Below, piece by piece: positions 1-50,651 of a stretch of 50,651 nucleotides of DNA. Where the stretch lies: the NCBI GenBank assembly GCA_020027475.1, contig JAHRAZ010000109.1, forward strand, positions 1 to 50,651, in the 5' to 3' direction. The position numbers and the translations under genes were made by a program. Every line of letters begins with the position of its first letter. Within the stretch, counting starts at the first letter, position 1. A model generated the notes under the pieces. It did no database searches and was not told the DNA's origin. It saw only the letters and a program-made list of their open reading frames with translations. The DNA comes from Microthrixaceae bacterium (GTDB lineage: Bacteria; Actinomycetota; Acidimicrobiia; Acidimicrobiales; Microtrichaceae).

Positions 1-60
1 GGGCCTGTTGATGATCAGTGAAGCGATTCCGTCACTGATCTCGGTGATTAGTTCGGACAT
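1..60 (-). CDS. Enoyl-CoA hydratase/isomerase family protein, N-terminal fragment
   Basis: Only the first 20 codons are inside the window; the gene continues off the left edge. The translation, MSELITEISDGIASLIINRP, has the usual opening of crotonase-fold enoyl-CoA hydratases: a short beta strand, then DG-I-A-x-L-x-I-NRP. The family hydrates or isomerises acyl-CoA thioesters in the cytoplasm, often in fatty-acid or aromatic acid degradation. The catalytic residues are outside the window, so the exact reaction cannot be given. A second in-frame ATG four codons upstream (start at 72) is possible, and neither start has a strong ribosome binding site. The gene is divergent from the DUF5317-like gene at 187. 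Confidence 0.6.
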   Translation of the reverse strand, partial: MSELITEISDGIASLIINRP

Positions 61-186
61 GAATGCAGACATTAGAGGCACTTCGGGGGAACCATGGGCA
101 CAACACGGGCCGGCAACACCCGGATACCCCGGCCACCGGTGCTTTCATGACACGCATGAACCCCGGGAGCCGGGTAGTTTCTGGCG

Positions 187-858
187 ATGGCCCTCATCCC
201 GACGCTCGCTGCGATCCTCCTGGGTGGATGGTTGGGAATGCGGTGGGGTGGTTCCCCCGAGAATGCTCTGGCCTGGCGGCCCACGGGGTGGCCTCTCGGG
301 CTGGCCGGAATCACCCTGATGATCCTCAACGATGTGATCGGGCCCGGCGGGAGTCTTGGGGTCATTCTGAGACTCCTGGCCCTCGGTCTGGTCGCAGCAT
401 TCGCTTTCCTCAACATCCGCACCGGCGGGATGATCCTGGTTTTTGCCGGGTTCGCGTGGAATTTCCTGATCACATTGTTCCTCTGGGGTATGCCGGTTTC
501 GGCTTCGGCGCTGGTTTCCGCCGGGATAGCTGACAACCCGGAGGAGGTCGACGCATTGACTCTCACGGCCGGCAGAAGGGTGGCGGAGGGAGGATCGGCC
601 TTTCTCGGCGATTTCATCCCGCTTCCGTGGGGTCAGGTGATCTCGATCGGCGACATCCTGTGGCTCACCGGATTGGTGCTCGTCACCTCCTCGGTCCTCA
701 GGCGATATGAAGTCCGAAGTTCCCGGATGTCACCCACCGCGTACAACCGCGCGCTATCCGCTCTGAACCGGGGGCCTGCACCCCGCAAAGGTCCCGGGCT
801 TCATCCGTCGCGCCTCTCGGACCGGTCATCAAGGGATTCAAGGCCGCCGCCGAGCTGA
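187..858 (+). CDS. DUF5317-like integral membrane protein
   Basis: A 223-residue protein with hydrophobic segments near residues 1-17, 35-75, 80-105 and 145-170, then a basic, Pro/Ser/Arg-rich tail of about 50 residues. An in-frame TAG at 175-177 limits the start to the ATG at 187. The alternating hydrophobic layout and the late PLPWGQVISIGDILW segment fit the DUF5317 family, which is common in Acidimicrobiia and has no known function. It precedes the WXG100 gene by 102 bases in the same direction. A role in the secretion locus is possible but not shown. The family call rests on recognition of the pattern, not on a search. Confidence 0.7.
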   Translation: MALIPTLAAILLGGWLGMRWGGSPENALAWRPTGWPLGLAGITLMILNDVIGPGGSLGVILRLLALGLVAAFAFLNIRTGGMILVFAGFAWNFLITLFLWGMPVSASALVSAGIADNPEEVDALTLTAGRRVAEGGSAFLGDFIPLPWGQVISIGDILWLTGLVLVTSSVLRRYEVRSSRMSPTAYNRALSALNRGPAPRKGPGLHPSRLSDRSSRDSRPPPS

Positions 859-960
859 GCCGGCCAACGCCGGGTTGCCCTGCCCGATGACAAAGAAGGT
901 CTTCTGGGTTCAAATGTCTCCCACATCGGAAACACCGGTGAGAATCAGGGAGGAACATCA

Positions 961-1224
961 ATGGCAAAGCTCGGACTCGATCCAGCGGCGATGGGCAAGG
1001 TGAGCAGCCAGATGCGGGCGGAAGCCGGCAAGATCGGCAGCGCGTCGGCCAAACTCGACGGCACACTGCGCTCGACCTGGTGGGAAGGCAAGGATGCCTC
1101 CTCCTTCAAGGGCGAATGGGAGGGGCACCGAAAGGCCCTCAAGCAGGTCGAACAAGCGCTCAACGAAGCAGCCAAGCGCGTCGACAAGAACGTGCAACAG
1201 CAGCAGCAGGCGTCAGGCAGCTGA
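961..1224 (+). CDS. WXG100 family protein (EsxA-like)
   Basis: An 87-residue helical-hairpin protein, close to the family's usual 90-100 residues. The hallmark turn between two amphipathic helices is WWEGKDASSFKGEW near residue 40, which contains W-E-G. WXG100 proteins are substrates, and sometimes structural partners, of type VII/ESX secretion and are exported as dimers. The tail is QQQQQ followed by ASGS, encoded by a short CAG-rich run. No clear YxxxD/E export signal is visible after the second helix. A strong ribosome binding site (GGGAGGAA) precedes the ATG. The FtsK/EssC-like ATPase gene begins a few bases after its stop, which supports a functional pair. Confidence 0.9.
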   Translation: MAKLGLDPAAMGKVSSQMRAEAGKIGSASAKLDGTLRSTWWEGKDASSFKGEWEGHRKALKQVEQALNEAAKRVDKNVQQQQQASGS

Positions 1225-1231
1225 GCACATC

Positions 1232-4200
1232 TTGATCCCCCTACGTGTTTGCTACCGAGTGGATCACCATGGTCACCACGATCTGGAATTCGATCTCTCA
1301 GCGGACACAACAATCGGGGAGGTGGCTCAACTCGCCCTGAGTCACCTCCCCGCCCCCAATGAACTGCGACGACCCACACTGAACCATGAAGGCAGGGTTC
1401 TGGGAGGCGAACTCCTCGCTCTGGATTACGCACCGCGATCCGGAGCCACGGTGTCACTTGCACAAGACGTGGGCACCCGGTCGATGACACCCTTGAACGC
1501 TCCCGTGTTTGTCGTGAGCGGCGACGAGAGAACACAACTGGACTACGGCCTCAACCGGGTGATCCACGGAGCAATGATCGAGGTCGGGTCCACGATCACC
1601 GTGAAAGCAATTGGGGGCTCGCGTGTGACGGTCAACGGTCAGGTTGTACGGGGCGCCGCGCCGGCGGGTGATCGGACGCTCATCCGCAGCAATTCGACAA
1701 GCGCCACCATCGAACAGACCGCCATGCTCATGCCGCCCAACAGGGGCCCGGTATCGATCCATGGGTCCACACCGGCAGCAGTGAGGCAACCGGATGCGGT
1801 CGAGGTGGAACTCCCGCAGCCTCCCGCTCGGGAAAGACTTCCCGGCTTCCCGGTTCTGTCGGCATCCGTTCCGCTGCTCATGGGGGCCGCCATGTGGGCC
1901 TTCACACGCAGCCTGTGGTCGGTCGGGTTCATGGCATTCACCTTCGTGTACGTGTTGGCAAGTGGAGTTGAAAGCCGACGGGAGGCGAAACGCGAACATG
2001 CCTTCAGGGAGCAAGAGTTCCATCAGGAGCTCGAATCCACCCGGGACCGACTCACCGACATTGGCATCGCGATCGAATTGGGCGACGACACGGCTCACCC
2101 CGGCGGGCAAGAATTGATCAGTTGGTTCGAGCCCCTGTCCGAACGGGTCTGGGAGAGAACTCCAACACATCCTCTTCCACTGGAGGTTCGGCTCGGGCGC
2201 AGCAACCAACAAAGTGGCATCGTGATCGGCCCACCAAAGTCCGGACGGCCCGATCTGCTCCGCATGACCTGCGAGGTAGGCGATGTACATCGACTTCAGT
2301 GCCGGCCACTCACAGTTGACTTGGCAGATGTCGGAGACCTCACGCTCGTGGGATCGGTGGAGCGTGGAGAGGCTCTCCTTCGCTCAGTGCTTTTCCAGCT
2401 CGCCGTGCTGTGCCCACCGAGTGTGGTGGGTTTCGACATCCAGCAGTGGAATCATCCGTGGCCCTTTCTTCGGTGGCTTCCCAACAACGCTGATGCCGAC
2501 TGGACCATTCGAGTTGGTTCGCCACCGTCGAGCAGCCGACCCACGGGGACCATCGATCTGCGCCTGACACCCGGGCCCGCTGCATTGGCGGACGATCCGT
2601 CGGCCACGATTCGGCTGCGCCCCGACGGATCCTCGTGGTTGCACATCGGACACCATGAAGCCGTTCGGTTCGAGCCCGAGGCCCTGTCCAACTCTGCTGT
2701 GGAGAACCCGGCCCGGGAACTTTCCGCGTTGCGCTCCGTGGGTGCCCAACGAATCGCGAAGTCCTCGGTCTCCGACTTGACGCTGTCGGACATCGGTGTG
2801 GAGCGCTCGCCTTCGGGACTCACTGCATCGTGGGCCCAACCACCCGAGGGCCTGTCCGCGCCACTCGGCCGACTCGCCGACGGATCCACATTGCTAGTCG
2901 ACTTGATCGCAGACGGACCACACGCATTGGTGGCAGGTACAACTGGCTCGGGCAAGAGCGAGTTGCTCCGGACGTGGATGGCATCCCTCGCGTCCAAGTA
3001 CTCCGCGGAGGAACTCAACTTCATCTTCGTCGACTACAAAGGCGGTGCTGCGTTCGGGGCACTGAGGCAACTTCCCCACTGCGTCGGTCTCGTCACCGAT
3101 CTCCGCGCCGGAGGGGCACACAGGGCTCTCGTGTCACTGCGGGCCGAATTGCAAAGACGTGAACGCTGCCTGGCATCGCATGGCGCGTCATCGCTGACCG
3201 AAGTACCGAAACCATATCGGCCGGCGAGAACCCTGCTCGTGATCGACGAATTCGCCACGCTCGCCTCCGAGGTCCCGGACTTCCTGGAGGGAGTACTCGA
3301 CGTAGCCCAGAGGGGCCGCAGCCTGGGTTTCCACATGATCCTTGCCACTCAGCGGCCCGCTGGTGTCATCAGCGATTCGATTCGGGCGAACACGTCGTTG
3401 CGAATCGCCCTCCGCCTTCCCGACGCCGATGACAGCATCGACGTCGTCGGCGACCCCGCCGCCTCCCGTTTGGCCCGCGATGCACCGGGTCACGCCGTGA
3501 TCCGGTTCGGCCACGAAGAGATCCTCTCCGCCCGCATGGCTCACAGCGGAGCACCGGATGGCTCGATTTCAGCTCCACCTGTGCGCAATCTGGGTCAACC
3601 GCGAACGATGTCGAGGGACTCAGTTTCCGGATCGGCATTGGAAAGCTTGGTTGCCGAAATCGCGCGCACCCACCGAAAACTGGAATTCAGCGAACCTCAT
3701 CGACCGTGGACCGAGCCGCTACCACGCCAACTCGGGTTCGAGGACTTGCTCAACGAGAAACCTGCAAACGAGAAACCAGTTGATCCTCTCGTGCTGCCGC
3801 TCGGGTTGATCGACCTCATGGAGGAGCAACGCAGGGAAACGTTTGTGGTGGACTTCCGTCGGCGAGGAGGATTCCTCGTTGCCGGTGCTTCAACCTCAGG
3901 ACGTTCGACGACACTGGCCAGCCTCATCTGGGCGGCTTCCGAGTCGGATTCCTGGGACCTGCATCTCATCGATTGCCGGGGATCCGATCAACATATCCTC
4001 GCAGGCGATCGGCTCACCGGCTGGATGAAAGGAACCGATCACGAGTCCGTCCACAGACTGCTCAACGCATTGATCCACCGGCTGGGTCAGCCACGGCCCG
4101 ACTCGGGAAGTCGTCGCGTACTGCTTCTCGTCGACGGCATGGGGGAATTCTGCGAACAACAAGAACGTATCAACGGCGGACGGGCCGTCGACATGGTGAG

Positions 4201-5131
4201 TCGCCTCGCCGCGGAGGGCGCCGCGAACGACATCCATGTGGCTGTATCCGCCTCACGTCGCGCAGATCTCCCGCATCAACTGGCTCACCTGCTCGGAAAT
4301 CGGTTGCTTCATCGTTTCAACGACGTCGATGAACCGCTGAACTGGGACGCTCCTGGCGAATTGGCCGAACCGGATCTGCCATCCGGGAGAGCGTGGAGTT
4401 GTGAACACTGGGTTCAGGTTGCGATTCCTCCAGTCGAGCCGACTGCACCGACCACCTGTGCGCGCCTTGCGGAGCGGGTGACCCGGGGAGTAAGCACCGG
4501 AACTTCCGCGGTGACACACTCGACAGATCACCCAGGCAGGCAGCGCTGGAGCCTGCCACTGGGAATTGCCTCGACGCTGCTCACCACGGCTTTCCTGGAT
4601 CTGTCCAGACAACATGCTCTGGTGATCGGGTCCCGGGGTACGGGTCGCTCCACCACGTTGTGGACCATCGCCGAGTCTGCACGTCTGGCCGGCATCGAGG
4701 TGCTGAGGGTGTCCGCTGAGTCCCAGGGCGCACTGACCGACCTGGCTGGAAGTCGCGCAGCCGGGACCGCCAATCCAGCGCGGCTGCTCATTCTTGACGA
4801 CATCGAGGAGTGGATCGAGGAACCCGGTGCCGACGAGGCTTTGTGTGACCTGATCCGCAATTCCCGCAAATCGAATCTGCGAGTGGTGGCCGCAGCGGAG
4901 AGGGCGAGTGTGCAACGAAGCTTCGCCGACTCCGTCCTGAAACTGCGCCATGGCAGAAACGCGGTTCTGCTCGGACCACAGCCGGAGGAACTCGGTTCGA
5001 TCGTCGATACCGACATTGCCCGTCGTGACGACATTCGCTGGCCTCTCGGCCGAGGCATTCTCGTTTCCGGCGGCACCCACGAGGTCATTCAGGTGGCACT
5101 CACGGTGCTTGACGAGTCAGCCAGTTGCTAG
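1232..5131 (+). CDS. FHA-domain FtsK/SpoIIIE (EccC/EssC-like) type VII secretion ATPase
   Basis: A protein of about 1,299 residues. Domains in order: ubiquitin-like beta-grasp (about 1-85), degenerate FHA domain (about 95-190), two transmembrane helices (about 205-250), then three FtsK-type ATPase modules. Module 1 has a canonical Walker A (GTTGSGKS, near 568) and Walker B (LLVIDEF, near 670), plus FVDYKGGAAF and ATQRP motifs. Modules 2 (near 882) and 3 (near 1132) have Arg in place of the P-loop Lys (TSGRSTT, GTGRSTT). The family powers export of WXG100 proteins at the inner membrane. The open frame continues upstream into the WXG100 gene. I chose TTG at 1232 because the first beta strand begins there and it lies just after the WXG100 stop; GTG at 1259 is an alternative. 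The stop overlaps that of the opposing FHA gene. Confidence 0.9.
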   Translation: MIPLRVCYRVDHHGHHDLEFDLSADTTIGEVAQLALSHLPAPNELRRPTLNHEGRVLGGELLALDYAPRSGATVSLAQDVGTRSMTPLNAPVFVVSGDERTQLDYGLNRVIHGAMIEVGSTITVKAIGGSRVTVNGQVVRGAAPAGDRTLIRSNSTSATIEQTAMLMPPNRGPVSIHGSTPAAVRQPDAVEVELPQPPARERLPGFPVLSASVPLLMGAAMWAFTRSLWSVGFMAFTFVYVLASGVESRREAKREHAFREQEFHQELESTRDRLTDIGIAIELGDDTAHPGGQELISWFEPLSERVWERTPTHPLPLEVRLGRSNQQSGIVIGPPKSGRPDLLRMTCEVGDVHRLQCRPLTVDLADVGDLTLVGSVERGEALLRSVLFQLAVLCPPSVVGFDIQQWNHPWPFLRWLPNNADADWTIRVGSPPSSSRPTGTIDLRLTPGPAALADDPSATIRLRPDGSSWLHIGHHEAVRFEPEALSNSAVENPARELSALRSVGAQRIAKSSVSDLTLSDIGVERSPSGLTASWAQPPEGLSAPLGRLADGSTLLVDLIADGPHALVAGTTGSGKSELLRTWMASLASKYSAEELNFIFVDYKGGAAFGALRQLPHCVGLVTDLRAGGAHRALVSLRAELQRRERCLASHGASSLTEVPKPYRPARTLLVIDEFATLASEVPDFLEGVLDVAQRGRSLGFHMILATQRPAGVISDSIRANTSLRIALRLPDADDSIDVVGDPAASRLARDAPGHAVIRFGHEEILSARMAHSGAPDGSISAPPVRNLGQPRTMSRDSVSGSALESLVAEIARTHRKLEFSEPHRPWTEPLPRQLGFEDLLNEKPANEKPVDPLVLPLGLIDLMEEQRRETFVVDFRRRGGFLVAGASTSGRSTTLASLIWAASESDSWDLHLIDCRGSDQHILAGDRLTGWMKGTDHESVHRLLNALIHRLGQPRPDSGSRRVLLLVDGMGEFCEQQERINGGRAVDMVSRLAAEGAANDIHVAVSASRRADLPHQLAHLLGNRLLHRFNDVDEPLNWDAPGELAEPDLPSGRAWSCEHWVQVAIPPVEPTAPTTCARLAERVTRGVSTGTSAVTHSTDHPGRQRWSLPLGIASTLLTTAFLDLSRQHALVIGSRGTGRSTTLWTIAESARLAGIEVLRVSAESQGALTDLAGSRAAGTANPARLLILDDIEEWIEEPGADEALCDLIRNSRKSNLRVVAAAERASVQRSFADSVLKLRHGRNAVLLGPQPEELGSIVDTDIARRDDIRWPLGRGILVSGGTHEVIQVALTVLDESASC

Positions 5132-5841
5132 GCGTCGACCACTTCGTGTGAATCGCTCGGATCCAGCAGGCTGAGATCGGCAGCGGTCACCAGAGTGGCT
5201 CGAAGCGCGTGATCCACCAAGGTCTTGCGACGATCCGTGGCGTTGTTTCCACTCTCTCCATGCAGACCGCTCACACCAACCCGGGAAAACTTCAGGCAGA
5301 GGTGATCGAGCTTGCGGTTGAACTTGGACATCGACCATCCCAGACGCAGAGCACAGGCCCGGCTGGCCGGTGTGGAGAACTCGGGAGTCTCGGAACGCAA
5401 CGCCGGCTCACACAGGGCCAGGAGCAGACGGTGTTGATCCTCGTTCAGATCCACCATTCCCCATTCAAGGGTTCGGTCACCATCACCGGATTCCTCCAGG
5501 TCGACGCCGAGGTCGACATCCTCCACCACTCCGAGAATCTCGTAGGAGTGGGGGCCGGCGCTGAACCCAATGCTGAACTCGGCCATGGTGAGGGCGAGAC
5601 GACCGCCGGGCGAAACAACTGCAGAGTTCCGGCGGACCCGGTCGTGGACATTGAGCAGGATCGAACTCCCGGTGTTCGTGAGCCACCAGTCACCTGCCCG
5701 GCGCTCGAGCAGTCCGACGCGGCGGTGCAGATACGGGTTCGTGTCGATCTCGATGTCGGCGACCCTTCCGAAACTCAGCGACCCGGATGGACCGATCTCA
5801 CTTTCCTCACCGCAAAAGTCGATGAACAAACGTCCAGTCAT
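5128..5841 (-). CDS. FHA domain-containing protein
   Basis: A 237-residue protein. The N-terminal half (about 1-105) resembles an FHA phosphothreonine-binding domain: FGRVADIEID, then RR and NTGSS motifs. The C-terminal half (about 125-235) is a helical, winged-helix-like region containing NRKLDHLC, GVSGLHG and a final LVTAADLSLLD. Conserved actinobacterial FHA proteins share this arrangement. It probably acts as a phospho-dependent adaptor; the neighbouring FHA/ATPase gene suggests a role in the same machinery. The start has a clear GGAGG seven bases upstream of ATG. The gene converges on the ATPase gene with a 3-base overlap in which CTAG supplies TAG on both strands. Confidence 0.85.
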   Translation of the reverse strand: MTGRLFIDFCGEESEIGPSGSLSFGRVADIEIDTNPYLHRRVGLLERRAGDWWLTNTGSSILLNVHDRVRRNSAVVSPGGRLALTMAEFSIGFSAGPHSYEILGVVEDVDLGVDLEESGDGDRTLEWGMVDLNEDQHRLLLALCEPALRSETPEFSTPASRACALRLGWSMSKFNRKLDHLCLKFSRVGVSGLHGESGNNATDRRKTLVDHALRATLVTAADLSLLDPSDSHEVVDA

Positions 5842-6048
5842 CGAACATCCTCCCTTGCCCTCATCCGGGCATCCTCTCCAATCGGAATTCTAGCGCGCTG
5901 AGTGACGTTTCCGCCCTTTTCATATCACTTCACACACGTTTCGGCATGGAAGCGACCTGAATCGAGCGGCGATCCGGGTGGAGGGAATGCCAGCCAACCC
6001 GGTGTTCCGGATTCTGCAGAGGGCGACCACAGCGGCCAATGTGTGGGA

Positions 6049-6309
6049 GTGAGTGATGATCCCGTGATCGAACGGCGCAAGCAGATCCTGAAGTGGACAA
6101 CCATCGGCCAGCGATTCGGTTACGGCTGCTTCGGTGCGACGCTCGTGATCTTCTTCGTGGGCTTGGTCGCAGGTTTTCCGAGTTGGACCCTGCAGTCGAT
6201 CATCGTGTTGCTGATCCTCGGCTCGGTCGTGCTGTTGCCATCGATCATCCTTTCCTACGCCGCAAAGGCTGCCGATTCAGAGGACCGCGGGGAACCCTTC
6301 ACCTACTGA
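6049..6309 (+). CDS. Small two-helix membrane protein, conserved hypothetical
   Basis: An 86-residue protein with a charged N-terminus (DDPVIERRKQILKWTTIGQR), two hydrophobic helices (about 26-45 and 52-73), and an acidic tail ending in EPFTY. The pattern matches small conserved membrane proteins of Acidimicrobiia with no assigned function. The open frame runs further upstream to 5902, but the residues before GTG 6049 look non-coding and Pro/Gly-rich, so GTG 6049 is preferred. GTG 6043 and 6064 are alternatives. No ideal ribosome binding site decides between them. It is divergent from the FHA gene and convergent with the sucrase/ferredoxin-like gene, which ends 16 bases away. Confidence 0.65.
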   Translation: MSDDPVIERRKQILKWTTIGQRFGYGCFGATLVIFFVGLVAGFPSWTLQSIIVLLILGSVVLLPSIILSYAAKAADSEDRGEPFTY

Positions 6310-6325
6310 GCTATCACGGCCCGGA

Positions 6326-7315
6326 TCAGGGCAAGTCGGCGACTTCGGTGGCCCGCCACACCGGTTCGGTCTGGAACTCCGGTTCGTCAACCGCACCACA
6401 GGTGGGCATCGACACATTGCGCTCCAGCTCCACCCGCACCCGCAGTCCCCCTTGTGGTTCAACGCCTGTTGAACGAACATCGATCGTCGTTGCCAGGGTG
6501 TCTCGCTCGTGGGCCACGACCACTGCCTCCCGAGGCGACTCGGCCCAACTCCAGCCGAACCGAACGAGTGCTTCGCGGTCCGCCACTTGGGCCACGGCAC
6601 TGTCAAGTGTGACTGCTCCCCTGCAATGTGGCGTCAGACTGGCCGGATCGGTTCTTTCGAGGATGCCCAGGCTGGTTATGGCATCCAGATGTGCCCAAGC
6701 GAAGCCGTCGGGCAGCGACAGCGCAGTCGGAGCAAACCGGTGACCGCCGGTGTGGGATGTCCTCCAGATCCGAAGATCGGAACGATCCCCCAGACGACCA
6801 ACCACTTCGTCGAACAACGCCGGTCCTGAACTCCCGCAACAAACATCGCGCGATCCGTGAGTGCACAAGAGAAGATCCTTCACCTCTGCTGGAACGTCAC
6901 TGCGCCAACGATCATTGGCCGCCAGCGTCGACTCCTCAGCTGCCACAACACCTGAACACAGCTCCACGAGTGCCGAGGATGGCAGATCGGGATCCAGGGT
7001 CCACTCCCGGCGAGTCAGCGGGGAAGCCCCGCCGGCAGCCCTCTCCCAGGCAATGACCTTGACGCCGTCACCAGTGGGCACCAATCCCTGGGGCCGCCAG
7101 ATTCGACCGTCACGGCCCGAGATGGTGGGCATGGGAGCCTCCGCCATTTTCGAAAATGGCGGAGACAGCGAAATATCGCCTGGCCAGGGCAACGGGATCC
7201 CGACCGCGAGAATCCCGTCCCAGAACAGAGCGGTTCCGATTGGATCCACCGCCAGCGAGCGGTGGGCGGAAGCACACCTCAACTTTCCAAGAACCAGATC
7301 ATCGGCCAGTTTCAC
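6326..7315 (-). CDS. Sucrase/ferredoxin-like family protein
   Basis: A 329-residue protein. The central segment has a Cys-rich motif (CTHGSRDVCCGSSG, near residue 172) and HTGGHRFAPTALSLPDG about 35 residues later, both typical of the sucrase/ferredoxin-like family (Suc_Fer-like). This family has a thioredoxin-like fold and is expected to bind an iron-sulfur cluster; its cellular role is poorly known. The start is the ATG at 7315, and the following LRCASAHRSLAVDPIGTA fits the family N-terminus. The gene is divergent from the TetR gene, and the operator-like palindrome at 7409-7424 lies about 95 bases upstream, so it may share that regulator. The coding sequence contains a 26-bp perfect palindrome at 7139-7164. 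Confidence 0.85.
   Translation of the reverse strand: MKLADDLVLGKLRCASAHRSLAVDPIGTALFWDGILAVGIPLPWPGDISLSPPFSKMAEAPMPTISGRDGRIWRPQGLVPTGDGVKVIAWERAAGGASPLTRREWTLDPDLPSSALVELCSGVVAAEESTLAANDRWRSDVPAEVKDLLLCTHGSRDVCCGSSGPALFDEVVGRLGDRSDLRIWRTSHTGGHRFAPTALSLPDGFAWAHLDAITSLGILERTDPASLTPHCRGAVTLDSAVAQVADREALVRFGWSWAESPREAVVVAHERDTLATTIDVRSTGVEPQGGLRVRVELERNVSMPTCGAVDEPEFQTEPVWRATEVADLP
7139..7164. repeat. 26-bp perfect palindrome inside a coding region
   Basis: Each strand reads identically: the left arm is CTCCGCCATTTTC and the right arm is its exact reverse complement, with no spacer. It lies inside the sucrase/ferredoxin-like gene and encodes the PPFSKMAEA segment. A perfect 26-bp palindrome is unlikely by chance in a window of this size. 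Confidence 0.9.
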
Positions 7316-7408
7316 GGCGTCACACTACCGGTGGGTCAGAGGTGAATCAGCGGCGCGGACACCCTGATCGGTATCTCAGGGGTCCACTCACCGCATTGCG
7401 GACTCGTT

Positions 7409-7424
7409 GTTACCGCACGGTAAC
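7409..7424. promoter_or_regulatory. Putative TetR operator (GTTACCG-N2-CGGTAAC)
   Basis: A perfect 7-bp inverted repeat with a 2-base centre (CA). It lies 19 bases upstream of the GTG start of the TetR gene and about 95 bases upstream of the divergent sucrase/ferredoxin-like gene. The position fits autoregulation. The same layout recurs at 18448-18463 upstream of the acyl-CoA dehydrogenase, and a looser version at 10635-10654 upstream of the F420-type oxidoreductase. Confidence 0.75.
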
Positions 7425-7443
7425 CTGACGGCGGAGGTTGATT

Positions 7444-8034
7444 GTGCGACTGCCGGCCGCGGAGCGCCGAGACCAGATACTCAGCACCGCCCTGACCGTG
7501 TTTGCGGACCGGGGATACCACCTCGCGTCGATGAACGAAGTGGCCGAAGCCGCAGGCGTGACCAAGCCGGTTCTGTATCAGCACTTTGCATCCAAACGAG
7601 AATTGTTCGTTGAGCTGTTGCGCGAAACCGGCCACAGCTTGCAGACACGGATCGCCAAGGCCACGGCGGAGGCGAGCAGCCCCAAAGAACAAATCGAGAA
7701 GGGCTTCGACGCCTACTTTGACTTCGTGGGCAAGAACACGGACGCCTTCCGGATCCTGTTCGGATCCGGAGCCCAGCATGACCCCGAATTCGCTTCGTTC
7801 GCCCGGGATGTTGAGGAGTCCATCGCAGCCTCGATAGCGCATTTGATCGTCGTGGACGGCCAGCCGGCCGCGGATCAGGAGCTTCTCGCAAACTCCATTG
7901 TCGGCATGACCGAAGCGGCATCGAAGTACTGGCTTTCCCAGGATCCCCGCGGGGATCTGAAGTCCGTCGGCGAACAGGTTGCCCGACTCGCCTGGTTCGG
8001 CATGCGTGGAATCGACGCGGCAGAACTCACTTGA
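7444..8034 (+). CDS. TetR/AcrR family transcriptional regulator
   Basis: A 196-residue one-component regulator. The N-terminal DNA-binding domain (about 1-50) has the classic form: RRDQILSTALTVFADRGYHLASMNEVAEAAGV followed by VLYQHFASKRELF, including the LYxHFxSKxxL recognition-helix signature. The C-terminal helical ligand-binding domain is family-variable. GTG 7444 is chosen over TTG 7438 because GGAGG at 7433-7437 is spaced six bases from it. The palindrome at 7409-7424 is the likely autoregulatory operator. The shared site upstream of an acyl-CoA dehydrogenase suggests an acyl-CoA or lipid-like ligand; this is inference. The next gene, inorganic pyrophosphatase, starts 18 bases after its stop. 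Confidence 0.92.
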   Translation: MRLPAAERRDQILSTALTVFADRGYHLASMNEVAEAAGVTKPVLYQHFASKRELFVELLRETGHSLQTRIAKATAEASSPKEQIEKGFDAYFDFVGKNTDAFRILFGSGAQHDPEFASFARDVEESIAASIAHLIVVDGQPAADQELLANSIVGMTEAASKYWLSQDPRGDLKSVGEQVARLAWFGMRGIDAAELT

Positions 8035-8052
8035 GCGGCTACCGTTCGAGCG

Positions 8053-8553
8053 GTGAGCGACGATGAAGGTTTCGAGGTAGTTGTCGAGATCCCCCAGGGA
8101 TCCCGCAACAAGTACGAGGTCCAACACGAATCAGGGGAGATCTGGCTCGACCGTCACCTCTTCGTGGCAACCGTCTACCCCGCCGAGTACGGATTCTTTC
8201 CGGACACACTTGCCGAGGATGACGATCCCCTTGATGCAATGGTGCTGCTGGAGGACCCGACGTTTCCCGGGTGCCACGTGAACGCTCGGCCAGTCGCAGT
8301 GCTCGAGATGGAAGACGAAGCGGGCCGGGACCTCAAGGTGCTCTGCGTTCCCGCGGGGGACCCCCGCTGGGCAAACATCCAGGACGTCACGGACGTGCCC
8401 GAATATCTGCTCGCGGAAATCAAGCACTTCTTCGTGGTCTACAAGGATCTGGAACCGGGCAAGGCCAGCCATATCGGCGACTGGATGAATCATCACGCCG
8501 CGCTGGACGCGATTGCGGATGCCAGGAAGCGCCACACAGAACACCTCGGATGA
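8053..8553 (+). CDS. ppa: Inorganic pyrophosphatase, family I
   Basis: A 166-residue soluble enzyme that hydrolyses pyrophosphate to phosphate and so drives biosynthetic reactions. Family I features are present: VVVEIPQGSRNKYE at the N-terminus, YPAEYGFFPDT, and the metal-binding DDDPLDAMVL near residue 55 (signature D-x-D-P-x-D). KVLCVPAGDPRW and HFFVVYKDLEPGK follow. The length is typical of bacterial hexameric enzymes. GTG 8053 follows the TetR stop closely, so the two are probably co-transcribed. It converges on the YihY-family gene; the stops are only a few bases apart and share a weak 18-bp duplication. Confidence 0.95.
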   Translation: MSDDEGFEVVVEIPQGSRNKYEVQHESGEIWLDRHLFVATVYPAEYGFFPDTLAEDDDPLDAMVLLEDPTFPGCHVNARPVAVLEMEDEAGRDLKVLCVPAGDPRWANIQDVTDVPEYLLAEIKHFFVVYKDLEPGKASHIGDWMNHHAALDAIADARKRHTEHLG

Positions 8554-8558
8554 TCCGG

Positions 8559-9602
8559 TTACCTCGGGTGCTCGGGCACGTCGACGTCAACTGAGACGTC
8601 GCGTACCCGAATGGAGCGACTCAGTACTTCCTTGACGGCTTCCTTGTCCTTCTCCGTGAGATTTCGCCCTGTGATGCTGCGTGGCCACCGCGATTCCATC
8701 AGAACCACAGCGAACTCGTTGCTGAGCAGATACATCACGGACAACAGGTAGACCCACGACAGCAAACCGAACACCACCACGAAGATCCCGTAGGTGTCCG
8801 ATGAGTTCAGAACAAAGCGGTCCACATACCAGCCTCCGAGTCTCTGGAGCGCGGTCCAGCCCACACCCACTGCAAGCGCCATCGGAAGAATGTTCACGAA
8901 CGGAACCTTGCGCCGACAGAGCAGATACTGCAGTCCTGTTGCACACAGGAACGCCGCCACGAAGGGAAACAGATAGGCGGCCAGCATCCGCAACGTTGTC
9001 TGGTCGGCGGTGAACACGATCGTTGCTGCTCCGGAAATCAGCAGACAAAGGCCCACCAACACTGCCCCCGGGATCGAACGAAGCTTTCTCCAGATGAACG
9101 GCGGCCGGTCGAATCGGGGCACACCCCAGATCGTGTTCAACGCCTCCTGCAGCATGTCGAGCAGGCCGAGACCAGCCCATAGCGAAAGCAGGATGGCCAG
9201 CACCACAACAACAGCACTTCCCCCAATCTGTCCGGCACCTTGAATCTCGCTGCCAACCACCGGAAGCGAACCGAGTGCGGAGTCGATCAGGCGGTCCCTG
9301 AACTCAGGGTCGTCGTCGAGGAGGAGCCCAATCACATTGACGAACGCCAGCAGCAGCGGGAACAACGAGAAGAAGCCTCGGTACGTGAGCAGCATCGCCA
9401 ACTGCCCGCCCAGATCCTCGCCGTATTTCTTGATTACTCCGTGTATGAATGCCACCGGAGGGATCCGTCGGTGAAGCGCGTCGACCTTGTCTGCGGTGCG
9501 GTCGATGATGTTCGGCTGGCCGGGTTCAGGGGGATCGGAGGGATCAGATTCAGACCGCGATCCGCCGGCCTGATCCTCCCCGGCAGCCTGTTCACTCGCC
9601 AC
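8559..9602 (-). CDS. YihY/virulence factor BrkB family membrane protein
   Basis: A 347-residue inner-membrane protein. After an acidic, Gly/Pro-rich N-terminus (about 1-45), it has six hydrophobic segments from about 70 to 300. Family landmarks are the KKYGEDLGGQLAMLLTYRGFFSLFPLLLA segment, GLLDMLQEALNTIWGV and the late YGIFVVVFGLLSWVYLLSVMYLLSNEFA. The family was once annotated as ribonuclease BN, which is not supported by later work; its true role is unknown. The start is GTG 9602. The C-terminus is charged and cytosolic-looking. It has the same orientation as the F420-type oxidoreductase upstream, 51 bases away, so co-transcription is possible. Confidence 0.88.
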   Translation of the reverse strand: MASEQAAGEDQAGGSRSESDPSDPPEPGQPNIIDRTADKVDALHRRIPPVAFIHGVIKKYGEDLGGQLAMLLTYRGFFSLFPLLLAFVNVIGLLLDDDPEFRDRLIDSALGSLPVVGSEIQGAGQIGGSAVVVVLAILLSLWAGLGLLDMLQEALNTIWGVPRFDRPPFIWRKLRSIPGAVLVGLCLLISGAATIVFTADQTTLRMLAAYLFPFVAAFLCATGLQYLLCRRKVPFVNILPMALAVGVGWTALQRLGGWYVDRFVLNSSDTYGIFVVVFGLLSWVYLLSVMYLLSNEFAVVLMESRWPRSITGRNLTEKDKEAVKEVLSRSIRVRDVSVDVDVPEHPR

Positions 9603-9653
9603 CGGTTCAGCGTGTCCCGAAGTCGAGGGATTCCGGCAAGGGATTCAGACTGC

Positions 9654-10529
9654 TCAGAGGTCTTGGGCAGGAGTGATGACCTGCTCGCCGAACTTTGCAA
9701 GCGCCGCTTCGGGATCAGGATCCAGTGCGAAGATGAATCCCGGTACACCCAGTCTGGTCACACCCTTGGCAGCCATCGATTCGACCGCCTCCAGAGGATC
9801 ATCACCCCAGATGCCGGGATGTATTCCAGTGACCTCGATCGAATCCGGATCCCGGTCTGAATCCTCGGCGCTGTGGCGCATCACCTCGATGAGCGTGTCG
9901 ATGTCACCCTCACCCGGGAAGAAACCGTCACCCAGTCGGCCGGCCCTGCGAGCAGCAACCTCGGTGTGACCACCGATGTGGATCGGTACCCGAGCGTTGA
10001 CCGGCTTGGGGTTCACCGACACTCCCGAGAAGTTCACGAACTCGCCGTCAAACTCAGCGTGATCGGAGTCCCAGAGTGCGCGCATGGATTCGATGTGTTC
10101 ATCGCTGCGGCGGCCTCGGCCCTCGAACGGGATACCCAGGGCATCGAACTCCTCTTCCAGCCAACCAACACCGATGCCGAGTTCCAGACGGCCACCCGAG
10201 AGGTCGTCAAGTGTGGCCAGTTCCTTGGCCAGAATGAGCGGATTGCGTTGCGGCAGGATCAGGATGCCGGTGGCCAGGCGGAGTTTCTCGGTGTGTGCCG
10301 CGACCCAGGTCAGCCAGATCAACGGATCCGGGAGCGGCGTGTCGGCGGCCATCGCCATCCTGCCCGATGGGTCATAGGGGTACTTCGACTCGTAGCCATC
10401 GGGGTAGACCACATGTTCAACGGTCCAGACCGACTCGAATCCGGCAGCCTCGGATGCCCGGCCCATCGCCACTGCACCATCTGCGGTGGCAAATCCCAGT
10501 GCGTTGGCAAACAACAATCCGAATTTCAT
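9654..10529 (-). CDS. LLM class F420-dependent oxidoreductase
   Basis: A 291-residue luciferase-like TIM-barrel protein. Visible family features are MKFGLLF at the start, GFESVWTVEHVVYP, LATGILILPQRNPL, LDDLSGGRLELGIGVGW and IHIGGHTEVAARRAGRLGDGFFP. These match F420-dependent luciferase-like oxidoreductases of Actinomycetota. F420 use is inferred from the family, and the substrate is unknown. The open frame extends upstream to 10820, but ATG 10529 has a strong AGGGGG site and matches the family N-terminus. An inverted repeat at 10580-10598 and a TetR-like site at 10635-10654 lie in the 242-base region shared with the divergent DinG-like gene. Confidence 0.9.
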   Translation of the reverse strand: MKFGLLFANALGFATADGAVAMGRASEAAGFESVWTVEHVVYPDGYESKYPYDPSGRMAMAADTPLPDPLIWLTWVAAHTEKLRLATGILILPQRNPLILAKELATLDDLSGGRLELGIGVGWLEEEFDALGIPFEGRGRRSDEHIESMRALWDSDHAEFDGEFVNFSGVSVNPKPVNARVPIHIGGHTEVAARRAGRLGDGFFPGEGDIDTLIEVMRHSAEDSDRDPDSIEVTGIHPGIWGDDPLEAVESMAAKGVTRLGVPGFIFALDPDPEAALAKFGEQVITPAQDL

Positions 10530-10579
10530 GGGGTCCCCCTCGGGGATGTGACGGAGCTGTGATCCTTGAGCAGTCGCCA

Positions 10580-10598
10580 CTGATCGATGTGCGATCAG
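10580..10598. promoter_or_regulatory. Inverted repeat upstream of the F420-type oxidoreductase
   Basis: CTGATCG, five bases, CGATCAG: perfect 7-bp arms. It lies about 51 bases upstream of the oxidoreductase ATG, where a repressor or activator site is plausible. It differs in sequence from the GTTACCG sites, so a second regulator would be implied. Confidence 0.4.
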
Positions 10599-10634
10599 GC
10601 ACGGCCGAAGGCATCCAGCCCGGGGTTGCGTACG

Positions 10635-10654
10635 GTTACCGCACACACCGTAAC
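10635..10654. promoter_or_regulatory. Diverged GTTACCG-type operator candidate
   Basis: GTTACCG, six bases, CCGTAAC. The left half-site is identical to that at 7409-7424; the right half-site has one mismatch and the spacer is 6 rather than 2. It lies about 105 bases upstream of the oxidoreductase and 117 bases upstream of the DinG-like helicase. This is weaker than the other two sites. Confidence 0.4.
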
Positions 10655-10771
10655 TGGCCACGGCACGGTGCGGGTCCACAAGGGCAACCGATCCGCCGCC
10701 TGATGCCACCAGCCGGAATCCGGGTCCCGACGGCGACGTGTGGTGTGTAGATGGCGTGCTAACTATGTGGG

Positions 10772-12793
10772 GTGGCAGAGGAACCGGACCGCGACAGCAC
10801 AATCCAGCGCGACACCACAATCCGCAACGCCACAGCCCTGCTCGGCGAGCTCGTGGCCGGCCTTCCGGGCGGGGGCGAACCCCGCGACGGTCAAGTGCAA
10901 ATGGCGAAACTGGTCGCCGGAGCCCTTCACGACGGAGACCAGATTGCCGTCCGGGCGGGCACTGGCACGGGCAAAAGCCTCGCTCTACTGGCTGCCATAT
11001 CAGCGGCGCACAAGCGCACGATCATTGCCACCGCGACCAAAGCCCTGCAGGATCAGTACGTCGAGAAGGAACTCCCTCATCTGGACTCGGTGAAGCCTCT
11101 CGACTGGGCGGTGGTGAAGGGCCGGGCCAACTATGCCTGCATGTTGCGGGTGTCCGAAACCGTGAGTCGCCTGGCCGGGGAGCCTCCCCCTCAGGAAGAG
11201 GCGCTCTTCACACCTGACGATCCGGAACCCACCGAGGAATCGAGCCAGTTGGCACAGGTTCTCGATTGGGTCCAGGACACCGAAGTGGGCGACCTGTCGG
11301 AGCTTCCTTTCGAGATGAACTGGGAAACCCGCGACTGGGTGGCCACCGGTCCTGAGGGATGCCCGGGAGCAAAGCTGTGTGCTCATTCCGAGGATTGTTT
11401 CGCCGAGCATGCCATCCGGCGCGGCCGGGAAGCATCCGTGGTCCTCGTCAACACTGCCCTGCTCGGAGCTGATCTGGTGGCCGAATCAGGTTTGCTCGGA
11501 GAAGCCGAGGTCCTGGTGCTAGACGAGGCACATGTCGCAGAAGACATCCTGTCGTCGAGTTTCGGGGCTGAGATCTCGGCGCGCGACATCGAAGGATTAC
11601 ATCGCGCTGTTCGCTCAACTCTCAGCGGCGACATCAAGGAGAAGCTCGCCGGGGAACTGGCCGATGGAGAGGCCAGGCTCAGCCGGGAACTCGATCTGCT
11701 CGAAGGGGAGTCCTTCCCGCAAGGGCTGCCGACCGGTAGCAGGTTGGCCGAGGTGATCACAGATCTCGCCATCACCACAGCAGCGATGCAACAGGAAGTT
11801 CGCCGGCTGATCAAGGAAAATGCAGGCAACCCGCGGGCGGAAACCGCTCGACGGATTTCCGACCGTGTGTTCCAGATGCTCAACCTGCTGATCGAGACCC
11901 GCGAAGACGACGCTCTCTACATTGAGGAGGGAAGTCGAAAGCTGAGGCGGGTGCCGATCGACGTGTCTGCGCTGCTGAAGGAGAAGGCGTGGGGGAATTC
12001 CGCAGTGGTGCTGACCTCCGCCACGCTGCCCCCCACACTCCCGGCGCGCATGGGATTCTCACCAGACGCGCAGTACGCGGATGTGGGCTCGCCCTTCCAC
12101 TACCGAGAAGCCGCAATGCTCTATGTCCCACGGTTGCTGCTGGCGGTTCCATCGCGGGAGCGCACACCCAATCATCCCGACTGGCTGGACGAAGCATGGA
12201 CCGAGGCATCCGGGATCATCGACGCGGCCGAAGGCCGCACCTTGTTCCTCTGCACCTCCCATCGCAACGCCCAGGAATTCGCAGAGCGGGCACGCCAAGA
12301 CCTGGCCTGGCCAGTCATGGTTCAGGGAGATGCCCCGAAATTGAAGCTGCTTTCCGAGTTCGCTGCCGATCCCCATTCGGTGTTGTTCGGCACCATGGGC
12401 CTCTGGCAGGGAGTTGATGTGGTGGGCCCGTCGCTCAGTTGTGTGATCGTGGACAAGTTGCCGTTTCCGCGCCCCGATGACCCGCTCTGGCAGGCCCGGG
12501 CCAAACATGCACGCAAAGAGATCGCGGAGCGCGAAGGCATATCCGCGGACGACGCCGGTTATCGGTCGTTCCTGGCAGTGCAGGTCCCCTACTCGGCCTC
12601 GATGCTCTCCCAGGGCCTTGGCCGGCTCATCCGCAGCGCCACCGACCGCGGACTCGTCATGGTCCTAGACCCCCGCCTGGCCGAGAAGGCCTACCGCAAG
12701 CAGATCCTCGCCGAACTGCCACCATTTCGGCGTTCACGAACGAGGTCAGAGGCAGTTGAGCACTTGCGCGAATCGCTGGAGCTGGACGCCTGA
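10772..12793 (+). CDS. DinG-family ATP-dependent DNA helicase
   Basis: A 673-residue XPD/DinG-type superfamily 2 helicase, unwinding DNA 5'-3' in repair. Walker A (GTGTGKS) is near residue 65 and the DEAH box (VLDEAH) near 250. Four cysteines between them (NYAC near 120, GCPGAKLC near 197-204, DC near 209) are positioned to bind the [4Fe-4S] cluster. Later motifs include VLTSATLPPT, FLCTSHRNAQEF, GTMGLWQGVDVVG and QGLGRLIRS (motif VI). The first 25 residues include repeated TTIRN/STIQRD-like text and are probably disordered. The start is GTG 10772, with no strong ribosome binding site. It is a single gene, convergent with the SulP transporter 19 bases away. Confidence 0.92.
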   Translation: MAEEPDRDSTIQRDTTIRNATALLGELVAGLPGGGEPRDGQVQMAKLVAGALHDGDQIAVRAGTGTGKSLALLAAISAAHKRTIIATATKALQDQYVEKELPHLDSVKPLDWAVVKGRANYACMLRVSETVSRLAGEPPPQEEALFTPDDPEPTEESSQLAQVLDWVQDTEVGDLSELPFEMNWETRDWVATGPEGCPGAKLCAHSEDCFAEHAIRRGREASVVLVNTALLGADLVAESGLLGEAEVLVLDEAHVAEDILSSSFGAEISARDIEGLHRAVRSTLSGDIKEKLAGELADGEARLSRELDLLEGESFPQGLPTGSRLAEVITDLAITTAAMQQEVRRLIKENAGNPRAETARRISDRVFQMLNLLIETREDDALYIEEGSRKLRRVPIDVSALLKEKAWGNSAVVLTSATLPPTLPARMGFSPDAQYADVGSPFHYREAAMLYVPRLLLAVPSRERTPNHPDWLDEAWTEASGIIDAAEGRTLFLCTSHRNAQEFAERARQDLAWPVMVQGDAPKLKLLSEFAADPHSVLFGTMGLWQGVDVVGPSLSCVIVDKLPFPRPDDPLWQARAKHARKEIAEREGISADDAGYRSFLAVQVPYSASMLSQGLGRLIRSATDRGLVMVLDPRLAEKAYRKQILAELPPFRRSRTRSEAVEHLRESLELDA

Positions 12794-12812
12794 CCCCAAT
12801 GTCGCGAGTTGC

Positions 12813-14582
12813 TCACGTCGCATCTGAGTCCCCGGCCGTCGCTGCCTCATGGACGTTGCCGTAGACACTGTCCTCGCCCAGCTGGTCGATGACGCTGTCC
12901 CTGCGCAGGAGGTCCAGAACGTGGGGTTCCACCCGCGCGAGCCGAACCTCGACGTCGTGGCTCTGGGCCAGGTCCAGGATGCTGCCCAGCTGAGCCGAGC
13001 CCTGCGAATCGATGAACGAGACGGCCTCGAAGTCGATCACCGTCGTGTGCGGCCTGGGGTCAGCTTCCTGGAACAGCTCCCGCAACCCATCCTCGAACGC
13101 TTCCGAGCTGGCAAAGAAGAGTCCTCCCTCGAATCGGACGATGAGCACGCCGGGCTGGATCTCACCATCGGTGTAGCTATCGAGGCTGCGGAAGACCTGG
13201 GTGTCAGGTTTGCGGCCGAGTACCGGCATCGCCGGTGTCGTGGCCACATAGATCAGCCAGATGATCGACAGACCAATGCCAATCATCACGCCGGGGAGCA
13301 CACCGGCGGTCAGGACACCCACAAGGGCGGCCATCGCGATCCAGAAGTCGACCCGACTCACCCTGAACAGTCGACGCATCGCGGGAACATCCATCATCCC
13401 GCCCACCACCGCCTCGATGATGATCGCGGCGAGGACCGGGAACGGGAGGTTGGAGAACAATGGGGCCAGAACCAGCAGCGTGAGAACAATGACCGCCCCG
13501 GTCGTGAGCGACGCCACCGGGGTGCGGGCCCCGGAGGTGTCGTTGAGCGAGCTGGCCGACAGGCTGGTGGAAACAGGGATTCCCCCCACCAGACCCGATC
13601 CGACGTTTGCTGCGCCTTCGGCGAAGGACTCCTGGTTGATGTCGATCCGGTATCGGTGCTTGGAAGCGAACGAGCGGGCATCGCCGGCAGTCTGGGAGAA
13701 GCCGATGAGCAGCAAGCCGATCGACGCCGAGACGATCACCGATATGTTGTCCCAGACGAAGTCAAGGTCGGGGAACGCGACCGACGGCAGGCCGCGGGGA
13801 ACATCGCCGACCAGCGCCACTCCCTCCGCACCCAGATCGAGCGCCCATCCGGCAAGGATGCCGACGACGACGAGCACAAGTGCCCCTGGGACCTTCGGGG
13901 CCGCATAACGGAGTCCGAAGATCAGCGCCAGCGAGAGCACGCCTATCACCAGCGTGGTGCCGTCGGTGCCGTCAAGGCCTTCGACCCAGTCGATCAGCAG
14001 GCTCCACGAGTTCGAGCCCTCGGCTTCGGTGCCGGTGAGCTTCGGGAGTTCTGAGATCACCACCTGGATGGCGGCCCCGAACAGGAACCCGGTGATCACG
14101 GCCTTGGAGAGGAAGTCGCTGATCCAGCCCAGTTTGAACAGGGCGAGAAGCATGTACAGCAGACCCGTTACCAAGGTGATCGCTGCAACCAGCGCGACAG
14201 CCTTGTCACCGCTGGTGAGTCCGGCAGTGATCAGTGCGCCCGCAGCAACGGTGGCCAACGCCGAGCTCGGACCCGTTGCGATCTGGCGGGATGTCCCGAA
14301 CAGTGCATACAGGATCGCTCCCGCTGCCGCTGCATAGAGTCCGTTCTGGACAGGAACTCCGACAATGCCCGCATAACCCAGCGACTTCGGGACCACCAGA
14401 GCGGCCACAGTCACTCCGGCGATCAGGTCCGGCCGGAGCCAACGCCGGTTGTAGTGGGGCAACCAGCCGATTATCGGGACCAGCCGGGCAATGCCTGACG
14501 GCTCAGGGTCCGGCGACCCGGCCGCTTTGCCCGCTTCGTCCGTTGACTTGTCCGATTGAGACTGATCCGAGGAGCCGGCCAT
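12813..14582 (-). CDS. SulP family anion transporter with STAS domain
   Basis: A 589-residue transporter. After an acidic linker of about 30 residues, the SulP core runs to about residue 430 with 10-12 membrane helices: LIAGVTVAALVVPKSLGYAGIVGVPVQNGLYA, IATGPSSALATVAAGA and a QESFAEGAANVGSGLVGGIPVSTSLSAS segment. A cytoplasmic STAS domain occupies about 455-575 (VLIVRFEGGLFFASS, TTVIDFEAVSFIDSQGSAQL). SulP proteins move sulfate, bicarbonate or dicarboxylates; the substrate cannot be read from sequence. The ATG has a good GGGAGAATTGG upstream. A 7-bp inverted repeat at 14653-14672 lies in its upstream region. Confidence 0.93.
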   Translation of the reverse strand: MAGSSDQSQSDKSTDEAGKAAGSPDPEPSGIARLVPIIGWLPHYNRRWLRPDLIAGVTVAALVVPKSLGYAGIVGVPVQNGLYAAAAGAILYALFGTSRQIATGPSSALATVAAGALITAGLTSGDKAVALVAAITLVTGLLYMLLALFKLGWISDFLSKAVITGFLFGAAIQVVISELPKLTGTEAEGSNSWSLLIDWVEGLDGTDGTTLVIGVLSLALIFGLRYAAPKVPGALVLVVVGILAGWALDLGAEGVALVGDVPRGLPSVAFPDLDFVWDNISVIVSASIGLLLIGFSQTAGDARSFASKHRYRIDINQESFAEGAANVGSGLVGGIPVSTSLSASSLNDTSGARTPVASLTTGAVIVLTLLVLAPLFSNLPFPVLAAIIIEAVVGGMMDVPAMRRLFRVSRVDFWIAMAALVGVLTAGVLPGVMIGIGLSIIWLIYVATTPAMPVLGRKPDTQVFRSLDSYTDGEIQPGVLIVRFEGGLFFASSEAFEDGLRELFQEADPRPHTTVIDFEAVSFIDSQGSAQLGSILDLAQSHDVEVRLARVEPHVLDLLRRDSVIDQLGEDSVYGNVHEAATAGDSDAT

Positions 14583-14652
14583 CCAATTCTCCCGGTAGAT
14601 ACAAAATCACGGCTGAATGCCCTGTGATCGGACCGGAATCTAGCACTCCAAC

Positions 14653-14672
14653 CTTTGCGTGAGAGCGCAAAG
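14653..14672. promoter_or_regulatory. Inverted repeat between the CYTH-like and SulP genes
   Basis: CTTTGCG, six bases (TGAGAG), CGCAAAG: perfect 7-bp arms. It is 71 bases upstream of the SulP start and 58 bases past the CYTH-like stop, all on the minus strand. It could be an operator for SulP or a terminator for the CYTH-like gene. No T-run follows on the minus strand, which favours an operator. Confidence 0.45.
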
Positions 14673-14729
14673 CTGCCGTGATCGCGTGGTGTCCGAGGAC
14701 TGGTTCCATCCGCCCGACCGCCGGAACGC

Positions 14730-15515
14730 TCAGCCGGCTCCGCTGCAGGTGCCGGGGATTCCGACTTTCGAGGGGGAGACAACTCGATTCAGCGAGCTCA
14801 GGTGGGAAAGCCACTGCGGATACCCGCCCGCTTCACCAAGGGAGAGCCCGAATTGCTCTGGGCACTGGATGTCGGCCACGAGCGCCTGCCAAGAGGCGAC
14901 AACGGCGCTTTGGCGGCTCCTCCCCGACCCGAACGCAGCGAAGGCGAACGTCCAGGCTTCGATGTGGCCCACGGTCACGGCGGTGACTTCCACGTCACAT
15001 CCCGTCCCGGCCATTGCCCGCGAGCTCTCCGAGATGATGATCTCGTCACCGTTCACCGAAAACCTGCGCTTGATGACAATCTTGTGGACGTCCACCCACG
15101 GCGCCTGCGGGTCGCTCTCTACGAGATCCTCGGCTGGACTCCACTTTCGCCATACTTCCAACCGACCCGCGAGACCTGAATCCAGGACGAGCTTCTCCCC
15201 GACCGACCGTCGCACCTTGAGTTCCAATGTCTGTCGAAATCGCCGTTTCACACCCATCTCGCGCCGGTCGTCGAGCCGGTAGCGGTCGCACCGCTCCTCG
15301 ATGGCGCCGGTTGTGCCGGCACGTGTGAACCACGACTTCACATCGGACGGGAGTCGTCCTTCGAAAAACCAGCGGAGTTCGGTGGTGTCGACAACCGAGA
15401 TCCCGCCCAGCGCACGCTCACCATCGTGCTCCGCTGGGTCTCCGCGGCGCTCGAGAACCCGCACTGCAGGTATCGCCAGAGTTTTGATGTGCGTACGTTT
15501 GTCAGCAGTTACCAC
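14730..15515 (-). CDS. CYTH-like domain protein, hypothetical
   Basis: About 261 residues. The pattern from about residue 40 resembles CYTH/triphosphate-tunnel proteins: ELRWFF, then RYRLDDRREMGVKRRF, LELKVRR, LEVWRKW and IVIKRRF, an alternation of acidic and basic residues on beta strands. Known CYTH enzymes act on triphosphates or make cAMP. Here the exact ExExK signature is not seen, so activity is uncertain. GTG 15515 is chosen for the GGGAG seven bases upstream; GTG 15566 is the farthest possible start, and the conserved part begins about 35 residues in. Same strand as the membrane protein upstream. Confidence 0.65.
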   Translation of the reverse strand: MVTADKRTHIKTLAIPAVRVLERRGDPAEHDGERALGGISVVDTTELRWFFEGRLPSDVKSWFTRAGTTGAIEERCDRYRLDDRREMGVKRRFRQTLELKVRRSVGEKLVLDSGLAGRLEVWRKWSPAEDLVESDPQAPWVDVHKIVIKRRFSVNGDEIIISESSRAMAGTGCDVEVTAVTVGHIEAWTFAFAAFGSGRSRQSAVVASWQALVADIQCPEQFGLSLGEAGGYPQWLSHLSSLNRVVSPSKVGIPGTCSGAG

Positions 15516-15616
15516 GTCGGGCTCCCAACAACGCGACTCTATCGAAGGCCCCCGTGGCCGCGCCACGCAGTCGCTTGGTCGCGCTCCGCGGCTCCGACGT
15601 CGGGACGGTTCTCCTC

Positions 15617-15644
15617 ATGGCATCGCTCGTTATGGCATCGCTCG
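15617..15644. repeat. 15-bp tandem repeat in the gap between two minus-strand genes
   Basis: ATGGCATCGCTCG occurs at 15617-15629 and again at 15632-15644, a period of 15. It lies in the 246-base gap between the CYTH-like gene and the membrane-protein gene. I see no gene in this gap. Confidence 0.75.
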
Positions 15645-15731
15645 CCTCACGGGATCGCCCGCATTCGATCTGCCGGGTCCGCGAGCAGCTCCGAATCGAA
15701 CGGCTCCTCATCGACCCACATGATCGATACA

Positions 15732-15765
15732 CCTTGGCCCGGGTTACGCCTTGCCCCGGGTTCAC
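15732..15765. repeat. 17-bp tandem duplication at a stop codon
   Basis: CCTTGGCCCGGGTT at 15732 and CCTTGCCCCGGGTT at 15749 match at 13 of 14 bases with period 17. The TGA stop of the minus-strand membrane-protein gene (15762-15764) lies inside the second copy. Confidence 0.75.
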
Positions 15766-16376
15766 CCCGCCTCGCTGGAAACCTCGCTGGCATCGGCGTT
15801 GCCGGGGTCAGCCGGGCTGGGTCCGCCCGATTTCGCATCGTCTGGACCAGAAAAGTGGTTGTACGCCAGTCGGAGTCCCCACTCCAGCAGGATCAGCAGG
15901 ATCGCGTATGTCGAACCGTTTTCGAAGCCGGCCTCGGCCAGACCCGAACTCCACTCGTCGAAATCCACCGAGTTCTGACTGAAGATCGCCACTGACAGCA
16001 AGGCAATCGGAATCATCTTCGCGAGCTCACTGGCAGGTTCCTGCCAGAGATACACGAGGATCCGCACCGCGGCCACGATTCCCGCCGAGATCGCGTATAT
16101 GTCCTCAAACTCCTGACCTTCGATCACGGCTCCGCCGAGCACAGCGAGCATGAGCGCCGAGAAAACAACCACCAGGGGGATTGCGATGTATTCCCACAGC
16201 CTCGTGGCCGTGTCCCTGCCGATCGTGGAGTTGCGTCGATCCAGCGTGTGACAGAACCAGCGGAGGCCAGGGTCACGAGCATGCAGTGACCTGTAGAACG
16301 CAACGGCAAATATCGAGTAGGCAACCATGCCAACGGTGACACCCAGGAATATCCAGGTCGTCTCCTCGATCTCCAC
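15762..16376 (-). CDS. Integral membrane protein, hypothetical
   Basis: A 204-residue protein with hydrophobic segments at about 7-27, 65-85, 95-110, 120-135 and 155-170, and a hydrophilic Ser/Pro/Asp-rich tail of 30 residues. I do not recognise the family. Short polar stretches between the helices (EPASELAK, DFDEWSSGLAEAGFENGS) suggest small extramembrane loops. The start is ATG 16376. Its stop lies within a 17-bp tandem duplication, so the tail may have been altered by that event. It is divergent from the DinB-family gene, with 179 bases between them. Confidence 0.75.
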   Translation of the reverse strand: MEIEETTWIFLGVTVGMVAYSIFAVAFYRSLHARDPGLRWFCHTLDRRNSTIGRDTATRLWEYIAIPLVVVFSALMLAVLGGAVIEGQEFEDIYAISAGIVAAVRILVYLWQEPASELAKMIPIALLSVAIFSQNSVDFDEWSSGLAEAGFENGSTYAILLILLEWGLRLAYNHFSGPDDAKSGGPSPADPGNADASEVSSEAG

Positions 16377-16555
16377 AAGTCCTCCAGCCTTCAGCGGGTT
16401 TGGTGCACCCTAATGCTCGACGCGAATCCCCGGTGGCCCCTCGGGACCGCTCATCGCCGGTGCTGCTGGATCGAAGGGTTGCTCCAGCGGCGTCCAACTC
16501 CCAGCATTCCTGAAATCGCAGCGCCGACGTGGAACCTGTGTGCTGGAATCGGGAG

Positions 16556-17062
16556 ATGGACGCAACCGATCTTCTCCTTGATCTGTATGGCCGCATCCCG
16601 CCATTGGCGAAGTTGGCAGTAGATGGACTGGACGCCGCTGAACTCCGCCGCATTCCGAGTCCCGGAACCAACAGCATCGGCTGGTTGGTCTGGCACGTCG
16701 GACGGGTCCAGGACCATCAGATATCCGAACAGATGGATGTCCCGCAGCTCTGGGTTGCATATGGCTGGGCCAATCGCTTCGGCATGGAACCGGAACCCTT
16801 GGACATCGGGTTTGGACACACCGCGGAACAAGTCGCCGCCGTCCAACCAACTGGTCCGGACATCCTGTTGTCCTACCTCGGGGCAACGCAGAGCCGCGCC
16901 GAAGCCATGATCGCGGACCTGAGGTCCGAAGATCTGGACCGGATCGTGGATGAGAGCTGGGAACCACCGGTGACACTCGGCGCAAGGCTCATCAGCATCG
17001 CCGATGACTGCCTGCAACACGTCGGCCAGGCCTGCTATCTCCGCGGATTCTTCAACGACTGA
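16556..17062 (+). CDS. DinB/DUF664 family protein (mycothiol-transferase-like)
   Basis: A 168-residue four-helix-bundle protein. The opening DLLLDLYGRIPPLAKLAVDGLDAAELRRIP, followed by NSIGWLVWHVGRVQDHQI, carries the first metal-ligand His of the fold. The late LISIADDCLQHVGQACYLRG provides the last His near residue 158. The fold groups with mycothiol-dependent transferases and DUF664 proteins of Actinomycetota, which use a metal-bound thiolate for detoxification. ATG 16556 is preferred over GTG 16529 because family members begin only a few residues before the LLLD motif. After its stop there is a loose direct repeat (GGACGCG twice). Confidence 0.85.
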   Translation: MDATDLLLDLYGRIPPLAKLAVDGLDAAELRRIPSPGTNSIGWLVWHVGRVQDHQISEQMDVPQLWVAYGWANRFGMEPEPLDIGFGHTAEQVAAVQPTGPDILLSYLGATQSRAEAMIADLRSEDLDRIVDESWEPPVTLGARLISIADDCLQHVGQACYLRGFFND

Positions 17063-17158
17063 ATCACCGGACGCGTAAGAATCCGGTCGGACGCGGTGAG
17101 GCTGTGGCCCCGGAAAGGAACCACCGCCTCCTATCAACCTACAAATCCTGGACCTGAG

Positions 17159-18385
17159 CTACTCGATGCGCAGCCCGGAGATGGCTCGGCTGATGACGAG
17201 CTGCTGGATCTGTTCGGTGCCCTCGAAGATGTCCATGATCTTGGCGTCACGGTGCCAGCGTTCCACCGGGTACTCACGGGTGTAGCCGTACCCACCGAGG
17301 ATCTGAATGGCTCGGTCCGTCACCCAAACCGCTGTGCGGCCGGCGTGGAGCTTGCTCATGGAGCCCTCAGCGTTCTTGAATCCGCCACCGTTGCGGCTGA
17401 GCCAGGCAGCGCGATAGGTGAGGAGGCGCGCCGCATCGATCTGAGTGGCCATGTCGGCCAGCATGAACGCGATCGCCTGGTTCTCGATGATCGGCTTGCC
17501 GAAAGCAACACGCTCTTTGGCGTAGTCGAGGCTGTACTCGTACGCCGCACGGGCTATGCCGACGGCCATGGCTGCGACGGCCGGGCGGGTCGCTTCGAAC
17601 GTCGCCATCGCCGGCTGCTTGCCCGAGGTCTTGCCTTCTTTGGCCTCGCGGGCACGGGCCAACTTCTCGTCAAGTTTCTCTTTGCCACCCAGGAGGCACG
17701 CGCCCGGGATGCGAACGTCTTCGAGGACTACCTCGGAAGTGTGCGAGGCACGGATGCCGTGCTTCTTGTACTTCTGGCCCATGGAAATCCCCTCGGTTCC
17801 CGGAGGGATGACGAAGCTGGCCTGACCACGACTGCGAAGGCTGGGATCAACTGTTGCAACCACCACGTGAACGTCGGCAATGCCGCCGTTGGTAATCCAT
17901 GCCTTGGTGCCGTTGAGCACCCACTCGTCTTTGGCCTCGTCGTACACCGCACGGGTACGCAGCGAGGACACGTCAGAGCCTGCGTCGGGTTCGGACACAC
18001 AGAATGCGCCGAGCATCACGTTGTTCTCGTCGCCGTAGCACTGCGGAACCCATTCCATGACCTGCTCAGGTGTGCCGGAAGATGCAATGCCTGCAGCGGC
18101 AAGCCCGGAGCCGAAGATCGACAAGCCGATACCGGCGTCTCCCCAGAAGAGCTCCTCCATGGCAATCGGCAACGTCAGTGCGGTGGGGTCATTGAGAAGC
18201 GCGTTGCTCATGAAGTCGAAGCTGTACAGACCAATCTTGGCGGCCTCCTCAACTACCGGCCACGGGAACTCCTCTCTTTCGTCCCATTCCTCGGCGACGG
18301 GCCTGATGACGTTCTCGGAGAACTCGTGCACCCAGCTCTGTATCTGGAGTTGGTCTTCGTTCAACTGAAGGGAGAAGTCACTCAC
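17159..18385 (-). CDS. Acyl-CoA dehydrogenase
   Basis: A 408-residue FAD flavoprotein that introduces an alpha-beta double bond into acyl-CoA and passes electrons to ETF. Features are SDFSLQLNEDQLQIQSWVHEF at the N-terminus, FCVSEPDAGSDVSSLRT (flavin-binding region), TKAWITNGG, and the late QILGGYGYTREYPVERWHRDAKIMDIFEGTEQIQ. That last segment includes Glu in the position of the catalytic base of medium-chain enzymes. The substrate chain length is unknown. The start is at 18385. A GTTACCC-GC-CGGTAAC palindrome 63 bases upstream links it to the TetR gene at 7444. Confidence 0.95.
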   Translation of the reverse strand: MSDFSLQLNEDQLQIQSWVHEFSENVIRPVAEEWDEREEFPWPVVEEAAKIGLYSFDFMSNALLNDPTALTLPIAMEELFWGDAGIGLSIFGSGLAAAGIASSGTPEQVMEWVPQCYGDENNVMLGAFCVSEPDAGSDVSSLRTRAVYDEAKDEWVLNGTKAWITNGGIADVHVVVATVDPSLRSRGQASFVIPPGTEGISMGQKYKKHGIRASHTSEVVLEDVRIPGACLLGGKEKLDEKLARAREAKEGKTSGKQPAMATFEATRPAVAAMAVGIARAAYEYSLDYAKERVAFGKPIIENQAIAFMLADMATQIDAARLLTYRAAWLSRNGGGFKNAEGSMSKLHAGRTAVWVTDRAIQILGGYGYTREYPVERWHRDAKIMDIFEGTEQIQQLVISRAISGLRIE

Positions 18386-18447
18386 TTGATTTCACCATCG
18401 ATCTCTCTCGCCGAACTGGCGCAAAAACGTATGTTACCGATGAGTAG

Positions 18448-18463
18448 GTTACCCGCCGGTAAC
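18448..18463. promoter_or_regulatory. Putative TetR operator upstream of acyl-CoA dehydrogenase
   Basis: GTTACCC, two bases, CGGTAAC, with six of seven arm positions paired. A further GTTACCG half-site lies at 18433-18439. The dimensions equal those of the site at 7409-7424, and the palindrome is 63-78 bases upstream of the dehydrogenase start, in the core promoter zone. Confidence 0.7.
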
Positions 18464-18559
18464 ATAGATGCAAACATCGCAGGCAGGGCAATTCTGACCA
18501 GTCTCCAGGCGTTTGCCAGCCGGGAATCGGCTGGGTTCGCCGAGCAAACCTGGCCGGAT

Positions 18560-18597
18560 TCAGGGGTGCTGGCTGAACTCAGGGGTGACGGACGACC
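18560..18597. repeat. 19-bp tandem duplication at the cysS stop codon
   Basis: On the minus strand CACCCCTGA occurs at 18587-18579 and again at 18568-18560, period 19. The following ten bases match at seven positions, giving 16 of 19 overall. The cysS stop (18579-18581) is in the first copy; the TGA in the second copy is out of frame. Confidence 0.75.
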
Positions 18598-20006
18598 GTG
18601 CCCTCAGCGGAGTCCTCCACGACCCAGCCGAGTTCGGTCAGTTCATCACGGAGTGAATCCGCGACGGCCCAGTCGCGCTCGGTACGCGCCGCATCCCGCC
18701 GGGCACACATCTCGACGATGTCAGCGGGGATGTCCTCACCGACTCGACCGACTTCGAGGCCCAGCGCGCTGAGGATTTCCAGCACTGTGCTCGCCACCGG
18801 GGCAGCCCCGGCCTCGTCACCGGAATCCAGGTACCGATTCACCTCGGTGACACCAGTGAAGGCAATCGCAACCGCACCGGGAGTGTCCATGTCGTCGTCC
18901 ATGCGCTCACGGAACTCGGCCAGCATCTGCTCAGCACGCTCATCGGGATCGCCTCCCCAACCGTCAACATCCGCGCTGACGGTGCCGGCTCCCGAAACAG
19001 CTGCATGCGGATCCGCAACCAACTCGCCCACGCGGTCAGCGAAGTTGTCGAGTCGCCGCAAAGCTGCTTCGGCATTCGAGATCGAGGCAGCGGTCACCTC
19101 CACCGGAGAGCGGTAATGCGATTGCAGCACAAGCAGTCGGTAGGCCCGCTGATCGTGTTGGGCCACGAGGTCGGTCAAGGTAGTGAAGTTGCCAAGGGAC
19201 TTGGACATCTTCTCGCCACCGACCTCCACGAATCCGTTGTGCACCCAGTGGCGCGCGAACTCACTCCCAAGCGCAACCGCCTGGGCCCGTTCGTTCTCAT
19301 GATGGGGAAACGCCAGATCCAGTCCCCCACCGTGGATGTCGAATCCCTCGCCCAGGAGGTCGAGGCTCATCACCACACACTCCGTGTGCCAGCCGGGTCG
19401 GCCATCTCCCCACGGTGATGGCCACGACGGTTCACCCGCTTTGGCGAACTTCCACACGGCGAAGTCGGCGGCATTGCGCTTCTCGTCACCAATGAGGACC
19501 CGGTCGCCGCCGCCGGCCAGAAGCTCATCAAGGGACTGATTCGCCAGAAGTCCGTAGTCCCCCACCGAGGACACCGACAGGTAGATCCCGTCCGAGGTCA
19601 CATATGCAGCGTCAGCATCCAGCAATCGTCCGATCAGGTCCACCATCTCCGCCACATATCCGGTGGCATGGGGATCGGAATCCGGACGCAGCACAGAAAT
19701 ACTGTCCATGGCTTCCCACCAGACCTTCTCCCAGGTCTCGGCCACCTCTTCACAGGAGATTCCCTCATCGTTGGCACGGTTGATGATGTTGTCGTCGATG
19801 TCGGTGATGTTCGACACGTAGGTGACATCCAGACCGCTCCAGGTCAGATATCTGCGAAGGACGTCGAAAACGAGGGCGAACCGGCCATGGCCAAGATGAG
19901 GAGGGCCGTACACCGTGGGACCGCACACGTACATCGATACCTTCTCAGGCTCGCGCAGTTGTAACTCCTTCACGGTTCGAGATGCCGTGTCGAACATGTG
20001 AATCAC
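18579..20006 (-). CDS. cysS: Cysteinyl-tRNA synthetase
   Basis: A 475-residue class I synthetase that charges tRNA-Cys. Landmarks are the zinc-ligand Cys and HIGH region ([18 protein letters not shown], about 26-42), [21 protein letters not shown] with a second zinc Cys near 210, [10 protein letters not shown], and the KMSKS loop ([11 protein letters not shown]) near 268. A helical anticodon-binding region follows. MshC, the mycothiol paralogue, is excluded because the architecture and length are those of CysS. GTG 20006 has AGGA eight bases upstream; ATG 19997 is an alternative. It is divergent from valS, with 103 bases between the two synthetases. The stop sits in a 19-bp tandem duplication. 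Confidence 0.96.
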
Positions 20007-20109
20007 GTGGCAATCCTAATGGGATCCCGGATTCCCCAGAACAGATCGACACCCTGGGTTCAAACCACCTTCCGGCCGTGGGTGACCGACCACTACCCTT
20101 GCGGACGTC

Positions 20110-22713
20110 ATGCCAGCAACACCTCCCCAGCCCATGTCGAATCGCGAAGTCCCCGACAAGCCCAGTCTGGACGGTCTGGATGAGCGCTGGGCCGCCGCTT
20201 GGGACGACAACAACACCTATACATTCGACCGCACCGCCGAGCGGGAATCCGTCTTCTCCATTGACACGCCGCCCCCGACAGTGTCCGGTTCACTGCACGT
20301 TGGCCACGTCTTCTCCTACACGCACACCGACGCGATTGCCCGCTTCGAGAGGATGAACGGCAAAGAGGTCTTCTATCCCATGGGTTGGGATGACAACGGA
20401 CTCCCCACCGAACGGCGCGTGGAGAACTACTTCGGCGTGCTCTGCGACCCAACCGTTGCCTACGACCCGGATTTCACAGCACCCGAAACGCCGGCGAAGC
20501 GGCGAGACGACTTCGACCGGGTCAGCCGGCCGAACTTCATTGAACTCTGCGAAGAGCTTCTGGTAGTAGACGAAGAAGCATTCGAGGATGTCTGGCGCAA
20601 ACTCGGGCTCTCGATCGACTGGTCAATGACCTACGCCACCATCGACGAGAAGAGTCGCCGCATTTCCCAGCGTGCCTTCCTGCACAATCTTGCGCGGGGT
20701 GAGGCCTACTCATCGGTTGCACCGAGCTTGTGGGACGTCACATTCCAAACGGCCGTGGCCCAGGCCGAACTCGAGGACCGCGAACTGCCGGGGGCCTACC
20801 ACAAGCTCGCGTTCGCCCGCCCCGATGCCGATCCTGTACTGATCGACACAACCCGCCCCGAACTGGTCGTGAGCTGTGTCGCCCTGGTGGCTCACCCGGA
20901 TGACGAACGGTACAAACCGCTCTTCGGAAGCACCGTGACCACCCCGGTATTCGACGTCGAGGTTCCCGTCGTCGCCCATTCCCTGGCCGAGCCCGACAAG
21001 GGCACCGGCATCGCGATGATCTGTACCTTCGGCGACCTCAATGACGTCATCTGGTGGCGGGAACTGGATCTGCCGATGCGAGCCTGCATGGGCCGGGACG
21101 GTCGCTTCGAAGCAGAAACCCCGGCGTGGCTCACCAGCGATTTCTCAAAGGAGTCATACGCCCGGATAGCCCGCAAGGGTGCTGGCGGAGCGCAGCAACA
21201 GATGATCGAGATGCTCTCCGATTCGGGGGACCTGATCGGGGATCCCGAGAAGATCAAGCATCCGGTCAAGTTCTACGAGAAGGGCAGCAAGCCCCTCGAG
21301 ATCGTCACTTCGCGCCAGTGGTACATCCGCAACGGTGGTCGCTCCGGCGAACTCAAGGACGCCTTGATCGAGAGCGGATCCCAGATCAACTGGCATCCCG
21401 ACTACATGCATCACCGCTTCGACAACTGGGTCCGCGGACTCAACGGGGACTGGCTGGTTTCGCGCCAGCGGTACTTCGGGGTTCCGATTCCCGTCTGGTA
21501 CCGGCTCGACGCTGAGGGCGAACCCGACTACGACGATCCAATCGTCGCCGCTGAAGAGTCGCTGCCTGTTGATCCGCAGGCAGAGTGTCCTGCGGGATAC
21601 ACCGAGGACCAGCGAGGGATTTCCGGGGGTTTCGCCGGGGATCCCGACATCCTCGACACGTGGGCCACATCATCGCTCACTCCCCTGATCGCCTGCGGTT
21701 GGCGAGAAGATCCAGATCTCTTCTCCCGCACCTTCCCCATGAACCTGCGCCCCCAGGGCCACGACATCATCCGAACGTGGCTTTTCTCCACTGTGCTCCG
21801 CAGCCATTACGAGTTCGGTGACGTGCCGTGGTCCGACACTGCGTTGTCGGGCTGGATTCTCGATCCGGACCGCAAGAAGATGTCGAAGTCCAGGGGCAAC
21901 GTTGTGGTCCCCACCGATTTGCTCGAGCGATTCAGCCCTGACGCCGTGCGCTACTGGGCCGCATCGGCGCGGCCCGGAACGGATACAGCCTTCGATGAAT
22001 CACAGATGAAGGTCGGCCGGAGGCTCTGCATCAAGTTGCTGAACGCCTCCAAGTTCGCAATCGGCTTTGCAGTTGATCCCGACACCGGCAAAGTCAACGC
22101 CACCAAGGTGTCGGACATCACCAACCCGCTGGATCTGTCGATGCTCTGCGGATTGGCAGATCTCGTTGACGAGTCGACGGCTGCATTCGAAGCGTTCGAC
22201 TACGCCCGGGCTCTGGAACGTACCGAAACGTTCTTCTGGGCATTCTGTGACAACTACCTGGAACTCGTGAAGGCCCGCGCCTACGGCAACGCCGAGGAGT
22301 CCGGCCCCAGATCAGCGATTGCCTCCCTGGAGCTGGCGCTGTCGACACTCTTGCGACTGTTCGCTCCATTCCTGCCCTTCACCACCGAAGAGGTCTGGTC
22401 CTGGTGGATGAACGGCACCATTCACCGCACTGTCTGGCCAGACTCCGCAGCAATACGTGCAACCAGCGGACCCACTGACGGCGCAGCACTCGAATTGGCC
22501 ACCACAGTCCTCGGAGAGATCCGCGGCGCCAAGTCGTCCGCGAAGGTGTCGATGCGCAATCCGGTGGACCGACTGTCAATCACCGCGCCGGCAGCCCAGT
22601 TGGCATTGCTGGACCAGGTTGCTCCCGACGTCAACGACGCAGGCCGGGTAGGCGAAGTTGTTACCCACGTTGGCGACGAATTGGCAGTCGAGGTGATTCT
22701 CGGCGAACCGTAG
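20110..22713 (+). CDS. valS: Valyl-tRNA synthetase (type without C-terminal coiled coil)
   Basis: An 867-residue class I synthetase that charges tRNA-Val. The HIGH box is SLHVGH at 61-66, followed by GWDDNGLPTERRVENYFGVLCDP. The editing domain lies at about 190-340. The KMSKS loop is RKKMSKSRGN near 588, and a helical anticodon-binding domain follows. The wording around HIGH and the lack of a C-terminal coiled-coil arm match the ValS type found in archaea, Rickettsiales and some Actinomycetota, not the longer E. coli type. ATG 20110 is the first start; ATG at codon 9 is possible. A hairpin at 22763-22784 after the stop may end transcription. Confidence 0.95.
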   Translation: MPATPPQPMSNREVPDKPSLDGLDERWAAAWDDNNTYTFDRTAERESVFSIDTPPPTVSGSLHVGHVFSYTHTDAIARFERMNGKEVFYPMGWDDNGLPTERRVENYFGVLCDPTVAYDPDFTAPETPAKRRDDFDRVSRPNFIELCEELLVVDEEAFEDVWRKLGLSIDWSMTYATIDEKSRRISQRAFLHNLARGEAYSSVAPSLWDVTFQTAVAQAELEDRELPGAYHKLAFARPDADPVLIDTTRPELVVSCVALVAHPDDERYKPLFGSTVTTPVFDVEVPVVAHSLAEPDKGTGIAMICTFGDLNDVIWWRELDLPMRACMGRDGRFEAETPAWLTSDFSKESYARIARKGAGGAQQQMIEMLSDSGDLIGDPEKIKHPVKFYEKGSKPLEIVTSRQWYIRNGGRSGELKDALIESGSQINWHPDYMHHRFDNWVRGLNGDWLVSRQRYFGVPIPVWYRLDAEGEPDYDDPIVAAEESLPVDPQAECPAGYTEDQRGISGGFAGDPDILDTWATSSLTPLIACGWREDPDLFSRTFPMNLRPQGHDIIRTWLFSTVLRSHYEFGDVPWSDTALSGWILDPDRKKMSKSRGNVVVPTDLLERFSPDAVRYWAASARPGTDTAFDESQMKVGRRLCIKLLNASKFAIGFAVDPDTGKVNATKVSDITNPLDLSMLCGLADLVDESTAAFEAFDYARALERTETFFWAFCDNYLELVKARAYGNAEESGPRSAIASLELALSTLLRLFAPFLPFTTEEVWSWWMNGTIHRTVWPDSAAIRATSGPTDGAALELATTVLGEIRGAKSSAKVSMRNPVDRLSITAPAAQLALLDQVAPDVNDAGRVGEVVTHVGDELAVEVILGEP

Positions 22714-22762
22714 GCACCGGAGCGATCTGGTCGGCTGATCGCGGAGCACATCCTGCGGATCG

Positions 22763-22784
22763 CCTGCAGGCCTCTACCTGCAGG
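22763..22784 (+). terminator. Hairpin of two CCTGCAGG palindromes after valS
   Basis: CCTGCAGG at 22763-22770 and again at 22777-22784, six bases apart. Each copy is itself a palindrome, so both a long hairpin and two small ones are possible. GGCC on either side could extend the structure. It is 50 bases past the valS stop. The T-run after it is weak (CCGTTTG). Confidence 0.45.
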
Positions 22785-22835
22785 GGCCTCCGTTTGATTA
22801 GGTTGCACAGACACGCCGCCAACTCTGGAGATCCA

Positions 22836-24131
22836 ATGGTCGAAGCCCTGAGTCCCGAACAAGCAGTACAGCGACTCACCCCGGACGACAATCTTGCAAT
22901 TGCGCTCGGACCTGCTCATCCAGTTGGGTTCCTGCATGCGCTGGGAACCCGCGATGACTGGAGTGGCCTTGAGGTAGCGGGTGCCCTGCTCACCGATCTC
23001 TATGAAGTCTTCACAAAACCGGGTGTGCGCTTCCGCAGCGGATTCTTTGGACCGGCCGAACGGTTCCTGCGCGACAGCGGAGCCAACATCGAGTACGTGC
23101 CAGCCGACTTTCGCCGGTTCGGACCCATCGTGCAGGCGACTGCCCCTCGGGTTATGGCCACCGCCACCGCACCGCCCGATGCCCATGGAAACCTCTCCTT
23201 CTCGCTGCACGCGGGGGCCACGATGGACGAATTCCATCGCGCCGGCGCCGACCCGGATCGCGTCCTCGTGGCCGAGTACTCCGACAAATACCCGCGCACA
23301 GTCGGACTGCCCCCGAAGTATCCCCACGCTTTACACGTGGACGAAGTCGACATCCTGATCCACAGCGATGCCGCACCGGTTGACCTTGCCGACGCGGACG
23401 GAACCGATGCCGACCGCAAGATTGCCCAGTTCGCCGAAGAGTTCATCCCCGACGGGGCCACCCTCCAGACGGGTATCGGAGCAATCCCGTCACTGATCGC
23501 AACGGGACTTGCCGAGGGCAGCGGCGGCGGTTACGGGGTCCACTCGGAGATGTTCACCAACGGACTGATGCGGCTCTACAAGGCAGGCAAGGTCACCAAC
23601 GACCACAAGGGTGAGTTCGACGGTTTCTCGGTGACCACGTTCGCCGCCGGCACACCTGAGCTGTACGAGTGGCTCGACAACAACGAGGACGTGCGTTTCC
23701 TCCCCGTGGATGTCGTGAACGACTCCCGAAGAATTGCGGCCAACCGCCACTTCATATCGATCAACGGCGCCACCGCCGTGGACCTCTTCAGCCAGGTGGC
23801 GGCGGACACCATCGCCGGACAACAGCATTCCGGCACAGGTGGGCACGAGGACTTCGTTGCGGGCGCCGGCCTCGAGTTGGAGGATCGATCGCTGCTTTGC
23901 CTTCGATCCTCCAGCGGCGCGGGCGAAAACCGCATCAGCCGGATCGTGCCCAACCTGGCGCCCGAGATGTTGGTCACCACGCCCCGGCACCAGGTGGACG
24001 TGATCATCACCGAATACGGCTGTGCGGAGCTGTCCGGTTTGACGGTTCGCGAGCGCGCCGAGGCCCTCGTGGGAATCGCTCATCCCGACTTCCGCGACGA
24101 GCTTGCCGAAACTGCATCCGAGATCGGCTGA
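22836..24131 (+). CDS. Acetyl-CoA hydrolase/transferase family protein
   Basis: A 431-residue CoA-transferase-fold enzyme, which moves CoA between acyl groups or hydrolyses acyl-CoA. Family text includes DGATLQTGIGAIPSLIATGL, YGVHSEMFTNGLMRLYKAGKVTN, FISINGATAVDLFSQVAADTI (the N/G-rich loop near the active-site region) and RIVPNLAPEMLVTTPRHQVDVIITEYGCAELSG. The Glu of YGVHSEM is in the expected catalytic position. The donor and acceptor acids (acetate, 4-hydroxybutyrate, succinate) cannot be told apart here. The open frame starts at 22794, but ATG 22836 has GGAG seven bases upstream. It is convergent with the peroxiredoxin gene, 16 bases away. Confidence 0.9.
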   Translation: MVEALSPEQAVQRLTPDDNLAIALGPAHPVGFLHALGTRDDWSGLEVAGALLTDLYEVFTKPGVRFRSGFFGPAERFLRDSGANIEYVPADFRRFGPIVQATAPRVMATATAPPDAHGNLSFSLHAGATMDEFHRAGADPDRVLVAEYSDKYPRTVGLPPKYPHALHVDEVDILIHSDAAPVDLADADGTDADRKIAQFAEEFIPDGATLQTGIGAIPSLIATGLAEGSGGGYGVHSEMFTNGLMRLYKAGKVTNDHKGEFDGFSVTTFAAGTPELYEWLDNNEDVRFLPVDVVNDSRRIAANRHFISINGATAVDLFSQVAADTIAGQQHSGTGGHEDFVAGAGLELEDRSLLCLRSSSGAGENRISRIVPNLAPEMLVTTPRHQVDVIITEYGCAELSGLTVRERAEALVGIAHPDFRDELAETASEIG

Positions 24132-24147
24132 TCCGGCGCCAGACGGC

Positions 24148-24600
24148 TCAGCCGTTGGCCTTCAAGACTGCCAACGCGTCATCAGCGTGGCGATTCATGT
24201 TCATCTCGCTGCTGAACGCGCCGAGAATTTCGCGATTCCGAGCAATCACGAACGTCGCTCGACGGTTCACCAACGGCCCCGGCCGCTTCACGCCGAACAT
24301 CGCTGCCACCTTGCGCGAGGGATCCGAGAGCAGCGGCATTCCCAAGCCGTTCTGGGCATCGAACGCGCTCTGCCGGTCCACGCTGTCAGCCGAGATGCCG
24401 ACGGGCTGGGCGCCGACCGCTTCGAACTCCGCTGAGAGATCGCGGAAGTGGCAGGACTCCCTGGTGCACCCGGTGGTCATCGCCTTCGGATAGAAGAACA
24501 ACACAACCGGTCCGGTTTCGAGCAAAGTCGAAAGCCTACGAGACTTCCCGAACTGGTCATCCAGCTCGAAATCCTGAACCTCTGAACCTTTTTCCAACAC
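24148..24600 (-). CDS. Bcp/PrxQ-type peroxiredoxin
   Basis: A 150-residue thiol peroxidase that reduces hydrogen peroxide and organic hydroperoxides. The peroxidatic Cys is in TTGCTRESCHFRD near residue 45; the second Cys five residues later (CTRESC) is the usual resolving partner in PrxQ/Bcp enzymes. FFYPKAMTTGC, PLLSDPSRKVAAMFGV and the NRRATFVI segment follow. GTG 24600 has GGAGGAGAG upstream and matches the family N-terminus; the frame remains open to 24651. It is one of two peroxiredoxins in this window (see 28093). Confidence 0.92.
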   Translation of the reverse strand: MLEKGSEVQDFELDDQFGKSRRLSTLLETGPVVLFFYPKAMTTGCTRESCHFRDLSAEFEAVGAQPVGISADSVDRQSAFDAQNGLGMPLLSDPSRKVAAMFGVKRPGPLVNRRATFVIARNREILGAFSSEMNMNRHADDALAVLKANG

Positions 24601-24675
24601 TGGTTCTCTCCTCCCATGCCACTCCCGACCCTTGGCGCCGGGGGAATGCAATGGTTCGTCTGCCGAGATTGTGAA

Positions 24676-26232
24676 TCAGGTGATCACCAACACCACACCG
24701 AGGCCATCCGGTCCCACGCGGAGGTCATCCACGCGAACTGCAATCGTGGAACCATCGTCACCGGCCGGAAGGTGAATCGTGGTCGGCAGGCCGAATCGCA
24801 GCGGGGCCAGCGACAACATCGAACCGAGGCGCCGGTTGAACCTGTTCACGAATCCGGGGACCACCGACGGCAGTTCGATCCAGGCGGAAGACACCATCAC
24901 TTCGAGTTGACCGCGCATCAATCGCACCTTGATCTCGGTGTTCACCGAAGACCGGAGGTCCGGCAGCCATTCGGCCAGACGTTGCTGCCGCAGGGTACTG
25001 CGGACCTGTTGTTCGCCGAGTGACACATCCATCTCGAAGGGCAACGGCAATCCGCCGGCGGCCCTCTCGATGATCAGGGCGACCAGTCGGTCAACTCCGG
25101 AACTCGCCACACTCACACCGAATCGTTTGCCGGCCACCGGAACAGGCATTGCCCGACCTTCGGTATCGGAGTTGGCTGCCAATCCAATGGACAGCACACC
25201 GGAGGAGATCCGGACTTCGGCTGGACCCGTGTCTGCACCCAACTCCGCGACCAGTCTTCCGACCTCCGGCCCCAGATCCACTCCCACCAGACCCACAGCC
25301 TCAGCCAGACCCGTGAAGAGTTGGTCGCCCATCATGGCGAACATCATCGAGGTCATCTGAAGGACGCCGGTCCAGGCGTCCGAGTCGACACCTTCCGGTG
25401 TGGGTCCGCCGGCATCAATGCCGAGATTGATGAGTGTGGCTCCACGGAGATCGATTCCGACAGACAGCGAATGGTCCTCCCGCAACTCAACGAACGGATC
25501 GACCAGACAGGTCAACGAAACGGGCAGCGGGGCGGGCGAAGATGGCATTCCCGAATCCAGCGGGCCCACCTTGTCGCCCTCATAGTCGAGCGTCCTGGTC
25601 TCCACGTCGCCGACACCGAGAACTGTGACTCGAGCTTGGCCGTCATCATCCGAGCGAAGATCGAACTCCAGTCCGGTGACCGTCAGACTGAGCGAGAGCG
25701 TCACCTCGCCCATCGCGGGCAGAGTCACTTCCTGCTCCACGGTTTGCAGCGGTATGCCATCGGCCAGGCCAAGCAATGAGATGTCATTCAGGAAATCGTC
25801 GGTTATCGACAATGTGAGCGCCTGAGGGGCATTCGCCGCTGCCGGTGGCTTGCCCGATGGCGGAGTCACATGCCCGGGCGACAGGCCCGCAGGTCCAGAA
25901 GCCTTCGCTGTCCTGTCCTTGCCCGTGCCCCGCTCCCCGGAATCCTGGACGGACTCAGATGGTTTCTCCCTGGGCTTTGCCTTTGGCAGTGCCGTGGATG
26001 CCTTTGGCACTGCGGTGGATTTCGATCCGGAACGTTTGGCCCTGGCGGCTGATCCCTTCTTCCCGGAGGCCGTCTTGGCGGGCGCACGCTTCTTCTTCGA
26101 AGCTGGTTTCTTCCTCGAGGCCGGCTTCTTGGCCGGCGACTTCGCCTTGGAACCAGAAGCCGCCGCCTTCTTCCTTGCAGGCGACTTCTTGCCGGTCTTG
26201 TTCTTCGAGGTGTCGGATTTGCCGTCAGCCAT
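24676..26232 (-). CDS. Protein with histone-H1-like Lys/Ala/Ser tail and beta-rich C-terminal region
   Basis: A 518-residue protein. Residues 1 to about 95 are almost entirely Lys, Ala, Ser, Pro and Arg with SPAKK, PASRKK and AKS-type repeats, like histone H1 tails and bacterial AlgP/HupB extensions. A linker follows (about 95-140). From about 140 to 518 the sequence is acidic to neutral, rich in Val, Leu and Gly, and built of alternating beta-strand-like stretches, ending in PTTIHLPAGDDGSTIAVRVDDLRVGPDGLGVVLVIT. There is no signal peptide or membrane helix. I do not recognise the C-terminal domain. The start is ATG 26232, and base use looks uniform, so a fusion artefact is unlikely. It is divergent from the PGPGW gene, only 24 bases away. 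Confidence 0.8.
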   Translation of the reverse strand: MADGKSDTSKNKTGKKSPARKKAAASGSKAKSPAKKPASRKKPASKKKRAPAKTASGKKGSAARAKRSGSKSTAVPKASTALPKAKPREKPSESVQDSGERGTGKDRTAKASGPAGLSPGHVTPPSGKPPAAANAPQALTLSITDDFLNDISLLGLADGIPLQTVEQEVTLPAMGEVTLSLSLTVTGLEFDLRSDDDGQARVTVLGVGDVETRTLDYEGDKVGPLDSGMPSSPAPLPVSLTCLVDPFVELREDHSLSVGIDLRGATLINLGIDAGGPTPEGVDSDAWTGVLQMTSMMFAMMGDQLFTGLAEAVGLVGVDLGPEVGRLVAELGADTGPAEVRISSGVLSIGLAANSDTEGRAMPVPVAGKRFGVSVASSGVDRLVALIIERAAGGLPLPFEMDVSLGEQQVRSTLRQQRLAEWLPDLRSSVNTEIKVRLMRGQLEVMVSSAWIELPSVVPGFVNRFNRRLGSMLSLAPLRFGLPTTIHLPAGDDGSTIAVRVDDLRVGPDGLGVVLVIT

Positions 26233-26256
26233 GGACCTGTTCTACCCGAACAGGAG

Positions 26257-26766
26257 TTGACGCGCGACACTGAACCCGTGGATGCGCCCGGGGACCCCCA
26301 AGACGACCATCAAGGCGAAGCCGATGATGGCGGGGCTGAGGAACACCCGGAGCACCCGTTCCGCGACGCTTTCTCAACCGTCGCGGACGCTGCACTCGAG
26401 GCTGAACAGCTCCGCACAGAAGAGGTTGAATCCGAAAAAGAGTTGCGGCGGGGTGTCATCATTCGAAGCCTCCGAGCGGTGGGCGGCATCATGATCATCG
26501 GCGCCGGAATTGCGCTGCTGCCTCTGCCGGGCCCCGGCTGGGTGATCATCATCATCGGGTTGTCGATGCTCCCCTTCGCCTGGGCAAAGCGCACGATCCG
26601 CCTGATTCGCCGCAATATTCCCGGGATACCCGAGGACGGCAGGATTCCGACCAGAACATGGATCATCATGGGAGTGATCGCAGTCACGGCGACACTGCTG
26701 GCCATGAAGTTCGGTGGCGCCATGGCCGATTGGCTGGGCCAGCACTGGACCGACCTCTGGAGCTAG
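26257..26766 (+). CDS. PGPGW-motif transmembrane protein
   Basis: A 169-residue protein with an acidic N-terminal region (about 1-65) and two or three membrane helices. The signature LLPLPGPGWVIIIIGLSMLPFAWAKRTIRLI (about 88-120) contains the defining PGPGW. A further helix, TWIIMGVIAVTATLLAM, precedes the C-terminus. The family is widespread in Actinomycetota and of unknown function. The start is unclear: TTG 26257 directly abuts an AGGAG, and GTG 26278 is 21 bases from it, so both spacings are poor. A stretch with no gene follows (26767-26981). Confidence 0.85.
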   Translation: MTRDTEPVDAPGDPQDDHQGEADDGGAEEHPEHPFRDAFSTVADAALEAEQLRTEEVESEKELRRGVIIRSLRAVGGIMIIGAGIALLPLPGPGWVIIIIGLSMLPFAWAKRTIRLIRRNIPGIPEDGRIPTRTWIIMGVIAVTATLLAMKFGGAMADWLGQHWTDLWS

Positions 26767-26981
26767 CGGGCCCCGGTAGCTTGGCCATGTGGATCCGGCA
26801 TTCCATGCGCAGCCATTGCCGCAATCACGTAACGGAGTCACGCCAACCGAGTAGCTCCCGGGCGCCGGCGCTTCCTCTGACGGTACGCATGGCCGAATCG
26901 TGGTTCCAGCACTCGGAATCCCCGCAACCCCGGGTTGGGTTCTCCAACCAGGCCGTGGGGATCTTGACTACGGTTCCTCCG

Positions 26982-28001
26982 ATGTGGACCTTCCCCGAGG
27001 CAACGCCCCTCGCACTCTCCGGAGCGAATACGCCGGCTGACGATCAGAACGTGATCACCATGTCCGTGCACCGCCTGGGTGAGGACAACGACGGTGTTCC
27101 GGTTGTTTTCTGCCACGGATTTCCGGAGCTCGCGTATTCATGGAGATACCAGCTGCCGGCGGTCGCTGATGCGGGATTCCGAGCCATCGCCGCGGACCAG
27201 AGAGGTTATGGCTCCACCACGGCACCGGCGGACATACACGCATACGGACTGGCCAACCTCGCCGGTGACCTGGCCGACATGCTCGATGAACTCGGAATCG
27301 ACAAGGCGATCTTCGTGGGACACGACTGGGGTGGCTACGTGGCTTGGGCCATGCCGGTTCTTTTCCCGGAGCGGACCGCTGGTGTGGTCGGCATCTGCAG
27401 TCCCTACCAGCCGTTTGCCACAACGGAACTGCTCAGGGCACTGTTCCCCGATCCCGACAAGATGTACATGTTGTGGTTCCAGGAGCCCGGCGTTGCGGAA
27501 TCCTTCCTCGACGACCGCGTTGCCCCTGTGTTCGAGAATCTCATGGTGGCAGGCAGGGATCCCCGGGAAATGGCCGACGACGGCATCGGACGCGGCGAGG
27601 GCATGGACTTCAACCCGTTCAGGCGAATCGAGGAACTCAGCGGATTGGGCGACCAGATCGCGAGCCGCGAGGAACTCGATCATTACATCGACACGTTCAA
27701 CCACACCGGTTTCCGCGGCGCCATCAACTGGTACCGCAACATCGACGCCGAGTCGGTGGCGCATCCGGATATCGGAACCAAGGTGCTCGACATCCCGACT
27801 CTGATGATTACCGCGCAGTGGGATCCGGCGTTGCCCCCCTCGATGGCCGAAGGCATGGATGCAGTCTGCACGGACCTGGAAACCCACATGGTCGAGCGAG
27901 CCGGGCACTGGGTACAGCAGGAGTATCCGGATCAGGTGAACTCCTACCTGACCGACTGGCTGACCAGACGATTCGCATCACCGGAGCCCACTGGGAGCTG
28001 A
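26982..28001 (+). CDS. Alpha/beta hydrolase, epoxide-hydrolase-like
   Basis: A 339-residue alpha/beta hydrolase. FCHGFPELAYSWRYQLP forms the oxyanion hole (HGFP), GHDWGGYVAW carries Asp as nucleophile (the epoxide-hydrolase pattern, not a Ser lipase), and AGHWVQQEYPD has the catalytic His. QWDPALPP is a likely acid position. Tyr residues in the cap (INWYRN) fit epoxide opening. The likely role is hydrolysis of epoxides, perhaps in detoxification. The open frame extends to 26658, but the residues before ATG 26982 do not look coding. There is no ribosome binding site, so a leaderless transcript or another start is possible. An AhpE-like gene follows 91 bases later. Confidence 0.88.
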   Translation: MWTFPEATPLALSGANTPADDQNVITMSVHRLGEDNDGVPVVFCHGFPELAYSWRYQLPAVADAGFRAIAADQRGYGSTTAPADIHAYGLANLAGDLADMLDELGIDKAIFVGHDWGGYVAWAMPVLFPERTAGVVGICSPYQPFATTELLRALFPDPDKMYMLWFQEPGVAESFLDDRVAPVFENLMVAGRDPREMADDGIGRGEGMDFNPFRRIEELSGLGDQIASREELDHYIDTFNHTGFRGAINWYRNIDAESVAHPDIGTKVLDIPTLMITAQWDPALPPSMAEGMDAVCTDLETHMVERAGHWVQQEYPDQVNSYLTDWLTRRFASPEPTGS

Positions 28002-28092
28002 CACCGATGAGATGCCATGCTGGGGAACACAATTCGACAACCCAACCCACGGACACGCAGTCGCAGGTCCGAACGGCCCCCAGGAGACCACA

Positions 28093-28554
28093 ATGAGCAT
28101 CAACATCGGCGATCCGGCACCGGAATTCACGCTGAAGGACACCGAAGGCGAAACCGTGAAGCTCGCCGACTTCCACGGCAAGCAGTCGGTGACCATCGTA
28201 TTCGTCGCCTTTGCCTTCACCGGGACGTGCCAGGACGAACTCTGCGAGATCAGCGACAACCTCTCGGAGTTCAACGATGCCGACAACCAGGTGCTGGCCA
28301 TCTCGTGTGACCGCTCCCCAAGCCAGAAGGAATGGAAGTCACAAGAAGGTTTCGACTTTCCGGTGCTTTCGGACGGCTGGCCTCACGGTGAAGTTGCACG
28401 TGCATACGACTGCTTCGACGAGAACCTCGGATGCGCACTACGCCAGACAGTGGTCGTGGGCGTCGACGGTCGCGTCAAGTCCGTGTTCGCCTCGAGCGGC
28501 CTCGGTGAGGCTCGGGAATTCGCCAGCTACTCAGAAGCCCTGTCGGCCATCTGA
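28093..28554 (+). CDS. AhpE-like peroxiredoxin
   Basis: A 153-residue thiol peroxidase. Features are GDPAPEFTLKDTEGE, FVAFAFTGTCQDELCEISDN with the peroxidatic Cys in FTGTC near residue 44, and a second Cys five residues on. ISCDRSPSQKEWKSQEGFDFPVLSDGWPHGEVARAYDCF follows. The wording matches the AhpE group of Actinomycetota, whose mycobacterial member acts as a 1-Cys enzyme reduced by mycothiol/mycoredoxin; the extra Cys here may alter that. ATG 28093 has AGGAG six bases upstream. Its 3' end overlaps the convergent glycosyltransferase gene by 28 bases. Confidence 0.92.
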   Translation: MSINIGDPAPEFTLKDTEGETVKLADFHGKQSVTIVFVAFAFTGTCQDELCEISDNLSEFNDADNQVLAISCDRSPSQKEWKSQEGFDFPVLSDGWPHGEVARAYDCFDENLGCALRQTVVVGVDGRVKSVFASSGLGEAREFASYSEALSAI

Positions 28555-29669
28555 GACAACAAGTCACGCAACTGTTGGGTGCGGGCCGTCCAGGTGAAGT
28601 TCTCGCGGACTCGCCTGGCGGCCATTTCACCCATCTCTGCGCGGTCTTGGTCGTTCAGCAGCCGGGCAACGGCGGATGCGACCTCTGAGGTGCTTGTGCC
28701 ATCCACAAGACTGCCGGTTTTGCCATCAATGAGGGTGTCGGGCACTCCCCCGATGTTTCCCGCCACCACCGGCACACCAACCGCCTGAGCCTGGATGAAC
28801 ACGATCCCGAATGCTTCCACCTCCAGACCCAACCGCCGCTCGCGGCACGGCATTGCGAATACGTCGGCCGCTGCGTAGTACTTGGGCAGCTCCCCTTCGG
28901 GAACCTGGCCGGCGAACACCACATGGTCCGAGTGCCCGAGTCGGTCGGCCAAGCGCTCGAGAGCGCCGCGTTGTGGTCCTCCCCCGACGATCATCAGCCG
29001 CGCATCGGGCACTTCGGAACGAATCGCCGACAGTGCCCCGATCAGCTTGTCCTGACCTTTTCGCTCGACCAGCCGGGACACACACACGATCAGCGGAGCA
29101 TTTTCAAGACCGTGGAGCGCACGGATCTGAACACCTGAGACCGCCTCGTTGAACTCAGAGTCATCGATTCCGGGTGGAAGCAGGACGTGCTCCGGATGGC
29201 TGCCGAAGGCTGGAGCCAACAAGGATTCGCACCAGTTCGAGACATAGGTGACCACATCAGCTTTGCGGCCGATCTGTCCGAGTACCGCTGAACCGAACGG
29301 CATCCGAACCGCTGACACCTCAAGTCCGTGGGTGAAGGAAAGATACGGCACTCCGGTGCAGGACCTGATGTGTGCACCCATCAACCCCAGTGGGAACGCA
29401 GCACCGAACACGATCACCTCTGCGTCCATCCGTTTCACCAGCTCCACGGCTCGGCGGCGCACCAGGAGGGTCGGGAGCAGCACAGGGGAACGCTCCCGAA
29501 TCACTTCGTACGGCGCTGTCCGGTCGAACTCGGCCGAACCCCTGGATGTGGATGCGTACACAACCACGGTGTCGCCCGCAGCCACCATTCCACGACACAG
29601 CTGGTCAACGTAGTACTGGATGCCACCCACACGTGGTGGGAGATCGTTGGTGACTACCAGGACTCGCAA
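28527..29669 (-). CDS. GT4-family glycosyltransferase (PimB-like)
   Basis: A 380-residue GT-B glycosyltransferase. MRVLVVTNDLPPRVGGIQYYVDQL is the typical N-terminal domain opening. The C-terminal domain has VSRLVERKGQDKLIGAL, LMIVGGGPQRGALERLA and the E-x7-E region EAFGIVFIQAQAVGVPVVAGNIGGVPDTL. The wording is close to mannosyltransferases of the PimB type, which add mannose to phosphatidylinositol mannosides at the inner face of the membrane. The exact acceptor is inference. ATG 29669 is the start. Its end overlaps the AhpE-like gene by 28 bases, an antisense tail-to-tail arrangement. Confidence 0.9.
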   Translation of the reverse strand: MRVLVVTNDLPPRVGGIQYYVDQLCRGMVAAGDTVVVYASTSRGSAEFDRTAPYEVIRERSPVLLPTLLVRRRAVELVKRMDAEVIVFGAAFPLGLMGAHIRSCTGVPYLSFTHGLEVSAVRMPFGSAVLGQIGRKADVVTYVSNWCESLLAPAFGSHPEHVLLPPGIDDSEFNEAVSGVQIRALHGLENAPLIVCVSRLVERKGQDKLIGALSAIRSEVPDARLMIVGGGPQRGALERLADRLGHSDHVVFAGQVPEGELPKYYAAADVFAMPCRERRLGLEVEAFGIVFIQAQAVGVPVVAGNIGGVPDTLIDGKTGSLVDGTSTSEVASAVARLLNDQDRAEMGEMAARRVRENFTWTARTQQLRDLLSQMADRASE

Positions 29670-29714
29670 GATTGATCAGTTCCGCACGTGATGTGAGATC
29701 GGTCGGCCTCGACT

Positions 29715-30401
29715 TCAGACCAGAGTGTTGCGCATGAAATCCAGCATCGACTCCCACGCCTCAGCCGAAGCCTCAGTGTCGTGGACCTCCGGGCGGTCGT
29801 CGTTGAAGAATGCATGATCCACGTTTGCGTGCACCTTGATCTCGGCGTCCTTGCCGAGATCCTTGAGTTCCTGCTCAAGGGCCTTGGCGGCTTCAGGACC
29901 AAAGAAGGGATCGAGTTCTGCGAAGTGGCCCCGTAGCGGAGCCTGGAGCTTGGAGAAGTCCGGCTTGACCGATTCCCACGGAATCAGGCCGTAGAAAGGC
30001 GAACACGCACCTATGGACTCGGGTTCATTGCACGCCACCACCATTGCCAATCCGCCTCCCATGCAGAAACCGATGACCCCGACCTTCTCTGTGCTCACGG
30101 CGTCACTCTGGAGAAGGAATGCAATCGATCCGCTCATGTCCCTGGAGGCACGTTCGATGTTGAGCGCCATCATGAGCTTGCCGGCTTCGTCCGGTTCAGA
30201 CGTTGTTTCGCCGTGGAAAAGGTCCGGAGCCAGTGCGGAGAACCCTGCGGCCGCGAACCGGTCGACAACATCGCGGATGTGCGGCACCAGGCCCCACCAC
30301 TCCTGAATCACCAGAACCCCGGGGCCACTGCCTCCTTCGGCCGCCGCGAAGTAACCGCTGGCGGAGGACCCATTACTTGGAAACTCGACGATCTGACCCA
30401 T
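29715..30401 (-). CDS. Dienelactone hydrolase family protein
   Basis: A 228-residue alpha/beta hydrolase. The nucleophile elbow GFCMGGG (Cys near residue 114) is typical of dienelactone hydrolases. The Asp region (ELDPFFGPEAAK) and the His in VDHAFFND complete the triad. The N-terminal VLVIQEWWGLVPHIRDVVDRFAAAGF and PDLFHG also fit. The reference enzyme opens dienelactones in chloroaromatic degradation; many relatives have other substrates. ATG 30401 matches the family N-terminus, and the frame is open to 30494. The 143 bases upstream hold the tandem copies described at 30495-30550. Confidence 0.92.
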   Translation of the reverse strand: MGQIVEFPSNGSSASGYFAAAEGGSGPGVLVIQEWWGLVPHIRDVVDRFAAAGFSALAPDLFHGETTSEPDEAGKLMMALNIERASRDMSGSIAFLLQSDAVSTEKVGVIGFCMGGGLAMVVACNEPESIGACSPFYGLIPWESVKPDFSKLQAPLRGHFAELDPFFGPEAAKALEQELKDLGKDAEIKVHANVDHAFFNDDRPEVHDTEASAEAWESMLDFMRNTLV

Positions 30402-30494
30402 GGATGGCGAAGTTATCAGCGAGGCGGCAGGTCTGCGACCGCTCCAGGGGATCAGGATCACCCGCAGCCGCTCCAACGGCCATGGATGTGGCAC

Positions 30495-30550
30495 CGCTAC
30501 CAGGGATCGCTACCAGGGATGCAGCCGCACGAAGGACCAGGGATTCAGCC
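30495..30550. repeat. Tandem copies at a stop codon (13-bp and 24-bp periods)
   Basis: CGCTACCAGGGAT occurs twice in tandem (30495-30507, 30508-30520). ACCAGGGAT-x-CAGCC then recurs at 30512 and 30536, period 24, with 14 of 15 bases matching. The TGA of the minus-strand gene (30545-30547) lies in the last copy, so the duplication starts at the stop and runs downstream of the gene. Confidence 0.8.
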
Positions 30551-31243
30551 TGCGAGGCGCGCCAATTCGGGAGCCATCGGACAATCGGGTTCACCAAGTT
30601 CATTGACCGATACCAGCCCGGACGGGCCGACCACGTGTGTGAATGTTTCGATCGGCACCAGCACCTCGCAGGAATCCAGTGCCGCCCGCGAATCACTCCA
30701 GTGAGTCACCAGCGATGACCAGAGATTCTCATGCAGATGGTGCCCGACACCTCCGACGAGCCACCGCTGCCGCGCGGATCGATCAAAGGTTTCCCAACGA
30801 GCGCCGTCAACAATGGCCGCTCCTTCACCGATCACCCTCGCGTCAATCAACTCAACGCCGAGTTCGCCCGGGTGAACGCGCTGATCCAGATCAGACTCGA
30901 CATCCTCGGTGGAATCGTCATCAGCGTTGAACCCAGCGGCGGACCGCTCGGTAGCGAGACCGTCGAGTGCAAGCGACGACGACGCGATCGTTGTATCGGA
31001 TTCCAGTTCGGATATGGCTTCGGCCGCTGCGTCCCTCACCCGTCCGGCAGCCAGCAGGCGAGCACATACCCACCACAGAGGTCCACACGAAAGCTGCCGG
31101 GAGAGCACGCGGCGACTCGCCGAAACCAGAGCAGCCGGCTCATCTGAAAACATCACGAGTGCCGAGGCGGCCTCAGCAGCCAGCGTTGCTGAAGGAAGAT
31201 CCTGGGCTCTGGCCACGAAGCGCAGCCGCTCTATGGGGTGCAC
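30545..31243 (-). CDS. Conserved-looking hypothetical protein
   Basis: A 232-residue soluble protein. The N-terminal part (about 1-90) is helical: HPIERLRFVARAQDLP, then AAEAASALV and GPLWWVCARLLAAG. An acidic linker follows, then an alternating beta/alpha region with WLVGGVGHHLHENLW and EVLVPIETFTHVVGPSGL. The wording resembles uncharacterised actinobacterial proteins, but I cannot name a family with confidence. GTG 31243 opens directly on HPIERLRF; the longer frame upstream looks non-coding. It is divergent from the thioredoxin-like gene, 64 bases away, and the stop is in a tandem duplication. Confidence 0.7.
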   Translation of the reverse strand: MHPIERLRFVARAQDLPSATLAAEAASALVMFSDEPAALVSASRRVLSRQLSCGPLWWVCARLLAAGRVRDAAAEAISELESDTTIASSSLALDGLATERSAAGFNADDDSTEDVESDLDQRVHPGELGVELIDARVIGEGAAIVDGARWETFDRSARQRWLVGGVGHHLHENLWSSLVTHWSDSRAALDSCEVLVPIETFTHVVGPSGLVSVNELGEPDCPMAPELARLAG

Positions 31244-31307
31244 GGCACCGATCCTAGGTCCGCAGAGACTTCGGTGGGGCCCGAACTGCGCGCTATCGTC
31301 GCTGACC

Positions 31308-31790
31308 GTGGCATTCAACACCGACGTCGAACTCCATCCCATCGGCGGCAACCCTGTTTCGCTGGCGGACCAGACCCAACTCTTCCACTTCGTTGCCGTG
31401 GCCATCGATCCATACGAAATCGAGAGTTCCTGGATTCTCGAGACTGCTTCTCGAATTCTTTTTGAACTCCGCGAAGCCGACTGCCGCGTGGCCTGGCTGG
31501 TCACAGCCGACGAGGACGATGCCCGCACCTTCCTCGGACCGCACGTCGAGAACGTTCTCACCTTCTGTGACCCCGACCGCGAAGTTGTGAAGGCTCTGGG
31601 TCTGGAACAGATTCCGGCATTGGTTCACGTCAGCACCAGTCAGGAGTTGGTCGGAAGGGCCAACGGCTGGTCCCCGGAAACCTGGAAACCGATCACCAAC
31701 CACTTGGCCGAGGTCCTTGCGTGGAACCGACCTGAGTATCCCAAGCCGGGGGATCCGCCGGCATTCGCCGGCAGCCCGGCCCTCGGCTGA
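31308..31790 (+). CDS. Thioredoxin-like fold protein lacking CXXC, hypothetical
   Basis: A 160-residue protein. The middle has a beta-alpha-beta pattern (FHFVAVAIDPYEIESSWILETASRIL, CRVAWLVTADEDDA), then ALGLEQIPALVHV, which resembles the cis-Pro loop of thioredoxin folds. No CXXC motif is present, so a standard disulfide role is unlikely. The tail is Pro-rich. The open frame begins at 30909, but that part is antisense to the neighbour; GTG 31308 is the sensible start. The close divergent neighbour suggests shared control. The function is unknown. Confidence 0.7.
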   Translation: MAFNTDVELHPIGGNPVSLADQTQLFHFVAVAIDPYEIESSWILETASRILFELREADCRVAWLVTADEDDARTFLGPHVENVLTFCDPDREVVKALGLEQIPALVHVSTSQELVGRANGWSPETWKPITNHLAEVLAWNRPEYPKPGDPPAFAGSPALG

Positions 31791-31874
31791 CACCAACAAG
31801 GCACTGTCGATCTTCCGCTGCATCCCGTGCCGCCAAAGGGCACTGGATCCACCGGAAACTCCGTTCCCTGACTG

Positions 31875-32738
31875 TCAGCGGGCCAGCCAGCCGCCGTCCA
31901 CGGCGATGGTCTGGCCCGTCACGTAGCTCGAGGCATCGGATGCGAGGTACAACAGCGCACCATCGAGTTCGTGTTCCAGTCCCCCACGCCCCATCGGCGT
32001 GTTCGACTCTATGAAGGCGAGTCCTGATTCATCGTCGAACATCCCCTCCTGTGTCATCTCGGATGGGAACCACCCGGGCGCTATGGCGTTGACCCTCACG
32101 CCCTTACGGCCCCACTCCGCTCCGAGCGCCCGGGTCAGGTTCACAACCGCGCCCTTGGCTGCACAATACGAGGCCTCCTTGATCGGAGCGGATCCGACGA
32201 ATCCCAGGATCGAAGCGATGTTCACGATGCTTCCGCTGCCCTGATCGATCATCACAGCGCCGGCCATCTGACACAGGTGATACACAGCATGGAGATTGAT
32301 GTCCATCGTGCGTTGATAGTGCTCCAGCGGTTCGGACTCGGCTGGTTGCACGCCTGAGTAGCCGGCGTTGTTCACCAGTATGTCCAAACGACCCATCTCC
32401 GCGGTGACACCCATGAGTCGCTTGCGCGCCTCGCCATCTGTCAGATCCGACTGCACCGGGTGGATCCGCTCCCCCAAACCATCGACCAGTTCAGCCAAGC
32501 GGTCCATGCGGCGCGCTGCCACCACGACCGTGGCTCCCGAGGCGTGCAGAACGCGCGCAAATCGGTTGCCCAGACCGGAGGACGCGCCCGTGACAATCGC
32601 CACCCGATCGGTCAGATCGAACATTCGCAACGCAGCGATGGAATCGATGATTTCCTCCGGCCCTCCGGCCGTGTCCGGAATATCGTCTGAAGATGAATTC
32701 ACCGTGGCGAACGATACCAGCGCACCCCGCCAGGGCAT
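31875..32738 (-). CDS. Short-chain dehydrogenase/reductase (SDR)
   Basis: A 287-residue NAD(P)-dependent oxidoreductase, or 249 residues if ATG 32624 is used. The Rossmann motif is TGASSGLG, with NNAG further on, and the catalytic Ser (NIASILG) and YCAAK follow. C-terminal NAIAPGWFPSEMT and DGGWLAR are classical SDR features. Substrate unknown. The first 38 residues are atypical, and MFDLTDRVAIVTG is the usual SDR opening, so ATG 32624 may be the true start, though it lacks a ribosome binding site. The polypurine repeat at 32757-32806 lies upstream, in the region shared with the divergent gene at 32981. Confidence 0.9.
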   Translation of the reverse strand: MPWRGALVSFATVNSSSDDIPDTAGGPEEIIDSIAALRMFDLTDRVAIVTGASSGLGNRFARVLHASGATVVVAARRMDRLAELVDGLGERIHPVQSDLTDGEARKRLMGVTAEMGRLDILVNNAGYSGVQPAESEPLEHYQRTMDINLHAVYHLCQMAGAVMIDQGSGSIVNIASILGFVGSAPIKEASYCAAKGAVVNLTRALGAEWGRKGVRVNAIAPGWFPSEMTQEGMFDDESGLAFIESNTPMGRGGLEHELDGALLYLASDASSYVTGQTIAVDGGWLAR

Positions 32739-32756
32739 GTCTCTGAGGTCGGGCCG

Positions 32757-32806
32757 AAAGACAGAAAGACAACAAAAGACAGAAAGACAAAAGACAGAAA
32801 GACAAC
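32757..32806. repeat. Polypurine tandem/mirror repeat
   Basis: AAAGACAGAAAGAC occurs three times (32757, 32775, 32790), periods 18 and 15. The plus strand is nearly all purine apart from single C residues. ACAGAAAGACA is a perfect mirror repeat (same forwards and backwards on one strand), a layout linked to unusual DNA structures. It lies in the gap between the SDR gene and the ferritin-like gene and differs strongly in composition from the rest of the window. Confidence 0.85.
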
Positions 32807-32980
32807 AGCCACCTCATCGATGACACCGGTTTCAGAAGCCGACCATGACGTCTCTCCGAATCGGCAAGGCTCTACCTTCTGCGGTCTTTCAATTGCACCA
32901 CACAGCTGAGCTTTCGATCTGTGAACTGACCAGTATGCTTCTGGATCTCCACCGGACTCGGGGAACGAACGGGGAAACGA

Positions 32981-34042
32981 ATGAGCCAGCTGACCTATTC
33001 CACCACAGAACTCCTCGACACGGGTGACGTTGCCGAACCATTGATCGCCAATGGCATCGTGTGCCACGGCGGCCTCGACGACGACGGAAGCTACATCTCT
33101 CCGCGGACCAAGTATCGGGTTCCCGCGATTGCAGCTTGGCAGACCAACCACCTGAAACATTTCGCGGGCTCCGAACTCATCGACGTCCGCATCAACGACT
33201 GGCCCGCCAACTTTCCGACTCTGGAGCAGACCCGGATGCTCCTGCGTCGAGGCGCCCCGGAATCTGTGATCTCGAGCCTCACACGAATAGGCACGGTTGA
33301 GGGATTCGGTTCGTTCCTGCGCTTCACCGAAGTGCCCGACCTCCAGTCGATGATTGTTGAAGACATGAGCGGAACCGCGCTTGCCCACCTCGACAAGGGA
33401 TTGATCGAGGCCCACTCCCGGGACGAGGCGGGCTGGGAAGAAGATGGCGTTGTCGAGGCAGGCCACAGAGACATGTGGTTTGCGGCACGCGACATTGCGT
33501 TCGAGAACCCGATCACCGAAGACCAGACGCAGATCATGCTCGAGCGCATGGGGATCGTCGCCCCCGGCGGAGCGCCCGGGCCGGCAGCCCAACCATCCCG
33601 ACTGCTGCCCGACGACATCAACGCACATCTCGATCTGCTGTTGCAGCGGATGATCCGACTCCTGATGATTGAAATATCCGCCTTCCACACCTTCACCTGG
33701 GCTGAGGCATTGCTGTCCGACGACTCACTGGTGGCTGGAAACGGTAAGGCCGCGTTCATCGTGAATTGCATTCGCGCAGATGAAACGCCGCACGTCGAAT
33801 ACTTGCGAACGGCACTCACCGAGTTGCGTGACCGCACGGTGATCGGCGATTCGGGGAAACACCACAGCGGCGAAGAGATAGTCGACACCATCTGGCAAGT
33901 GGCACGAACCGAGGCCACGGGAGTGCGACGCGAGGCCATGATCCAGACCCTGGAAGGCGAGATCAGGTTTTCGCTCGAGGGTCGCTCGGATGCGGATGAC
34001 ATCTGGGAAGAGTTCAGATCCCTCGGGGAAACCTCCAGCTGA
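32981..34042 (+). CDS. Possible ferritin-like di-iron protein, conserved hypothetical
   Basis: A 353-residue protein that I do not recognise by name. It opens with SQLTYSTTELLDTGDVAEPLIANGIVCHGG, a pattern I associate with conserved actinobacterial proteins. The helical second half has EAGH near residue 158, EISAFHTFTW near 228 and ADETPHVEYL near 263; these Glu/His pairs are spaced as in four-helix-bundle di-iron proteins (E, ExxH, E, ExxH). An oxygenase or oxidase role is inference only. There is no signal peptide. ATG 32981 is the start; there is no strong ribosome binding site. It is convergent with the TrmH/SpoU gene, 24 bases away. Confidence 0.75.
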   Translation: MSQLTYSTTELLDTGDVAEPLIANGIVCHGGLDDDGSYISPRTKYRVPAIAAWQTNHLKHFAGSELIDVRINDWPANFPTLEQTRMLLRRGAPESVISSLTRIGTVEGFGSFLRFTEVPDLQSMIVEDMSGTALAHLDKGLIEAHSRDEAGWEEDGVVEAGHRDMWFAARDIAFENPITEDQTQIMLERMGIVAPGGAPGPAAQPSRLLPDDINAHLDLLLQRMIRLLMIEISAFHTFTWAEALLSDDSLVAGNGKAAFIVNCIRADETPHVEYLRTALTELRDRTVIGDSGKHHSGEEIVDTIWQVARTEATGVRREAMIQTLEGEIRFSLEGRSDADDIWEEFRSLGETSS

Positions 34043-34060
34043 ATCTGTAAGAGACCTCAG

Positions 34061-34096
34061 GGTCCGTCAACAGAACCCCAAGGATCCGTCAACAGA
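34061..34096. repeat. 22-bp tandem duplication at the TrmH/SpoU stop codon
   Basis: GGTCCGTCAACAGA (34061) and GATCCGTCAACAGA (34083) match at 13 of 14 bases, period 22. The minus-strand stop (34067-34069) is in the copy nearer 34061. Because 22 is not a multiple of 3, the other copy encodes VDG and the stop comes from the shifted copy. Confidence 0.8.
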
Positions 34097-34795
34097 GGCC
34101 TCCGGACCGTTGGTCAGGAGCCACTGGTACATGGCAATCCCGGAGGCAACTCCGGCGTTGACCGATCGCGTCGAGCCGTACATCTCGATCGAGCAGATCA
34201 TTGTTGCGGCCTCCCGGGAAGCGGGAGAAAGTCCCGGCCCTTCCTGGCCGAAGAGGAGCACCGAGTTGGCCGGCATGGGAGTTGCCTCGATCGGCACCGA
34301 CCCCTCGATGTTGTCGATGCCGACGATCACAAGATCCTCCTGAGCGGCCCAGGACACAAAATCCACGACATCGCGATGGTGCCGGACCTCCAGATACCGG
34401 TCGGTCACCATCGCACCCCGCCGATTCCAGCGGCGCCGACCCACGATGTGAACTCCAGCCGCACCGAACGCATTGGCATTGCGCACCACCGTGCCGATGT
34501 TGAAGTCGTGCTCGAAGTTCTCTACGGCGACGTGGTATTCAAAGCTGTTTTCAGCCAGTTCCGCCACGATGGCATCGTGGCGCCAGTAGCGGAAGCGGTC
34601 GATGACGTTTCGGGTATCCCCTTCGGCCAGGAGTTCCGGATCAAGTCGGGGGTCATCCGGCCAGGGTTGGATGTGGGGACCAACGCCCACGCGGCGCTCA
34701 GTGGAGTCCTGCTCCGGAGAGCCACCCTTGATTGCCGCGTCGGTTCGTGGTGCGGCCTCGGCGCCGCTGCCGTTCGCATCTGCGTTGTCAGTCAC
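34067..34795 (-). CDS. TrmH/SpoU family RNA methyltransferase
   Basis: A 242-residue SPOUT enzyme that 2'-O-methylates tRNA or rRNA using SAM, with a trefoil knot. Motif 1 is NIGTVVRNANAFGAAGVHIVG (about 102-122), motif 2 is LLFGQEGPGLS and motif 3 is SVNAGVASGIAMYQW, all three diagnostic. The N-terminal region (about 1-75) is variable. GTG 34795 is chosen; the frame is open to 34897. It is divergent from the CbiX-like gene, with 25 bases between starts, so the promoters must overlap. The last residues, SVDGSLGFC, come from a 22-bp tandem duplication and are probably recent. Confidence 0.9.
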   Translation of the reverse strand: MTDNADANGSGAEAAPRTDAAIKGGSPEQDSTERRVGVGPHIQPWPDDPRLDPELLAEGDTRNVIDRFRYWRHDAIVAELAENSFEYHVAVENFEHDFNIGTVVRNANAFGAAGVHIVGRRRWNRRGAMVTDRYLEVRHHRDVVDFVSWAAQEDLVIVGIDNIEGSVPIEATPMPANSVLLFGQEGPGLSPASREAATMICSIEMYGSTRSVNAGVASGIAMYQWLLTNGPEASVDGSLGFC

Positions 34796-34820
34796 GACCC
34801 GGGAATCTACCGTTGCGAGC

Positions 34821-35195
34821 GTGCCAGACAACACCCCAGCCGGCGAAGTGATAATTCTGATCGCCCACGGAAGCCGGAGCCAGACGGCAAACGACAATCA
34901 CCACATGTTGTGTGGTTCCCTCGGCGAACAAGCTCACGCCAATGTTGTGCCTGCCTTCCTCGAACTGGCCGAACCCTCGATCGGCGAAGCCATCGATGCA
35001 GCCGCGGCCGCCGCGGGTTCCGTGCGTCTCCTGCCATTGTTCGTCCACGCCGGCAACCACGTGACCGGCGAGATTCCCGAAATCGTGGAGGCAGCCAGAG
35101 CCCGAAACCCGCAGACCGAGGTAATCCTCTCCGGCTATGTTGGCGCTGATCCGGCATTCTTCGATCTGCTCACCGAATGGATCTCCGGCGGGTGA
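34821..35195 (+). CDS. Sirohydrochlorin chelatase-like protein (CbiX/SirB family)
   Basis: A 124-residue single-domain class II chelatase. ILIAHGSRSQTAN opens with the first conserved His; PSIGEAIDAAAAAAGSVRLLPLFVHAGNHVTGEIPE supplies the second His in FVHAGNHV. The family inserts cobalt, iron or nickel into tetrapyrroles such as sirohydrochlorin. The length equals short CbiX forms. The neighbours do not make tetrapyrroles, so the metal and the pathway are open. GTG 34821 sits 25 bases from the divergent TrmH start. The MtfA-like gene follows 67 bases later. Confidence 0.88.
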   Translation: MPDNTPAGEVIILIAHGSRSQTANDNHHMLCGSLGEQAHANVVPAFLELAEPSIGEAIDAAAAAAGSVRLLPLFVHAGNHVTGEIPEIVEAARARNPQTEVILSGYVGADPAFFDLLTEWISGG

Positions 35196-35262
35196 TTCGA
35201 ACCCCTGCACGCGCAGACCCACATGCACCAGACTGAGCAGCCATGAGCCAAGTTGCGCACCC

Positions 35263-36036
35263 ATGAGATTGTTCGAGACCAGGCACCATCGCGTGAAGCG
35301 CGAGACCCTCGAAGCTGGGTTCCTCGACGAGTGGCGCGTCATCTGTGCGCAACGATTCGCCTGGTGGGAACGACTGGATCCCGATCGCCGCGTAAGGCTC
35401 GAGGCGCTCACACTCGACATGATTGCCACGAAAAGCTGGGAAGCAGCCAAGGACTTCGAGGTCACCGACGAGATGATGTTGGTCATAGCGTCCCAAGCAG
35501 CGCTGCTGATCCTCGAACTACCCACGGATTCCTACCGCAACGTGAAGGCGATCGTTGTGCACCCTTCCACGATGGTCATGCATGGAGAGCACTCACAGGT
35601 GAGCGGATTGGTGTCGGACGATCCGGTGCCCATTCTCGGTCAGGCAAACTTCCACGGCCCCGTGCTGGTGGCCTGGGATCAGGTGAACAACGACGCACGC
35701 CACGCTGGACTCGGGCACAACGTGGTGTTCCACGAGTTCGCGCACAAGATCGACATGCTCGACGGCAGTGCCGACGGAACACCACCGATGGCCACTGCGG
35801 ATCAATTCGATCACTGGGTGAAAGTCTGTACCCATGCATATGAAATGGCTGCAAAAGGCCATGGGGGGCACAGCCTGCGCAGCTACGCGGGAGTGAATCC
35901 TGCGGAGTTCTTTGCAGTGGCGACAGAATCCTTCTTCTCCGACCCGCGCACCCTCAATCACGAGCATTGGGAGCTGTATTCAGTTCTCGAGGATTTCTAC
36001 AAACAGGATCCACTGAACTGGATCAGCCTGGACTGA
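35263..36036 (+). CDS. Zinc-dependent peptidase, MtfA/M90 family
   Basis: A 257-residue soluble metallopeptidase. The zinc motif is HEFAHKIDMLDG near residue 160, with a third ligand likely in NPAEFFAVATESFF near 210. PSTMVMHGEH, WDQVNNDARHAGLGHNVVFHEFAH and the WELYSVLEDFYKQDP ending are typical of the MtfA group, whose E. coli member binds the Mlc repressor and regulates glucose uptake. Whether it is a protease here is untested. ATG 35263 is chosen because the family begins near MRLFETRHHRVKRETL; the frame is open to 35137. A hairpin (36045-36069) follows its stop. Confidence 0.9.
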   Translation: MRLFETRHHRVKRETLEAGFLDEWRVICAQRFAWWERLDPDRRVRLEALTLDMIATKSWEAAKDFEVTDEMMLVIASQAALLILELPTDSYRNVKAIVVHPSTMVMHGEHSQVSGLVSDDPVPILGQANFHGPVLVAWDQVNNDARHAGLGHNVVFHEFAHKIDMLDGSADGTPPMATADQFDHWVKVCTHAYEMAAKGHGGHSLRSYAGVNPAEFFAVATESFFSDPRTLNHEHWELYSVLEDFYKQDPLNWISLD

Positions 36037-36044
36037 GGAGCTTC

Positions 36045-36069
36045 AACCGACCAGCGGATCTGATCGGTT
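36045..36069 (+). terminator. Hairpin after the MtfA-like gene
   Basis: AACCGACCAG, five bases, CTGATCGGTT: 10-bp arms with one mismatch. It starts 9 bases after the MtfA-like stop. No T-run follows, so it is a weak terminator or a transcript-stabilising hairpin. Confidence 0.5.
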
Positions 36070-36163
36070 GTCCTGCGACACCGAGCATGCCAAACTGCCC
36101 GACCGGTCCGGACCAACGTCTGCACGACGCGACCAAACAGCGATGCGAAAACAGTCAGTTGAG

Positions 36164-36184
36164 ATGAGCACACCTTTGAGATGA
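36164..36184 (+). CDS. Mini-ORF 1 (MSTPLR) upstream of the ABC ATPase
   Basis: ATG AGC ACA CCT TTG AGA TGA. The stop overlaps the next ATG as ATGA. This would permit translational coupling to mini-ORF 2. Translation is inferred, not shown. The peptide equals the first four residues of the ATPase (MSTP) plus Leu-Arg. Confidence 0.45.
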   Translation: MSTPLR

Positions 36185-36201
36185 GCACACCTTTAAGATG
36201 A
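36181..36201 (+). CDS. Mini-ORF 2 (MSTPLR) upstream of the ABC ATPase
   Basis: ATG AGC ACA CCT TTA AGA TGA. Its stop overlaps the ATPase start at 36198 as ATGA. It encodes the same hexapeptide as mini-ORF 1 despite the TTG-to-TTA change, which is synonymous. Confidence 0.45.
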   Translation: MSTPLR

Positions 36202-36968
36202 GCACACCTTCAGAATTCACCCAATCCGCACCTCCCACCGCGCTCAAGTGGGCGGCGCAAGTGATCGACACCTACCGGATCTTCGGCCACGACGACACCC
36301 GCGTAATCGCTCTCGACGGCGTCACCGTGGGATTCGAAGCGGGCAAGTTCACCGCAATCATGGGACCCTCCGGTTCCGGCAAGACCACGCTGATGCAAGT
36401 GGCTGCCGGACTCGATCGGCCCGATCAGGGCCAGGTGATCATCGGCGACGTCGAGATCTCGACCCTCAGCGAGAAGCGTCTCACGCTGTTGAGACGGGAA
36501 CAGGTCGGATTCATATTCCAGCAATTCAACCTGTTGCCCACGCTCACCGCCAAGGAAAACATCACGTTCCCACTCGACCTCTCGGGATCCAAGCCCGATC
36601 CCGAATGGATGCAGAGGGTCATCGACACCGTGGGCCTCTCAGACCGTTTGGGGCACCGGCCATCGGAACTCTCCGGCGGCCAGCAACAGCGGGTGGCCGT
36701 TGCTCGGGCGCTCGTGGAACGACCCGACATCATCTTCGCCGACGAACCCACTGGAAACCTGGACTCGCGATCGTCGGCGGAAATCCTCGGCTTCATGGCG
36801 CAAGCTGTGGCCGAATTCGGACAGACCGTGGTGATGGTCACCCATGACCCCGGGGCTGCCACGTATGCGGACCGTGTCGTGTTCCTGGCCGACGGGCAGA
36901 TCGTGGACGACATTGTGAATCCCACCCGCGACCAAGTCCTGTCGCACATGGGCACACTTCAGGGCTGA
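36198..36968 (+). CDS. ABC transporter ATP-binding protein (LolD/MacB type)
   Basis: A 256-residue ATPase. Walker A GPSGSGKTT is near residue 56, the Q-loop FIFQQFNLLPTLTAKEN near 108, the signature SGGQQQRVAVARAL near 156, Walker B IIFADEPTG near 180 and the H-loop VMVTHD near 213. These match LolD/MacB ATPases paired with FtsX-like permeases, which drive periplasmic lipoprotein, peptide or drug export by mechanotransmission. The permease gene starts two bases after its stop. The start is the third copy of a 17-bp triplicated unit, so expression may depend on re-initiation from two mini-ORFs. Confidence 0.95.
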   Translation: MSTPSEFTQSAPPTALKWAAQVIDTYRIFGHDDTRVIALDGVTVGFEAGKFTAIMGPSGSGKTTLMQVAAGLDRPDQGQVIIGDVEISTLSEKRLTLLRREQVGFIFQQFNLLPTLTAKENITFPLDLSGSKPDPEWMQRVIDTVGLSDRLGHRPSELSGGQQQRVAVARALVERPDIIFADEPTGNLDSRSSAEILGFMAQAVAEFGQTVVMVTHDPGAATYADRVVFLADGQIVDDIVNPTRDQVLSHMGTLQG

Positions 36969-36970
36969 CC

Positions 36971-39538
36971 GTGCTGCGTCTGACCCTCAAGAACCTCCGA
37001 GCGAATCTCGGTCGACTGCTCGCAACCGCCATTGCGGTGGCCACCGGCACCGCATTTCTGGCCGCCGGCCTGATGATCACGCAGTCCCTGTCGGCGAGCG
37101 TGGAAGGCGACGCCGCAATCCAGTATGCGGGTGTCGACGTCGCGGTTCTGGCCCCGGCGGACCCCGGTGAACACCGTTCGGGGTCACTCAATGCCGCCGT
37201 GCTGGAGGAGGTTCGATCCACCGAAGGAGTCAACTCAGCAACCGGCGAGTTCGTTGCCGAAACCACCATCGCCGACTCAAACGGGACGGCAGTACGCAGC
37301 CGGAGTCAGGGTCGCGCGTGGATCGAAGACCACACCCTGAACCCGATCACGATCGATGAAGGCTCTCCTCCCACCGCGGCCGGTGAGATCGTTGTGGACA
37401 CCGAAACCGCGCAGGACGGCACGCTCACAGTTGGCGACACAGTGGTCATCAACACACCGAGCGGCGAGATGGATGCCGAGATCGTGGGCATCAGTTCGTT
37501 TGGAGCCGCCCCTTCGGTGGATTCGGGCGGAACCGTCTTCATGTCTGCCGGGTGGGCACAGGAGGTCCTCACCGGAGGCCACCCCGGCTGGCAGCAGATC
37601 CTCATCTCCAGCGACACACCTGATGCAGTCATCGCCGCCTTGGACACTTCCCTGCCGGGATCACCTGAGGTCCTCGACAGCGAGGACTTCCTGACACGGC
37701 AGACCGAGACCACCGAGGAGTTCCTGTCGATTCTGTCGCCGATCCTGACCGGGTTCGCATTACTCGCGCTCTTCGTCTCCGGATTCGTGATCTACAACAC
37801 ATTCACCGTGGTTGTCAGCCAGAGGAGCCAGGAGCTGTCGCTTGTCCGGGCGATCGGCGGCACACCCTCCCAAGTACGCCGTTCCCTGTTGCTCGAAGGT
37901 TCCCTGCTCGGGTTGCTGGCGAGTTTCGCCGGCCTCGCAGCAGGCATGGGAATTGCCCGACTGATCGAGTACGTGCTCGACCGCTTCGATGTGCGCCTCC
38001 CCGGTGTGGGCATATCCATCAACCCACGCGTCATCCTGCTCACACTGTTCGCCGGCACACTCATCACGCTCGTGTCCGTGATGCTCCCGGCATGGCGTGC
38101 AGGAAGTTCGCGGCCAGTGGAAGCTATGCGCCAGGCGGCGGTGGACGATTCCGGCACCAGTTCCTTGCGGATGTACGTCGGTGGATTCTTTCTGATCTCG
38201 GGCATCGTCCTGCTGAGCCTGAACGCGTTTTCGGCCTCACAGTGGTACTTCCTGGGTCCCGGAGCCCTGCTGCTGTTTCTGGGTGTGGTCGTCGGCGGGC
38301 CGCTGTTGGCCCGGCTCTACGGCAGGTTGGCGGGAGTGCTCCTCAGACCATCGATGACGGGCCGAATCGCAGCAGACAACATGGTCCGGAATCCGAAGCG
38401 CACGGCGACCACCGCAAACGCCTTGGTGATCGGGCTGTTCCTCGTCACGCTCGTCACCGTGGCCGGCACCGCACTGAAGGACTGGATCGAAATGGAGATC
38501 GCGGACCTCTCCGAATCCGATTTCATCGTGGTCAGTGAGACGGCGATTCCCCAAGGCTTGGTCGACGAGATTGCCGGCGCAGACGGCGTCGATGCCACGG
38601 CTCCGATTCGGTCGGCCGCCATCACGACCACCTCGGGCGATTCAGTCCTGATCTCGGGCAGCGATGTTGAGGCACTGCAGAACACAGCCGGATTCTCAGC
38701 GAGCACGGGATCCCTTGACCAGGTGATAAGCGGGGAAGGCGCCGCCGATTCGGGAGTCGGCGCGTTTGCCGGGCCCGGAGCAGGCCGTGACGCTGAGGGA
38801 CCTGGGCCCTTCGATCCTGAGGCCAGACAGAGCGATCCCGGCGGGACGCAGTCCACAAGTGCCGACGAGACTCTCTCGCTGATCGATCCAGACGGCAACA
38901 CCGTCGAGGTTCCGATAGTTGCCCAGTTCGAACTGAGTCTGGACACCATCTTCCTGGCCACGGTGGTGAACGATGACCTGTTCACCCGGCTTGCCGGCGA
39001 ACGACCGGTCGTGCAGGTCTATGTGCGCTCCGCACCCGGCGAAGTCGAGAACCTCGGGGCGACCCTTGATTCGCTGACTTCGGGATTCACGGGCGTGGTA
39101 GTCGTTCCGGGCAACTTCGTCGGCCAGGTGGTAGGTCAGGCAATCGATTTCCTGATTGCGGCAATCAACGGCCTTCTCGGTCTCAGCGTGCTGATCGCCC
39201 TCATCGGAATCATCAACACGATGAACCTGAGCATTCATGAACGGCGGCGCGAACTCGGCATGGTCCGCGCGCTTGGAATGACGTCGTCACAGGTGCGTTC
39301 GATGGTCCGAATCGAAGGGATCCTGATCGGCCTCCTGGGCACGATTGTCGGCGTGACGTCGGGGGCGCTCGTTGGCTGGTCCGTGGTGAAAGGCATCACC
39401 GGCGACGCTGTGTCTCTGGCATGGGGCCGAATGGGCCTGATTTTTGCTGCCGGACTTGTGATTTCCCTGCTGGCTTGCCTGCTTCCGGCCCGGCGGGCGG
39501 TGAAGGTGCCCATGCTCGAGGCCATGGCCGCAAGCTGA
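36971..39538 (+). CDS. FtsX-like permease of an ABC transporter
   Basis: An 855-residue permease with two FtsX modules. TM1 is near residue 12-40 (LLATAIAVATGTAFLAAGLMI), followed by an extracytoplasmic MacB-type domain (about 45-250), then three helices at about 255-390. A second extracytoplasmic region (about 510-720) follows a central pair of helices, and the last three helices occupy about 730-845. VVVSQRSQELSLVRAIGGTPSQVRRSLLLEG and the repeated MNLSIHERRRELGMVRALGMTSSQVRSMVRIEG are the cytoplasmic coupling segments. The substrate is unknown. GTG 36971 is the start. The gene ends in a 24-bp tandem repeat with two further in-frame stops. Confidence 0.93.
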   Translation: MLRLTLKNLRANLGRLLATAIAVATGTAFLAAGLMITQSLSASVEGDAAIQYAGVDVAVLAPADPGEHRSGSLNAAVLEEVRSTEGVNSATGEFVAETTIADSNGTAVRSRSQGRAWIEDHTLNPITIDEGSPPTAAGEIVVDTETAQDGTLTVGDTVVINTPSGEMDAEIVGISSFGAAPSVDSGGTVFMSAGWAQEVLTGGHPGWQQILISSDTPDAVIAALDTSLPGSPEVLDSEDFLTRQTETTEEFLSILSPILTGFALLALFVSGFVIYNTFTVVVSQRSQELSLVRAIGGTPSQVRRSLLLEGSLLGLLASFAGLAAGMGIARLIEYVLDRFDVRLPGVGISINPRVILLTLFAGTLITLVSVMLPAWRAGSSRPVEAMRQAAVDDSGTSSLRMYVGGFFLISGIVLLSLNAFSASQWYFLGPGALLLFLGVVVGGPLLARLYGRLAGVLLRPSMTGRIAADNMVRNPKRTATTANALVIGLFLVTLVTVAGTALKDWIEMEIADLSESDFIVVSETAIPQGLVDEIAGADGVDATAPIRSAAITTTSGDSVLISGSDVEALQNTAGFSASTGSLDQVISGEGAADSGVGAFAGPGAGRDAEGPGPFDPEARQSDPGGTQSTSADETLSLIDPDGNTVEVPIVAQFELSLDTIFLATVVNDDLFTRLAGERPVVQVYVRSAPGEVENLGATLDSLTSGFTGVVVVPGNFVGQVVGQAIDFLIAAINGLLGLSVLIALIGIINTMNLSIHERRRELGMVRALGMTSSQVRSMVRIEGILIGLLGTIVGVTSGALVGWSVVKGITGDAVSLAWGRMGLIFAAGLVISLLACLLPARRAVKVPMLEAMAAS

Positions 39539-39600
39539 ACCATGCGGCACAACCACAGCTGAACCCTGCGGCACAACCACAGCTGAACCCTGCCGGTTCA
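39533..39600. repeat. 24-bp tandem repeat at the FtsX-like stop
   Basis: A 24-bp unit beginning AGCTGAACC-x-TGCGGCAC is present at 39533-39556 and 39557-39580 with one difference, and a third partial copy starts at 39581. TGA occurs in each at 39536, 39560 and 39584, all in the FtsX frame. The convergent DNA-ligase stop (39598-39600) lies at the far edge of the third copy. Confidence 0.9.
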
Positions 39601-41070
39601 GTGCAGAAGTGCCCGAACCGCATCCAGCGAATCCGCTGAGTCCGCGCCGCGGTCGGTGCGATACCGGCGAACCCTGGCAAACCGCAATGCAACTCCCCCC
39701 GGGTACCTCGTGGACCTCTGTGCGCCATCGAGGGCAATCTCCACCACGAGCTCTGGGCGCACCCGCACGATGTGACCATCGGTGGCGACGGCACGCTCCA
39801 GGAGTTCCTCGGTCTGCCATGTGAGCAACTCGTCTGTAAGACCCTTGAAGGTCTTGCCCACCATCACCGGCTCACCACTGGGTCCCAGGGCGCCGAGATG
39901 CAGGTTGGACAACCAACCCTTCCTCCGACCGGAGCCCCACTCCACGGCAATCACGACGAGATCCAGGGTGTGAACCGGTTTGACCTTTCTCCAGGACTTC
40001 CCGCGGCGACCGGCTTGATAGGTCGAGGACAAGTCCTTGATCACGATCCCCTCGTGACCCGCCAAAATTGATTGATCGAATACCATCGCCACCTCGGCCG
40101 CCACCGAGGTATCGACACCGGAAACTCGCGAGTCACCCACAACCTCATCGAGGACACGACCCCGCCCGGCAAGTGGTTCGTCCATCCAGTCCCGACCATC
40201 AAGGTGGAGCAGATCGAACCAGTGGCCCAACACCGTGCTGCCTGCCAGCGAGTCCTGAAAGGCAAGCGGCCGTTCACTCTCGTCGACGCCGATCACCTCG
40301 CCGTCGATCACCGCTGCGGTCACATCCAGATCCATGACCTGTTCAACAACTTGCGGGAGCCTCGATGTGACGTCATTGAGGTTCCTGGTGAACAGCCGCA
40401 CTCCGGCCGGACCACGATGAGCTTGAATGCGAATGCCGTCCAATTTCCACTCCACCCGGCCGGCTTCGATCCCTTCCAGGCCTTCGGCGGTGCTCGGCGC
40501 ACTCGAAGCCAGCATCGGCTGGATTGGAACTCCCACCGACAGTCCTACTGCTTCCAGCGCAGGGCGCCCGCCCACGCGTGCCCTCAACACAGCGCCGGGC
40601 AAGTCTCCCAGGAGCATGGCCGCTCGATGCAACACCGCAGCCGGAACACCGAGCGATTTGGCGGCACCTTGTTCGACAACTCCCGCCAGCGCGCCCTGCC
40701 TCAATTCGCCCGTCAACAATAGAGTGACGAACTCGGCTTCGTCCGGAGTGGCTCTCGCACCGAGTTGTTCCAACCGGCTCCTTCGAGACTCCTGCACTCC
40801 CTCGCCGCTCATCGCAGCCAGGTCGGAGAACAGCTTGTCGAGATCAGCGATGCCCAACGAAGCTTCCCCAGCCCGTCCCTCCACTCGGCCGGTTGCCCAG
40901 CCAACTCCAACTTTGCCCTGAATCGGATCGGCTGACAGAAATCCCACCACGGGCTCGATCTCCGTGGTGTCGACCCGGCTGATAAGCCCGGCCATGAATT
41001 CAATCTTCTCAGAGCGCCGGGGAGTAGCGGCGACGGCATTCGAAATATCCACCAGTTCTTTCAGCAGCAC
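39598..41070 (-). CDS. ATP-dependent DNA ligase
   Basis: A 490-residue ligase. Motif I is EWKLDGIRIQAHR near residue 210, with Lys as the AMP-attachment site. Motif III (AAVIDGEVIG), motif IV (EGIVIKDL) and motif V (KSWRKVKP) are in order. An N-terminal DNA-binding domain (about 1-190) and a C-terminal OB fold (about 390-490) flank them. It seals nicks using ATP; wording and domain order resemble actinobacterial LigB-type enzymes. It is not the main NAD-dependent ligase and is probably a repair or accessory enzyme. GTG 41070 is the start. It is convergent with the FtsX-like permease. Confidence 0.92.
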   Translation of the reverse strand: MLLKELVDISNAVAATPRRSEKIEFMAGLISRVDTTEIEPVVGFLSADPIQGKVGVGWATGRVEGRAGEASLGIADLDKLFSDLAAMSGEGVQESRRSRLEQLGARATPDEAEFVTLLLTGELRQGALAGVVEQGAAKSLGVPAAVLHRAAMLLGDLPGAVLRARVGGRPALEAVGLSVGVPIQPMLASSAPSTAEGLEGIEAGRVEWKLDGIRIQAHRGPAGVRLFTRNLNDVTSRLPQVVEQVMDLDVTAAVIDGEVIGVDESERPLAFQDSLAGSTVLGHWFDLLHLDGRDWMDEPLAGRGRVLDEVVGDSRVSGVDTSVAAEVAMVFDQSILAGHEGIVIKDLSSTYQAGRRGKSWRKVKPVHTLDLVVIAVEWGSGRRKGWLSNLHLGALGPSGEPVMVGKTFKGLTDELLTWQTEELLERAVATDGHIVRVRPELVVEIALDGAQRSTRYPGGVALRFARVRRYRTDRGADSADSLDAVRALLH

Positions 41071-41109
41071 CGTTCCAGTGTGCTCCGCCAGAATCGAACT
41101 CGGGTCGAG

Positions 41110-42681
41110 TCAAATGGTGACAGCCACGTCGTGGGTACCCTCTGCCCAGTCAAAGGCGACGGTCTGGCGGTCCGGCGCTCCCCGCACCGAGGCATCCACC
41201 GTGCGGAACTCCACATGCACGTCATCCGGTGTGCAGGTAACCAGCCCGTACCCGCGACGTTTCCAGTCGACCCAGCGAAACGCAGGTGAGAAACCCTTGG
41301 TGAGGGAGCTGAACGAGTCGGCAAGATCCGAAGAGAAACCCAGCGCAGTGGAGGAAATGGATCCACACACGAATTCCTGGGCCACAGCAGGACTGGACCA
41401 GTCCTCCATGTCGGTATGGATCGAGGCTTGCCAGAACGAGTGGATATCGCCGGTGAGGACGCCCATGTTGGTGATCGATTCGTCGTGCAGGAACGCAGTG
41501 ATCAGGTCGCGCTCGTGCGTATAGCCATCCCACTGGTCGAGGTTGAAGTAGATACCGGCGTGCTCAGGTACTGGCTGGAAGTTCGGTTCGTCGAGGTCCA
41601 CCGCCCGCAGCGGCGCCATCATCGTCTGCTGGCCCAGCAGCTTCCACGTGACACCGTCCGCCTGCGCCATACCAAGTTGCTCGAACAGCCAGGCCTTCTG
41701 GGCAGCACCAAGGAACGTCCGATCCTCATCGTGCACGATCGATGCTGGCCCGCCGTTCGTGGCCTGAAGGAGATCCTTCTCGGGATTCGGATCGCGGTAC
41801 TGGCGAGTGTCCAGCATGGAGACGTCAAGCAGGTCGCCGAACCGCAATGAGCGATAGATGCGGTCGGAATGGGTGGGCCATATCGGCTGATACTCGAAGA
41901 ACGCCTGATAGGCCGCAGCGGCGCGTACGGGATCAGCGGCCAAGGAGCCGGAATGGTGATTGTCGTGGAACTCGTGGTCGTCCCAGACAGGGGCGAATCC
42001 ATGCGCTGCATGAGCAGCCCGCAGATCTGGATCGCTGCGATACATGCGGTATTTCGCGCGATAGGTGTCGAGGTCCACCGCCTCTGCCGACGGGTCGCCC
42101 CGCACATCACCCAGCAGCACGTTGACTGAGCCCCTGGACTCATAGATGTAGTCACCCAGAAAGAGAACGCCGTCGAGAGATCGTTCGGCAATCGAGCGCC
42201 AAGCCGTGTAGAACCCGGCCGCGAAGTTCTGACAGCTTGCGACGGCCAAGCGAATCCCGGACGGGCTGGACGCGGGTGCGGGAAGTGTCTTTGTGTGACC
42301 GACCGGGGAAACCCTGGAGCCAACACGGAACCGGAACCAGTGGGAAGTTCCGGGGGCAAGACCTTCGGCGAGAACCTTCACTGTGCCATCTGTGGCGGGA
42401 TCCGACATGGCGGACCCGGAACTCACGATGTGGGCGAAACCGGGGTCGGTTGCCACTTCCCAACTCACATCGGTCCTGTCGGAAGCCGCCGGATCGAATC
42501 TGGTCCACAGAACTGCCGCATCGCAGGCATGCAGGCCGGAGGCGACCCCACAACTCCAGTCAACAGGCGCTGGGTCGAGACCGGGAATCTGTGGCACACA
42601 TGCAGCCAGACCGAGAATGCCCACTCCCCCAACACCGGCCTTCAGCAGTTGCCGCCGGTCAATTTCCCCGATGTTCACCAT
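41110..42681 (-). CDS. PhoD-like alkaline phosphatase, secreted
   Basis: A 523-residue phosphodiesterase/alkaline phosphatase. The N-terminus has a twin-arginine-type signal with lipobox, RRQLLKAGVGGVGILGLAAC, so Tat export and lipid anchoring are likely. The catalytic core has WSCGVASGLH, VLWTRFDP, FLGDYIYES, WDDHEFHDNHH, LLGQQTMM and LTGDIHSFW, giving the Asp/His/Asn metal ligands of PhoD. It would release phosphate outside the membrane. The start is uncertain: GTG-AAC is repeated every 18 bases (42678, 42696, 42714), in frame, so three starts are possible. ATG 42681 directly abuts GGAGG. It is divergent from the ammonium transporter. Confidence 0.9.
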   Translation of the reverse strand: MVNIGEIDRRQLLKAGVGGVGILGLAACVPQIPGLDPAPVDWSCGVASGLHACDAAVLWTRFDPAASDRTDVSWEVATDPGFAHIVSSGSAMSDPATDGTVKVLAEGLAPGTSHWFRFRVGSRVSPVGHTKTLPAPASSPSGIRLAVASCQNFAAGFYTAWRSIAERSLDGVLFLGDYIYESRGSVNVLLGDVRGDPSAEAVDLDTYRAKYRMYRSDPDLRAAHAAHGFAPVWDDHEFHDNHHSGSLAADPVRAAAAYQAFFEYQPIWPTHSDRIYRSLRFGDLLDVSMLDTRQYRDPNPEKDLLQATNGGPASIVHDEDRTFLGAAQKAWLFEQLGMAQADGVTWKLLGQQTMMAPLRAVDLDEPNFQPVPEHAGIYFNLDQWDGYTHERDLITAFLHDESITNMGVLTGDIHSFWQASIHTDMEDWSSPAVAQEFVCGSISSTALGFSSDLADSFSSLTKGFSPAFRWVDWKRRGYGLVTCTPDDVHVEFRTVDASVRGAPDRQTVAFDWAEGTHDVAVTI

Positions 42682-42741
42682 TCCTCCGTTGTTCACAATC
42701 GCCCAAGTGTTCACCACTGTCCGCGGCGTGCACCACTGTCC
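42673..42741. repeat. Degenerate 18-bp repeats in the PhoD leader
   Basis: GTTCAC (GTGAAC on the minus strand) occurs at 42673, 42691 and 42709, exactly 18 bases apart, with a related GTGCAC at 42728. CACCACTGTCC is also repeated at 42712 and 42731 (period 19). The minus strand translates in frame as VNTWAI, VNNGGM, VNIGEI. Confidence 0.75.
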
Positions 42742-42984
42742 CCCCGAAGTCGGATGACCTGCACCCGACTCAGCGAAGACTACGCGACAACCAGCGGCGC
42801 CACCCAGCCTCCCAAGCCTCACCGATACCACACATCATTTTGAGTATCGAAGTAGTGCACTCACGCCTTCCACGCGTCACAAATCGTTCACATGAGAGGA
42901 ACAGTTGGGCAATGCGGCCTCGCCAACCTGTCTCCATCGCAACGAGGCGATATCCGTTCTGTTCAACTAACGAGGAGATACTCC
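42742..42984. other. Divergent upstream region of the PhoD-like and ammonium transporter genes
   Basis: About 300 bases (42682-42984) separate the two starts. The left part holds the 18/19-bp leader repeats; the rest has no convincing open frame. A good GAGGAG at 42972-42977 serves the transporter. I could not assign a GlnR or PhoP site by eye. Confidence 0.5.
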
Positions 42985-44298
42985 ATGCTGGCGCAAGAAG
43001 TCGTCAACGAGGCCATAGAAGCTGCATCTGCAGTCAACAAGGCATTACTCGACAACACATTCGTTTTCGTGGCGGCCGTTCTGGTGGTCTTCATGCAAGC
43101 CGGTTTCGCATTGGTCGAAGCCGGACTCACTCGAGGCAAGAATGTCTCGAACATCATGATGAAGAACCTGATGGACTTCTCCGGAGGTGCCCTGGTCTTC
43201 TTCCTGATCGGATTCGGTCTCGCCTACGGCGGCGAGGGGAACAGTCTCATCGGTTGGGGCAACTTCGCTCTCTCCGACGGCATGGGTTGGGATGCAGCAT
43301 CAGGTGGTCTGTCACCGGGTGTTGACTTCTTCTTCCAGCTCGCGTTCGCAGCAGCGGCCGCCACAATCGTGTCGGGGGCCATGGCTGAGCGCACGAAGTT
43401 CAAGTCCTACTTCCTCTACTCACTCGTGATCACAGGCATCATCTACCCCATAGTTGTCCACTGGACCTGGGGTGGCGGCTGGATCGCAGAATGGGGCGAC
43501 GGACTCTTCACCGACTTCGCCGGCTCGTCCATCGTCCACATGACGGGTGGCATCGCAGCATTTGCGGGTGCAATGGTTCTCGGACCACGCATTGGCAAGT
43601 ACGGCCCCGATGGCAAGCCACGGGCGATCCTCGGACACAACATTCCGTTCGCCGTGCTCGGAGCGATCATCCTCCTCGTTGGCTGGTTCGGATTCAATCC
43701 TGGTTCGCAGCTTGCAGCTGACTTTCCCGAGGTTGGCAACATCGCGGTGACCACCACATTGTCAGCAGTCTCCGGAGCTCTGGCGGCCATGGCAACCATC
43801 TGGCTCAAAAGCGGCAAGCCCGATGTGGCAATGACCGTCAACGGCCTTCTGGCCGGCTTGGTGGGAATCACCGCCGGCACCGCCGCCGTGGGCAACTGGG
43901 GCGCAATTGCCATCGGTGCCATCTCCGGTGTGGTCGTGGTCTTCTCCGTGCTGTTCATCGACAGGATCAAGGTCGACGATCCAGTCGGCGCTTCCTCGGT
44001 GCACGGTGTGTGTGGTGCTCTGGGAACGCTCCTGGTTGGAGTGTTCGCGGTCGACGGCGGCCTGCTGGCCGGTGACGGGCTGAACCTGTTCGTCAATCAG
44101 CTCGTGGGTGTTGTCGGAATTGCAGCATTCGTCGGAGTCGCCTCCTTTGCCCTCTTCTACGCCATCAAGGCCACCGTTGGTCTCCGTGTGACTCCGCAAG
44201 AGGAGATCGAAGGTCTCGACATCTTCGAACACGGTGCCCCGGGTTACTCCGAGGACACCGCCCACATCGATGGTGTTGTCACTGCCGGCAGTGCCTGA
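42985..44298 (+). CDS. amt: Ammonium transporter (Amt/MEP/Rh family)
   Basis: A 437-residue channel-like transporter with about 11 membrane helices. FMQAGFALVEAGLTRGKN opens the first helix pair. VHMTGGIAAFAGAM carries the first pore His and SSVHGVCGALGTLLVG the second. WTWGGGWI and GFNPGS are further family landmarks. It moves ammonium, or ammonia plus a proton, across the inner membrane. The frame is open to 42892, but ATG 42985 has GAGGAG seven bases upstream and a sensible N-terminus. No GlnB/GlnK gene follows, unlike many amt loci. Two hairpins after the stop probably end transcription. Confidence 0.95.
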   Translation: MLAQEVVNEAIEAASAVNKALLDNTFVFVAAVLVVFMQAGFALVEAGLTRGKNVSNIMMKNLMDFSGGALVFFLIGFGLAYGGEGNSLIGWGNFALSDGMGWDAASGGLSPGVDFFFQLAFAAAAATIVSGAMAERTKFKSYFLYSLVITGIIYPIVVHWTWGGGWIAEWGDGLFTDFAGSSIVHMTGGIAAFAGAMVLGPRIGKYGPDGKPRAILGHNIPFAVLGAIILLVGWFGFNPGSQLAADFPEVGNIAVTTTLSAVSGALAAMATIWLKSGKPDVAMTVNGLLAGLVGITAGTAAVGNWGAIAIGAISGVVVVFSVLFIDRIKVDDPVGASSVHGVCGALGTLLVGVFAVDGGLLAGDGLNLFVNQLVGVVGIAAFVGVASFALFYAIKATVGLRVTPQEEIEGLDIFEHGAPGYSEDTAHIDGVVTAGSA

Positions 44299-44326
44299 GC
44301 CGGCTGCACAGGATCACCGGATCGCC

Positions 44327-44343
44327 CTGCCTCACGGAGGCAG
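44327..44343 (+). terminator. Hairpin 1 after amt
   Basis: CTGCCTC, three bases, GAGGCAG: perfect 7-bp arms, 29 bases after the amt stop. No T-run follows directly. Confidence 0.5.
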
Positions 44344-44380
44344 CAAGATCTGAGATCGCTCCCCGCAAGGAGAGCAGAAC

Positions 44381-44415
44381 GGGATACGCCGGGTCGCACA
44401 GCGGCCCGGCGTCCC
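44381..44415 (+). terminator. Hairpin 2 after amt, likely terminator
   Basis: CGCCGGG (44387-44393) pairs with CCCGGCG (44405-44411), and the outer GGG/CCC extends the stem. GCCGTTTT follows, a short T-run. Together with hairpin 1 it separates amt from egtB. Confidence 0.65.
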
Positions 44416-44460
44416 GCCGTTTTGCCCGACAATGCACCAAATCGCGGCCTATCCTCTGAA

Positions 44461-44486
44461 GAATGCGGGAGTATGGCCCCGCATTC
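44461..44486 (+). promoter_or_regulatory. Inverted repeat upstream of egtB
   Basis: GAATGCGGG, eight bases, CCCGCATTC: perfect 9-bp arms. It lies about 50 bases upstream of the chosen egtB start and could be an operator or an mRNA hairpin. It argues against the earlier possible starts at 44422 and 44473. Confidence 0.5.
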
Positions 44487-44535
44487 CAGCCTGAGTGGAA
44501 TTACTCAATCGGCTTCGGGGTTTCACCCGCGGTCT

Positions 44536-45885
44536 ATGCCCGAGGAAGCCAGAGCACGCGTGACAACAACCACCGCCAGATCGCATTCGGATACCCGTAC
44601 GCGAGTTGGCGCGCCACAAGCCGACGCTTCCGGATTTCGGGCGGTCAGGGGGCTGACAGAAACCCTCGCCGCCCCGTTGAGCGCAGAGGATCAGGTCGTC
44701 CAGCCGATGACCGACGCAAGCCCGACCAAGTGGCATCTGGGTCACACGACGTGGCTGTTCGAGGAATTCATTCTGCGCCCTCAGCCCACCAGATACGAAA
44801 CACCGAATCCCGCCTACCGGTTCCTGTTCAACAGCTACTACGAAGCTGTCGGCGACAGGCAACCACGACCGGAGAGGGGAATGCTGACCCGCCCCAGCCA
44901 GGGCGAGGTGGCCGAGTTCCGCTCGATCGTCGACGAGGCAATGGTCGGCTTGCTCTCGAGCGGACGAGTTTCCGCCGACACGATCTGTTTGCTGGAACTC
45001 GGACTCCATCACGAGCAGCAGCATCAGGAACTCATGCTCATGGACGCGAAGAACCTCCTGAGTCGCAACGTCCTGCGCCCTGCATACCAAACCCATGATC
45101 CGGAGCGGTCCCCTGATCCAGCACACTCGACGTCTTCGTCTCGGGACGTGGCCGCAACACAGGTCGGCTGGATTCCGCACAACGGGGGGAAATCCGAGAT
45201 CGGGCACACCGCACAAGGATTCTGCTACGACAACGAGTCTCCTGCCCACCCGGTGTGGAACGAACCATTCGAATTGGCAGACCGACTCGTCACCAACGAC
45301 GACTGGCTGGAGTTCATTTCCGACGGCGGTTACGAACGCCCGGAACTCTGGCTGAGTGATGGCTGGAACCTGATCAACGAACAGGGCTGGCGCTCACCCC
45401 TGTATTGGACCGATGACGACGGCATTCAGGGGATCTTCACCCTGGAAGGCCATCGCGGGATCAATCCGCACGAACCCGTCGTTCACGTTTCCTACCATGA
45501 GGCCGACGCCTTCGCCCGGTGGAAAGGTGCCCGCCTGCCCACCGAATCCGAATGGGAGTTGGTGGCAAGGTCGAGGTGGTCACCTCCGGCGCGAGGTGCC
45601 GAGCCCAACCTTCACCCGAGCGCGGCCGGCGCGATCGGATCAGATCCGGAACAGTTCTGCGGCGAGGTCTGGCAATGGACTTCCAGTGCCTATCTCCCAT
45701 ATCCCGGGTTTGTGGCTGCACCCGGGGCGGTGGGCGAATACAACGGCAAGTTCATGGTGAACCAGCATGTAATGCGCGGCGGAGCCTGCGTGACCCCGCC
45801 CGGGCACGAGCGAGTCACCTACAGGAACTTCTTCCCGCCCGCAGCCCGATGGCAATTCGGCGGCTTGAGGCTGGCACGGGGATAA
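44536..45885 (+). CDS. egtB: Ergothioneine biosynthesis sulfoxide synthase EgtB
   Basis: About 449 residues (family usual about 420-440). It joins hercynine to gamma-glutamylcysteine or cysteine using O2 and non-heme iron. An N-terminal DinB-like domain carries the iron ligands: His in KWHLGHTTWLFEE and the HHEQQHQELMLMD pair. The C-terminal FGE-sulfatase domain has PVVHVSYHEADAFARWKGARLPTESEWE, FCGEVWQWTSSAYLPYPGF and the MRGGACVTPPGHERVTYRNFFPPAARWQFGGLRLAR ending. ATG 44536 is chosen because a hairpin lies just upstream; GTG 44560 has a GAGGAAG and is also possible. egtD follows after four bases. No egtA, egtC or egtE is in this window. Confidence 0.93.
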   Translation: MPEEARARVTTTTARSHSDTRTRVGAPQADASGFRAVRGLTETLAAPLSAEDQVVQPMTDASPTKWHLGHTTWLFEEFILRPQPTRYETPNPAYRFLFNSYYEAVGDRQPRPERGMLTRPSQGEVAEFRSIVDEAMVGLLSSGRVSADTICLLELGLHHEQQHQELMLMDAKNLLSRNVLRPAYQTHDPERSPDPAHSTSSSRDVAATQVGWIPHNGGKSEIGHTAQGFCYDNESPAHPVWNEPFELADRLVTNDDWLEFISDGGYERPELWLSDGWNLINEQGWRSPLYWTDDDGIQGIFTLEGHRGINPHEPVVHVSYHEADAFARWKGARLPTESEWELVARSRWSPPARGAEPNLHPSAAGAIGSDPEQFCGEVWQWTSSAYLPYPGFVAAPGAVGEYNGKFMVNQHVMRGGACVTPPGHERVTYRNFFPPAARWQFGGLRLARG

Positions 45886-45889
45886 GGCC

Positions 45890-46909
45890 GTGAGCGCGAT
45901 CGATTCGAATTCACAGAACCAGCGCGTCACCATCGACGTTCAACTGGAAAGAACACGGTGGTCCGATCACCTCGCCGAAGAGACCAAGGCCGGTCTCAGC
46001 GACGAACCTCCGTGGATTCCCCCAGTCTGGTTCTATGACGAGATCGGTTCGGACCTCTTCGACCAGATCACGCGCCTTCCCGAGTACTACCCCACGAGTG
46101 CCGAGCGGCAGATTCTGGGAGACCATGCCTGCGAGATCGCCCGGATCACCGGGGCCGAGCATCTGATAGAGCTGGGCTCCGGAACATCAGAGAAGACATC
46201 CCTGCTGCTCGATGCTCTCGGAGAGAATGGGCTTCGGCGGTTCATACCTTTCGACTGCTCCGAAGAGATTCTGCGTTCTGCCTCCGGTTCGATAGCCGCG
46301 GAACGACCGGAGATCGAGGTACACGCCGTGGTTGGCGACTTCCACGAACACCTCGATGCACTACCCATGGAGGGCATGACCCTGTTGGCTTTCCTCGGCT
46401 CCACGATCGGCAACTTCGAACCCGACCAGCGCAAGAGGTTCCTGGCCGAGGTGGGAACCGTTCTCGGCTCCCATGACTGGCTGCTGCTGGGTACGGACCT
46501 GGTGAAATCACAGGATCGCCTCACCGCCGCCTATGACGATGCCCAGGGAGTCACGGCCCGATTCAACCTGAACTCTCTCGACGTGATGAACGCCGAACTC
46601 GGCGCCGATTTCGAGCGAGACGGCTTCGACCACATGGCTGTGTGGAACCAGTCGGAGTCCCGCGTCGAGATGCACTTGGTCGCCCTACGAGATCACCGCG
46701 TCACCCTCGGCGCACTCGATGGACTGACCTTGGAATTGGCCGGCGGGGAACACATTCGTACCGAGATCAGCACCAAGTTCACCCGCGAACAGGTCACCAC
46801 GGAGTTGAATGGCGCGGGACTCGAGGTGGTGAGGAGCTTCACTGATGACAACGAGGACTTCCTCGTCTCGCTGGCTCGACCTGCTCAGAACCGGATCACA
46901 CAGCGCTGA
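45890..46909 (+). CDS. egtD: L-histidine N-alpha-methyltransferase EgtD
   Basis: A 339-residue SAM-dependent enzyme that trimethylates histidine to hercynine, the first step of ergothioneine synthesis. PPVWFYDEIGSDLFDQITRLPEYYPTSAER, the SAM motif LIELGSGTSEKTSLLLDAL and LLAFLGSTIGNFEPDQR are diagnostic. The C-terminal region has Glu/Ser positions typical of the substrate site. GTG 45890 starts four bases after the egtB stop, so the two genes are coupled. The stop lies in a 15-bp tandem duplication with a second in-frame TGA 15 bases on. Confidence 0.95.
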   Translation: MSAIDSNSQNQRVTIDVQLERTRWSDHLAEETKAGLSDEPPWIPPVWFYDEIGSDLFDQITRLPEYYPTSAERQILGDHACEIARITGAEHLIELGSGTSEKTSLLLDALGENGLRRFIPFDCSEEILRSASGSIAAERPEIEVHAVVGDFHEHLDALPMEGMTLLAFLGSTIGNFEPDQRKRFLAEVGTVLGSHDWLLLGTDLVKSQDRLTAAYDDAQGVTARFNLNSLDVMNAELGADFERDGFDHMAVWNQSESRVEMHLVALRDHRVTLGALDGLTLELAGGEHIRTEISTKFTREQVTTELNGAGLEVVRSFTDDNEDFLVSLARPAQNRITQR

Positions 46910-46924
46910 ATCATCCAGCGCTGA
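46901..46924. repeat. 15-bp tandem duplication at the egtD stop
   Basis: CAGCGCTGA occurs at 46901-46909 and 46916-46924. The TGA in the first copy is the egtD stop; the second TGA is in frame. Confidence 0.75.
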
Positions 46925-46942
46925 CTCGAAGTTCTTCGCCGG

Positions 46943-47767
46943 TCAGGTATTGCTGCCCGTGATGGCGAGCGGCGACACCACTATCCACCCATTGGTGAAG
47001 CCGACGGCGTCGTTGACGGGATCTGCGGCGCCGGCACAATCAACGTCGTTGAGATCGATGTCGGACTCGGCAACCCAGGGAACATCAACGGTGCCCTGAA
47101 CCTGACCATCGCTACAGGTCGGGATGTTGATGCTCGCGACTTCGGACACACTCGTTGAACCGGCGCGGACACTCTCCTCGTTCTCATCCAACCAGGTCAT
47201 CACAGCATCCGTGCCGGTCTCGAAGTCCGGTGGATTGCCGAATCCCTGACTGGCTGCGAGTGCGGGAACGCCGGATTGGGCAGCCTGACGAGCAGCGCCG
47301 ACCGTTCCCGAAATATTCGCCAACTGTGCGATGTTCTGGCCGTCGTTTATCCCGGAAATCACCAGGTCGGGATCGATTCCACCTTCTCCGAGGGCCCAGA
47401 TCACAGCATCCGCGGGAAACCCGTCCACCGCGGTGGCTTCATGACCAGACGCAGTGGTCGCCGGTGTGCCCACCAGTTCACCACCAGTGGTCTTCTGTCC
47501 TGAGCCAGACTGATTCTCCGCCGGTGCGACGACGACGACTTCAACGCCGTCACGCTCGGCAAGTGCCTCGACAATGGAATCAATCCCCTCAGCGTCCACG
47601 CCATCGTCATTGGTGACGAGGATGGTGATGTCGTCCATATCTTCGCTTGTTTCGGTTTCGGATGGCTCAGTCGTGCTGGAAGAACCGGAGTCCGAATCGG
47701 AGGAACAAGCTGCGCCGACGAGTGCAAGGGCCAATGCGAGGATGACTGCAATTCTCTTGAATTTCAC
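46943..47767 (-). CDS. Secreted SurE-like lipoprotein (5'-nucleotidase family)
   Basis: A 274-residue protein. The N-terminus is a lipoprotein signal (FKRIAVILALALALVGAAC) with Cys at about 21, then a Ser/Thr/Glu-rich linker to about 46. The SurE-type nucleotidase fold follows: ITILVTNDDGVDAEGIDSI with the metal-binding DD, VVVVAPAENQSGSG, and LVISGINDGQNIAQLANISGTVGAARQAA. SurE enzymes dephosphorylate nucleotides, usually in the cytoplasm; an anchored extracellular form could recover phosphate or nucleosides. GTG 47767 is chosen. It is convergent with egtD and divergent from the helicase. Confidence 0.88.
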   Translation of the reverse strand: MKFKRIAVILALALALVGAACSSDSDSGSSSTTEPSETETSEDMDDITILVTNDDGVDAEGIDSIVEALAERDGVEVVVVAPAENQSGSGQKTTGGELVGTPATTASGHEATAVDGFPADAVIWALGEGGIDPDLVISGINDGQNIAQLANISGTVGAARQAAQSGVPALAASQGFGNPPDFETGTDAVMTWLDENEESVRAGSTSVSEVASINIPTCSDGQVQGTVDVPWVAESDIDLNDVDCAGAADPVNDAVGFTNGWIVVSPLAITGSNT

Positions 47768-48123
47768 GTTGGTCAACCTACCGCCATCGGCGGCAGTGCG
47801 CGGGTCAAGATGAATCGGCCCCCGCACTTGCATCGGCACGATTCGCGCCGATGCGAGCAGCACAAATGGTCACTCACGGATCCGCCCGGCTTACACCTGG
47901 TCCCCATTGCTGCTACCCTTTGCATATCCACCGCTAACCGCGGTGTCGTTGGCGGAAGTGCCAACGGGCCGAATATTGACTGTGTTCACGATCGGCCACG
48001 CTCCCTCCACCAGAAGTTGGGCCGCTGCAATCAGCAGCGCGAGGAGCTCCGACCGGGTCACGGTTGTCATGTCCAGCGGACGTGGGAAACGCCGGAACCC
48101 ACGATCATCCAAGGATTAATTCA
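47768..48123. other. Intergenic region with no well-supported gene
   Basis: A 356-base gap. The left third is leader of the SurE-like gene. A short minus-strand frame (47891-48070) is the only candidate gene. CCAAGGATTAATTCA just before 48124 supplies the helicase ribosome binding site. Long 5' leaders are common for DEAD-box RNA helicase genes, but no structured element could be identified by eye. Confidence 0.5.
47891..48070 (-). CDS. Possible small protein of 59 residues
   Basis: It opens with MTTVTRSELLALLIAAAQLL, a plausible amphipathic or membrane-edge helix, then VEGAWPIVNTVNIRPVG and a polar tail. No good ribosome binding site is visible, and I do not recognise it. It may be a chance open frame in the helicase leader. 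Confidence 0.25.
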   Translation of the reverse strand: MTTVTRSELLALLIAAAQLLVEGAWPIVNTVNIRPVGTSANDTAVSGGYAKGSSNGDQV

Positions 48124-49557
48124 ATGACAACCACCTTTGCCGAACTCGGCGTTCCAGCCGACGCGGTATCCGCACTGGAGAAACGCGGAATAACCGAGGC
48201 ATTTCCAATTCAAACACTCACCCTCCCTGCGGCCATGGAAGGTCGCGACGTCTGCGGACGGGCACCAACCGGTTCCGGAAAGACGATTGCCTTCGGACTG
48301 CCGCTCGCACATCGCGTCAGCCGGGCCAAACCGAAGAATCCCAAGGCGCTTGTTCTGGCTCCCACGCGCGAGCTGGCAGAACAGATCCGTGACGAGCTCG
48401 GACAGTTGCTGGCCCCGTATGGCCGCAACGTCGCATCGTTCTACGGTGGTGTCGGCATCAAGCCGCAGATCAACAAACTCCGTCGAGGTGTGGATGTGGC
48501 AGTCGCCTGCCCGGGCCGACTGATGGACCTCATGAATCAGGGCTGCATCTCACTGGCCGAAGTCGAGATTGTCGTGATCGACGAAGCCGACCGCATGGCA
48601 GACATGGGATTCCTGCCGGAGGTTCGCAGGATCCTCGATCAAGTTCGCGACGACCGCCAGACACTGCTGTTCTCCGCAACCCTCGATGGCGATGTCGACG
48701 TACTCATCAGGCGCTACCAGCATGATCCGAAACGCGTCGAGTTCGAAGGTCACGACGATCAACCCGACCTCACCACACATCACTTCGAGGACGTCAGGAA
48801 GTCCGAACGGATCCCGGCTGCCGCCGAACTGATCTCAGAACATGGTTCAACGATTGTGTTCTGCCGCACCAAACACGGCACGGACCGCGTGGCCAAACAG
48901 CTGAAGCGCGAGGGAATCGACGCCGTGCCAATTCACGGCGGCCGTTCCCAAGGGCAGCGTAAGCGAGCCCTCGCTTCTTTCAGCGATGGCACGGCACAAG
49001 CGCTGGTGGCCACTGACGTTGCCGCTCGCGGGATCCATGTCGACAACGTGAGCTGCGTAATCCACTTCGACTTGGCGGGCGACCACAAGGATTACATCCA
49101 CCGCTCCGGGCGAACGGGCAGAGCGGGCGCCCAGGGTGCCGTGTATTCCTTCGTGACCGAGCACGACGCCTCCGACGTCAAGAAACTCAAACGTGCTCTC
49201 GGAATGCAGGGTGCAGCGGGCCAGCCGGCCCCAACCACTTCCACACGTTCCGGTGGCAAGGGCGGAGGCGGCAAGTCAAGGAGCAAGTCGAAGAACCATC
49301 GCCACAAGAATCGCCAAAGCAACAAATACGGCGGTGGCAAGCCGGGTGGCAACAAGTCACGATCCGGCAATCGAAATGGCGGAGGATCTGGCAGCAAGGA
49401 CTCCGGTGGCAACGGATCGGGCGGCAAGGGCTCGGGCGGCAGCAAATCCAGCCACAATTCCCGGAATGGAAGCGGACAGGGCCAGAAACAGCAGGGTCAG
49501 AACAGCCAGAGCCGGAACAAACAGGCCCGAAACAAACAGAGCCAGACAGTCAGGTAA
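48124..49557 (+). CDS. DEAD-box RNA helicase
   Basis: A 477-residue superfamily 2 RNA helicase that unwinds structured RNA, often in ribosome assembly or cold adaptation. The Q-motif is FPIQTLTLPAAM, Walker A (motif I) PTGSGKT, motif Ia PTRELAEQ, the DEAD box VIDEADRM, motif III FSATL, and motif VI HRSGRTGRAG near residue 328. From about 370 to the end is a low-complexity tail rich in Gly, Ser, Lys, Asn and Gln, probably disordered and RNA-binding. ATG 48124 has AAGGA nine bases upstream. The stop (TAA) is directly followed by the stop of the convergent CobW gene. Confidence 0.95.
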   Translation: MTTTFAELGVPADAVSALEKRGITEAFPIQTLTLPAAMEGRDVCGRAPTGSGKTIAFGLPLAHRVSRAKPKNPKALVLAPTRELAEQIRDELGQLLAPYGRNVASFYGGVGIKPQINKLRRGVDVAVACPGRLMDLMNQGCISLAEVEIVVIDEADRMADMGFLPEVRRILDQVRDDRQTLLFSATLDGDVDVLIRRYQHDPKRVEFEGHDDQPDLTTHHFEDVRKSERIPAAAELISEHGSTIVFCRTKHGTDRVAKQLKREGIDAVPIHGGRSQGQRKRALASFSDGTAQALVATDVAARGIHVDNVSCVIHFDLAGDHKDYIHRSGRTGRAGAQGAVYSFVTEHDASDVKKLKRALGMQGAAGQPAPTTSTRSGGKGGGGKSRSKSKNHRHKNRQSNKYGGGKPGGNKSRSGNRNGGGSGSKDSGGNGSGGKGSGGSKSSHNSRNGSGQGQKQQGQNSQSRNKQARNKQSQTVR

Positions 49558-50331
49558 TCACTGAACCAGGCAGGAATCGAGGATCGCTGCGTCGCGTCGA
49601 TAGACCCAGCTGGTGAAGTCGCCGTGGCTCGAATGGTGGTGTGAATCGTCGGTCAACCAGCGTTGATCGTCGGGATCGGTTGAACCCGACCCGATCAAAA
49701 ACCGGTACAGAACATCAGCCCGGACAGTGGAAATGATGCGGATCGCCGGAAGACGGTCCAATACGAATCTCCTGACCCGATCGACCTGATCGTGGTCAGC
49801 GAGATCGATCTTGTTGAGGATCACCATGTCGGAGAATCCGATTTGAGCGAAGACCAGATCCCTGGTTGCCGGATCCTCTGCCTGCGCCGGAAGCCGCTCC
49901 GCATCAACCACGGCAACGATGCCGTCCAGTCGGATACGTCCTCGATAACTCGGAGAAGTGAACGTGCAAGCGATACCCATCGGTTCTGCGACGCCGCTGG
50001 CTTCCAACACGATGGCGTCCATCTGGCCGTCGCTGTTCAACACTGTGTCGATTGCTCCGATGAGATCGTCGCGGACCTCACAACAGACACAGCCGTTGGC
50101 GAGGCTGACGGTGCCTGATTCGACTCCAACTATCAGGTCGGAGTCGCTGTTGACTTCGCCAAGGTCATTGACCAGCACGGCGACCCGAATCCCGTGGTCC
50201 TCGGAGAGGATTCGATTCACCAACGTGGTCTTGCCGGCACCGAGGAACCCCGTGAGGACGATGACCGGTGTGGCTTGCGCTGATTCGAGATCAGGGCCGT
50301 GCGCATTCTCGACGAAATCTCTGAATGGCAA
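49558..50331 (-). CDS. CobW/COG0523 GTPase, C-terminally short
   Basis: A 257-residue P-loop GTPase of the metal-chaperone family. Walker A is GFLGAGKTT near residue 28, the metal-binding CxCC motif GCVCC near 81, ESGTVSLANG and LEASGVAEP follow, and the NKIDLAD guanine motif is near 175. A His-rich linker (SHHHSSHGDF) leads to FTSWVYRRD, the normal start of the CobW C-terminal domain, but the protein stops after 14 more residues. Family members usually run about 80 residues longer. So it is either a natural short form or a truncated gene. It abuts the helicase stop. Confidence 0.85.
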   Translation of the reverse strand: MPFRDFVENAHGPDLESAQATPVIVLTGFLGAGKTTLVNRILSEDHGIRVAVLVNDLGEVNSDSDLIVGVESGTVSLANGCVCCEVRDDLIGAIDTVLNSDGQMDAIVLEASGVAEPMGIACTFTSPSYRGRIRLDGIVAVVDAERLPAQAEDPATRDLVFAQIGFSDMVILNKIDLADHDQVDRVRRFVLDRLPAIRIISTVRADVLYRFLIGSGSTDPDDQRWLTDDSHHHSSHGDFTSWVYRRDAAILDSCLVQ

Positions 50332-50496
50332 TCATGCGACTCGGAGCCCCAATCCAGCGGGAACGGGTCTCAAGCAGATGCTGCCGCCGACATCCGGCTG
50401 GATCACCCATGGCACACCCTCACCCCGACCGTGAGCCGATTCGTCGAAGAGTTCACCGGTTCCGATTTGTGGTGACCGGGACAACCTGTCCGATCG

Positions 50497-50651
50497 TCAC
50501 ATCAGTCCGAGCTGGGAAAGAGCGACCGCCTTGGTGAGGTCACCGTCGATCGACAGGCGGTTCGTGGAGAACGCGTCTGCTCCGTCGAGTTGACCGTTGG
50601 CGATGGCCACATAGTCCTCGACGCTCGCATGGATGGTCACCTCTGCCGCCA
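50497..50651 (-). CDS. SCP2 sterol-binding-like protein, C-terminal fragment
   Basis: Only the last 51 codons are in the window, and the gene continues off the right edge. EVTIHASVEDYVAIANGQLDG, followed by AFSTNRLSIDGDLTKAVAL, matches the end of SCP2 domains, which bind lipids or sterols (the common version reads V-T-I-x-x-x-x-x-D-Y, then G-x-L-x-x-x-x-A-F-x-x-x-x-L-x-I-x-G-D). The last residues are LSQLGLM. An N-terminal partner domain cannot be excluded. Confidence 0.6.
   Translation of the reverse strand, partial: AAEVTIHASVEDYVAIANGQLDGADAFSTNRLSIDGDLTKAVALSQLGLM

What the first reader, a model, noticed from the sequence alone, without database searches (positions are those of the whole stretch)
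187..5841. Compact WXG100 / FHA-FtsK / FHA locus without the usual ESX partners
Typical actinobacterial ESX loci carry EccB, EccD, EccE and a mycosin. Here one WXG100 protein and one large ATPase with an N-terminal ubiquitin-like domain and FHA domain (an EssC-like layout known from Bacillota) sit together, with a separate FHA protein and a DUF5317 protein. None of the other components is in the next 45 kb. This could be a minimal or diverged type VII machine, or the parts may lie elsewhere.
Basis: partly seen in the sequence, partly recalled or inferred. Interest (0 to 1): 0.52.

Follow-up and report, generated by a model that had tools for sequence, protein, structure and literature searches.

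The report
Stripped-down type VII secretion locus
An uncultured actinobacterium carries what looks like a very small version of a known protein-export machine, with the usual ubiquitin-like helper built into the motor and a probable exported protein encoded elsewhere in the genome, which could make it a useful test of how little such a machine needs.

Summary
The locus is real: a WXG100 gene (961-1224) and, 7 bases on, a 1299-aa EssC/EccC-like ATPase (1232-5131) with an N-terminal ubiquitin-like domain, a decayed FHA domain, two TM helices and three FtsK modules; then a convergent FHA-like gene (5128-5841). DUF5317 looks like a bystander. Searches found no EccB or EccD over cut-off and no YukC/EssB in this genome or in 148-198 sampled genomes of its order (no control rang for EccD; EccE, MycP, EsaA and EssA untested). 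The ATPase falls in neither EccC nor EssC but in a third clade of Actinomycetota, in which 39 of 46 tree rows match the ubiquitin-like profile. WXG100 genes co-occur with it. One further WXG100 domain was found in the genome, heading a 470-aa protein on another contig; all 7 sampled family genomes have such a fusion, with a hydrolase in one genus: probable substrates. Elsewhere the FHA-like gene usually lies beside a kinase-like gene, often with PP2C; no match to either was found in the window. Most likely a reduced type VII secretion system with the ATPase as its only recognised membrane part. Export is inferred. New variant of a known kind; relation to T7SSd untested.

The parts
187..858 (+). 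DUF5317 membrane protein; conserved neighbour in the family, probably not part of the machine
   Evidence: PF17248 E 1.4e-15. tblastn at 1e-3 over 51 loci finds it only in window, L006, L038, L039 and L041, on the opposite strand in L038.
961..1224 (+). WXG100 protein, 87 aa (EsxA/TsxA-like)
   Evidence: TIGR03930 E 3.1e-7, below its cut-off; dN/dS 0.037 against L006; lies upstream of the ATPase in L006, G108, G140 and G192 as well.
1232..5131 (+). Membrane-bound EssC/EccC-like ATPase, 1299 aa
   Evidence: TIGR03928 338 bits, below cut-off; third clade in trees.
1244..1468 (+). ubiquitin-like (YukD/EsaB-like) domain fused to the ATPase
   Evidence: Leave-out profile i-E 1.8e-5 at Z=1000; family profile hits PDB ubiquitin folds, best 1e-9 and 2.9e-8 for two designed ubiquitins, 8.1e-7 for an ISG15; hhalign to three EsaB proteins: probability 67.7, E 4.9e-5.
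1553..1777 (+). decayed FHA-like domain
   Evidence: i-E 0.019 at Z=1000 against the relatives' FHA profile; signature absent in 6 of 6 family members and present in 23 of 47 N-termini.
1847..1969 (+). two predicted transmembrane helices
   Evidence: hydropathy; limits set by eye, positions.
2936..2959 (+). ATPase module 1, Walker A GTTGSGKS (intact)
   Evidence: Lys kept in 65 of 65 rows of the tree set; position.
3884..3910 (+). ATPase module 2, P-loop with Lys replaced by Arg
   Evidence: Arg in 6 of 6 family rows; position.
4628..4654 (+). ATPase module 3, P-loop with Lys replaced by Arg
   Evidence: Arg in 5 of 6 family rows; the sixth has a gap there (L006 ends before it); position.
5128..5841 (-). 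FHA-like protein with helical, perhaps HTH-like C-terminal half (237 aa), probable regulator or adaptor
   Evidence: Close to the ATPase in 6 of 6 family genomes with an ATPase match; co-occurrence; distant copies usually lie beside a kinase-like gene and often a PP2C. Domain names rest on signature residues and a poor model, not on Pfam.
5902..6309 (+). small membrane protein (135 aa) with a conserved C-terminal part, divergent from the FHA-like gene; role uncertain
   Evidence: tblastn in L038-L041 and L174; could be only synteny.

Best explanation
A reduced type VII secretion system. The ATPase would form the channel and motor in the membrane, as EccC does in ESX-5 (Garrett et al. 2024, PMC11217815, introduction read). 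Module 1 hydrolyses ATP; modules 2 and 3, with altered P-loops, act as binding or regulatory modules. The fused ubiquitin-like domain takes the place of EsaB/YukD or of the cytoplasmic domain of EccD. The 87-aa WXG100 protein is the obligate small partner and substrate. It probably pairs with the WXG100 N-terminus of a 470-aa protein encoded on another contig, and the pair is exported. The FHA-like protein is what is left of a kinase-phosphatase-FHA control module. Shown: gene content, domain make-up, phylogeny, co-occurrence and the second WXG100 gene. Inferred: pore formation, ATP use, pairing, export and regulation.
For: ATPase and WXG100 are the two parts that T7SSa and T7SSb share (PMC11217815). 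WXG100 genes and T7-type ATPases co-occur: 46 of 198 genomes with both, 80 with the ATPase, 53 with WXG100; Fisher p 4e-16, genomes not independent. Third ATPase clade, 46 rows, SH-aLRT 99; 87/92, not starred, with an FtsK outgroup on 39 rows. Ubiquitin-like domain. EccB over cut-off in 0 of 198 genomes of the order, while the same model was over cut-off in 7 of 119 genomes of the phylum. EccD over cut-off in 0 of 148. YukC in 0 of 148, with B. subtilis ringing. Second WXG100 gene in the window's genome, E 1.6e-15 from a profile without it. Fusion proteins in 7 of 7 sampled family genomes, one with PF06259 hydrolase at 2.7e-23. Intact module 1. Purifying selection: dN/dS 0.037 for WXG100 and 0.189 for the ATPase.
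Against: No export data. 34 of 80 genomes with a T7-type ATPase gave no WXG100 hit at 1e-6, and 7 of 53 with WXG100 had no such ATPase. In G167, a family genome, no WXG100 was found beside the ATPase. The assembly is 95% complete, so partners may be missing. EccE, MycP, EsaA, EssA and unknown membrane partners were not excluded; the EccD search had no ringing control. The small membrane protein at 5902-6309 may be a partner. The 470-aa protein's C-terminal part has no known domain and is only weakly conserved (E 0.010 against G019's copy). Seven of 46 clade rows do not match the ubiquitin-like profile at i-E < 0.01.
Confidence: 0.72

Rival explanations
1. It is a T7SSd-type system (the Actinomycetota subtype of Garrett et al. 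2024) that has lost or scattered TsdD, TsdH and TsdI; the clade described here is T7SSd in a wide sense. (Not exclusive of the best explanation.)
For: T7SSd ATPases also carry FHA domains and T7SSd also has a single WXG100 (PMC11217815, sections read). A Rothia plasmid with a kinase, an RHS gene and an ATPase of this clade resembles T7SSd in content; that ATPase does not match the ubiquitin-like profile (i-E 0.56).
Against: Garrett et al. report no ubiquitin-like partner for T7SSd, whereas most rows of this clade have the domain fused. No kinase match was found in the window; TsdH and TsdI were not searched for. No authenticated TsdC was in the tree.
Confidence: 0.35
2. The machine has membrane partners that are too diverged to be recognised, or that lie in the unassembled 5%, so it is not minimal. 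(Not exclusive of the best explanation.)
For: Draft assembly of 149 contigs, 95.4% complete; a small conserved membrane gene at 5902-6309; four component families not tested.
Against: Three component families absent or below cut-off across the sampled order. In a blastp clustering of the genes of 22 loci, apart from the ATPase (22 loci) and WXG100 (7 loci), no cluster occurs in more than 5 loci; distant or small membrane genes could be missed.
Confidence: 0.4
3. The ATPase is a DNA translocase or conjugation motor and the WXG100 neighbour is incidental.
For: FtsK/SpoIIIE fold; distant plasmid FtsK hits.
Against: The best NCBIfam models are EssC and EccC, far ahead of FtsK. Three ATPase modules and two TM helices. 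The genome has its own FtsK on C49. Strong co-occurrence with WXG100.
Confidence: 0.04

Closest known systems
T7SSd (Garrett, Higginson, Palmer 2024, PMC11217815)
   Same: Actinomycetota; FHA-bearing ATPase; single WXG100; kinase and RHS genes around one relative (Rothia plasmid)
   Different: No kinase match in the window; a ubiquitin-like domain is fused to the ATPase, whereas T7SSd was reported to have none; FHA decayed here
T7SSb (Ess/Yuk) of Bacillota
   Same: FHA domain before the TM pair of the ATPase; single WXG100; ubiquitin-like component
   Different: No YukC/EssB found; the ubiquitin-like domain is fused; ATPase outside the EssC clade
T7SSa (ESX) of Actinomycetota
   Same: ATPase with two TMs and FtsK modules; WXG100; ubiquitin-like domain exists (there in EccD)
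   Different: No EccB or EccD over cut-off; ATPase outside the EccC clade; single WXG100 at the locus
T7SSb lipase TslA (as described in PMC11217815)
   Same: A lipase/hydrolase-type enzyme joined to a helical T7SS targeting domain, as in the G140 fusion (WXG100 plus PF06259)
   Different: TslA carries its helical domain at the C-terminus; here the WXG100 domain comes first; in the window's genome the second domain is of no known family

Membership tests
Type VII secretion system (general) | EccC/EssC-type membrane ATPase | tested here: met
   TIGR03928 338 bits and TIGR03924 244 bits, below the equivalog cut-offs; two TMs
Type VII secretion system (general) | WXG100 protein encoded with it | tested here: met
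   TIGR03930 E 3.1e-7, below its cut-off; co-occurrence
Type VII secretion system (general) | Secretes WXG100 proteins | not testable with these tools
   needs an organism or a heterologous host
T7SSa (ESX) | EccB | tested here: not met
   0 of 198 order genomes over cut-off, one sub-threshold match (G117), own genome none; over cut-off in 7 of 119 phylum genomes; none of the 14 standing control genomes rang
T7SSa (ESX) | EccD | tested here: not met
   0 of 148 over cut-off, five weaker matches, own genome none; none of the 14 control genomes rang, so no positive control
T7SSa (ESX) | ATPase in the EccC clade | tested here: not met
T7SSa (ESX) | EccE and mycosin | not tested
T7SSb (Ess/Yuk) | EssB/YukC | tested here: not met
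   0 of 148; B. subtilis control rings
T7SSb (Ess/Yuk) | ATPase in the EssC clade | tested here: not met
   only three EssC reference rows, one of them (L150) short with a separately annotated FHA gene
T7SSb (Ess/Yuk) | EsaA and EssA | not tested
   -
T7SSd | FHA domain on the ATPase | tested here: inconclusive
   decayed, i-E 0.019
T7SSd | Kinase TsdD at the locus | tested here: not met
   no hit below E 1 in the 50,651-base window with one kinase probe from L117; the genome outside the window was not searched
T7SSd | TsdH and TsdI at the locus | not tested
   no reference sequence in hand
T7SSd | No ubiquitin-like component (as reported in PMC11217815) | tested here: not met
   ubiquitin-like domain present in the window's ATPase
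FtsK DNA translocase | single motor module and FtsK family score | tested here: not met
   PRK10263 55 bits against a cut-off of 1566; three modules

The most novel reading that the evidence does not exclude
A T7SS subtype of Actinomycetota defined by fusion of the ubiquitin-like component to the FHA-FtsK ATPase. In the window's family it has shrunk to a machine whose only membrane part is that ATPase, with WXG100-fusion substrates carrying swappable C-terminal domains encoded far from it, and with phospho-control decayed: no kinase or phosphatase at the locus, FHA signature lost.
Probability: 0.5. Interest if true: 0.72.

Novelty: new variant of a known kind. Interest (0 to 1): 0.6.

Why it matters
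If the ATPase, with its own ubiquitin-like domain, and one small WXG100 partner suffice for export, this is the simplest T7SS to reconstitute, and it would test what the ubiquitin-like component does and which membrane parts are essential. It would also extend the subtype list of 2024: ATPases of the T7 type are in 80 of 198 sampled genomes of this order by my cut, the clade is present elsewhere in Actinomycetota, and in one genome (G279) it stands beside a true ESX locus.

Tried and rejected
AlphaFold2 on the FHA-like protein (single sequence, mean pLDDT 41.8) and on the ATPase N-terminus (two sequences, 33.5): too poor to use; no fold search was run on them. Pfam on the FHA-like family found no FHA and only weak single HTH hits, and a PDB profile search found nothing usable; 'FHA-like' rests on signature residues and 'HTH-like' on helices in a poor model and those weak hits. 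DUF5317 as a component was rejected: it lies beside the ATPase only within the family. A DNA-translocase role was rejected (see rivals). PADLOC hits of the ATPase look like P-loop cross-matches. The PF06013 model found only one WXG100 in the genome; the profile of relatives found the second. The C-terminal part of the 470-aa protein gave no usable PDB or NCBIfam match. L141, L144, L126, L110 and L145 were dropped from the tree as fragments or uncertain; L142, labelled actFHA by me, fell with EccC and was counted as EccC afterwards.

Counts to read with care: the cut of E <= 2.8e-29 for 'T7-type ATPase' was chosen after seeing the gap to plain FtsK hits; it does not tell the clade from EccC. 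The cut for the phylum table was E <= 1e-50. The lists were typed by hand. One search scored at most 3 candidates a genome and at most 2, so absences there are soft. The 31 N-termini of profile A2 were picked by me from 47 as well formed. In one search window and L006 were not left out of the profile; the window was redone with both left out. Alignment A8 contains the WXG100 domains of the fusions of G000, G019, G140 and G189, so only those of G072, G108, G167 and G192 are independent finds. Start codons of the fusion proteins were not established: in G108, G140, G167 and G192 the open frame begins 61 to 288 residues before the WXG100 domain.
Full report
What is in the sequence. The window is a whole contig, C104, of a 2.84-Mb draft genome in 149 contigs, 95.4% complete. 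From its left edge come DUF5317 (187-858), a WXG100 gene (961-1224) and, 7 bases on, an ATPase gene (TTG 1232 to TAG 5131). A convergent gene (5128-5841, minus strand) overlaps the end of the ATPase gene by 4 bases. The close relative L006 (84% identical ATPase) shares the TTG start and continues upstream into enoyl-CoA-hydratase-like and sortase-like genes, named by eye, so the contig edge probably hides no T7SS genes. Between window and L006, dN/dS is 0.037 for WXG100, 0.189 for the ATPase (1113 codons) and 0.120 for DUF5317.

The ATPase. Its best NCBIfam models are EssC (338 bits) and EccCa (244 bits), both below cut-off; a true EccC (L134) scores 926 on EccCa. The N-terminal 75 residues or so are ubiquitin-like. 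A profile of 31 relatives hits two designed ubiquitins in the PDB at 1e-9 and 2.9e-8, an ISG15 at 8.1e-7, and EccD1 at only 0.22; it aligns with three EsaB/YukD proteins at probability 67.7, E 4.9e-5. Direct Pfam hits to YukD are few, 2 of 47, best E 0.002. Of the 46 tree rows of the window's clade, 39 match the profile at i-E < 0.01 (most left out of the profile or never in it; window and L006 were in it) and 7 do not (L056, L115, L121, L124, L125, L127, L151); five further rows dropped from the tree do not match either, three of them lacking the N-terminus. EccC gives 0 of 16, EssC 0 of 3, stand-alone EsaB 1 of 3. With window and L006 left out, the window scores 1.8e-5. The next domain is FHA in the clade: 36 of 47 match Yop-YscD_cpl and 30 of 47 PF00498. 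It is decayed in the window's family: the GR-SxxH-NG signature is in 23 of 47 N-termini and in 0 of 6 family members, although four of the six still match the FHA profile at < 0.001. Two TM helices follow. Module 1 keeps its Walker Lys in 65 of 65 tree rows; in the window's family modules 2 and 3 have Arg there, in 6 of 6 and in 5 of 6 (one gap). Among the 41 rows labelled actFHA (L142, an EccC by tree, among them) Lys is kept in 14 (module 2) and 11 (module 3).

Phylogeny. 65 ATPases form three groups: EccC (16, with L142), EssC (3) and the window's clade (46, SH-aLRT 99); the window's family is one clade at 99 (quick tree). With FtsK as outgroup on module 1 (39 rows, careful tree) the clade has 87/92 support, not starred, the outgroup branch is very long, and the order of the three groups is open. 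ATPases of the T7 type are in 80 of 198 genomes of the order by my cut. The clade is also in other classes of the phylum and on Streptomyces, Curtobacterium and Rothia plasmids. On two Streptomyces plasmids the order is larger protein - WXG100 - ATPase; one of the larger proteins has the Pfam T7SS signal domain (E 2e-6), the other has none. G279 has both an EccB-bearing ESX locus and an ATPase of this clade.

Missing partners. EccB: 0 of 198 genomes of the order over cut-off and one sub-threshold match; the same model was over cut-off in 7 of 119 genomes of the phylum, though in none of the 14 standing controls. EccD: 0 of 148 over cut-off, five weaker matches, none in the own genome, and no control rang. 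YukC/EssB: 0 of 148, B. subtilis control positive. The own genome has one other FtsK over cut-off, on C49, and one sub-threshold match. Kinase and PP2C probes from L117 found nothing below E 1 in the window. EccE, MycP, EsaA and EssA were not tested.

WXG100 genes. In the order, 53 of 198 genomes have a WXG100 match at 1e-6 and 80 have the T7-type ATPase; 46 have both (Fisher p 4e-16, relatedness ignored), 34 only the ATPase, 7 only WXG100 and 111 neither. In the window's family the WXG100 gene directly precedes the ATPase in G000, G108, G140 and G192. In G072 it lies on another contig, whose stored stretch stops 46 bases after the match, and that genome's ATPase is cut at its own contig edge. 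In G167 none was found beside the ATPase. In G019 neither the ATPase nor a stand-alone WXG100 was found, but its copy of the FHA-like gene lies at a contig edge.

A candidate substrate. A WXG100 profile built without it finds one further WXG100 domain in the window's genome, G000:C143:127440, E 1.6e-15: the N-terminus of a 470-aa protein without an N-terminal hydrophobic stretch. All 7 sampled family genomes have a WXG100 domain in a longer frame. In G000, G019, G108 and G167 the part after it is of no kind that I could name (435-470 aa from the WXG100 start; G000 and G019 scanned with Pfam, G000 and G108 with NCBIfam, G167 with neither). In G072, G140 and G192 it is an about 309-aa fusion with a GHSYGG motif, G140's being PF06259 hydrolase at 2.7e-23; the other two were not scanned with Pfam. 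Near the copies of G000, G019 and G108 lie orthologues (84% and 76% identity) of one amidohydrolase-like gene, named by eye and without an NCBIfam hit; none was found in the stretch read from G167. So at least three are probably one orthologous locus. Similarity of the C-terminal parts is weak (E 0.010 for G000 and G019). In G189, of another family, a 540-aa frame with a WXG100 domain lies beside a small WXG100 gene and the ATPase. These fit the pattern of T7SS substrates encoded with small WXG100-related partners (PMC11217815).

The FHA-like protein. Its family is found in 12 of 296 phylum genomes. Leaving out the window, 9 of 11 such genomes have an ATPase match at 1e-50 or better, against 36 of 295 overall (p 1e-7, relatedness ignored). 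It adjoins the ATPase in five family genomes, lies next to the ATPase match in the sixth, G167, and directly precedes the ATPase in G205. It is within about 11 kb in G095, G395 and G440, but far away or on another contig in G006, G134, G279, G410 and G450. Of the 12 loci (L166-L177), 11 have a kinase-like tblastn match, 10 of them within 1 kb of it (L175 at 3.8 kb; L166, L167, L171, L175 and L176 by weaker matches of 33-37% identity), and 7 also a PP2C match; the exception, L174, is G019's copy at the contig edge. G440 has both too. In G205 the order is PP2C, kinase, FHA-like, ATPase (Pfam confirms the two enzymes). The family loci L038-L041 and the window gave no kinase or PP2C match at 1e-5; G167 gave a weak kinase-like one (26%, E 1.6e-7) 1.6 kb away. 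So it is probably the adaptor of a kinase-phosphatase module; at the window locus those enzymes are not found and the ATPase's FHA has decayed. Its domain names remain uncertain.

Literature. Garrett et al. 2024 (PMC11217815: abstract, introduction, methods, results and discussion read) list T7SSa to T7SSj. Of these T7SSa and T7SSd are in Actinomycetota, and T7SSd is said to lack any ubiquitin-like component. Iyer et al. [quoted passage not shown] Zhang et al. 2012 (PMC3482391, passages) mention solo WXG domains with a distinct YueA-like ATPase in other phyla as apparently mobile versions of T7SS. Searches for T7SS with WXG100 in Acidimicrobiia (0 papers), for FHA, FtsK and WXG100 in Actinobacteria, for EssC/EccC phylogeny, for YukD with FtsK and FHA, for Streptomyces T7SS, for T7SSd terms and for a fused ubiquitin-like component showed no paper whose listing describes a ubiquitin-like domain fused to the ATPase; only open-licence papers are held, and apart from the three named above no hit was opened.

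Verdict. A new variant of the T7SS, with the machine's minimal nature and its export activity inferred. The name T7SSd in a wide sense cannot be excluded.

Noticed in passing
L183:9441-10853 (G000:C143:127440-128852): 470-aa WXG100-fusion protein with a C-terminal part of no known family; orthologues lie near an amidohydrolase-like gene in two other genomes of the family.
   Followed up: partly
L231:4244-5170, L227:3330-4256, L228:2464-3387: In one genus of the family the fusion protein carries a GHSYGG alpha/beta hydrolase instead (PF06259 in G140), a possible swapped effector domain.
   Followed up: partly
L166-L173, L175-L177: FHA-like gene near a kinase-like gene, often with PP2C, in widely separated Actinomycetota, in several cases far from that genome's T7-type ATPase: perhaps a signalling module in its own right.
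   Followed up: partly
L141 (G302:C20): ATPase locus with intact FHA but no ubiquitin-like match, zinc-ribbon protein, WXG100 and an LXG-domain protein (PF04740 E 3e-7): possibly T7SSd-like.
   Followed up: no
L230:4167-4838 (G167:C2): Two small WXG100 genes side by side, on another contig than that genome's ATPase.
   Followed up: no
window 5902-6309: Small membrane protein divergent from the FHA-like gene, conserved in the family; could be a partner or mere synteny.
   Followed up: no
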